DNA of 48,371 bases from assembly GCF_025602895.1 (NCBI RefSeq), contig NW_026516422.1, positions 1 through 48,371 of the forward strand, given 5' to 3'. Made by a program: the position numbers and the translations under genes. Under the pieces are notes generated by a model. That model was not told the DNA's origin, did no database searches, and was given only the letters and a program-made list of their open reading frames with translations. The first letter of the stretch is position 1. The number at the start of each line of letters is the position of its first letter. Positions 1 to 48,371 of the stretch are shown one piece after another. The DNA comes from Polychytrium aggregatum. Taxonomy: Eukaryota > Chytridiomycota > Chytridiomycetes > Polychytriales.

Positions 1-640
1 TGAGTTACTCAAACTGCGCTCTCTAGGCCAACGGGAAGTCGATATAATGATGACTTTGGCTATAGCATGGAGCACCAGAAGACGAGACAGTCGATCTGCT
101 CTCGCAAAGACCAGTCAACTTCGAGAGGTGAGCCAAGAGATCTTGCTCGCAAAGGGCTGTTGAGGAGTATCATGGACATCTTCAGGCATATCGCCCGAAA
201 CCACCAGGGAGAGGCAACCAGGACCGATAACTGGACCCAAGTTGAGTGCGACTGGAGCGGCTCAGTCATCCAACCGGCCACGTCCCACACATACCCTCAA
301 GATACTTGAAGCCTCGGAGACGAGGTCGCAACCAACAGATAATGCTGCGTGGAATGGTAAGTCTTTCGGCCGAGTGGATCCAAATGATAGAAAGCATCGC
401 CCCAGTTGGTCCATTCGATATGTTGCTTTGAGTGGTGCGCTTTCCCCGGCTGATGGTCGACCGACTCGATAACCCTTGGCTCGGAAACGCAATTCGGAGC
501 GACAGGCGACCTCCTTGGCCAGTCGATGAAGCGCTTGCAGCAAATGGCCAAGACACAGACCGGGCGGTGGTTTCTCTATATGGTCCTCTTTGTGTTGGTT
601 GTCGTGCTGTATGTATACTTCTTTCACATTAGAAAGTAGA
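1..640 (+). CDS. Bet1-like Qc-SNARE, 5' end outside or at window edge
   Basis: A small tail-anchored membrane-fusion protein of the ER-Golgi SNARE type. In one frame, about 469-634 reads as a SNARE half-motif (LGSETQFGATGDLLGQSM, then KRLQQMAK), a hydrophobic anchor (FLYMVLFVLVVVLYVYFF) and a short HIRK tail before a TAG stop. Near 316-340 there is a GDEVATN stretch matching the GDE/GNE segment of the Bet1 SNARE helix. An upstream exon near 30-110 reads RYNDDFGYSMEHQ, like a Bet1 N-terminus. The Bet1 assignment rests on the GDE motif, the LLGxxM segment and the C-terminal anchor. The middle cannot be joined cleanly: GDEVATN and the following LRGM lie in different frames and no AG acceptor precedes the last exon. 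The gene is therefore either frameshifted or affected by consensus errors. Another small Qc-SNARE remains possible. Confidence 0.55.
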
Positions 641-1164
641 TATAAAATCACCAGCCGGACCCTCGAGTCCGCTCCTGTGACTGAAGTTATATATTTTTTG
701 CGCACCACCCCACCGTCGAGCTGAACGTTCAAGAAACGCACTCGGCCGTGGAGACCCGGGCGCATCAAGCATCGCTGGCGCAAGTCGGCATTCGCCACGC
801 TCACGGGGGGTGTTCGTTGTCGGGCCTGGGCGGGAACCGAGCACAAGCGCCGGCTCGCCGAATCTGGCCGGCCCTGTGAGGGAGGACCTTGGCTTGAGAC
901 AGCATCTTGCTTGCCCAGAAGCGCACTCCAGAGAAGCCCATGGATAAGCCTCTTGAATCCGACCCACGCCTGCCTCAGGTATACTGCCTCCTGATTGCAA
1001 CCGACTCCTCAAATCCGGCGATTCCGCCGGCCAAGGGAGTGCCCGGAGGCGGCTGCGATCCTGGCCTATCATCGGTCCATCGTAGATCTCATTCCCTCTT
1101 CCCCTGCCCTCATCGGCCAATCTCATTCTCCAGGGCCGAAACACACCACACGTTTCGTCCATCG
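641..1164. other. intergenic / 5' region of sirtuin gene
   Basis: No convincing gene is seen here. Long antisense frames cross 262-846 and 629-1183, but they lack recognisable motifs and overlap the SNARE gene, so they are treated as chance. The stretch probably holds the SNARE 3' end and the sirtuin promoter. Confidence 0.4.
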
Positions 1165-3394
1165 ATGAAGCGACTCCGATCACAGGATGGCAGTGCTTGG
1201 CACACTGCTATCTCGCCTGATTCCAAACCACCGTCGAAGGAAGATTTCAAGAGGCGAAAGCGGTCGAGCCTTGCCGGTGACGAATGCAGCGCTCAAAAGC
1301 CCGCTGGGTTACCTGCCAATGGCGCTATCGAAGATGAGACATAGCGGCTCAAGAAATCAACAGCGGCAGTGGTTCCATGGGGGACGACGACGACGACGAC
1401 AGTCGACTGGGATCTGTCTCTTCAAATGGAGATCTTGATGACCTGAATTCTGGCGAGGACCCGCTACCTGGATGGCTATGATTCGGATGCCTACGACTCG
1501 GATGACCTCGAGTCTCTGGCACTGGCTCTGAAACAGCGAGGACAGAGCTTGGGTGAGTTGATCTTGGCCCAGCCAGACGCAGGATCATGCTTTCGTTGTT
1601 GAGCCATTGCGGTTCCAAGTGCCGCTAGAAGTCAAGACAAGTCAGCCGCCACCTCCGCAAAATGCATGGGCCCTTTGATTCAGCCTATCCGGGGCGCTTG
1701 AGTGTCCCGGCAGATTCAGCCGGTCTTGGGGAGATGAGGCTCTGCTCTCCGATCGATTGGCGACAAGCTTCACTAACGAAGTACCTTGGGCCCCTTCTGA
1801 TTCCGCCCAGATATTCTGCATATTCTTCTTGGGCTCTCACGACGACCCAAGCTTGCGCACATCAATACCATCGACGATGCCGTGCGGCTCATCAAAGAAT
1901 CACACAACATTGTCGTTTTGACTGGAGCAGGCGTTTCGGTTTCATGTGGCATCCCGGATTTTCGATCAAAGAACGGTATCTACTCACGACTGGACGAATT
2001 CGAGCTTGAGGATCCCCAACAAATGTTTGATCTTGAATATTTCAAGTATCGGCCTGAAATTTTCTATTCATTTGCAAAGGTATCGCCATTCAAGGCATTC
2101 CACCGCATGCCCATCCTCTCTCATGAGATCCCGGCATAGGGACACGAGCAGATGCGGCAAGAAGAATGCACCGGCTCAGCAATCGATCATAACAGACCGG
2201 TTCTGTCGCCATCATCTCTAGGAAATCTTTCCCAGCAACTTCAGACCCTCGCCAAGCCACATGTTTGTGAAGCTACTTGAGGAAAAAGGAAAGCTGTTGA
2301 GAAATTACACGCAAAACATCGACACGCTCGAGCAAGTTGCGCAAATTGGAAATGTGGTTCAGTGTCACGGTATGATGAGGGCTCCTGGATATCTGTTTGC
2401 TCAGGTGGCAAGGCGTCGCTCCAGTTGATTGTCCCGAAAATGCTTCTCTAAAGCCAAGGAAGGGACAACTTCCTCAGTCTCCACGCACCCACACAAAGAG
2501 CTCTGCATGGCACGATCTAAATATGTCTTCGACATCGTCACTCTAGGTTCGTTTGCCACAGCGTCATGTATCGTATGCAAGCATCAAGTTGACGGAAAGG
2601 CTATCAAGGATGATATTTTGGCCAAGGTACGGGAGCTGCGAAAGAACTACTGGTGCTTTGAGTAAATATCCGAGCGGTCACGAATTCTAATGATATGGCC
2701 CCTCTCCTCCACTGCCCAAGACGGTACCCTTGTGTCCCAAGTGCCCTGAGGAGGCCGACGGCATCATGAAACCTGATATTGTGTTTTTTGGTGAAAAGCT
2801 CCCGCAATCATTCGATGCTGCCTTTGCCGAGGACCGCGACAAGATTGATCTACTTATTGTCATGGGATCCTCGCTCAAAGTTTCACCAGTGGCCAACGTG
2901 AAAGGTAGAGCACTAATCTACCGATGGCGAATACTGGCTGCCTCCATCCAGCGGAAGGTTCTTGGATGAACAGCAGTAGTCCTGGGTTTTGACCTATATC
3001 TCCTTCAAATGCGCCACTAGACCACATCCCCCGGGATGTCCCGCAAATTTTGATCAACTTGGAGGCGCTCCCGCATATGGCCGGATTTGACATCCAACTA
3101 CTTGGATACTGTGACGTCATTGTACAAGAGCTCTGCCGGAGGCTCTCGTGGAGCCTTCCAGCCGCGCCACAGTCTCTAAAGGGCGACTCGGTGTCAGCGG
3201 TCAACGAAGCGGCACCCGTCGTAGCCGCTCCGTTTACCTTCATCCCTCCCAACCGGTATCTCTTCGAAGGCGCGATTTCGGCCCAAGCTGATTCAGACGC
3301 ACAATTGGATTCCGATGAGCTGTCGCCACAACCCACAACTTTTGGTAGAACTGAGAGCCTCGGTGACTTGTCCAACAGCAATATGCCGATCTAG
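1165..3394 (+). CDS. Sir2/SIRT1-type NAD-dependent protein deacetylase
   Basis: A class I sirtuin that removes acetyl groups from lysines of histones or other nuclear proteins using NAD+. The catalytic core lies on clear exons: 1811-2079, 2222-2369, 2547-2626, 2721-2904 and 3021-3394. Visible motifs in order are [20 protein letters not shown] (NAD binding), [13 protein letters not shown], the catalytic histidine in VVQCHG, a Cys4 zinc site (CIVC...CPKC), KPDIVFFGE and [12 protein letters not shown]. The phrase [15 protein letters not shown] plus the preceding [14 protein letters not shown] segment match the Sir2/Hst1/SIRT1 branch rather than Hst2. The 5' part is inferred: an exon from 1165 has a KRRKR nuclear signal, followed by an acidic Asp-rich segment (1382-1552, [14 protein letters not shown]) ending at a GTGAGT donor. 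That segment needs a one-base frame slip near 1465. The Met at 1165 is the best start I see, not a certain one. Confidence 0.9.
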
Positions 3395-3740
3395 ACTCCA
3401 CGTGTCCATAGCACCACTGTATCTGCCAAATACCACGAGGAGAACTCCCAGCTCTTCTCCAGCAAGGTCGGTGCGCATTCGTTCTGTTTTTATGTGCGCT
3501 TGGTTCACCTCAAGAATAAATTTGAGAGCGCATCACCACAATCACTCGCAGAGTACCTTGGCATGTCTCTGAAGGGGAGCACATGTATATTGGGTCAGCC
3601 ACTCTTGCACCACTCAGGAATGGCTCATCCATAGCTCATTGACGCCGCTTGTTATGGTCGTCTTGATTGGACTTGCTCTGGCGGTGTGGGGCCACTTGAA
3701 TGAGCGAAGGAGCCTCATATGGCGGAGAGTGGAGGCATAG
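3395..3740 (+). CDS. possible small tail-anchored protein or downstream sirtuin exons
   Basis: Past the sirtuin TAG the same frame stays open to about 3632 (it contains KFESASPQSLAEYLGMSLKG). A second frame ending at the TAG of 3738-3740 encodes a hydrophobic helix, LVMVVLIGLALAVWG, followed by a basic tail, ERRSLIWRRVEA. The two could be joined by a short intron. I do not recognise the product. It could be an independent tail-anchored protein, an alternative sirtuin C-terminus, or untranslated sequence. Confidence 0.25.
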
Positions 3741-3801
3741 CCGTGGTTTCCAAGGGGTGGATGGTTACTGTGTGTGTATTGCACTCGTAATGAAACCGTG
3801 A

Positions 3802-3827
3802 TGCCTCATTTCCCCCTGAATACAGTG
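3802..3827. repeat. lone terminal inverted repeat resembling the Fanzor element end
   Basis: These 26 bases match the Fanzor-side terminal repeat of the 287-bp element at 24617-24642 at 21 of 26 positions (shared core CCCCCTGA...AGTG). They are followed by TA (3828-3829), as at the other element ends. No partner repeat or internal element sequence was found upstream, so this may be a relic or a chance match. Confidence 0.35.
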
Positions 3828-3953
3828 TAACTTCCTCTTCCTCCACAAAACCACAGCGCCCGGGACCCAGTAAAGGAGAATCCAATACAGTTATCTATGG
3901 ATGGCCATGGCGAGTGGCGGACAGATGCGTGTATTCCTGGTCCGGGACTGGAG

Positions 3954-6900
3954 TCACTGGCAGAGCGTATCTTGGTCGTCCCCGGGCTCGCTTTCAACAA
4001 ACAATGACACCAGCTGGCCCAGAGTGGATGTCGGTGTTTGCGGATATCGCTTGCAGAGGATCACCAGAGCTATCCTTTCAAAGGGGTGCGTGGAAAGCCC
4101 TCTCGGTAATTCCTTTGAACCGTGGCCTGATATGCCAAGGTGGCTTCCAGCTCGACCATTCTTCAATTGGTTGAGAAGAGACCAGATGGCTTCCAGATCG
4201 CCTTTGAGGGGCCACCGGGCGAACGTCAAGTACAGGGCAAGATCCCTGGGGCTGGGGTAACCTGAAACAACCGGCAAATCTTCTTCAAAATCGCTCTGGA
4301 TCATGGCCCGCAATGAATCGCCCAAAGCGTCCAACGCACATCGCGATGGAGGCGGCGCCTCGATATGCGATTGAGTGGCTGTGGCTCCGCTCGGCGGCTT
4401 GGCGTTATCGGTATCACGGGGTGGCGGCACAGGAGTTGAGATACTACACGATGCCCTGGCGCCGAGCGCTTTCGACCGCAACGATGTCCCTAAACTCCTC
4501 ACGGAGCTGCTTCCGAAAATATGGCCAAAGTAGGACTCGAGCTCATGTCGAAGGGATCTTGCAAAGTGCTCGCGAACAGGGGCCGCTGAGTTTGATCGAG
4601 CGAGTCCTTGAATCTTCGGTTTCACCGACTGCCTTTCGTAGAAGGATAGAACGATGATTGCACTCCAGAGATTGGATAGACCAGTCGACCTTCGAAGATT
4701 GCGGACACCTTCGTATATCTCCAAGAATGATTGAATCATTTCCGGTTGATCATGCGCCAGACACTCGTACAGGACGGAGGCATGGAACTTTCTTGTCCTC
4801 TGTGGATTTGGCGCGGAGTAGTTTGATTGCCACGCTCGGTCGTTGCTTCCAAGCCCACAGAAATACTCGGCAAAGGCCAAGATCTGTGGATCGGCCGAAA
4901 AGGATTGAATAAAGTCTTGATGAGACTCTTTGATCAAGAAGCTATGGTGTCGCGGAAACATTTGACCAATAAATGACTCGACACCTTTAGGATCCTGTTG
5001 TGCACAACCAAGCGGTTAGTCTATTTTTGCCCCTCATCGGCCCGGTTGCTCCGTCAGGCAGGTTTGATTTCCGGGGCTAAGCATCAGGACTGAAAAATAA
5101 CATCTTTGGAATCAAGAAGACGGCTCGATTGCCGATCGGATATAAACAGCCGACCGTTGCCAGGAACGCTGACCTGCAAATAGCCAAGTTGGCCAATCTT
5201 GCGCTTGACCACCAGTTCAATCCGCTTCTGGGAATCGACTGGTCGCTTGGCTCCCAACTCGAGTATCCACGACCAGTACCGAGGCCCGCATATGCGTATT
5301 GAATGGATGAACTCATACGGCGGCAGTAGACAAGGGGTAACCATCCGCATTTCCACGAGTCTCTGATCCGGGCTCAAAGTATTGACGTTGCCTCCATGCA
5401 CTTGGTCGTAGACCTTGATCGACACGGGCACACAGCACAGCTCGCGGGTCGTTACATCGCGTGTAACAAGGCATCGATCCTCGACGGCCAAAACCCACAT
5501 GTATCGAAGGGCTTGGAGGTGAGCTCGTTGATCGGTGACCGATGAAGGGAATCGAGGAAACACCGAGGCTAACAGAGCCGCGACAGACTTGCTCGATGTG
5601 CCAAGGGTCCGCGTGCCGCCAGCCAGGAAGAGAAATCCGATGGCCATATGAGTGGCTACATGACTCCCGAAAGAAACGTGCGGCACGAGACGCTCGTGAA
5701 GTCGGGTGAATCTTTGGAAGAGGGCTCGATTTCCTGTTCCAGCCATCACCAATCCAACGGAGATCACGACGGAATCCTGGCACCACAAGGCAATACAGTG
5801 TTGCAATTGAGGCCGAAAGCCGGCATCTACAATGGCACAAATCAATGCCGCATGGGATAGAAGTACGGCCACGATTAGAAACGGTGGTCAGGCGTTAACC
5901 GTTACCGCTGCACAACCATGCACAGCCATGCACAACCATGCACAGCCATGCATAACCATGCACAACCACAGTCAACCGGGCATCTTCGTGTGTGCCATGC
6001 GCCTCAGTATTCGATCAGAGCATGTGTCCTCATGATCGACTCTGGATTCAAATATCGGATATGGACCACACGAACGCCCCCGAGTCGCCCCAGCCATACC
6101 TTCTGGGAGACCCAAATCGAGGAACAGATCCAGATAATTCAAGAGAACGGAGCAGGCCATCTGATTAGCGGTTCCAGCGAACCGCAGCCCCAGGGAAAGG
6201 CAGCATCCAGCAATCACGCCATAGTATGAGTAGAGAAGCGAGTCATCTTTGCTCAGCGCAATCTTGGGAATCGCAACTCGAGTGAAATCCATCGAGTCGG
6301 CTTTGCCAAATAGGCCGCGCTTGACCGACTCTGGAATCTGGGATCGAATCCAGCGTTCTGTCGGCTCGATATAGCTCCATAAGATCAGGTTGCGGCAGAG
6401 GATTCTCAAGGCAATTTGATCTGGAGGGAGAAAGTCAAGGTGGTAGAGCGAGGTTGGAATGGCCAATCGGTTGGCGATTTGTCGGTTGTTTGTCTTCAAA
6501 AAAGCCAGTCCGAGCGCCACAGCTGCAGCGGGTGCAACGACATCGGGGGAAACACTTGAAGTCAACCAGGCCGTGCTTCGACTCGAGCGCTCGGGTGTCG
6601 CAAAGTTGCCGCCGCTGTATGATCTGCGATACCAGACTTGACCATGTAAGGACGTTTCTTGACTGGTGCTTGATTCCAGCATCGCAACGAGCCGTTGAAC
6701 AGCCTTCCCACTATCGATGCCGCCGATTTTGCTGCCGTGACCGAGCGTGATCATGCCGAAGGCAAATCCAGCACACAGAGCCAGGTTCTCTTGGCAAGAG
6801 TCGGCCGAGTCTGTGTCGGAGCGAGTGTGGCTCTGCATCTCATCGAGCATGGACTTGGCCATGACATTGTGCATGCTACTCATGTATACGAGGCCGAGAG

Positions 6901-9900
6901 AAAACGTCGCAGCAGCCTGATTGATAGGTGCAATCTGGAGTTCAAGAGAGCTTGGAGGGAGCAGGCCAGGGATGTGAACGGAGAGTATACGAGCAACTTG
7001 CTCTTCGCAGGTGGAAACGTGGGCCGCCCCAAGTCCTAGGAGATAGGCCATTACTGTGCTTGGGTGCTTTGGGGTGAGATAGTGGAAGCCGCGCCATTGA
7101 ACCAGATTTCGGAGATGACCAAGAAGCCCCATCGAAAATAGGAATCCGGCATGATGTGGGTCGAGATCGTCGGGCTTGTTGAAGGCAATCCACGCGCCAT
7201 CGAGCTCGCTCTCGTTTGCATCAACGCAAAGTCCATCTGCAACACCTTCGTGAAATTCCGGTCCTTCCAGAAAATCAGGTAGACACTGAGTCAGGTCTAA
7301 AGTCACAACCGAGCCCACAGGCGGCATCTTGGCTGATATGGAAATCGGCCTCAACGACTTGATTTGGCTGTTAGAGTGAAATGGCGTTGACTTGAACATC
7401 AAAGCCGCTCGTCCGAATGGGAGCGAGAGAACCCGATTGGCGAGGATCATCAGGCGAGACTGTTGCTCGATCGCAATGTCGTGCTCGCTTGGACCGATCA
7501 CGAAGAGATCTTGGTAAGTAGTCTATACAACACCGGTATCCAAAGTATTGGCTGGCATGCGCGCCAGATGCTAGACTCGTCGTCGGCACAACCATGTCAG
7601 TCGGAACAGACACAAACCTCATTTCCCCATCAATATGGATATCCATTTCACAAGGCCTCGGATTGACCCCAAGCATGTCCTGGACATCTTTGATTCGATC
7701 ATCAATCATAAATCTGAGTCGAGAGACGATGCTTGTATCCATCTTGCTGTGCGTTGCGCCCTCAGAAGCCTGGGCGCCGGAACCAAGGCATTTGGTAAGC
7801 TGTTGTGAACATACCGCCCCCGACTCTCGATCCGCTTGCTTCGGCCAGAAGCGCGCCATGGTCGAATGCAAGGCTTCCGGGAATCACCATCCTTCTTTGG
7901 ATCGATCCACTGAAATGCTCATTTGCGCGCCATCGGCTCGGAGCAACAGTGCTTGATTAAGGGCTGCCCAGTACTGCCAATTCCGCGTCTTCTGCAACAC
8001 CCCAAAGTACTGGAGGCGAGATGCTGATTCTCGAAAATATGCTCTCGTAGCGATTCTCTCTGATCATACACTCATACCGAATTGGATGATCGCTTCAGCG
8101 AAAAGCATCGTGCTTTGAGGAGATTTTTGATGGTAGCCCTCTGTTCGGCAAGATCTTCGCGACCTTGATTTCGGATCAGTTTTCGATATATCGTCAGCAG
8201 CAAAGTTTCTGAACAGGCCGAGTCATCGCCACATTGGGAATGTGAATGCAGTGCAAAAAAGAAAGTCGCAAACCCACCGATCAGTTTGAAGGCCTCCATG
8301 GGCCAGGTGCGAGTGATTTGTTCTGAAGGCGGCGTGCTTCGGATGCGGAAGAGGGCTTCGCGCAGTGGAATAGCGACACCTTCTGGAAGTAGCAGCAAAT
8401 CCGCATGCTGAAACCGACACAGACTCATTGCGGCTATCAGGGCCTCTGGATGCCGGTCAAAGTCTGGATCCGAGATAACCTTGTAAAAACAGACGATTCG
8501 GGTGGTTTGTGCGCATGCCAAGTTGCAATCAAGACTCGATTTGAGGACTGAGAAAACGGCCTCAGCAGGGTCGTAGAAACCGGTGGCTATCTTTGAGACA
8601 GCTGCATCCTGGTTGCGCTGCACAACTTCTGAGAGTTGCCCCAGATCCAGAAAAGGTTTGACTTCCTTGCCAGCAACGCTATCAGAAAGCCATTCGAAGA
8701 TGTTGGGCGCAGCATGTATCAAGATTTGGAGGGATTGATGAAGGGACTCTGGTCGGGCTGACCCTAGATTTCCAAGGGTAGGATCGATGGTAGAGGCGAT
8801 CATGTCGCCAGTATAATCATAGTACGGCCATGAGTCTGATGACGGAGACGACAGAACAATACATGTGCACGTACATGGGCGGGCAATAGCGAACCTTTAA
8901 AAACATCGGAGTGAAAGACGCCGTCACGGCGGTAGTAGTCGACGTATGATTTCCATTGGATTCGGTGAGCCAGCACGCAGAGAGCAGCGCCCAAGTGACC
9001 ACGAGCCTGCTCCCGCAGGGTATTGAGTTTGAGATCCTCGTACACCAAATGCAAAGTGAGCAAAATCAGGGGGCCGTCTCCGGTGATGTCCGGCTCCAAG
9101 GGATAGAAACGACTTTTCAACCGCAACGATATGGTGTAAAGATACTCAAGGCGACTGCTGATGGAAAGAGTTGTGCTCGGACGGCAGTCGGCACTCGCAT
9201 TCAAGCATTCATATTCGGGGCATCCGAAATCAACAGGCTGCCGATTGAGTAGCTCCTGAAAGGGTTGTGAGCTTGCTGTTGAGCCATGCTTGTTAGCACA
9301 ATCCCCCACGATCGTTACCGTTGGGGCGGGTCCATGTAAAAAAGAGAAAAGCACAATCAAAAAGCGCTCCCATGGAGTCAGTCCGTAGCTCAGTTCCTCC
9401 TCATACTGAAGCGAGTGTTGGCAGAGTAGATGCCGCCTCAAGAAGGGTGTCAGCGACCTGGCAGGTAGGACCGTTCGCAAGGCAGCTATACACTGTTTGA
9501 CAAGAGGCTCCTCGGAGCAAAACTGGAGTGCGATTCGCACAGAGTTTCCGTCCGATAAGACTACATCTACTCGATTGCCCAAGACAAGGCGCAGATCGCA
9601 AACTCGGGATTCTTTCGAGGGGGAACGAAGTGTTTCCGGCAATGGCCCGGTGCCGTGATTTGGGGCTTGACTCGCGGCTTGGCTCGTGGCTTGAGGGGGA
9701 TCCTCAGTCGACGATGAGCGACGTCGCTTGGTCGAGACGAAAGACGGAAAGGTCTCTGAAGCACGGCGCTGGAAATTGCGAGGCATTGTGCATGGAATCG
9801 GATCCTCGAGGCCGCACCAAAGTGCGAGAGTGTTGTCGGGCTGGAGAATCAGGACATCCTGGTCGCCTAATCTTGTTGCCGTGACTGGAACGGCGGTGAG

Positions 9901-11663
9901 GGCCCGATAGGAGCGGCGTGCTCCAAACTCTGGTACACTCCCGTCCACAGAATTGTGTATCGGTGCATCGACACTTAGCGGCAAACAGCAAAGCTGTTGT
10001 CGCTGGCTGTTCATGATCCACCATAAATAGTACCCTGAGACCGGCGTAGTCGTGAGGAATGGGAGTTGGGAGGGAGAGTACACGGAACTGCGCAAAGTAC
10101 AGGCAGATCGGCCAAGATATGGATGGTTCAGAATTATGGAGCAATCGCAAAATAAAATGATGAGCTCAGCACCGGTCATCGATAGACGCACACCAGACCC
10201 ACACTAGACTCACACCAGACTCACACCAAAACCAGACGGCCACACGTCCTCTGCGGATCGTTGCAGTCACTGTGCGCCATCAGTTGCGACCTTAGATCCA
10301 CACCTACTCACCTGTGCGTTACACATGATATGCATAGGAGTCGAAATTGTGAAGGGCGATCAAGGACTGTCGCGGGTGAGGCTCGATTACTGCACCGCTG
10401 GTTATCCAGTTTTGGATTGTGTGCCGTGCTTCCATTATCTTTCTCCGCTGCAGTTGTTGAAGGTGCAGTGCTCATATGAACAAAGGTCGGAGCGACTGCT
10501 TCTTCTGGTCCAGCCGTTGACGAGACAAGGCTCCATATGTAATATCTCATCGTCGTCGGCGAGTGGGAAGTCAACAATATCTTGGAACCGGACCCTGAAT
10601 GTCTTGGGCCATCGATGTAGATATGCACGATCCTCTGCCCGACAATGGAGGCCAGCGAGTCGGACATTCTCAGCATGGTTTCGGATGGGGTTGATTCAGG
10701 CTGCCCAGTCCAGGTGGAGCCCGTGGGCATAGGATCAGCACAGCCCCCATCTTGGTGGTGGGCCGATCGGTGGGCCGACAGACTGAGAATAGGATATGGT
10801 TGTTCGCTGATGGAGACAGCGCGCAAACTATCCAAAGGATGCTCAAGAATATACAGGGATGAGGATCCTAGTAGCGACCCGCCGGATGCTGCTTCCTTGC
10901 GCTCGAGTAAAACTCCGCAACCGAGAGGCCAAAGCCGTTGCATGGCAAAAGGCAGAGGAGTGACGTACTGCCGACCACAGAGATACTGTATCTGCAAATA
11001 CTCTGGAAACAAAACGCAGAGTGCCTTGATCAGAGAATCGGATGAATCTTGATGTGAATCCTTGGCTGGAGAGGTGTCGGCCGGAAAGTAGACCCAAGCG
11101 GCCTGAACTGCAGTCGAGGCACCAGAGCTCGATAAAGAATCACGGGCGCTGGAAGAATCGTCCCTTCTCGACAGATGAAATCGAGCGATGTTTTCCTGAT
11201 CTCTGGCTTGGTGTTGATCGCCGTCTTGATCGCGATTGAAATCATGGTGTTGCTCCAGATCCAGATCTGGCTCGAATGCGATCGCTGCCTGCGAAGCCAG
11301 CGGCTGAGGCAACGGATCGGATCTTGGGGTGTCCAGGGTCAGGGTCTGCTTGATGATGCCCGAGCGAGTCCACACCACGACTGGGGGCCGAGAATGATCC
11401 TTGGAAATATATAGGAGATCGTCGTAAAGGCCATCGACGACCGGACCGGAGCCAGGTTCCGACGAGTCCGCCGAACCAAGTTGCCTGGGATTCGACTGGC
11501 CGGAATGACGCTGCACTGAGACATGAGGATCCGAGAGGTGAACACATTGCCCCGAGTCCAGAACGAACGAAGGGCGGATGGACTGCTGATCCGAGAATGC
11601 AATCTCCATGACGGCGGTCGTCCCCAAGGGCGATCCAGTGTGTGGGCGACCGGCATCGAGCAT
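3954..11663 (-). CDS. APC1: anaphase-promoting complex subunit 1 (APC1)
   Basis: The largest scaffold subunit of the APC/C ubiquitin ligase, which drives exit from mitosis in the nucleus. About seven coding blocks follow each other on the minus strand: 11663 to about 10330 (N-terminal beta-propeller, with SGIIKQTLTLDTP and LCVLFPEYLQIQYLCG), about 10150-8817 (LHLVYEDLKLN, then YVDYYRRDGVF), 8803-8072 (LPEGVAIPLREAL, WPMEAFKLIGG), about 7840-7520 (SRLRFMIDDRIKDVQDML), 7501-6098 (PC repeats beginning DPHHAGFLFSMGLLGHL, YLTPKHPSTVMAYLLGLGAA), about 5890-5084 (VMAGTGN, GSHVATHMAIGFLFLAGG, LQALRYMWVLAVEDRCLV) and about 4994-3954 (C-terminal domain, DFIQSFSADPQILAFAEYFCG). These PC-repeat phrases are diagnostic for APC1. 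The total is near 2,000 residues, normal for the family. The start at 11663 is the first Met of the open frame; a second Met lies 18 codons in. The gene is divergent from the La gene, with 287 bp between their start codons. Confidence 0.95.
5911..5968. repeat. 10-bp minisatellite in an APC1 intron
   Basis: Six near-identical copies of a 10-bp unit (CACAACCATG or CACAGCCATG, mostly alternating) lie in tandem. The array falls between two APC1 coding blocks, in the intron that starts at about 6097 on the minus strand. Confidence 0.85.
10189..10237. repeat. short tandem repeat in an APC1 intron
   Basis: About four copies of a 10-12 bp unit, CACACCAGAC, lie between the first and second APC1 coding blocks. 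The unit is imperfect, and no function is apparent. Confidence 0.7.
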
Positions 11664-11950
11664 CCAAGAGCACCCAAGAGCCTCGGCTCATCACGGCGTC
11701 CTTGTCGTCAGACCAGGGCCGCCCAGGCCGCAGCCCTTGCCCTGGCTGCGCACGCGCAGCCCATGTCCAGCCAATGAGCCACCCGAGCCACTGCTCCGCC
11801 ACCCCAGCGTCTGTGCAACCTCGCAGTGGGCCGGCTCCTGGCGACCAATTTTTTCGGCCCCGTCGCCGGATCTGGTTGCCCGCAGTGCACTCTGTCGATC
11901 TGGTGCTCGCACTTGTTCGCTCCCACTCTCTCAAACAAGCGCCATCGATC

Positions 11951-14660
11951 ATGGCTGAACCCGCCCCTGCCGACGCTCTGATTGCTGCTGCTGCAGAGCC
12001 AACTGCCTCGAGCCCTGTTGCCGACACTGTGGCTCCCTCGGAGGTGATCTGCCCTGCAGCGCGGCTGGAGAAGCAACGAGATCAGACGATCGACGACAGC
12101 GTGCCCCCAGCTTTCGATCCCGTTCATCAGCTCAAACAGAAGATCCAAAGGCAAATCGAGTTTTACTTTAGCGGTAGGTCCTCGCTGGTCTTTGTCTGTG
12201 TTCGGCACTGTCGAGCTGCTTCTGAATATCTCGGCAACCTGGATATCATGCAAGGAGCCTTGGACTGGAGCCTTACTCCGCTGCTTGATGCTGACTGCGG
12301 CGTCTGTTGCAGATCGGAACCTGCTCTCAGATCGATTTATGAGGGCAAAGATCGAGGAGGCAGAGGGAGGATGTAAGTCTATCTGCTGGCAATGAAGGCA
12401 AGCATCGAGGCCTGTGCAATGGGCTCGATGCCAACGAGATCATTTGCAGCGGATCGTCGCCCAGCTCGGGTGGCCCAACTGTCGTCCTGCAGCTGGCTGA
12501 ACCCCATCGAACGTCTGCCATGTACAACCTAGGGGTGCCAATCAGCCTCATCATGTCATTCAAGCGCATGGAGAGCCTGACCAACGATGAAGGCCTCGTC
12601 GCTGAAGTCCTTGCCACTTGCACCGTCCTCGAGCTCAGCAGCGACCATCGCTCCGTCCGGCGTGTTGCCGAGTTTGTCGCGGAGGAAGCCATGAAGAACT
12701 CAGTCAATGCTTCGGTGTTTTTGGTGGGTCATCGGCGGTACCTTGGTTCGTTTCAGTGGCATTTCCTCTTCATCGGTGCGCCATCATCGGCGACCTTTCG
12801 CAGCGATGCTTCGGTACAATTCTTTCTATCGTGTTCAAGCAGGTCCTAAGCTTGCATCCCTACTACCTCCGATTTCAGCTGGTATCAGCAATATTTTTGT
12901 ACGCACTCGACTGATTTGATTCTGCGCCATCTTCAGCGCGGCCTGGACGGCAGTCTTGATAATCCCATGGAAGAGATCGAGAACTTGATGTCGCAATTCG
13001 GCCCGATTGCCTTCATTCGTCTGATCCGCGATGCATCCAAGCGGTTCAAAGTGGGTTGAGGCTCGCCATGGCCGTAGTCGCTATTGGTTGCTGCGATGGA
13101 TAAGCGAGCGACAAAGGCGCCGCTCGGGCTTATCTGGCATGATTATCATCTCATACCCAGGGCGCAGCTGTAGTTGAATACCAGAACGAGGCTTCCGCCA
13201 AGGCGGCGATTGGATCCGAAATTGCTTACAACCGCAAGCTAGTGGTGTCTGCTCATGTGTAAGCATCGATGCCCAGCAAGGATTCAGGGGGCCTGGCTCT
13301 AACTCTCATGGCCAGCCCTGTGCTCGGCGGGACCATTCCGAACGCAGACTCTGGCCCTGCCTCGGCACTTACCGCCTGGTTGTTGCATTTGTATACCGAA
13401 ACCCTAGACCTCGTGAAGAAACCCAGGCCCAGCGGCCCAATGGTCATGAACTCGATTCCGTTATTTACTTTGGCGAACTTGGCTCGCTCGTTCTTTCGGA
13501 AGATATCAAGGTTGGTTGGGCGCCTTGGCTCGCTATTGTCGCCAATGTCCGCCATGTCAAGCCCAGACATGGGCACAGGGACAGTGAGATCTGGCCGAGC
13601 ACTTCTGGCAAAATGCAATTGAGTGGAATCCATTACTGTTTGGACCAATGCACGACGTCTCTGCCCGACTCGTTGAATGTGCATGCGGATTAGCGGAATG
13701 GCCCTGCTCTTGGAATCGCACTACTCGGCATCAACTCGACAGAGCCACACCCTGTCCGGTCGCTGAGCCAACTCTCACCAAACTCGTCTTTCTTGACCAG
13801 GATATCCTTTCCCGAGCCGGAGCCTCAGTCCGATCGGTGGTGTTCAACATGGGTGACAAGTTTGCATATGCGGTATTGGAGAGCCAATCGTCAGCCTCAA
13901 CAGCCGTCAAGGCGCTTGGCGGTCCTGGCCTGCTTCCGGCAGAGCATGGCATCGCCAACACGCAAGTCTTTGTCCGCGTGGCCAGCCAAGAAGAGCATCA
14001 AAATGCCATCGACAACACCCACGAGCGAAAGCGATGGTCTGATGCAAAGAGACTGAACCGCAGCGGCGGAGGTGCTGGAAGAAATCAGGGGCAGCAAAAA
14101 GATGAGCATGCCCTGACTCTGATTGGATTCGGCGACTTTGATGTTAAGGAGGTCAAGGTAAGTTGGCAGAGAGCCCAGATAGCGGCGGTACAGGCCAGCA
14201 ACTACAACAGGCCCATTTTATAGTTCATTCATCATTGATGTCTTCTTCTCGTTCGCCGCTTGGACCTCGTTCTGGTCGTATCTGTGATATCCGTTATGGT
14301 CCGCTTCTGACCTCACTCAAGCACGCAATCAAAACCAGCTGTGGATTCTCCCCTGGTTGGGTCTATCGGCATCCCGCAGGCGAGGCTCTGACGGTGCTGG
14401 TGCCTGTTGACCAAGTTGAAGCGGTCAAAAGTGCTCTCCTTACTACGGCGAGCGCCCCGGATGGGAGCATTCGAGATGCAACAAGCGATGAGGCGGAACA
14501 GTGTCGAGCTAGTCGCACCACGGTCCTCTCCAAACCCCACGATAATGGTACCAGAAGCTCCTTCGGGCGCTCCTCGCATGCCTCCTCCGTAAAGCGGAAG
14601 AGGGACGGCGAGCACACATTTGGCAACCACGCCAAGTCGGGGCGGCGTCGGGAGGACTAG
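11951..14660 (+). CDS. La-type RNA-binding protein (La motif plus RRMs)
   Basis: A La-family protein, expected to bind 3' oligo-U ends of RNA polymerase III transcripts and other small RNAs in the nucleus. Likely exons are 11951-12173, 12313-12372, 12533-12723, 12937-13050, 13161-13257, 13428-13510, 13801-14157 and about 14224-14660. The La motif spans the first three exons (LKQKIQRQIEFYFSDRNLL, then WVPISLIMSFKRM and LATCTVLELSSD). RRM1 follows (RGLDGSLDNPMEEIENL, FGPIAFIRLIRD, GAAVVEYQNEASAKAAI). A second RRM-like domain is built from VIYFGELGSLVLSEDIK joined to DILSRAGASVRSVVF. A weaker third one (ALTLIGFGDFDVKEVK) is followed by a basic Arg/Lys-rich tail. The La motif with RRM1 is clear. 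The choice between genuine La (Lhp1) and La-related protein 7 is open, and the last two exon joints are least certain. Confidence 0.88.
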
Positions 14661-14672
14661 ACCAGGGGCTGA

Positions 14673-14693
14673 CGTCGGTCCCTCGGACCGACG
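14673..14693. other. perfect hairpin just after the La stop codon
   Basis: A 9-bp perfect stem, CGTCGGTCC/GGACCGACG, with a 3-base CTC loop lies 13 bases after the La stop codon. It is followed by a T-rich run. It may be a structured 3' UTR element; no known family is recognised. Confidence 0.5.
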
Positions 14694-14943
14694 CGTCTTT
14701 GTCTTGATACATCCGACACCGAGATTCTGCCAAGAGAGGAGCATCATGTCACACGCTATTCTTGAATGTTCATATAGCACGCATATGAGCGGTTTATCAA
14801 TGAGATTTCACTGTGGCTCTACTTGACCGCATCGGTCATCAGTCGCTGGCAAGCGCGCTTTGGGTGGAGCTTCCATCAGCCCTGGATGCTCATGGCTCCC
14901 GCAGGTCGGTCTGGATGAGCGGCGATCGGCCAATGCAGCGGTA

Positions 14944-14969
14944 CACTTTATTCAGAAAAAAACGGGACA
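14944..14969. repeat. terminal inverted repeat, Fanzor side
   Basis: The 26-bp end of the element reads inward from CACTTTATTCAG to AAAAAAACGGGACA. It pairs with 18652-18677, is homologous to 24617-24642, and is preceded by TA. Confidence 0.9.
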
Positions 14970-15041
14970 ATATAGCCGTTTCCATGAACATGTAGTATGT
15001 GCTGTGCTTGCGTCAAGCAAAGCCACAAGGAATAAAACAGA
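14944..15041 (-). ncRNA. putative Fanzor guide RNA (fRNA) region
   Basis: These 98 bases lie between the Fanzor stop codon and the element end, on the Fanzor strand. In TnpB and Fanzor systems the guide RNA scaffold comes from the 3' end of the gene and the adjoining element terminus, with the guide read from DNA just outside. The derivative at 24544-24642 keeps a homologous terminus of 99 bases, with clear blocks (TCTGTT.TATT.CTT.TGGC, GACGCA.GC, CATACTAC, TGTCCC, TAAAGTGTA), far beyond what the inverted repeat alone needs. A 6-bp stem hairpin with a 3-base loop lies at 15005-15019. Transcription and a guide role are inferred. The guide, if any, would start at 14943 and read toward lower coordinates. 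Confidence 0.55.
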
Positions 15042-17414
15042 TCACTTTGGCAGCCTCCGAGTGAAGACCGCCGGTCGCTCTCCGATCTCCACAATCGACC
15101 TGCACACTGCGATCATGTTGCGCGCCGCATTGACGTCGCGATTCCACACTGTCCGGCAGCTGGGATTCTTGCAGCTCCTGACAAAGTGGGAATTCGCAAC
15201 ACTGGGCGCATCGAGTCCTTCCAACCGAACTGGCTCCAGGCACTTGGAGCACACTTGCGAGGTGTTGAACTCGTTCGTCGAGGCCACCTTGACGCTTCCA
15301 TGATGGTGATTGGGACGGCGTCGGTGGTGCTCGAATTGCTCAAAGTACCGAGCAAATCGCTGCCTCCGAGGGCTGGATGCATAGCCCTTGCCTTGTCGCC
15401 ATGACGCATTGCCAAAGGCGATCACCACATCGGTCCGTATCGGGGCGTGCTTCAGGACGGCCTTGCACATCCTGTCGACGGCCACTTGGCGTCTCTTGTG
15501 GCCCGTGAAGCGATGGTGACGGGCCTTCTTGCCAAGGTGGAAGTCGAGCTGCACTCGCAGCTCCGGTCGCAGGACATGGGTGAGATGGACCTTGAAAGCC
15601 TCCGAGGACGACACCTTGGGCGAGGGGGTGGTCGACATCCAGGTCTCGATGTCGAGTCGATACTTCATGGTGTTGTGCCACCTTGTGTTGGACGTATGGC
15701 CACACATGTGCTGGTAGTGGCCATTGGAGAATGAGACCACCTCGTCTTGGTGGCCCGGTGCTTGGATGACCGCAGTGAAGATGGAGCCGACTCCAGGATC
15801 GATGCCAATCCAAGTGGTGCGATCGGGGTCTGGGTCGCCGATGTGGGCCTGGATGCGCTGTTCGGCAGTCGGAGGAGGCTCGATGGTCTCGGTGCGATCG
15901 GTTCGACGCACAAACTTGACGAGACCGATGGTGCATCCAATGCCATCGGTGCTGATCTCGTAGTTGAACAGCTTCTTGTCCCTGACCCGCTCTTGGAAGA
16001 GGGAACTACGCAGCTTGAAGCAACTGCGCCAGAGACGATCCTGGTTGTTGACACCGTCCTCACCTTCATCCTTGAGCTTGTCCCTGGTGAGTCCAAGGCG
16101 CTTCTTTGGACCCAGGAGTTGCCAAAGAGTGACCGTGTCGATCTTGACATACTTGGCCGTGGCAGTGCATAGAGGAACTATCGTGCACACGGCCGGAGGA
16201 GTGTCGACGGCGAGCTGCTTGAGTGCCCAGTTGATCCTGGATGCCAGCTGGTTGATCTTGGCCTTGGTGGTGCCGAGCTCAGACTTGGCCTTGGTGAACC
16301 TCTTGTCGTCGGAGGGAATGCCTTGGGTAGTGAGCTCGTCCAGCTTGGCCTGGCGCTGCAGCTCGGTGACTCGGAGGGCGGGCATGTCACAGTCGATCCA
16401 CTTGTGGACATCGTCCTGCATCTTGTCCCGGGCAAGGATTCTCACATGGTGTGAGAGGCGATGGAGGGCCCGGAAGCGGTCCTGGTCGTTGCTGTACCGA
16501 AACTCGTCCAGGACGTGGCCAAAGTCTGGATAGAGGAACTCGAGATCGGCCTTGGGTGGAGTCGAGTCCGGTTTCTCGAAGAGCTCGAGACAAGCCTCGA
16601 TGGCTTCGTGCTTATGCTTGTTGGCTGGGAAGACGGCAGCACAAAAGCGACGAAGGAGTCGCCAGTATGCCAGGTTGAGGTGGGTGGTGCAGTTGGTAGC
16701 ATAGGCATTGACAGCCAGTGTGAGAAGCTGACTGTGAGCACCATCAGGCAGACGAGGGGCCGGAGGCAGGTCTGCGTGCCGAGTGGTCTGGTAGTCGCGA
16801 AAGGAAGCGACCAGATGCTCGTTGTATTTCTTGGTATCCCTGGCTGTCGAGAGGGCATCGGCCTCGACAATCGTGAAGCATTGGCGAACGAAAGCAGGGG
16901 TGGACTTGGAAATGACGGGGACGGGAAGATCCTGCTCGATGCACCGGAGGATGTGCAGGTTGAGCAGCCTGGATGCCTCGAACTGGATCTGGGTCATGGC
17001 CTCGACGGTGGCCTGGATCTTGTCGCGGAGAGCGGGATTGAGACAACAGCCATCCATCGTCTGCTTGAAGCAGCTGAACTGAGGGGCGGATGACCTTCCA
17101 TCCACGAGAGGGACGACAGAACTCTTGAGGGGCCGGTATTTTGGACACTTGCTGGTGTTGCAACGTTCGTGATCGGTGCCATCGCACTGGCGACATCGCT
17201 TGCCGGTACTCGAGGAAGTAGATGGACCAGGCTCGGTGGGATCGACATCCATTGGATCTGTAGAAGCAGTGGTGGTGAGCGACGGAGCAACAGACGACCA
17301 AGCATGCGTGGGGTCAGAAGACGAACCAGAGACAGGCTCCGACTGTGACTTGGCTTTCTTGGGCCTGGGTGGCCGAGGCTGGCCATCACCGGCACCCTTG
17401 CGCTTCGGAGGCAT
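15042..17414 (-). CDS. Fanzor RNA-guided nuclease (TnpB/Cas12-related)
   Basis: An intact 790-codon frame encoding a Fanzor, a eukaryotic TnpB homologue that cuts DNA under guidance of an RNA made from the element's own 3' end. Numbering from the Met at 17414, RuvC-I is GIDPGVGS (Asp about 539) and RuvC-III is WNRDVNAARN (Asp 760). The zinc ribbon has CSKC (722, 725) and CKNPSC (748, 753). The usual RuvC-II glutamate is absent: the strand reads VVIAFGNASW (663-672). A glutamate at 715 (STNEFNTSQVC), some 45-50 residues on, fits the rearranged active site described for Fanzors. The N-terminus is basic (PPKRK, RPPRPKKAK), a likely nuclear signal, followed by a Ser/Thr-rich stretch and a Cys cluster (CRQCDGTDHERC). 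The frame is open upstream to 17600, but the 17414 Met fits the nuclear signal and a TATA-like site at 17541-17548. Confidence 0.95.
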   Translation of the reverse strand: MPPKRKGAGDGQPRPPRPKKAKSQSEPVSGSSSDPTHAWSSVAPSLTTTASTDPMDVDPTEPGPSTSSSTGKRCRQCDGTDHERCNTSKCPKYRPLKSSVVPLVDGRSSAPQFSCFKQTMDGCCLNPALRDKIQATVEAMTQIQFEASRLLNLHILRCIEQDLPVPVISKSTPAFVRQCFTIVEADALSTARDTKKYNEHLVASFRDYQTTRHADLPPAPRLPDGAHSQLLTLAVNAYATNCTTHLNLAYWRLLRRFCAAVFPANKHKHEAIEACLELFEKPDSTPPKADLEFLYPDFGHVLDEFRYSNDQDRFRALHRLSHHVRILARDKMQDDVHKWIDCDMPALRVTELQRQAKLDELTTQGIPSDDKRFTKAKSELGTTKAKINQLASRINWALKQLAVDTPPAVCTIVPLCTATAKYVKIDTVTLWQLLGPKKRLGLTRDKLKDEGEDGVNNQDRLWRSCFKLRSSLFQERVRDKKLFNYEISTDGIGCTIGLVKFVRRTDRTETIEPPPTAEQRIQAHIGDPDPDRTTWIGIDPGVGSIFTAVIQAPGHQDEVVSFSNGHYQHMCGHTSNTRWHNTMKYRLDIETWMSTTPSPKVSSSEAFKVHLTHVLRPELRVQLDFHLGKKARHHRFTGHKRRQVAVDRMCKAVLKHAPIRTDVVIAFGNASWRQGKGYASSPRRQRFARYFEQFEHHRRRPNHHHGSVKVASTNEFNTSQVCSKCLEPVRLEGLDAPSVANSHFVRSCKNPSCRTVWNRDVNAARNMIAVCRSIVEIGERPAVFTRRLPK

Positions 17415-17540
17415 GGGGACAGAGGATGCTGGATGCCTGCCAGTGGTACTGGTCAGAGCAGAGACTTTTTTATCGTACAATAGCGCGATGATCAGATCAA
17501 GGCGAGATGAGGGAAGAAAGCAGCAGGACGAAGGTGTGGC

Positions 17541-17548
17541 ATTTATAC
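17541..17548 (-). promoter_or_regulatory. TATA-like box upstream of Fanzor
   Basis: GTATAAAT on the minus strand lies about 127 bases before the Fanzor start codon at 17414, within the 249-bp gap between the transposase stop and Fanzor. This suggests Fanzor has its own promoter. It is a motif match only. Confidence 0.4.
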
Positions 17549-17663
17549 CCGAGAGCAGGAGCCCGTCTGTGCGGGCTGGATGGGAAGTGACCCTGTTCAA
17601 AAATCGCCGAGAGGTTCAAGCCAGGGATGTGAACGCGAAAATGGCGGCTTGATTGGAGGGAAC

Positions 17664-18593
17664 TCAACCCCAGAAGCGCATCGCTCGCTCAATCAGCCGT
17701 GGGAAGACATCTGGAAACACTCTCCGCACGGCGGACTCGAACAGGGTCACCATCCCGACTCTGAACCCCTCGGACGCATTCAGCGCTGCTGCCTTCCTGT
17801 ACTGATGCTTCACAATCCCAAAGAAGTTCTCGATGGGATTGAAGTCGGGCGAGGCAGGTGGGGTGAAGATCACTGACCATCCTCGGCGCTCGATGTAGTC
17901 CAGGACAGCCATTGTCTTGTGCATGCTGACATTGTCCATCACAATCACAGAGTCGTCTGGGAAGCTCGCTCGCTCAAAGAACTCGACCATCGAGTGTCTT
18001 GAATGATGTGGGGATGTACATGCGATGCAGCACACCAGAGTGGTTGATGGCAAATGCAGCCGAGACAGACTTGTGCTTCATGTGATTGAGCTGGCGAAGC
18101 GGAGCACCCTTCGGCGAGTATCCGTAGAGAGGGAAAATGGATCTCCTGATCCCTGTCTCGTCGACAAAAACGAGCCGTCGTGGGTCGATGGAGCGGGCCT
18201 GGTCCCTGAACTGTGCCACTCGCTCATCCAGTCGCTTGGACTTGTAGAGGTGTGTTGCCCTCTTGTGCGAGAGACCTGCTCGGTGGATGGCAGTGTGGCA
18301 GAGTGAGAGTGAAACTTTCCTCTGGAGGATGGACTCGAGCTTGCATCGCAACACAGGACCAGTCTGGAACGGTCCTGTTCAATCAGGGTGCGAATGACTG
18401 GACATGCCTGCTCGAAGAAAGTGGATCTGCGAGCTGGGACCCGGGATGGGTCATCCAGCTTGCATCCTCGGTGCCATCGATGGATGGTGCTTTTGGACAC
18501 ATTGAATATGGTGGCGACCTTACGCAGGCTATGGATGAGGGCGTAGCATCGCAATGCGGCGGTGCGAAAGTCGGATGTGTGGCGAATGGTCAT
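17664..18593 (-). pseudogene. IS630/Tc1/mariner DDE transposase, two frameshifts
   Basis: The transposase of the element, which would cut and rejoin at the inverted repeats with TA targets. It begins at the Met of 18593 (TIRHTSDFRTAALR) with a helix-turn-helix (LRKVATIFNVSKSTIHRWH). The catalytic domain shows RRLVFVDETGIRRS (first Asp), SVIVMDNVSMHK (second Asp) and SPDFNPIENFFGIVK (Glu). Thirty-four residues separate the second Asp from the Glu, giving a DD34E signature. The frame is broken twice. Near 18370, EQD runs into FQTGPVLRC as if one base were lost. Near 17980, FKTLDG runs into VEFFERASFPDD in another frame. As sequenced it cannot make the full protein. Consensus errors are an alternative, but the neighbouring Fanzor frame is unbroken over 2.4 kb. 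Confidence 0.88.
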
Positions 18594-18651
18594 GGCCAGC
18601 GCGCGATAACATTGGGTAACAAAATATTCGATGAATGGTCAAAAACCCGGG

Positions 18652-18677
18652 TGTCCCGTTTTTTATTGGATTGCCTG
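18652..18677. repeat. terminal inverted repeat, transposase side
   Basis: The 26-bp right end of the element reads TGTCCCGTTTTTTATTGG and onward to CCTG, followed by TA (18678-18679). Inverted, it matches the left end (14944-14969) at 19 of 26 positions. It matches the derivative's left end (24356-24381) at 17 of 26. Confidence 0.9.
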
Positions 18678-18929
18678 TAATTTCCTGGAATGCGATGTGG
18701 TGGCGGGCTGGGACAGCAGCGGCGCAGTCCCGTCGTGACACCCACATGACGGCCCAACTCTGCGGCAGCCCCGATCGGCCCGTCGTCTCTGGCTCGATCG
18801 ATCTGGCCCAGCCCACCCGCACCCACACCCGCAAGACATCACAGCCTGTCCAAATCGCCCCCGTCTACTACTCCATTCCTTTCTCTTCCCTCATTGACCG
18901 CTCGGTGTGACTTCATCGTTCAGTAGCCC

Positions 18930-21900
18930 ATGTCAACGGCCAGCCCCCCGCGCACCAGACCACGCCGGTCCAAATCCAGCATTCTTACCAAGAAGGTGGA
19001 GTTTGTCCGGGCCCAGCACCCAGGATCATACGGACCCGCCCTTGACCCCAAGGTCATCGAAGAGGGAGGCCTCTCTATTCCCTCTGAGGCCTCTAGTACT
19101 TCTCTCGCTCCTTCAGCATCTCCTCAGCGACGGCGTCGTCCACGGCGATCTCGTCACCACGACGACACGGAGCTTGCCGATGGCGCTGTCCCTGCAGAGC
19201 CGCTTCCTATCGCTGATCAGATTGGAGTAAGTCTTGTCAGCAGCGCAAGGCAGTGAGGGTATGAGTGAGAGCTGTTGGCCAGCTCAATGAATGCATATTT
19301 TCCAACGATATATTGGCTCATGCCACGTCAGTCAAAATCGACAAAATCCACACAGACTTCGAATCGCTCTTCGCAAGAGCTGTCCAACCGTGACAATCCA
19401 AGGCACCCGTCCAGTACGTCGCCCCAGGGCCCAGGCGAGGCGGAAGAACAACCGGCCGACGTAGGTGCGTCCGCCTCTGCCGCCACCATTTCCGGTAACG
19501 TCTCCGTGTCAGCTCCGAAAGCCCAGATTCGGTCCGGTAGCGTCCGAGCGGAGCGCTCTGAGCATTGCTCAGTCTGTTCCAAATCTTAAATCTGAATCTT
19601 CTCATGTGGACACTGAGTCCAGCATCCTGTTTCCGTTTCCCGCACCATCTCTATCGTCTATTTTGATCAACATTGACGCTGCTTAATATGTCCATCATCT
19701 TGCAGGAGAAGCTACCACAAGCGAGCCGGGTCCGCATAAATCGCGCCGGGCACGACAAAAGCGTCGACCCAAGTCTTCAATTGAGGGCGGTCATATATCC
19801 GCGAGCCGCCCCGATGGCGATCCTTCCGGTAGCACTGCGCATTCATCTCCTCCCGAGGTGACGGAAGATGGCAGCGATATCTATGACTTCAAAGATCTCG
19901 AGCACGCCCTTCCCCCGACACCCACACCGACGCGCCAATCTAGAGCTGGGCCCAAAAGGAACCGACCGTCTGCTGTGCCAACAGCCTCAGCGACCGCGAT
20001 CGAGGACGAGATTTCTACCTTTGCAAGCACACCTTCCGGTGGTGTCGGATCAGAGCGCCAGGCCAAGGCCAGTTCAAGTGCTGCACCGCAACGGTACCCA
20101 AAGACCTCCAAGTCTCCGAAACACGCCCTTTCTGCCGAGCGTCCGCAAGCTAGCGCAGATTCCAGCACGACTGTCAACTCTGGTGAGCGTGGACAAGATC
20201 AGCAGCCAATTGGGTCTCGGAGCGACAGCATTGCCACCGCCCCTCGAAGCGATGGACGAGCCGCTCGATCAAATCGTCGAGCCCGAGTAAAGCAAGCTGA
20301 AGAGGGCGCTGGAGGACAATTGCATGCTGGAAACGGGTCTGATCGCGGCAACCATGCCAAGAAAATCGACAATGCGTCTCCGCTTGGATCCAACCCACAA
20401 TCGCGCCCCAATTCTGCAACTCCCGTCCGAGGACAGTCTGCAAATGCTGTCGCTGCGAAAAATGATGAGTCGGGCGAAAGCGCCAGCAATTCAACCCCGA
20501 CTGAGCGCCGGCTTTTCTACGAGGAGTAAGTCAAGCACGTCCCACGAAGGACCTGCGCCGTAGCTGCTGGATAATGACGAGATCATAGCGAGTACATCTG
20601 AATGGATAAGCGTACTGCCCAAGACTAACCGCATATGCTCATGTCGCATCTTCTGGCCGAAGGTACATCACCAGTAGCGAGCTCCAAGAAGGCCTTCGTT
20701 CCGGAAAGCTTGTTTCTGGCTCGATTCGGATCAACAAAGTCAATCGCTCCAATGCATACGTCACTGTTCAGGGCATGGATGATGATGTCATGATTTGCGG
20801 GCAAATATCGCGCAACCGCTCGCTCGAAGGGGACATGGTGGCTGTTAGGCTTTTGGAAGGAAAGGAGCTGACCGCAGAAAAATCACGCGAGCTGCAGTTT
20901 GTTCGAAAGAGAAAAATGGATGGGGAAACTCGCCAGAAAAAGGTCGATGTCTTTTCGGGTGATGCAAACAACGAAGAAGTTGAAGGTGGGTACTGGCGCA
21001 ACGAACTTGTGATGTCGCAGAATCGGTATCTACACATCGCCGGGACAATCGCGCGCTCGACGGCGCGGAGAGCCAACCAACCTGGGGCTCGATCCGAAGC
21101 CGACTGCAATAGCAGCCCCAATCGTCGAGGCCACTGATCATTGGAAATGGTGAAGAAAGCTGATGAGATCACCGACGCTCCGTGCTTGCTCATCCAGATA
21201 TAGATCGCCCGTTGGGAAAAGTCGTGTACATTATGGACCGTCGGCCCAATCAATACTTCAGCGGTACACTTCATTTGGATATCAACAATGGCTCGGCTGA
21301 GCCAAAGCGTAGAGAAGGCCGCCCTTTGCGATTCATATGGTTTAAACCTGTAGGTGTCAGCACAGCGAATATCCCTCACTGGCGGGGAAAGGATACGGAG
21401 GGTTGTTCTCTCCAGCTGGCGGAAATGGCGATTGCATTGAGGAGCGATGTACAGCTGGTCGACTCTCGGTTGAAGAACAGCAGACACTTTATCGAGCGAT
21501 CCGACACTGATCGAGGCCAGTCGCTGATCTTTTGCTCACTTTCTAACCCTCCGGGTAGACCGACAAGCGTGCACCTTATATGATGATCCCAGTTGAGAAT
21601 GGTGTGCCCAAAGAATTCTTCCAAGATCCCGATGCTTTTTCATCCATACTGTTCAAGGCTGGGATATACAAGTGGAGGGCGTCCGACAACTTCCCGTTTG
21701 GAAGCATCATGGGCACTATTGGTCAAATCGGCGAGATTCCGATCGAAACAGAGGCACTCTTGATTGACAATGGAATCGCCTGGAAGGACTTTTCCGAGAG
21801 CGTACTTCAGTGTCTCCCTGATGTGGTAGGTGACCGGGTTGCAGTCGATCGTACGTGCGAAGCACCAACAATGTCAGTTTGTGGAATGTGACCGGTAACA

Positions 21901-24125
21901 TTCGTCTACGAAACGACTTCACCTAGCCGTGGCATATCCCGGCACAAGAATATGAATCGCGACGTGACTTCCGAAGCACTCGTATCTTTACCATCGACCC
22001 TCAAACAGCTCGCGATTTGGACGACGCGGTTTCGTGTGTCGAGCTCGAAAACGGCAATCTCGAAGTCGGCGTTCACATTGCCGACGTGTCGTACTTTGTG
22101 CCGCAAGACTCGGCTCTCGACGTGGAGGCCTATAATCGTGCCACCACCGTCTATTTGGTGCAAAATGCGATCCCAATGCTGCCACGCCTTCTTTGCGAAG
22201 AACTCTGCAGTCTTAATCCTGGAGTCGAGCGCCTTGCCTTCTCAGTCGTCTGGGAGATGGATCGGAATGGAAACATCCAAGGCAACCCATGGTTTGGGCG
22301 CTCGATCATCAAATCATGTGCCAAGCTTAGCTATGACCACGCACAAGCCATAATCGAAGGGAAGGACGATTGGAACGGCTTGCCAGCAGTGCAAATCTCA
22401 AATGGTTACACTTTTGGTGATCTCAAACACGACATCCTCATTCTGTATCAAATCAGCAAAGAGTTGCGTAAGCGACGCTTTGAGGACGGTGCATTAGCCA
22501 TCAACTCGATCAAGCTTTGGTTTGCCTTGGATGAAGACCAAAACCCCACCGACACAGGTGTCTATATGATCAAGGAGGCCAACAAGCTCATAGAAGAGGC
22601 AAGCCCCCCGCTCGACATTGAGAGACACCCGTGCTTCCTTGCACCTTCTTTCCGTTGGCCCCGATCAGCGCCCATCGTCGTTGTGGCTCACTTTGTGGAA
22701 TCTGTGATTGACGAGGATGCGATGCCGCTATCGCCTAGTAACTCCTGTAACCTCCCTGTGAACCTGTCGTTCTTTTCATAGTTCATGCTCCTCGCCAATA
22801 TGTCCGTTGCAAAGAAGATCTCGCAGACTTTCCCAAAAGCTTCGCTACTCCGCCAGCACTCACCGCCCTCGAAAGGATCGATGGTGACCTTTATCGAATT
22901 GGCTGCTAAGCTGGGCTTCGAGATCAATCCCGAGACCAGCTCCACGCTGCAGGCATCTTTCGATGCTATCGAGAACGACGAGATTCGGCAGGTCCTTCGC
23001 CTGCTCTGCATCAAGCCAATGCAACGAGCAAAATACTTTTGTACCGGATCAGTTGATTTGTCCTATTTCCACCATTATGCTCTGAACGTGCCCCTGTATA
23101 CGCACTTTACAAGCCCAATCAGGTGAGGGATGTGACTTATCACAGTCCACTTTCATACAGCGCTGTTGAGTACCCGGCGGATCCTCGCATTGGCTACAGC
23201 CAGAGTGATTGGCAGAAGACGGCGCTGTCATGCCGCTTTGGTTGATAAGTTGCGCGACTATGCTGAGTCGCCACGACCGATCCGATGAGAATTAGGAGCA
23301 GCACACTGCGATCCTGATTGGAATCCTGAATGCGTCATCCTGAATGCGCAATCCTGAATGCGCAATCCTGGATGCGCAATCCTGAATGCGATTGCTCATG
23401 CTTCCGCACATTCACGCCAACGGCACTTGTACAATTCTTCCAGGCGATATTGCGATCTGGTTGTCCACCGTACCCTGGACTTTGTTCTCCGAAAAGAGCC
23501 GAACCCTTACAGTCTCAAGAGTATCGAAGCGATTGCTAAACAATGCAACCTGAGAAAGGATAACTCTAAGAATGCACAAGATGCCTCGCAGCGGCTCTTT
23601 CTCTGTGCTCTCCTTGCCAAGAGACTTGAATCTGATGGGAATGACAGCATCACCGAGCCCGCTCTGGTTTACAACGTTGCCAGCCGAAGCTTCGATGTCA
23701 TCGTTGAGAAATACGGCCTTGAGAAGCGTGTTTATGTGGAGGACTTGGTGGATGAGGGCCTGGCGCTTGGAAGCCATTACGACGGACAAGGTTTGGCTTT
23801 GTACATTTTTTGGATCCGGGATGCCACCGGCGCACCGGCTGTCGACGAGACCGTGTCCCACGAAGATTACTCCGATATGCTATCGAAACTCGCCGCAGAT
23901 CGATCGTACAAACAGGAGATCGATCAGAGCCGGATCTACGTGCAAAAAGTCGGCATGTTTGAGCGCATTCCCATCCGAATCATACCAAACATGGACAAGA
24001 GCCCCGTCGACATTCGCATTGTCGGTGCAGCACCCTGGACCCATATTCACAGCACCAGGCCCTCTGCCTCGATGAGCGGAGATATCACCGTTGTATGCCC
24101 TGCAATCACTGACATTGCCGATTAA
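18930..24125 (+). CDS. DIS3L2-like 3'-5' exoribonuclease (RNB family)
   Basis: An RNase II/R-family enzyme that degrades RNA from the 3' end in the cytoplasm. Likely exons are 18930-19226, 19332-19494, 19706-20525, 20663-20985, 21198-21349, 21559-21825, 21927-22598, 22782-23122 and 23444-24125. The N-terminus is long, polar and low in complexity, with basic clusters (SRRARQKRR). Cold-shock domains follow (YITSSELQEGLRSGKLVSG, ISRNRSLEGDMVAVRLL; LGKVVYIMDRRPNQYFSGTL). The RNB domain has FTIDPQTARDLDDAVSC, VGVHIADVSYFV, MLPRLLCEELCSLNPGVERL and YTHFTSPIRRYCDLVVHR. The Asp cluster of the active site (DPQTARDLDD) is intact. That favours an active DIS3L2-type enzyme over the catalytically dead fungal Ssd1, which shares the architecture. 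The 22599-22781 intron starts with GC rather than GT. A large intron at 23123-23443 holds a minisatellite. Confidence 0.9.
23322..23390. repeat. 14-bp minisatellite in a DIS3L2-like intron
   Basis: Five tandem copies of a 14-bp unit, ATCCTGAATGCGCA with small changes, lie inside the intron between RNB exons 8 and 9. The array begins after GATTGGA and ends at GATTGC. Confidence 0.9.
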
Positions 24126-24355
24126 GCCTCGCCGATGTGAGCGCCTTGATTCCGGCGCCATTCCGCGCCGACGATGCGCCAACGATGCGCCATCTTGAAC
24201 AGCTGTGCATTCCACCTCGCGTCAATACAACCTGCCAGCTCATCTGCCTGGCAGCGCTCGCAAAAATGAAATGGAGGCGCCCTGTTTTACTTTCGGATGT
24301 CGAGAAAATCGCGCTTTGCACGGGGCTGTGCAAATCGTCGAACATGCGCACAATA
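24126..24355. other. 3' flank of the exonuclease gene
   Basis: I see no coding sequence or repeat here. It lies between the exonuclease stop codon and the TA (24354-24355) next to the miniature element, and presumably holds the 3' untranslated region. Confidence 0.4.
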
Positions 24356-24642
24356 CAGCGTTTCCAAAATGAAATGCGACATCCCCCCCCCCGTTTTTAA
24401 TCAGGACATATATTTTGTTTCTGGAACCTGAATACACCCACCCACTCATTGCAATCATGGCAATCATGGCCAAACACATCACCCTCGATTTCCGCATCGC
24501 TGCACTGCGCCCGGTGGTGTTCACTCGGAGGCTGCCAAAGTGATCTGTTCTATTTCTTATGGCATAGTTAGACGCATGCCATCGCATACTACGCTGACGA
24601 ATGGGTTGTGGGCAAGTGTCCCATTCCCCCCTGAGTAAAGTG
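24356..24642 (+). mobile_element. 287-bp miniature derivative of the Fanzor transposon
   Basis: A non-autonomous copy with 26-bp ends at 24356-24381 and 24617-24642, each flanked by TA (24354-24355 and 24643-24644). Its left half matches the transposase-side terminus and first transposase codons (MAKHITLDFRIAALR against MTIRHTSDFRTAALR). Its right half matches the Fanzor C-terminus (VFTRRLPK, stop) and 99 bases of the 3' terminus. The two are fused in frame at 24466-24543 (25 codons), apparently across a shared GCG. This is an internal deletion removing most of both genes, about 3.4 kb relative to the full element. Sequence divergence from 14944-18677 shows it did not arise recently from that copy. 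A run of ten C lies at 24383-24392. Confidence 0.85.
24544..24642 (+). ncRNA. putative stand-alone guide-RNA terminus in the miniature element
   Basis: These 99 bases follow the retained Fanzor stop codon and are homologous to 15041-14944 of the full element, with matched length and conserved blocks. If transcribed, they could supply a guide RNA whose guide derives from DNA after 24642. No promoter is identified and the role is inferred. Confidence 0.35.
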
Positions 24643-24945
24643 TAAGAAACATTCGCATGCTTGGGATGATCATGCGGCCTGCAGAACATTGGGCTTCAGG
24701 CCCGTGATCGAACCACCGGAAGCGCGGCTCGTCCCGAGTCGCACTCATCCCGGTCAGCAGCGAAAGTGCGTCATGGATGGATGAACGTGTATGTATTCAG
24801 TTCCTGAAGAGACGCCAATCTCCATGAATACACAATGCCCTTCATGAGCGCTGCAATTTAGCCAAGATCGAAGAATGGATATGGAGGGTGATGCGAGTGC
24901 ATAACCTCGCCAACCCCGCCCAGCTCCATTACCGTCGGGGCTGTT
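24643..24945. other. gap between miniature element and NAA15
   Basis: No gene is seen here. It should contain the 3' untranslated region of the minus-strand NAA15 gene. Confidence 0.4.
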
Positions 24946-27900
24946 CTAGGCGAACGACGAAGCCTGAGCCAGCGGGAAAGACTGCTTGCACTTGGCTTGT
25001 ACTGCCTCAATGGCAGCAGAATCGCTGTTCTTCTTGACAAACGCATATGCAGCAACGGCCGTCTGTTGTATAGGACGAGCGTGTGAGCCAACGCCAGCTG
25101 GAATTCAAACTGCGAGCAAGCAGCGAGCGGATACCACGGGTCATCACCGGGCCACCCAGGTAAGAAAAGGGGGGGGAGGCAGCCATACCTCTAGTGTGAA
25201 CTCGCAGCCGTCCTTCATAAAAGCCTCCTTCACTTGCTTGGCCCCTTGGGCCTTGCTGTGTGCGGAGCCAAGCACCGAGCCGATCTCGCTTGCCGCTAGG
25301 ACATGTGCAAGGCTGAGCGCATTCTGTTCACAGAATCGGTCGTTGTACTTGACGACATCGCCAAAAGCTCCAGGGATAATGGCTTCAAGCTCCTCATCGA
25401 TCAAGGCGGCGACCGCTGCATCGGCTTCATTTTCAGGATTGCGAACTGAAGAGAGAAGGGCCGTCGCTGTTAGCAGCCACAAAGACCCAAAACATATGTA
25501 TCAAGCTGCTCGGAGGAAAGTCTGCACCCACCGTCGCGAATAAAGCGGACAATGGCCTTGTGGAGATTGCTGTCGCGAGGGTCGATGGCTAAGCCAGCCT
25601 TGATGCACTTCAGAGCAAGCAAATACTTCTCTGTATACGATTTGAATACGCATTAGAGATGGCATGGCACGCCGCTTACACGATGCATAGCTACCGTACA
25701 CCGCCATTATGGACGAGCGAGCAAGCAAACAATCGCTGGCCATGCGAATCAAGTATTGCAATGACATACTCTTTCTGATGTAGACTTCGGCACCCAGGTA
25801 CTGGCTCTCGATCCGAGTTGGGCTCAGTTCGAGCAAGGGGCGAAGGAACTTCAAGGAATCACCCAAGAAGTCATTGGAATTCAAGAGCTTTTCGCCAGAA
25901 GGATCCTCGTCAACGGGCTTCTTCTTGCTGCTCGAGCCCGCCGCCACTGTAACGGCCGTGGCTCCGGCCGCTGGAGTGACATTGCCCTCCGCTGCACTCT
26001 TCAGTTCAGCCTTGCGAGCCTTACGCTGGGCCTTCTTGCGGTCCGAAGCGGACATGTTGGCTACAAGAGAGAAATGGAGGATTACAATGTGGGGTCGAGT
26101 AAAGAGCCAAGGTTGAGCCTAATGTCGTCGCACAGCCTCGATCAGGTCGCACACGCGACAGATTAAACCGGACATGGCTCGTCAACATCATCCGACCCAA
26201 GCATGCTTACCATACTCTTCCATGTCAATGTCGCCAAGACCTTTTGGCTTGTCGTGAAGATTGATAAGCAGCTTGGTCGCCACAACGGCAGCCTGGAAAA
26301 AGAAGGGGTGGCTCTTCAACTTATCTTCGAGGAACAGGAACTCGGTGTAGGAGCGGAGGGTCATCTTGCGCAGACAATATGAATGGAAGTCGAACTGATC
26401 GTCGTAAATATCGTTGAATATCTTTTCGACCAAGTTGAGGCGCTTGAGCGCCATTCCGGGCTTGTTGAGCCGGACATAGCTCTTGGCGCTTTCCACCAGG
26501 AACCAAAAGCACTGCATGTCCGTGAGGTCGCTGACGGGGTCAGGTGCATCGTGCTGATGCAGAGTATAGGGTGGCGGCGGGGAAATTGTTAGCAAAGCCA
26601 GCGACTCGTCGAGCAGAGCGAGAAAGGTTGCATAACGCGAATCAGCACAATTGAAAGCGGATTGTATCAACTCGTCGGATTTACCTTTGTAAAGTAGCCA
26701 GCAGTCTTCTCCGCCTGCGCGATGTTATCGGCTCGAAGCCAGTACTTGGTGGCTTTCGAGTTGACAAACCGGTCTTGCAAGTCAAGCTCGCGAGCTTCCT
26801 CCATAAACTTGGCTGCGCTGAGATTGTCGCCGGCGTGCTGGATTCATGCGGACAGCGCAAATCCAGAGTATTCGGCGAAGGACACAGTGAGTGAGGAGGG
26901 AACCCGGGCGGCAAGAAAGGGAGGCGAACTGGTCAGCACGTCGGAACAAATGAACCCCCGCCAAACAACGATTCAAAGGCAATAAACACAAACACCAGCA
27001 GATCCGAAATTGCTCACTGGCCAAATGCAATGCCGTAGCACCCGACCCATCTCAAAAGCAGACACGAAACGCAAATCGACACCAAATGCAGGCCATTGTA
27101 TACCTTGTAAATCCTAGCCCGAGTCATGTGCAGCTCAACAGAGGTAGGGGTGTGCTTGATGGCGGCCTCTATGTGCTTCAGCGCCGTGTTAGCCTGGCCC
27201 TGCTTGTCATAGAACTGGGCCAGGAAGTACAGCACCCACAGCAAGGTGCTTGGCGGCTCTTTCTCGCCTGTTTTCAACGACAACAATAGCTCAGGCACCA
27301 AGTATAATGGGATTGGCAAGTTCGGAAGGATCAACCGCAGCTGCACGCGTGACTGATCCTAGATAGCCCTGATGCTGATGGGGATGCTGCCTGCCTCTCA
27401 GCCCACAATCGTACTGCACTGACCTTCGGCACCGAAGCGACCGGTACGCTCAAGAGAGTCTTTGTAGCCGTTGACCAAGTCCTCGATGGCGCGGAGCTTC
27501 TTTGCATCCTTGAGACAGTCCTTGAGGCTGACAAAGAGAGATGGGACACCCTTGCGGAAGTTGTTCTGGAGATACACATCCATCAGCTGCGCGAAGCGAT
27601 CGCCTAGGGTCCACGAATTGAGTTAATATCCCATCCAGAGACCAAGCCGCGAGGCGGTTGCGGATCGCCACTGTGCTACACGCGCGCGAGTCCGGCAGGA
27701 GTAGGATGTTGCTGGTAACAAGTGTCATGCAAGGCGCTTGGACTCGGCAAGTACAGATCGGTGGCATGTGCTGCAACAGCCCTTGCGCCTTACCCGTGGC
27801 ATATTGCAGGGGTATGCGCTTGAGTGTGTTGGACCTTGGGTACGCGTTGGACAATTTCTCGTAAAACTGCAAAACCTCCTCGATATTGTCATCGGCGACG

Positions 27901-29073
27901 GTGCTCCATCCAAAGGAGCCTTGGTATCCGATAATGTACTGGACACAGTCTGGATTAGAGCGAACCAGATCTTCGTAGACCTGCTGGCACGCGGTCTCGT
28001 AGCCCAGGTTCATAGTAAGGCGGCCCTTGGCTTGCTTCCAGGACTGCTTGTCGACGACGCGGCGCTTGATGTCCTCCAGGTCGTCATAGGCCCTCTGCAG
28101 ATCACCCGACGCCTCGATCAGAGAGTTGCGGTACAAGAGTAGCTCGCTGATCTCGAAGGCAGCCAGAGGACCCTCGATGGCACCGGCATCACACTGCTCA
28201 TAGGTCGTGAGCACATCGATGGCACGGTCGTAGTTCCCAAGAAGGTGGTAGGCAATTGCCAGACCGACCCAAAACAGTCGGTTGCTCGAGCGCAGTTGGA
28301 TAAGCGAAAGACGCGAGTCCTTGAGCGTTTCGTAGTTGCGCATTTGCAACTGAAGGAGCGAATAGTCTCGAAGGATCTGGATGTTTTCCTACATATATCC
28401 GGCCAAAGGAGCTGAGCGTCAGATTCACTGCCAGAGTTTCTCTCGGTGGAAGATCGATCGAAGCGAACCGCCAATGAGTTTGCCACCAGGTCACAGCGCG
28501 GGTACCTTGTCAAACTTCAGAGCCTGGATGTAGCACTTGGACGCCTCTTCGTAGTTCTTTTCGCCGCGGTAAAACAATCCGTAGACGTGCCAGCCTGATG
28601 CAGACCCGGGAGTCAACTTGGTTAGAGGAGGCATTACTGCACCAAGATCCGTCCGCTGGCATGGTAGCCCAACGGTCAAAGCACCCACAGGCATAGCAGA
28701 CCAAAGGGCGTCCATCGCAAAGGACAAGGGACCTCTCCAACACATCGGAGCACATTTGTCTTACATATATGGCTCGTCATATCGGCCACGATGCCCTTTT
28801 TGATAAACTGATGGGCATCCTCCTTGCGATCCAGGTGTCCGCAGAACAAACCCTTCATGGCCAGAGTCTCTGTAGGTATGGTGGAATATCCATCGCAGGA
28901 TTCGTGAGCAAAGAGTTCAAGTTCTCAGAACAGTCGTTTCCACAGCGGACGGAGGCCAGGAAGTTTGGCAGCACGACTTAGGGCGGGTGCAGACCTCCAT
29001 GATTGGGAAACTTTTTCAAGATTTGCTCGGCAACCTTGATTCCCTTCTTGTACTGCTTATGTTCATAAAATTT
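24946..29073 (-). CDS. NAA15: NatA auxiliary subunit NAA15 (TPR protein), first exon not placed
   Basis: The ribosome-anchoring subunit of N-terminal acetyltransferase A, which holds the NAA10 catalytic subunit at the tunnel exit. Several exons run on the minus strand. The first one placed starts at 29073 (KFYEHKQYKKGIKVAEQIL KKFPNHG). Then come MKGLFCGHLDRKEDAHQFI, WHVYGLFYRGEKNYEEASK CY, LLQLQMRNYETLKDSRL, LFWVGLAIAYHLLGNYDRA, MDVYLQNNFRKGVPSLF and LLWVLYFLAQFYDKQGQAN. These are followed by a Lys-rich segment after MSASDRKKAQRKARKAE (26055) and the C-terminus KCKQSFPLAQASSFA (stop 24946-24948). The order and phrases match NAA15 throughout. The short first exon with the start codon was not found. 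It should lie between 29074 and about 29900, divergent from the EndoU gene. Confidence 0.92.
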
Positions 29074-30072
29074 CTGCAAGGCCACAACCGAGTACGTCAG
29101 TCGGAATGTTGCTGTACTGTTGTGCAGGACATGTCTTTAAACCATATGCATGTGCCCGAGAATATGGCGTGTCATAGGCTGGGGACGATCCGCGACAGCA
29201 TTGGTTGAGCTGGAGACGACTCCATGACTTGTTTCAGCGATGCGTCTGGGACTGATCCCAAAAGGAACTGAGCGGCGATCCTCGTGGGCTTGGCAAGATC
29301 ATGTCCGGTAATGATTTGTGTGGTCGCTGCGATCCCATCCGAATAGGGTTCTGAGTGGCGGCATCAGACAATCATCCGATCGCCAGCCATATGGACCCAC
29401 TCATGGTCATTTGGCTGGTAAGACTCAGACTTGCTGTCGATCTGCCGCCTGCCTGATAGCTGTGCTCAGGTGTCGTTCCTGCCCCAAGGTCGGTGGGGCA
29501 CCCGAGGTGGCGGTGATCTGGAGCGCCGTCATGGACCGGGTGTTGAGTGGTGGCATCCAGCTGCGTGGTTTGGACCAGGAGGCCGCTTGATACTGGTGAT
29601 GGTTGGTATCGTTTCCGGGGCGGCCACCGTCACGATCCAGTCGGATGCAAGACGATCCTTTGGCACCGCTGGCGGGCAGCAAAGCAATAATCCGGGGGGG
29701 GGTGACAAACAACAGGACAGCGGCCGACCTACCAGGATCGACTTGAACAGAGCAGACTCCTTGGCCGGGAGCTCTCTCCCGGTGCGCTGGACCGATCCCG
29801 TCGACATGGCTGCTTGGTGGGCCAGGAATCCCCGAGATCTCGTTGCGGGGCTGTGACGGCCGTGTCGGTTCTGGGTGGCCTGGAGCGGCAAGCAGACCGC
29901 GGGGCGCAAGCCTAATGAAATTCATGTTCCCCATTTTGTGCATATGGTGTGCTCGCCACAGGGCAGCGCCGCCGTGGTGGATGGCGGCCTCCACCCGCCG
30001 GTCTCGTCACCAACCCTCCGCCACGGCGACCGCCATCACGAACACCACGACCACGAGGATAACCGGCCCGCC
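29074..30072. other. NAA15 5' region and upstream region of EndoU gene
   Basis: A minus-strand open segment at about 29172-29318 encodes a protein-like tail (TRIAAQFLLGSVPDASLKQV, ending IVPSL and a stop) that I cannot assign. An AG acceptor precedes it. Nothing else is recognised apart from a run of G near 29695. The rest likely holds the two divergent promoters. Confidence 0.3.
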
Positions 30073-32021
30073 ATGTCGTTCCTGAACAACATCATCAACA
30101 AAGTCCAGCAGGAAGTTGACAAGAAGATCCCTGGCGCGGGGCAAATCATCGGGCAGCTACATAACGAGTTCCAACAATCTCACCAGCAGCAGCAGCAGCA
30201 GCAGCAGCAACCACCTTACCAACAGCAACCGCCTTACCAACAGCAACCGCCTTACCAACAGCAGCAATCGTATCAACAGCAGCAATCCTACCAACAGCAA
30301 CCACCTTACCAACAGCAGCAGCCTTATGACCAAAACTTCCCCCCTCCACCGTCGAGTAGCACTGGCAACCAGACCGCCGCCACCTATAATCAACCAGTGC
30401 AGGGCAAAGTCCACTCGTCCTACTCGGCGACCACCTCGCACTCGGGTGGCTCTACTACAACTTATGCCCAACATGTAACCGCCACTACTACCACTGCAAA
30501 CGAGGGCTCTGCTGACAATTCTTACGCACACCACGCCGCAGCCGGAGCCGTTGGTGGGTCCACAACCACCACAACGACTACCACCACTACCACATCGAAC
30601 CTCGGCACATCCACTTCATACTCCACGGTCACTACAACTTATGCCTCGGCGGACTGTCCTGAGCCCACACCTCAGGAACTGGGGGATATATCTCTGGCGG
30701 TCGAACAGCTGTGGAACTTGGATACAGACCGCCTGGCCCCTGGACAGAACTTCCAACTCAATCTCCAGCATAAGACATTTGTCTCTAATGCCGGTAAGTA
30801 GCGAAAGAGCCAAAGGCCCGCGCAACCTTGCTCCCAGACATGCGTCGCATGGACTTATGGACACCATCCTGCATTGGGCATGAGTCGCCGTGGATCGGGT
30901 GCGTCCATGTCTGCGATAATGCAGACTGCTCACAAAGTCCTTGGCTGGCAGATGACGTCGCTCGAGAAAGGCTCTTCTCGAACCTTCACCAAGACATCTT
31001 CGAACGCCCAACCTTCAAGTATTTCATCAGCCTCCTGGATAATTATCACGCTACCGTTGGCATCGAGGAGCATGAGACTGCGGCCGAAGTCACCGAGCAG
31101 CACAAGTTTGTTGATTCTGTCCTGAAGACCAAATGCGGTGCGTATCTGTACAAGTACCTGAAGGCCAAGGGACTCACCCACTGCGACCTGAATGAGTTCA
31201 AGCGAAATGTCATCCATCTCTGGTTCGGAGTAGGTTTCCGCCTGGGCCTGTTTGTTTGATGTCGCTGCCGTGGATGTTGGGAGATTTATGTTTGTGCCGA
31301 TGCATCATGTGTCTTCGAAGCGGGACACATGGGTCATGGACCACGTTGGTAACCTTGCCACCGTGACGCAATGGCGCTACAGATGTACAGAAGAGTCAGC
31401 AAGAACGACTCTTGTCCCTTCGAACACACGTTCCTGGGCGAGATCCGCGACAACCAGGTGATTGGCTTCCATAATTGGATCCAGTTTTATATCGAAGAAA
31501 GTCGCGGAAACGCCAATTATCGTGGCTACATCACGCCCAAGAGAAAGGGCACCAAGCTGGACCATGTAAGCAGATCACTTGCCAGCGCGCAAGCGACACG
31601 CAAGGGTTGCGGAAGCGTAGATTGCAATGTAGACCTGGATCGGCATGGAGACACTAAAACTCTGCTGTGGTCCAGCCGACGGGCAGGGATCACATCATGT
31701 CCTGCCAGCTTGAATGGCACGGTTGCGTCAAGCCCGTTTCAACCTTTCTGATGGGCGTCAGGTAGGAAATGCTCACTGCTAGGCCAACTGGCACCAATGG
31801 TTGTTTCCCATCTAAAACGACACTGTTTCGCACTCCGTCCCTGCAATGACTTCAGCCCCGAGTTTGAGCTGGCGCTGTACACGCTTTGCTTTTACGCCCT
31901 TCCCGACCACGAGGGTCACATCCCCTTCACCATCGATGGCGTCGACATCGGGCTGACCATCCACAAGCTCAGGAACGGTCGAGAGATTGCCCTAGGATCT
32001 GCCTACATTGAGGTTCTCTAA
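30073..32021 (+). CDS. EndoU-family endoribonuclease with Gln-rich N-terminus
   Basis: A XendoU/EndoU RNase, expected to cut RNA at uridines and leave 2',3'-cyclic phosphates. Exons are 30073-30793, 30952-31229, 31383-31565, about 31712-31764 and 31849-32021. The N-terminal exon has an amphipathic start (MSFLNNIINKVQQEVDKKIP), a poly-Gln and PPYQQQ repeat stretch, then Thr-rich low complexity. The EndoU domain shows ISLAVEQLWNLDTDRLAPG, YFISLLDNYHATVG, PFEHTFLGEIRD (first His), VIGFHNWIQFYIEE (second His), CVKPVSTFLMGVSPEFELAL (the Lys-containing segment) and GSAYIEVL at the end. Both histidines and the lysine of the known active site appear present. No signal peptide is seen at this start. 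The frame is open upstream to 29875, but the 30073 Met starts a sensible amphipathic helix. Confidence 0.92.
30184..30330 (+). repeat. coding CAG/CAA and PPYQQQ repeat
   Basis: A run of CAG codons gives about ten glutamines, followed by about eight repeats of a roughly 15-18 bp unit encoding PPYQQQ or SYQQQ. It lies inside the first exon of the EndoU gene. Confidence 0.9.
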
Positions 32022-32773
32022 TTGTACCGAATCCAAGACTCCGATGCCACATGGTCGCTTCACGGTCAGATTTTACAACGCTCGTCAGCTGAAGCTCGAG
32101 GGCACCTTGGCATATGAGTCCAATGACCACTTCCTTCACTCTCAGTATTTGAGAAAGGGGCTGGGATGTTGTGTGTTTGTGGCTGATGGCCGCCTCTTCT
32201 TCGAAGCCTGAATACACACCCATCCGCCACTCCGCGATCGGAAGACCCCGCTGGATGTCCGGAGGCGGGCGCGTGCCAGTTGCTCGGTCGTCTGGAAGAG
32301 GGCCCCGACAGCGATCGTGGATAGGGCGACCGGCTCGTTCGGTCTGCGCCTGGTACTGTTTTAACTGAATGATATTCGATTGCATCGGATGGATCGGAAG
32401 CGGTCCGGTCTGGTCTGGCGGACAGCAATAAGACGGCAACTGGTCGAACAGAGATGGTCTGTAGGGCCGGACCGTCAGGACCGTTGGCACAGACCGTCGG
32501 CACAGCAAACATGAAACGGCACGCACTGCACAGCAAACGTTCAGGGGGTAGGCAGAAAAAAGTGGTCTGCGATCAAAAAGCACACAATCTGGCCCAGAGT
32601 GCCGGGCAGGCGGCGGTTCAAGCCAGACGACCATCAGGCCCGAGCTGCGAAGGGGAGACACTAAAGGACATCAAAGAAAAAACATCATCGCTGTCAGTAT
32701 AGCTGCGGCTCGGAGAGACGACCTTCAGCATTGATACAATCGGAAGAGCAGCGGTGCGCAAAACACAGGATAG
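32022..32773. other. convergent intergenic region after EndoU
   Basis: Short frames run on both strands (for example plus-strand 32008-32211), but I recognise no product. GGACCG/GGTCTG-rich imperfect short repeats occur near 32400-32500. It should hold the 3' ends of the EndoU gene and the facing threonine-rich gene. Confidence 0.35.
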
Positions 32774-33128
32774 CTACCATTCCCAGTCATCCAGAGCGCA
32801 CTTGAGCTGTTGAGCACCGCAGTCGGCAATGGTGACCCATTCGGGTGAGGTCAGGGAGCCAAAGTTGGATCCGAAAGCGCACATTTGTACAGTGTTGGCA
32901 CTGTCGCAGCAGCGATACGAGCCCATCTGCGATGTACTGCAGGAGGACAGAACCGAGGCGGTGCAGTCACCAGTCGGGCTTGCGCTGGCAGACGTTGTGG
33001 CAGTTGGCAGCACAGTATTAGCATTGCCGGTGACAGAGATCGTTGGAGATGCAGCTGCAGATGTGGGCACAACTCCGATGCCAGAGGGAGAACTGGAAGT
33101 TGCAACGGGGCTGGGCGAGGTGGTAGTT

Positions 33129-33171
<43 letters not shown>

Positions 33172-33700
33172 AGGTGGTGGTGGTGGTGGTGGTGGTGGTG
33201 GTTGCGGTTGCGGTTGTGGCCGAGAGAGCGAGCTGGGTTGCAGATGTCGGAACAACAGATACATGGGTTCTGGAGCGGCGGATGTGCGAAGTGGGCGAGG
33301 TGCCTGGGGTGCTATGAGAGTGCGTTGGCGAGACCGAAGCCCGGCTGGTGGAGCGGTGTGGATGCTGGGAAGTTCGAGAATGGCTCGGGGGGCGCTTTGG
33401 CAAGCACTTTTCGGGTTTGCGGTGATGCTTCACTCGCTGCCAAACAACCGTCTTGATCCACACTTCGTCTTCGTGCTCATAGACGGACTCGTCCCAGCTG
33501 CAGTCTTGATCTCGGAAGCCCGAGCAAACCAGCGAGCGCCAGTCGACGCCGCGGCAGCGATCGTCGTTGTCGTCGCGGTGGTATCGAGCAGGCTCATGAC
33601 TGCTGCATTTGCCTCTACGGGGCGAATCAGAGTCGATGGCATGGGGACGAGCCACCCAGATCAGGATGGCGAGTACAAGAAGCTGACGCATGAGACCCAT
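32774..33700 (-). CDS. secreted or surface Thr-rich protein with Cys-rich C-terminus
   Basis: A 308-residue protein if started at the Met of 33700. It opens with a signal peptide (MGLMRQLLVLAILIWVARPHA). A Cys/Trp-containing region (CRGVDWRSLVCSGF, DCSWDESVYE), a Ser/His-rich linker, and a long poly-Thr stalk encoded by a TAG/GTG-type microsatellite follow. A final Cys-rich domain has SCSTSQMGSYRCC and ADCGAQQLKCALDDWEW. The Thr stalk is a likely O-glycosylation site, suggesting a cell-wall or secreted protein. I do not recognise the C-terminal domain as a named family; a carbohydrate-binding role is possible but not shown. The frame is open to 34561, but the signal peptide argues for the 33700 start. 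Confidence 0.7.
33126..33206. repeat. trinucleotide microsatellite (TAG)n then (GGT)n
   Basis: About fifteen TAG repeats are followed by about eight GGT repeats on the plus strand. On the minus strand they encode the poly-threonine stalk of the secreted protein. Confidence 0.95.
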
Positions 33701-34829
33701 GCTGACAACAGAGGCAATGAGTCCTTTGGGATAGGAGCGTAGGTGGCAGTGATGAGCCAGGCGAGATATGCAACGGACAGGGGCCAGTGTGAGCGAAGCA
33801 GCACTAACGAAAGCAGAGATCACCCAGCTGCGAGAGATGAGGTATATGGGACTTTTATGTACCGACGCACGGCGGAGGCAACGCCGATCGTCTGCCCGAG
33901 CCCGAAGAGGGCTGGGCGAGCTTGGGGTCGGGCGGAGGGCAGAGAAAAGACGGCAGCTGCGAACGAGGGACGGCGACGGGGGGAGCGCAAGGGTGTTCGT
34001 CAGGCCGCCGGGATGGACCCGCCGAGGGCGAATGTTTGGATGCAGAGGGGTGCTATTGTTATTGGGGGTGTTAACGTGAGTGTTAATGTGAGTGTTGGTG
34101 CGAGTGTTGGTGCGAGTGTTGGTGCGAGTGCTGGTGCGAGTGTTAGCAGTAATGTATGCGTTAACGATAGCAAGATGCATGCAGCGGAAGCATGCCGCAA
34201 CAGTGTCGATGTCAGCGGAGACTGAAACCCCCAAGGTACAGGGTCCTCCGCGAATGCGCTTGTGCTGGGATTGCAGAGTCGGCGATCGATCGATCCAACG
34301 ACCGCCTCGGCAGCGATGATCGCCCAAGTAACGATCGTTGATATTATGACCACCGACGTTATGATCACTCATGCTACGATCACCGGTGCCCTGATCGCTG
34401 TCGATGTATCTTTCCTCCCTCCAGCGCTGCTGTCGGTCACTTTGTATCCCACGGTTGGTACCCGTCCAGGCTTTCCTCTTCACACGGGTCCTCCCATCGC
34501 CATCCCATCGCATCCCGTCTGCGTCTTGCCACCCACCACGGAAGGCACCCTCCAAAGGCACCCTTGGGTCGTCATGGTACTGTTGCGCATCCTCGACCCG
34601 CCTGCACCCTTTGGTCCCCGACCCCAGATGCCTGCAAGGGACACCCCCCCCCGACCCTGAGCCACGAGGGCGGGGTCGCTTGGCCCACCGTCAGTCTCCG
34701 ACGGCGATCGACACCAACAAGGCTTTGGAGTGGTCGACGGACGGGAGCTTGCCCAGAGCTCACCCCGGGGCGACACCCCCGCTCCAGCCGGGCCCGACCC
34801 TTCATACCGATTCATGATGCGCATTCGAT
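33701..34829. other. upstream region of the secreted protein gene
   Basis: An open minus-strand frame reaches 34561, but its composition is repeat-like and it lies upstream of a better start. No plus-strand gene is recognised. A minisatellite at 34069-34146 is the main feature. The region probably contains the secreted-protein promoter and the 3' end of the membrane-protein gene. Confidence 0.35.
34069..34146. repeat. 12-bp minisatellite
   Basis: About six tandem copies of a 12-bp unit, GAGTGTTGGTGC with variants (GTTAAC and GTTAAT forms first), lie upstream of the secreted-protein gene. Confidence 0.85.
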
Positions 34830-37105
34830 TCATGATGCAGATTCCACAAGACTCTCCTCATCAACCAGCACTCCCCATCGGGCAGTCATCCTCGAGTCCA
34901 TCACCTTGACTCCCAGCAACACGCATACAAAGATCAGCAGCAGGGTCACACTCATAAGCGACTTCTCTGTCAGAGTTCCCGACGTCAGAATCAGCACCAG
35001 CCCCGATAGGACGACATAGAACGTGCCCATGACGATCGAGTACGGCTGAAGGGTTCGGCGGGCCCGCCCGTAGAAGCCCACGGCAGACAGGTGGGCGTTC
35101 GGGCGATTCCAGTATGACGGACGAAAGCCAGGGTGGTTACTGGACTCGAGTTGTTGCGGTCCGATCACTTCATCGTACTGAGCTTCGTCGAGTTCGATTT
35201 GAATCCCTGTCGAAGCAAGAGCCGAACAACCACACAAGGACGTGAGCCAAGTGTGCTCGAGGCGCATATCTGAGGGGCCTGTGATGCTCCACTTTCCCAG
35301 CCCGCATGGCAACTGCTCGCGGTTATGAGAACGACAAGCGCCGCGCCTCGTTGGCAGCCCCGCAGAGCAACATGCTTCGGCATCGGAGACTCCCTCAAAC
35401 GCTGAACCGTGCGCATGCTATCCTGGCCACCGACACACAACGTCATCATGGCTACGAGGCTCGTTGCAGCCGAGCATCCTGGCGCCACTCTGCCCTCAAC
35501 TCGCTCGCCATGCCCAGCCATAGGCCCTTGCCGCGAATGGCTGTCTGTGGGATTCGAACCTTCGTTCTCCAGGGCCTCGCGTGGAATGTCAAACAGTTGG
35601 CAATCGGCCGGGTCCAGGGCGTTGACCTCGAAGAGCTTGCGCACGACAGCTCGTGCCAGATAGTCATCGTCGGTGCCAATGAACACGGCCCGGTATCGTA
35701 TCATGGACGAGTATGCCTCGACCGGGCTCTGCTCGCCCTGCTCGAGCATCTTTTCGTCCTCGCCGTACTGAGAATGCCCGCTGGCCTCGGATTGATCATT
35801 GTCGCAGTCACTCGACTCAAAGACGCCTGTCGGCGGAGCCCCCTTCTTCTCCAAGGTCGCCGTTCGGATCGCAGCGATGCTGCCCGAGACCTCTTCCGTG
35901 GGAATCGACTTTTTCCTCAGCGTCAGTTTAAGCGTAGCTTGACTCGTTTGGCCGCAGCCGGCCCCTGTGCTTGGTGAGAAGGGGCTGTCGCCAGTGGGCT
36001 TGGCATCCAGACACTCTGCCGACGGATAGTGACCTAGATCATCACCTGCAACGGCTCGAGAAGCTGCAATGTTCGTGACCGATCTATATGCCTTCGGTCC
36101 GTTGAGGCACTCGCTAGACCCCATGTTGGCGAAAGGCTCAAAAATGTCCTGAATCGAAATAGAAGATAGTGCGCTTATGTCCTTTGGGCTCTTGATTTGA
36201 TCCGGTTGATCTTCGATGCTCTTTGGCGAAGCTGTGTCCATGTTGCGATGGCCGATGCTGCCTCGATGCTCGTGGCTTTTGCTGGCCACTTGCTTCACAT
36301 AGTTCTGGTGCTGCGAGCGCAGACGACGAACGCACTCTTCCATGGTGGTGCTCTGCAAGTCTTTGAGTCGCTGCAGCTCGTCAAAGGCCTGCAGCACCAT
36401 GAGATCATCCCTGGATGCGGCCACAACCGGCTCGATCTTCAAGTCCGCTGAAGAGCCCCGGCTTCGAGCGGCGGTTCCCAGCTCCAGAGTCTTTGTGGAC
36501 TTGTTCAACTCTGGGCCGACAATCTCGGCAACCTTGAGCGAGTTGAGACTCCCGACCGAGTTGAGCATGAGCTGGTTGAGCGAGAGCTTTCGCCGCGCGT
36601 CCCTGGAGCCTACAGAAATGCGACTGACCGGAGGGCTGCTGGGGAAGTTTGTGGCCAGTTCGTTGAATCGCTGTGCGAGAGCTTTCATACCCATGCCCGG
36701 TGTGGAGCGAGAGGACGAGACTTGGTCACTGCTGTTGCTGTTGTCCGTGGTCTCGACCATGAAGTAGTCCACATCACCAACAATCTCGGTGTTGGTTAGG
36801 GGGTTGAGCGCAAACAGCCGGAAGAGATACTCTTGTCGCCGACCATACTTTCGGAAAATAACCTTGTTCAGAGATGGCGCATAGTAATAGAAGAATACTG
36901 GCCGATGCGGCGCCGCTGGGTCGATCGTTTGCACCCGTGCGAGAATCAAGGACTTGCCCTGTTTCGCGTGGGACTCGATGAGGGCTTCGAGCGTTTCCAA
37001 CAGGAATGGATCCTCGCGGTCGAGGCTCAGCAACAACGCAGCGTCAGGCCCGCCCTCGCTGGACCGAGGATCGATAACCTGAAGATACCCTTCCTTTGGA
37101 GACAT
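34830..37105 (-). CDS. unknown fungal-type membrane protein
   Basis: I cannot name this protein. The large first exon (from the Met of 37105, SPKEGYLQVIDP) holds a compact N-terminal domain (PVFFYYYAPSLNKVIFRKYG, then LNPLTNTEIVGDVDYFMVE). A long polar, probably disordered, Ser-rich middle follows, with a helical stretch rich in Leu, Arg and Gln (DELQRLKDLQSTTMEECVRR). After an intron ending near 35204 the last exon contains two hydrophobic segments (IVMGTFYVVLSGLVLILTSG and LMSVTLLLIFVCVLLGV), probably a membrane hairpin, and ends at 34830-34832. The intron donor is uncertain, at about 35560-35590. An upstream Met at 37204 would add 33 residues; 37105 is preferred because the conserved-looking domain starts there. 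The gene is divergent from SUV3. Confidence 0.65.
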
Positions 37106-37652
37106 GGACGAAGCGTACGCCCAGGCAAATGCAATCGATCTTGGAGCAGAACGCGGCCGTGGGAAGGTGACAGAGTGTGCAGTCCGAGTCGAAAACCCTG
37201 GCACATGCGATGAGGTATCGGAGACCGAGTCAAAAGATCCGAGCGACTGTGTCGGGTACTAATGGCGGCTCCCGCAGGTGCGGCGACTGAGATGCAGATA
37301 GAAGCCGGGCTGACAGCACATCAATCTCAGCGTCGACGTTGCACCCAGGTCAGCGTGCTTGATTCAAGGTGACGTAGTCCAGGACTCAGGCTGTCCTTGG
37401 CGGGTGCAGCCACACTGGGCTACCCAAGGAGCAATCGTCAGGGACTCCATTTTTTTGAATATGCCGTGGCTATGTGGCTACATATAACACGGCGTGGCGC
37501 GGCCAGGATCGGCTGTGGCGCGGAGTCGGCGCCCGTCACATGACCGCAGTGATGCCGAGCCGCAGCCTCCGGCCCAAACCCAGCCGACCCGATCTGGGCT
37601 GGATCGGTCTCTGTCACAGCCATCACCACAGCGACCGGTGCATTCGCCGAGA
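37106..37652. other. divergent promoter region between membrane protein and SUV3
   Basis: No independent gene is supported. Open frames here read into the two flanking genes. It likely contains both 5' untranslated regions. Confidence 0.4.
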
Positions 37653-40600
37653 ATGCGTCTCCATGTCTCTGCTTATGCTCTGCAGAGAGCCCTCCTTTCC
37701 CCAAGGCGTTTGATGGTGGCGACAGCGTGCCATTATCGTCAGCTGGGGGCTTTCTGCGGACAGAGTCTTCGCTTCCGCAGCAGCAAGTCTTCGGGCGAAG
37801 CCCAAAAGATCGTCAACCGACCCGACAACCTGCCAACGTACTCGACTCGCCAGTATGCAAAGGGGGGACACAACGAGTCCTCCCTTTCGCCCAAGAACCA
37901 GAGCTCCGTCACCGAATTTATCCCGCATTCTCGACTGATTGACCTGAACGAGGAGCTCTCCGATCAAGAGTTCCACAAGTATATGCAGAGTGAGTACACC
38001 TCGCGTGAAAAAGCCGTCATGAGTTTGACGAGGAATGCGAGCCGCAGCTATCAGAAGATGGGCGAGTGGTAGAGAGAGATGGAGTGGGAGAGCCATGGTA
38101 CAGCCGAAGCGGGCAACATCAGAGCCAACCATCCGTGCGCCGCACTTGTTCTTGCTCACACCGCCAATCCTGCTCATGAATTCAGAGCTGGAGCCGATCT
38201 TGACGAACCTCCCGAGGAACCGCATCCTGCTCGCGCGCTGCTTTGCCGTTGGTATCGGCGCCGAAGTTTATCGGCGCGCAATTTCTGCCTTCCGGGCCGA
38301 TCTGCTGGACGGAAAACTGGATTTGACACTGAAGCATCTGATCATCCACATGAAGGCGAGATGTACGTGCCGCCCAGGCCCAATCCCGATTCCAACTATG
38401 GCTGTGATTATGGCCGTGAACGTGTCTCGAGACATGATGATGAATATGGTTTTTAGCTCTGTGGTCGCTGGAGACCATATCCGTGCTCGATCATTCGCTG
38501 TGAACAACTCCTGATAATCGCCCACGGCGCTATCTCGACTAACCCCAACCGGCCTCGTAAACCCCCCCCCCAATCGACCTGAATCGACATGGCACCTCCA
38601 ACGGAATGGGACCAAAACTAATCCGCCTGCCGAACCCGCCTGGAACGGATGAGAACGAACAGCCAATTTGAACCGGATCCTGTTGCCTGAGATCCTCAAG
38701 TACTTTGCCAAGATGGAGCCCGCCAAGGCACTGGTGATGTCGGCCATGCTCGAGTCCACCGATCTCACATCTCCAACCGAGCTGTTTCCGGCAGCCCGAC
38801 GCATGGACAGGTGAGCTCTTTCCATTTACAATGTTTCTCTCTCAATGGCCGTGGAAGACCGTCGCGGTGAGGGAGGCCCACTCCTAGACGATGCAACAAG
38901 CGACCTCCTTCACCCGAGATAGAGCCTTGGCGAACGATACGGCCATGCCAGGACTCACTCCGCCACTTGGATCTACACGTCTTGCAGCTGCATTCTAATC
39001 TCCCCGACCCCCCCCCATGCTGCCCAGGAAAATCATTCTCCACGTCGGCCCCACCAACTCGGGCAAGACCTATTCAGCACTTTCTCGATTCGAGAACTGT
39101 GCCAGCGGACTATACTGCGGTCCGCTGAGACTCCTGGCCCACGAAATTTACGACAAAATGAATCGGAAGGGTGTCCCATGCAACCTGCTCACGGGCGAAG
39201 AGCGACGCGAAAGTGACGATGTGGATCTGTACTCGGCCACGGTTGAGATGGCGCCTCTGAACCGGATCTATGACGTTGCGATCATCGACGAGATCCAAAT
39301 GATCAACGACGAACATCGCGGTTGGGCATGGACACAGGCCCTGCTAGGTCGGTAGATTTGGCCTCCGTGGCCATGGCTCGCGATGCCAGACGTGCCGATA
39401 TCTGACTCGGAGCCGATATCTGACTCGGAGCCGATGCATGTCCTCGGCTGTCCTGACATTTGACGTGCTTTCGCAGGTTTGCAGGCTCGAGAGATTCACT
39501 TGTGCGGCGAGTCCACCGTGGTCGATCTCATCAAGAGAATATGTGCCTCGATAGGCGAGGACGTTGAAGTCAATCAGTACAATCGTCTGACATCGCTTCA
39601 TCTGAGTCCATCGCTCGATGGCCAATTTGGCAATGTCAAGAAGGGCGACGCTGTTGTCACGTTTTCGCGCCGAAACATCTTTGCGGTCAAGAAGCACATC
39701 GAGGAGAGCACCGGATTCAAGTGTGCGGTGATTTACGGCAGTCTGCCACCAGGTGAGCCGACTGCCCCCCCTCCTTGCGGATCGCAACGGCTGTTAAAAG
39801 TGCGTGGGTATATATCAATACTACTGCCTTGTGTCTAGATTCTGGAAAATCGCAGGACTAGCAGCGGCAGGATGAGGGCACTGGCAAACTCAGTGCTCGA
39901 CTCAGTGCTGAACTCGGTGCTCGACTCAGTGATAAACTCAGTGTTTAACCGACCAATCTTTGTCGCTTTCATTTTCATTTTTTGCTGGCAGAAACCAGGG
40001 CTGAGCAAGCGCGACTCTTCAACGAGCCTGGAAGCGGATTTGATGTGCTCGTCGCCTCGGATGCCATCGGGATGGGACTCAATCTGTAGGTTCTTCTCCA
40101 AGATGCATGTGGATGGTCCAACTGCCCAGAGAACTGTATACACGAGGCCTATAAAGTCTGTGGCTATGACTTACTCGGAAACACAATACTTCCCTTGTAG
40201 AAACATCAAGCGTATCGTCTTCGAGCGACTGACAAAGTTCGACGGAGAGGTCAGCCGCTACCTCAGTGTCTCGCAGGTCAAGCAAATAGCCGGCCGTGCG
40301 GGACGCTTTGGTACCGAGCACCCTGAAGGATACGTTTGCGCGTGAGTCCAGCCCCGATTCCACCTCTCAAAGAGCATGAGCATGCGAGGTCAGAGGAACC
40401 AAATGAGTGGATGAGGCCAGAGGACCTTGAGCAGCCGAGTATATTGGGAGGAGCTTCAGCAGCCAAAGCTGTCTGTGTGCATGGATGGGTTCAAGTATGA
40501 AGGATACTCACGCCCAGTCAACCAACGCTGTCTACAGACTCGATGATATCGATCACGAGAGGCTCAAGTACTACATGAACGCCGATCTGCCCTTGGTCGA

Positions 40601-41813
40601 GGTTTGTGCTACGGACCGGTCACGAATGACAGAAGCAACCTGATTCCGGCCCCTGACACCATCCGCCACCCTTCGTCTTGGGCGACAGACCGCCGGTCTG
40701 CTTCCAACACTCGAACAGGTTGAGGAGTTCTCGAACAAGTTCCCGAGCATGGGCTTTACGAGCTTACTCGTACGTAACCGTCGTGTCGTGCGGCAGTCAG
40801 TGCGGGCTGTCGTGTGTGGTCACTGTCGGGGTTGGCTACGCCTCGGTGGATGTCAGGACGTCAACGCAAAGGCACCGCAGCTAGTCAAAGCACTGCAACT
40901 AGCCCAAGGCTCGCCGCCTGTCAATAACGTCCGTTGTGCTCGTACGACTGCATCCTGCTCAGGAGCGATACGAGGATCTCTCGAGGCTCGATGGCGACTA
41001 CTTTCTGTGCAATCTCAGAAACCAGAAAGAGGTTGCCACGCTTCTTGAGAACAAGCCGCTCGAACTCCGGGACCGGTTCATCTTCACAAACGCCCCGCAC
41101 TCAGTCGACGGCGGGTTTGCAGACAAATGCATGATGCTCTTTGTGGATGCGTTTATCGAACGGCGCGAGTGCCCAATCGACCAAAAGATTGTGCTGCCGC
41201 GACAGCCTCCCGCAACCATCGAGGCCCTGCGTGTGATCGAGGGGATGCACAAGATCATCACACTCTATCTCTGGCTGAGGTAACGCTGCAGGTCACGGCT
41301 CGGGAGAGGAGAGGAGAGGAGAGGATTTCGTGGGATGCTGCGTTCATATCCGCAAGAAGCTCACCGCCAGTGTGCTCCTCTCGCAGCGTCTGCTTCCCAA
41401 CGTGCTTCACCGATACCGAAAAGGCGGCATACCTGAAGCGCAACTGCGAGCGGCTCATCAATCTTAGTCTCGTGAAGCTCAGCTTCCAGCGATCCAAAAA
41501 GAAGGGGCTGCCGCGCGACAAGTCTGCATACAAGGGATCGGCCACGATCGCTCCTGGGCTGGAACACATCGGCCGGACTGAATGGAAGCAGGCCAAGCCT
41601 GTTGCACGGACCCTGGGTGTCTTTGGCGATCTTTCGTCGGCACCCTCGTCGGGCAAGAGCGTCTTTAAAGAGATCATCGAGTCTCTGGAAGAAGACGTCA
41701 TGTCCCGCAAACGCTACGATGCCGATGACGGCAGTTCTGGGCATCCGGACGACCAGGAGGCCTTGGAGAATCGCCAAAAGCCAAAGCCTGACGATGAGAG
41801 CATTCGATACTGA
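37653..41813 (+). CDS. SUV3: SUV3 mitochondrial ATP-dependent RNA helicase
   Basis: The DExH helicase of the mitochondrial RNA degradosome, which unwinds RNA for 3'-5' decay. The start at 37653 gives a basic, Arg/Leu-rich presequence ([20 protein letters not shown]) fitting import into mitochondria. Further exons encode [36 protein letters not shown] and the helicase core. The core has motif [33 protein letters not shown], motif [63 protein letters not shown] and motif [12 protein letters not shown]. The C-terminal region includes [18 protein letters not shown] and ITLYLWL, then [20 protein letters not shown] and an acidic-basic tail ending at 41811-41813. Introns carry short minisatellites near 39.4 and 39.9 kb. 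Exon joints around 38070-38130 and 40610-40940 are approximate. Confidence 0.93.
39394..39435. repeat. 18-bp direct repeat in a SUV3 intron
   Basis: Just over two perfect copies of GCCGATATCTGACTCGGA lie in the intron after the motif II exon (after AWTQALLG). Confidence 0.85.
39886..39946. repeat. 12-bp minisatellite in a SUV3 intron
   Basis: About five tandem copies of a 12-bp unit near ACTCAGTGCTCG, with small changes, lie in the intron before the exon encoding [17 protein letters not shown]. Confidence 0.85.
41303..41324. repeat. GGAGA microsatellite
   Basis: Four copies of a 5-bp GGAGA/GAGGA unit lie in a SUV3 intron, just after the exon ending in ITLYLWL. Confidence 0.85.
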
Positions 41814-42202
41814 TGGGTGCAGCAGTAAATATATGAACCGTCTCTGCTCCCTGGGAAATCCTCACGAGAGATGATCGAGTTGGAGCGAACGACTGTGCTC
41901 CGGGGCACGAAGCATGGAGCAGCATCGGATTCAACATGGGGAATCAGCAACCGACGGAGCACTCAGTGAGACGGCGCCGCGCCCTGATTGGCTGGAAACC
42001 GCGCTTGTTCTGTCGGAGTCGCATCACGTGGACTGCCGGATCAATATTCCCAAATATGGGCGAGGTGCCCAGCACCCAAATCGATGCTGCTGCAAGCGGA
42101 CACCTTCCAGAGCTGGCCACGCCAGAACAGACCAGGGCAGACCAGAACGCACCAGAGCAGACCTGAACGCACCAGAACGGACCACCGCAGAGAGGAGCCA
42201 GG
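41814..42202. other. region between SUV3 and kinesin-5, with repeat
   Basis: No gene is seen. A tandem array at 42121-42185 (GACCAGAACGCACCAGA-like units of about 9-18 bp) directly precedes the kinesin start and would fall in its 5' untranslated region or promoter. Confidence 0.5.
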
Positions 42203-45200
42203 ATGAGCAAGGACAACGACAAAGAAACAAACATCAATGTGATCGTGAGAGTCAGGTATGAGTGCCATCAACCGATGAGTGACGATGTTGAGGGGCAGGT
42301 TGGTTGCGGCCCTCGAGGTCGGAAGCAGAGCGATGTCTCGCATTGATCTTGGGCTTTAGCGGCACGAAAGCTTTGCTGGACATGCCTCGCGAAGGCGCTG
42401 GTCCTTGGTCCAAACGGCGATCGCGCATGAGCTCGTGCAGATACAAGTTGCCTCGAGATTTTAACCCTGTCATGATTGTATGTTCATCCACCAATGTCAC
42501 CAATGCCACCAACCTGCTCTCTCTCTCTCGATTGATGCCGCCGACTGCCATTCGCATTCTTTGGACCTCCCCGAAACATCAATATCTCGACCAGGCCGAG
42601 GAACTCCAAGGAAATCGCCGAGAACAGTCCTTCGGTTGCGTCGGCCCAGAATGGCAAGGAAGTGCTGCTGAAGGTTGGACCGGGCTCGAGCTCGATGAGC
42701 ACCAAGACCTATCATTTCGACAAGGTTTTTGGGCCAGAAAGCACCCAGAAGAACGTCTTCGATCAAGTGGTCTCTCCCATATTGGAGGAGGTGAGACTGA
42801 CGAGCGGCATTGATCGCTGTGCCAGAGACGGTGGTGGCAATGAAGCCCGATTTGAGGACGAACGAGCTGGACCTGTGCCCACGTTTGGTCTGCTCTTCCG
42901 TCTAACTCGCCATCTTATGGCCCCTCATCTCAACGTTATGCTAACTGCATCCATTGACTGTCGCTGTCGCCTTTGAAATCCTCAACGGACAACTGACAGG
43001 TCTTGATGGGCTACAACTGCACCATATTCGCTTATGGTATGTGGGAAGCTGCGCAGGGACAGGACGATTGTTGGAATCGCACAGTCCGCGAAGCAGCCAC
43101 GGTCTGCGGTTGCTGACGACGTCCATTTTGATGATGCTCCGCTTGTTGGGGGGGGGTGTAGGCCAAACGGGAACCGGCAAGACCTACACGATGGAGGGCA
43201 ACCTCACAGACCCCAAACACCCTGATGCTGGTGTGATCCCGCGAACCCTGTTCGCACTGTTCGATGCGTTGGACGGCGAATGCGCAGAGTACACGGTCAG
43301 AGTTTCGGTATGTACAACTTGCTCATCCGTCGGCCACAGCTCTGTTGGGCAAGGATAGCCAATCAGTGAAAGAGTCGAGTCGACTCACAGGACCGATTGC
43401 GCGCTCCTATAGTTTGTTGAGCTCTACAATGAGGAGCTGAAGGACCTGCTTTCTCCCGAGGACGATTTCCGAAAGCTGCGGATCTACGACGATCTTTCTC
43501 GGAAGGGATCGGTGGTGATCCAAGGGCTGGAGGAGATCATGGTCAAAAACGCCCAAGATGTGATTTCAATCCTGCAAAAGGGATCGCATAAGCGCCAGAT
43601 CGCGGCCACCAAGATGAACGAAGTCTCGAGGTGCGCACTGACGTCGACTACAGAGGCTGGGCGGCGGCAACGTGCTACTACCAAGGCTGTGCTAACACAC
43701 CACCACCAACCCCTCCAGTCGATCCCACAGCATCTTTTCAATCACCGTCCACACCAAAGAGTCAACGCCTGATGGAGAGGAGCTGCTGAAGGTGAGCCGA
43801 TGCAACTCTTGGGAGCCAGGATGGACTGTCACAGCGCCGATGTGGCCCGTCGTAGCACCGGCAGACAAGCTTACTTCTACTGCTGCTGATTAACAAACGC
43901 TCGACTCCGTTTCACAGATCGGAAAGCTCAATCTTGTCGACTTGGCTGGCTCTGAGAACATTGCCCGATCCGGTGCCGAGAAAATGCGAGCCAAGGAGGC
44001 CGGAATGATCAACCAGGTACTGGCGAGACGGCAGCATACATGGGACAGAGCACTGGATGAATACTCACCAACATAGTTCCTGAGGGCGCTTACGCTGCGT
44101 CATTCCGAATCGGACCGAGTTTCCCGAATGCACGCGACGCTCTTCCACTAACGTGCGGATCGACCTGGACACCTGCGCTTGTATCATATCTAGAGCCTGC
44201 TCACTCTGGGCCGCGTTATCGACGCCCTTGTGGGTCGCAGCCCGCACATTCCCTATCGCGAGAGTAAACTGACTCGCCTCCTCCAAGATTCACTCGGTAG
44301 GCTGGACTCTCGGCAAGCAGACAGGCAGTGAGATTATCTGGGGCATCGTCCATCTGCAGCTAACGATTCCACTTTCAACTTGAATCCCCGAATCAGGTGG
44401 CCGCACCAAGACTTGCATCATTGCTGCAGGTAAGTCTGGCGAGACGGCCGGTCCAGAAGAGTAGATTCGCACCATAACACGGGCTTGCCGATACGTTGCC
44501 GGCCCACAGTATCTCCGGCCAAGTGCAACTTGGAAGAATCGCAGTCCACGCTGGACTACGCCAGTCGAGCCAAGAACATCCGAAACAAGCCCGAAGTCAA
44601 CCAGAAGATGACCAAGAAGGCGCTGATACGCGAGTATGCCTTCGAGATCGAGAGGCTGCAAAACGACCTGCAGGCTGCGCGAGACAAGAACGGCATCTAC
44701 TTGTCGCAGGAGGTATGGGCATGCAAGACTGCTTTCCTCGTGTGCTTCCCTTTCTGGGTTTCTGGATGTCCGCCCCGGGTTGAAAGGGCTGCAATCTGGG
44801 AACGCATGCACACCAATCGAGGGGGGTATAGTCGACCGCACGGACCTTGCTCCGGCACGTTCTGATCACTGTTGCATTGGAAAACCCCGCTCGGATGCAC
44901 CAGACCTACCAAAGCATCGTTGGTGAGAGCCAGGGACGAAAGGAGCGCATCGAGGAGCTCCTGAAGAACATCGAGCACCGCCAAGAAATGATTCGTCATC
45001 TCGAGACAAAGTTTGAGCAAAACACAGAGCTGCTCAAGACCACGAACGAAAGTCTGACTGCGGCCCTGGTGAGGACAACGAAACGAAGGAAGGGAGGGGC
45101 GGAGATCCTGATGGCGGAGCAGCGACGAAGCCGATCGCATGCGCCACCTTGGAGAGCAATGCAACCTCCACTGACAAGTCAAAAACGCCATTACTCCCTC

Positions 45201-48200
45201 TCAGAATGAGATTGACGAGAAGAAAAATGAACTGAATGAGACCCTCCAACAATTGGAAACCACCCGCGATTCCCTCCAGAACCAAATCATCATCACGAGG
45301 TAGGTTATAGAGTGACAGGATAGGCAGACGTGACTGAGGATCGCAAGCAAGGACGATTCATAAGGACAACGGTGTTTGAAACCACCTCGATGAGGCGGCT
45401 GCATTTGGGTGACAGAGGAGGGTCTCACAGCCCGGAATACGTTGGGTCTGTGCATGCCTGACCTTTGTGCGCCTGATCTGACCCCACTTGCACCGTCAGT
45501 GCCTATGCCGAAACCGAGAAGCGCATGGATGCGCTCGCCTCCGGTCTCGTCTCCACACTCAAGTCGAGCGTGCAAGATATTCACGGACTGCATTCCAAGC
45601 TAGGTACTATGCTTTGCCCAGTCATTGCGATATGCGTTTGGAGCGACAAAAACGGAGTCTGGCCGCCACCAATCCCCGCATCTGAGTTCATCCTCGTATC
45701 TGGTCCTCGTATCTGGTCCCCGTATCTGGTCCTCGTATCTGATCCTCGTATCACATCCTCACATCTTGTCCCTCGTATCTACATCGACCTTACAGAGCGC
45801 AAGTCGGCCCTCGAGATCCAAAACACCAGAGTCTTCTCGGAATTCCAAGAGGACCTGCAGAGCCATGTCCACACGATCGAAACCCAAGTCGATAATATGA
45901 GAAACAGTACCAGCGAGTTTCTGGATTCGCTCGCCAGCAAATTTGGACTGTGTTCGTCACAGCTATCCAAGGTAGCTTAACCACCTTTTTTTACTCGGCG
46001 ACTGGGGCACTTTGGCAAACCGACAAAGACACACACACACACACACACACGCCGAGATATCGGAACTAAACAGACTTTGCTCCAACATCCTCATCGCCAC
46101 GTTCCCGCTAATGCTTTCTCCAGGACTGGGCTGATGCTTTGGCCCAGCACGATGCTGGCCTGCATCATTTGCTCGGCCATAGCGAGCAAATCAAGGCCCA
46201 ACTTGATACCGGTAATCAAGCACTGCAAAGTGATTTGAGCCAGCTCGAAGACTTGATCAAGGCCATTCGCATAGAGGCACACGACCGAGCCCGTGCCAGT
46301 GTCGAGGGCAACGTGCGTGTGTTCGAGTCGATGAGGCAGGCTTTCGGACAGCACCAGACCGAGGTAAAGAACTCAACAGAAGCAACTGAGACGATCAATT
46401 GTAGCCAACATGGGGGAGGGATACGACGGTGACCGGCAGAGTGTCTGTGGTGGGATAACCAACGAAACTCTTGCTAGATGCTTGTCTGGAGCCAGCAGTT
46501 TGGCAGCGAGCTCCGAGCTGCGTTCTCAACCATGGAAGGCTACATCAACCAGCGCAAGGTCGCCGAGTCACAGCGAGAAGCACAGGTGCAGCAAGTGCTT
46601 CGTGCCGAGGTGAGTAGTGCGTTGCACGAGCGATTCGTAGAATCGAGGCGTGGTCTGGGCGAAGGGGTGGCGTCGGCGGTGAGTTGGTTGGGACAGCAAG
46701 ACCTTGGCCTGTGCGCCTGCATGGTGTTATTGCGCATCAATGTGCGCATTAGCGTCATGCGACGACTGCGATTCGGGTGGTCAGGACACCGATGTGTCTG
46801 GACTCATGAGAGCGGTGGGTCTCCTTGTGCTGCTTGTACTTATGCAGCTCATTGCCTCCGCTCCACGCGTATCCAGATCACTGCCCTGCAGGAGCAAAAC
46901 CGCTTATTGCGTGAGCAGCTGGCACAGGAACGCGAGGCCGTGCCTTTGGCAACGCAGACCCTGCTCTCGGATATCACGCAGCTGGTCACAGCGTTCTCTA
47001 GTCGCCGAGAGCAAGCATTCACTGAGACGGCGACCCGACAGTGCGATGCTGCCCAAGAAGCGGATTGATCATATCCTTTTTATGAATGCGGCAGAGGGTG
47101 GCGATTGGCTTCGTGGAGTTTGGTCAGGATTGAGTCTCCCCCCGCTACTCCGCGCAGGCAGCGGTCTGGGCTAGCATGGAGGGAGACCCTTTTCACAAGA
47201 GTCACTGACCGAATCCGCAAAGGGCAAGGATGCGATTGGTGATGCTACAGCGCGATGTTGTTAGTCCATAACTTTGCAGTGGCTGTGTTTTACGTCTGGA
47301 AGGTCTCTTTAGCACCGCAGCGGCGTTTGCCGACGACTCGGTCAAGACGCACGATGCGGCACTTGTGGAGCTAGGCACACGATCGACCGACGCAGAGCAA
47401 AACGTTGGCACTCGGAAGCAACCTGGTGGATGAGAAGATGCGGTCGTTTGTCGATGGTACACATGGTGTTCAGCAGACCTGCAGGCGCACACTGAAGCCA
47501 CCGTGGATACCGTTGAGCAAGGCACCACGAAGCTGGCGGCCACTGTCGAGGCTGGGCGGTGAGACACGAACTGTGCATGATTGGATGTTGTGGAGTCGGG
47601 CGAGTATTTGGGGCGTCTTTGACGGTTGATGCAGCGGAGGTTGGGCGACAAAGGCCCGGCCAACCCAAGTCGCTGGGTATCCACTGGCGCAGCCTACTCG
47701 ACTGATGTGAATGACGCCATTGACGCTACTAATGTGACCGATGCGACTGTCTCAACCTGGATTTAGCCCAACTGGCTCGGCAACAGAGACACGAAGCTGC
47801 GGCCGAGACGGCCACGGTTGCAGAGCAGGATACACAAAGTATCCTCAACGATATGAAGACACGATCAAGTCAACTTGGCGAGGCAACCTTGGCGCACTTG
47901 AGTGCATGGGCACAGGAGGTATGTAGGGGTTGCGTCTGGAAGAGCAGGATGAGTCACGAGCAGACAGATCGGTGGCAAGCAAAGGCGCGATAAAACTTGA
48001 CGGCAGTGGTGATGGTGGTGGATCGGCTTCCAAGCCAAGGCGATATCCTCACAATCCCTTGGTGTGCGACGCTTGACAGACCGAAGAGTTCACGGTTCCG
48101 CAATCCGAGGATCTGTTCGATCAGATCGACTCTACAATCGACCAGATGCAGCAAAAGATTGCGTGCCAGGTGATTGCCATTGACACTCCGACGGGCAAGA

Positions 48201-48371
48201 CTCCGCGCAAGAGACCGATCCGGTGAGTCGCCAAAAGCCGAATTATCCCTGGGGTGACGAGGACAGCAACAGAGCCGGAATTCCGGCCCGGACAAGGCAC
48301 AGGAAGCATCCAGGCGACACAGCGGCACAGATGGCTGTCTAGTGACCGAGATCGACTCGGATGGACTCGGA
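42203..48371 (+). CDS. kinesin-5 (BimC/Eg5/Cut7), 3' end outside window
   Basis: A plus-end-directed mitotic motor that forms tetramers and pushes spindle poles apart. At least seventeen exons are visible. Early exons are 42203-42252 ([18 protein letters not shown]), 42595-42790, 43000-43036, 43162-43307, 43413-43630, 43719-43791, 43918-44016, 44194-44296, 44397-44429 and 44520-44712. Motor motifs are [14 protein letters not shown] (P-loop), [20 protein letters not shown] (switch I), [10 protein letters not shown] (switch II) and [19 protein letters not shown]. The neck and long coiled coil follow through exons 44903-45068, 45205-45299, 45500-45603, 45796-45971, 46124-46363, 46478-46609 and 46877 onward. 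Near 48187 the BimC box reads [10 protein letters not shown], a CDK1-type TP site that defines the kinesin-5 tail. A GT donor follows at 48222, so more sequence lies beyond the window. Exons between 47060 and 48080 are only roughly placed. Confidence 0.95.
45691..45780. repeat. 13-bp minisatellite in a kinesin-5 intron
   Basis: About six imperfect copies of a 13-bp unit, CTGGTCCTCGTAT with variants, lie in the intron between the exons ending at 45603 and starting at 45796. Confidence 0.85.
46028..46050. repeat. AC dinucleotide microsatellite
   Basis: About eleven AC repeats lie in the kinesin-5 intron at 45972-46123. Confidence 0.95.

Follow-up and report, generated by a model that had tools for sequence, protein, structure and literature searches.

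Fanzor1 genes residing within Mariner elements were published in 2013: in PGv-1 and PUl-1, inverted repeats with TA duplications are described as enclosing both Fanzor1 and a transposase of the Mariner type, and putative TA duplications are also given for SPu-1 (Bao and Jurka 2013, PMC3627910). Fanzor1 proteins have a characteristic fingerprint, i.e., DPG in RuvC1 and an alternative Glu that precedes the zinc finger by six residues (PMC10711439), and the TAM of GtFz1 is reported as TTAA(N) (PMC11423790). The related nuclease TnpB takes its guide from the insertion site and cuts copies that do not contain the element (PMC11870625). The element studied here (family A) is a further case of the known combination of Fanzor1 and Mariner-type transposase, found in high copy number in the genome of Polychytrium aggregatum.

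Element boundaries, copy number and coding content

The window, meaning the whole stretch of DNA analysed (48,371 nucleotides, contig NW_026516422.1, assembly GCF_025602895.1), contains an element that a preliminary description had presented as a complete Fanzor transposon with imperfect 26-bp inverted ends, TA on each outer side, and two genes in the same direction (Table 1). A recount of the terminal inverted repeats (TIRs) gave the same 19/26 matches, the TAs are in place, and both genes are on the minus strand. Other copies were found that confirm a single element with these boundaries, as the ends agree in 39 aligned copies (the window copy and 38 others) except for a deviating right end in L032. 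The genome search for the 26-bp ends, a check set beforehand, detected 260 matches to the left 26-mer with up to two mismatches and 0 matches to the reversed control pattern; the number is far beyond chance. Family A ranges in size from full-length elements down to 279-bp forms. Some copies sit at or beside related elements, and the genome contains a second Fanzor-type family, itself high-copy.

Table 1. Features of the family A element in the window (positions from the first letter of the window)
Feature	Position	Strand	Remarks
Fanzor-bearing Tc1/mariner-type element (family A)	14944..18677	- (genes)	39 copies aligned to these ends, L032 deviating on the right; 260 left-end genome matches
Left TIR, 26 bp	14944..14969	+	19/26 vs right end; pi 0.009 among copies, low
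Right TIR, 26 bp	18652..18677	-	19/26 vs left end; pi 0.041, not reduced
Left TA (putative target-site duplication)	14942..14943	.	Adjoins Fanzor 3' end; TA at 32/34 distinct left junctions
Right TA (putative target-site duplication)	18678..18679	.	TA at 33/34 distinct right junctions
Fanzor1 CDS, 790 aa, uninterrupted	15042..17414	-	D539 (DPG), E715 (alternative Glu), D760; PF07282, SpuFz1 profile match, Fanzor1 fold
Transposase region, three frames here	17664..18593	-	Two small deletions, near 18373 and near 17998, break the frame
Predicted TAM, 5'-TTA-3' on Fanzor strand	18678..18680	-	TAA at 210/220 right junctions
Putative omega-RNA (right-end RNA) scaffold	14942..15157	-	Last part of Fanzor CDS, 98-bp 3' region, terminal repeat, TA
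Predicted guide, flank read outward from Fanzor 3' end	14921..14941	-	Length approximate; inferred from Fanzor1 architecture

The window copy is not complete, because two small deletions (relative to copies L002 and L004) shift the reading frame of its transposase and leave it split over three overlapping frames, 18078-18593, 17974-18354, and 17664-18053. The DD34E triad claimed for it does exist in an intact copy (D145, D221, and E256, with 34 residues between D221 and E256); in the window copy the first Asp is in a different frame from the second Asp and the Glu. Among 43 copies compared, 19 carry an intact 310-aa DD34E/DDE_3 transposase and 15 keep both the Fanzor and the transposase frames. 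The assignment to the Tc1/mariner/IS630 type was correct: the intact transposase of L002 matches DDE_3 (85 bits) and the IS630 model (125 bits vs a cut-off of 100).

The Fanzor gene, by contrast, is intact in the window as had been claimed, and its identity is supported by profile, catalytic fingerprint, and predicted fold. The protein matches PF07282 (36.3 bits vs a cut-off of 26.3, E 6.5e-9) and, in a PDB profile search, SpuFz1 (E 1.3e-7). The C4 zinc finger/TNB domain and the RD motif are present (CSKC...CKNPSC...NRD), the RuvC1 DPG is D539-P540-G541, and the alternative Glu, E715, is separated by six residues from the zinc-finger residue C722 (residue numbers come from the window protein and from another copy, of the same length and 95% identical). 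The seven best Foldseek and VIA-align matches of the predicted model in PDB (pLDDT 70; values under 50 at residues 1-70 and over much of 277-409) are all Fanzor1 chains, in support of the Fanzor1 fold (large REC lobe, RuvC, and TNB); a first AlphaFold2 model built from 4 sequences (pLDDT 41.5) was set aside. In a Pfam scan of a 20-protein alignment, the TNB domain was detected in 19 members, besides two weak single-member matches. A full-length protein search with the window Fanzor, in which 7,996 candidates were scored, gave no hit at E 0.001. The host element is a non-IS607 eukaryotic transposon with a DDE transposase and TA-flanked repeats, as is found for Fanzor1; the Fanzor frames are mostly open among copies and are under purifying selection. 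As a Fanzor1, the protein would be expected to cleave DNA in an RNA-guided, TAM-dependent manner, with a TAM that is predicted from the insertion junctions.

Target motif, predicted TAM and putative omega-RNA

The insertion target of family A is lopsided. Genome-wide, 210 of 220 exact-pattern right junctions have an A directly following the TA (background 13.8%), and the mirror base, left of the left TA, is T in just 40 of 210. From these one-sided TAA junctions we predict a TAM of 5'-TTA in the Fanzor orientation, in parallel with the CATA of Spizellomyces. An asymmetric transposase alone could produce the same one-sided motif, and there is a considerable, though less than even, chance that the Fanzor is real and selected and yet contributes nothing to the choice or retention of sites, TAA being a transposase preference exerted via unequal ends. 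The 7/26 mismatches between the ends are all in the outer half, so that the two ends could give the transposase complex an orientation; the preference is also seen in short derivatives without Fanzor (of 14 paired elements no longer than 2 kb, 12 end in TAA); and at least two insertions without TTA (L004/L010 and L015/L033) persist, each on both contigs of a same-site pair. Target preferences of Tc1/mariner elements, however, are usually symmetric around TA, which speaks against a transposase-only motif. Moreover, a conserved CA precedes the 5' repeat of the Spizellomyces Fanzor element, and CATA is described as its TAM in a screen (PMC10432273), while the nine short derivatives sequenced retain the putative omega-RNA end, so their motif does not exclude Fanzor.

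By analogy with the Fanzor1 architecture described in PMC10432273 and PMC10711439, the element end would encode a putative omega-RNA with the adjoining flank as guide. The Fanzor 3' end is kept in 9/9 short derivatives, the shortest of which retain 14944-15109 (the nine were found via their left 26-mer, and derivatives lacking the left end would escape). It counts against a specific omega-RNA role that the left end is required by the transposase in any case. Third-position diversity is 0.022 in element positions 102-214 vs 0.068 in the whole Fanzor CDS; in the non-coding part (27-98) diversity is 0.034, hardly under that of the intergenic spacer (0.039), so that no clear excess of conservation is seen at the non-coding left end. 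The consensus structure from a 3-sequence alignment has weak covariation, and the Rfam search of the region gave no match up to E 1. The TTA motif on the TAM side, the Fanzor 3' end kept in the derivatives, and the purifying selection together fit a link between nuclease and transposase in element maintenance, which we infer.

Same-site pairs and the search for empty sites

Eight same-site pairs have near-identical flanks and element bodies that differ by 0.03-3.5% (L042, whose contig ends inside the element, was excluded from the pair table, and L045 was compared separately). L017 and L018 differ at a single position, some pairs are alike at the ends and unlike in the middle, and pairs also differ by whole deletions, with 3735 vs 1110 bp in L030/L045 and 3739 vs 3414 bp in L013/L044. 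For L001/L040, L003/L041, and L013/L044 the pairwise counts of differences (123, 122, and 112) partly reflect alignment around a deletion; the multiple alignment counts are 114, 106, and 113. Linkage among copies is lost beyond ~30 bp. Hypermutation of repeats was rejected as the main cause of same-site divergence, since most differing sites carry variants found in other copies (102/114, 79/106, 75/86, 94/113, 30/40, 114/131, 96/109, 1/1, and 78/88 in nine pairs; 88% in 60 random pairs). The changes are not restricted to C>T/G>A.

The divergence reflects either frequent gene conversion or, in part, assembly error. We consider it rather unlikely that it is an artefact in which a wrong or mixed repeat copy was assembled: a short-word assembler or mispolishing could cause linkage loss within ~30 bp and pairs that agree at the ends and differ mid-element, but differences of whole deletions speak against this, as do the mostly open Fanzor frames and fetched loci without N. 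In an integrase control (a 100-residue domain rather than same-site pairs), 89 and 56 of 150 scored matches fell into two equal-score groups, with 57 and 35 of those in frames whose length is exactly 1361 and 1498 aa, respectively, which indicates that high-copy repeats can be represented in this assembly free of scattered errors.

The empty site, another check set beforehand, did not appear: none was found for 34 joined sites, with 40 of 530 candidate places scored in one assembly, and the matches among these 40 were for the most part flanks of the sites themselves, their same-site partners, and ends of elements. Insertions into related elements yielded none either, as a match of the flanks to the related family was present on just one of the two sides. 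This result is compatible with retention or with old, fixed insertions. It seems very doubtful that the function of the Fanzor is a different one, for example to cut rival elements or to control transposition, with its own sites not restored. Guides aimed at other transposons do exist in copies at or next to related elements, but no depletion of rivals is seen (the second Fanzor-type family being high-copy), and the 40 scored places give no sign of guides chiefly against other transposons.

A cycle of excision and RNA-guided restoration is also conceivable, if improbable. The transposase would excise the element, Fanzor would cut the healed TTA site, and repair synthesis would refill it from the sister or homologous chromosome, often switching templates among hundreds of copies, so that the site is kept and the body rewritten. 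Such a cycle would account for the TTA side, the lack of empty sites, and near-identical flanks around divergent bodies, as well as the different deletion forms per site, shared ends with foreign middles, and the loss of linkage. If true, it would provide population-genetic evidence for a eukaryotic Fanzor as a site-retention drive.

Proposed function and comparison with known systems

The copy in the window, with its dead transposase and intact Fanzor, belongs to a high-copy Fanzor1 element of the Tc1/mariner type (IS630 superfamily). We propose that Fanzor, like TnpB in bacteria, probably keeps the element at its site or spreads it. Transposase from intact copies would act in trans to cut and paste elements into TA; an inserted copy would produce omega-RNA from the Fanzor 3' end with DNA beyond the left end as guide; the Fanzor RNP would recognize an element-free locus by its 5'-TTA TAM and its match to the guide, and would then cut there; and homologous repair from the sister or homologous chromosome would restore or copy the element. 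Derivatives that encode no protein but retain the RNA end could rely on Fanzor supplied in trans. RNA-guided site retention appears to be the best-supported function. One chytrid genome contains elements in which transposase and Fanzor are both intact, derivatives with Fanzor only or with no protein gene, and numerous natural insertion sites; with its many copies and lopsided motif it is well suited for studying, in a natural setting, what Fanzor does for its transposon, and family A offers a TAM prediction (TTA), a large natural guide set, and paired contigs for testing site retention. It suggests that Fanzor-only elements such as SPu-1, from the chytrid Spizellomyces punctatus, may arise by decay of the transposase first. 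Among the open-access literature matches listed for Fanzor with transposase, TAM, homing, Mariner, or chytrid (most subscription journals being outside), no title concerns family A.

The TnpB elements of IS200/IS605 are, to our knowledge, bacterial, use another transposase, and do not undergo cut-and-paste between terminal inverted repeats. Family A resembles them in being an element with its own RNA-guided nuclease; TnpB function was tested, in the form of a plasmid gene drive (PMC11870625), whereas that of the family A Fanzor is a proposed one. GtFz1 (Guillardia theta) and PpFz1 (Parasitella parasitica) (PMC11423790) share the Fanzor1 fold with the family A protein, and the TTAA(N) TAM of GtFz1 is similar to the predicted TTA, but the GtFz1 locus, as described in PMC10432273, seems to be without the inverted repeats and transposase present in family A. 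SPu-1/SpuFz1 (Saito 2023, PMC10432273) is similar in its fungal host, inverted repeats, conserved 5'-side bases within the TAM (CATA), and ghost loci that keep the RNA end. It differs in that no transposase is reported between its repeats in that account, in its TAM (CATA vs the predicted TTA), and in a protein of remote similarity (E 1.3e-7). Among PGv-1, PUl-1, and PUl-4, Tc/mariner elements containing Fanzor1, PGv-1 and PUl-1 have a layout of genes, repeats, and TA like that of family A; PGv-1 and its relatives are described as single-copy (PMC3627910), in contrast to the 260 left-end matches and one-sided motif of family A.

Element ends, copy number and gene integrity

The window is contig C136 (48,371 bp) in its entirety, one of 418 contigs in a genome of 64.7 Mb. 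The ends proposed for the Fanzor-bearing element in the preliminary description, 14944 and 18677, are common to 38 other aligned copies (94.9-96.5% identity to the window element over the largest aligned piece of each), with copy L032 departing at the right end. The 26-bp terminal repeats described there, agreeing at 19/26 positions, and the flanking TA were also recovered: a genome search with the left 26-mer gave 260 matches at two or fewer mismatches against 0 for the reversed pattern, and TA adjoins 32/34 left ends and 33/34 right ends at 34 distinct sites.

Reading frames were surveyed in 43 copies, i.e. the 34 sites and nine same-site partners (elements on a second contig with the same flanks). 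An unbroken Fanzor frame of at least 730 aa is present in 36/43 and a transposase frame of exactly 310 aa in 19/43 (22/43 if frames of 300-365 aa are admitted), both frames being kept in 15/43; the difference between 36 and 19 gives Fisher p = 2.6e-4 for copies that were picked by similarity to the window element and are not independent. For Fanzor the dN/dS-like ratio is 0.29 (32 copies used, 11 dropped), with similar values in the 20 copies that have a broken transposase (0.28) and the 12 that have an intact one (0.31); for the transposase it is 0.20 (19 used, 24 dropped). Both genes of the element (family A) are under purifying selection.

Several related elements lie near the copies. Family D, found in the L014 flank and at L054-L058, is a second high-copy Fanzor-type family whose end scored at 40 genome places (source 100%, others 91-97% identity). 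At L014 and L015 the match to family D extends along the left flank to within about 3 bases of the insertion point and is absent from the right flank, a pattern suggestive of later ectopic recombination through the element. Ends of two more related types, B and C, similar in the 3' region, occur in the L009 right flank and the L047 and L053 left flanks; at L047/L053 a short family A copy sits exactly at the TA adjoining the type C end, and L005 is inserted at a TA next to a related element's right end (87% match to the family A right end). In two Polychytrium gene models, P0003 and P0004, parts of the Fanzor RuvC/zinc-finger region are fused to a male-sterility/AMP-binding protein and to an F-box protein; these parts are probably transposon fragments taken into the models during annotation.

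Same-site pairs and the divergence of element bodies

A search with the joined flanks of the 34 sites, in which 40 of 530 candidate places were scored, gave no empty site and several further occupied partners. Nine pairs with the same flanks on both sides were compared, with full-body counts for eight. Between partners the flanks show 0 to 3 substitutions per 300-1,500 bp, except that the left flank of L001/L040 is shifted in length by about 21 bp and the right flank of L007/L023 is alignable over its first 486 bp only. Same-site element bodies are far less alike than their flanks; 60 random copy pairs differ at a mean of 138 sites in the multiple alignment, and partners are therefore usually closer than random copies.

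Same-site pairs of family A elements
Pair	Body difference	Differing sites in multiple alignment	Lengths on the two contigs
L001/L040	3.39%	114	
L003/L041	3.38%	106	
L009/L043	2.30%	86	
L013/L044	3.28%	113	
L004/L010	1.07%	40	
L007/L023	3.50%	131	
L015/L033	2.98%	109	
L017/L018	0.03%	1	
L030/L045			3735 bp (full length); 1,110 bp

In a tenth pair, L006/L039, the left flank is shared (99.9%) and the right flanks differ past the first bases, likely through recombination in the element or rearrangement.

The sites differing within pairs are mostly variants also found in other copies. Linkage (r2) of common sites drops from 0.35 at distances below 10 bp to 0.08 for 10-30 bp; past 30 bp it is about 0.03-0.04, the chance expectation for 34 copies. 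Some pairs have long identical ends with differences elsewhere, and non-allelic copies have identical tracts in common of up to 747 columns. This pattern of bodies, linkage and tracts is that given by frequent gene conversion among dispersed copies. Mixing of repeat copies during assembly might also make the bodies diverge, an explanation we consider unlikely. Against it stand the length differences between same-site partners and, as a limited control covering one domain, the integrase hits of this assembly: out of 150 scored, 89 and 56 fall into two equal-score groups. Many hits in these groups lie in uninterrupted frames (1361 and 1498 aa), and the groups are probably two young LTR-type families.

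Deletion derivatives and the one-sided target motif

Sizeable deletions occur in seven aligned derivatives and fall in the transposase region. A listed exact right end could be assigned to 69 of the first 100 left ends in the list, giving elements of 3.72-3.76 kb (25), 3.30-3.72 kb (28), 450 bp or less (10), 1.1 kb (4) and other sizes (2). In each of nine sequenced short derivatives the left end is retained over 166, 214 or about 446 bp, a stretch that includes the terminal Fanzor gene segment and the next 98 bp; at the right end, between 97 and about 660 bp remain. Because these derivatives were located through the left 26-mer, forms lacking it would escape detection. The nine resemble the ghost loci of Spizellomyces (PMC10432273). 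Conservation of the putative omega-RNA region is mixed: diversity at third codon positions is 0.022 near the Fanzor stop vs 0.068 over the whole gene, and its non-coding part (0.034) is hardly below spacer (0.039).

Across the genome, TAA comes directly after the exact right end in 210 places, and TAC, TAG or TAT in 10. Of the bases directly before the exact left end, TTA occurs in 40 places and TA with a different first base in 170. These counts include same-site duplicates. At the 34 distinct sites, right TAA occurs in 30/34 vs left TTA in 6/34 (Fisher p = 5e-9); among 2,052 flank TA dinucleotides, A follows in 13.8% and T precedes in 14.0%. Since the Fanzor gene is directed at the left end, the predicted guide is the left flank and the TAM would lie in the right flank, so that the TAM of family A Fanzor would be 5'-TTA. 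There are parallels in other Fanzors: the CATA TAM of Spizellomyces includes two conserved bases (CA) that precede the 5' repeat (PMC10432273), and the GtFz1 TAM is TTAA (PMC10432273, PMC11423790). Given the one-sided TTA and these parallels, the motif is most likely a sign of Fanzor activity or of target choice matched to Fanzor. A transposase distinguishing its two ends could also produce it, and at least two non-TTA sites, L004/L010 and L015/L033, carry the element on both contigs, which counts against a strict role.

Proposed mechanism and relation to known elements

In the most likely mechanism, transposase supplied by intact copies would move elements into TA. The identity steps are shown; as for RNA, cleavage and restoration, we infer that Fanzor with a left-end guide RNA cuts the same locus when the element is absent, and that repair from an occupied chromosome restores or copies it. 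That the shuffled bodies come from template switching during such Fanzor-triggered repair is a bolder reading, and a distinctly improbable one.

No paper on family A was found among the open-access matches listed. A TA-flanked element combining Fanzor1 with a Mariner transposase was described in 2013 (PMC3627910); family A is new as a member, with its high copy number, purifying selection on both genes and predicted TAM of TTA.
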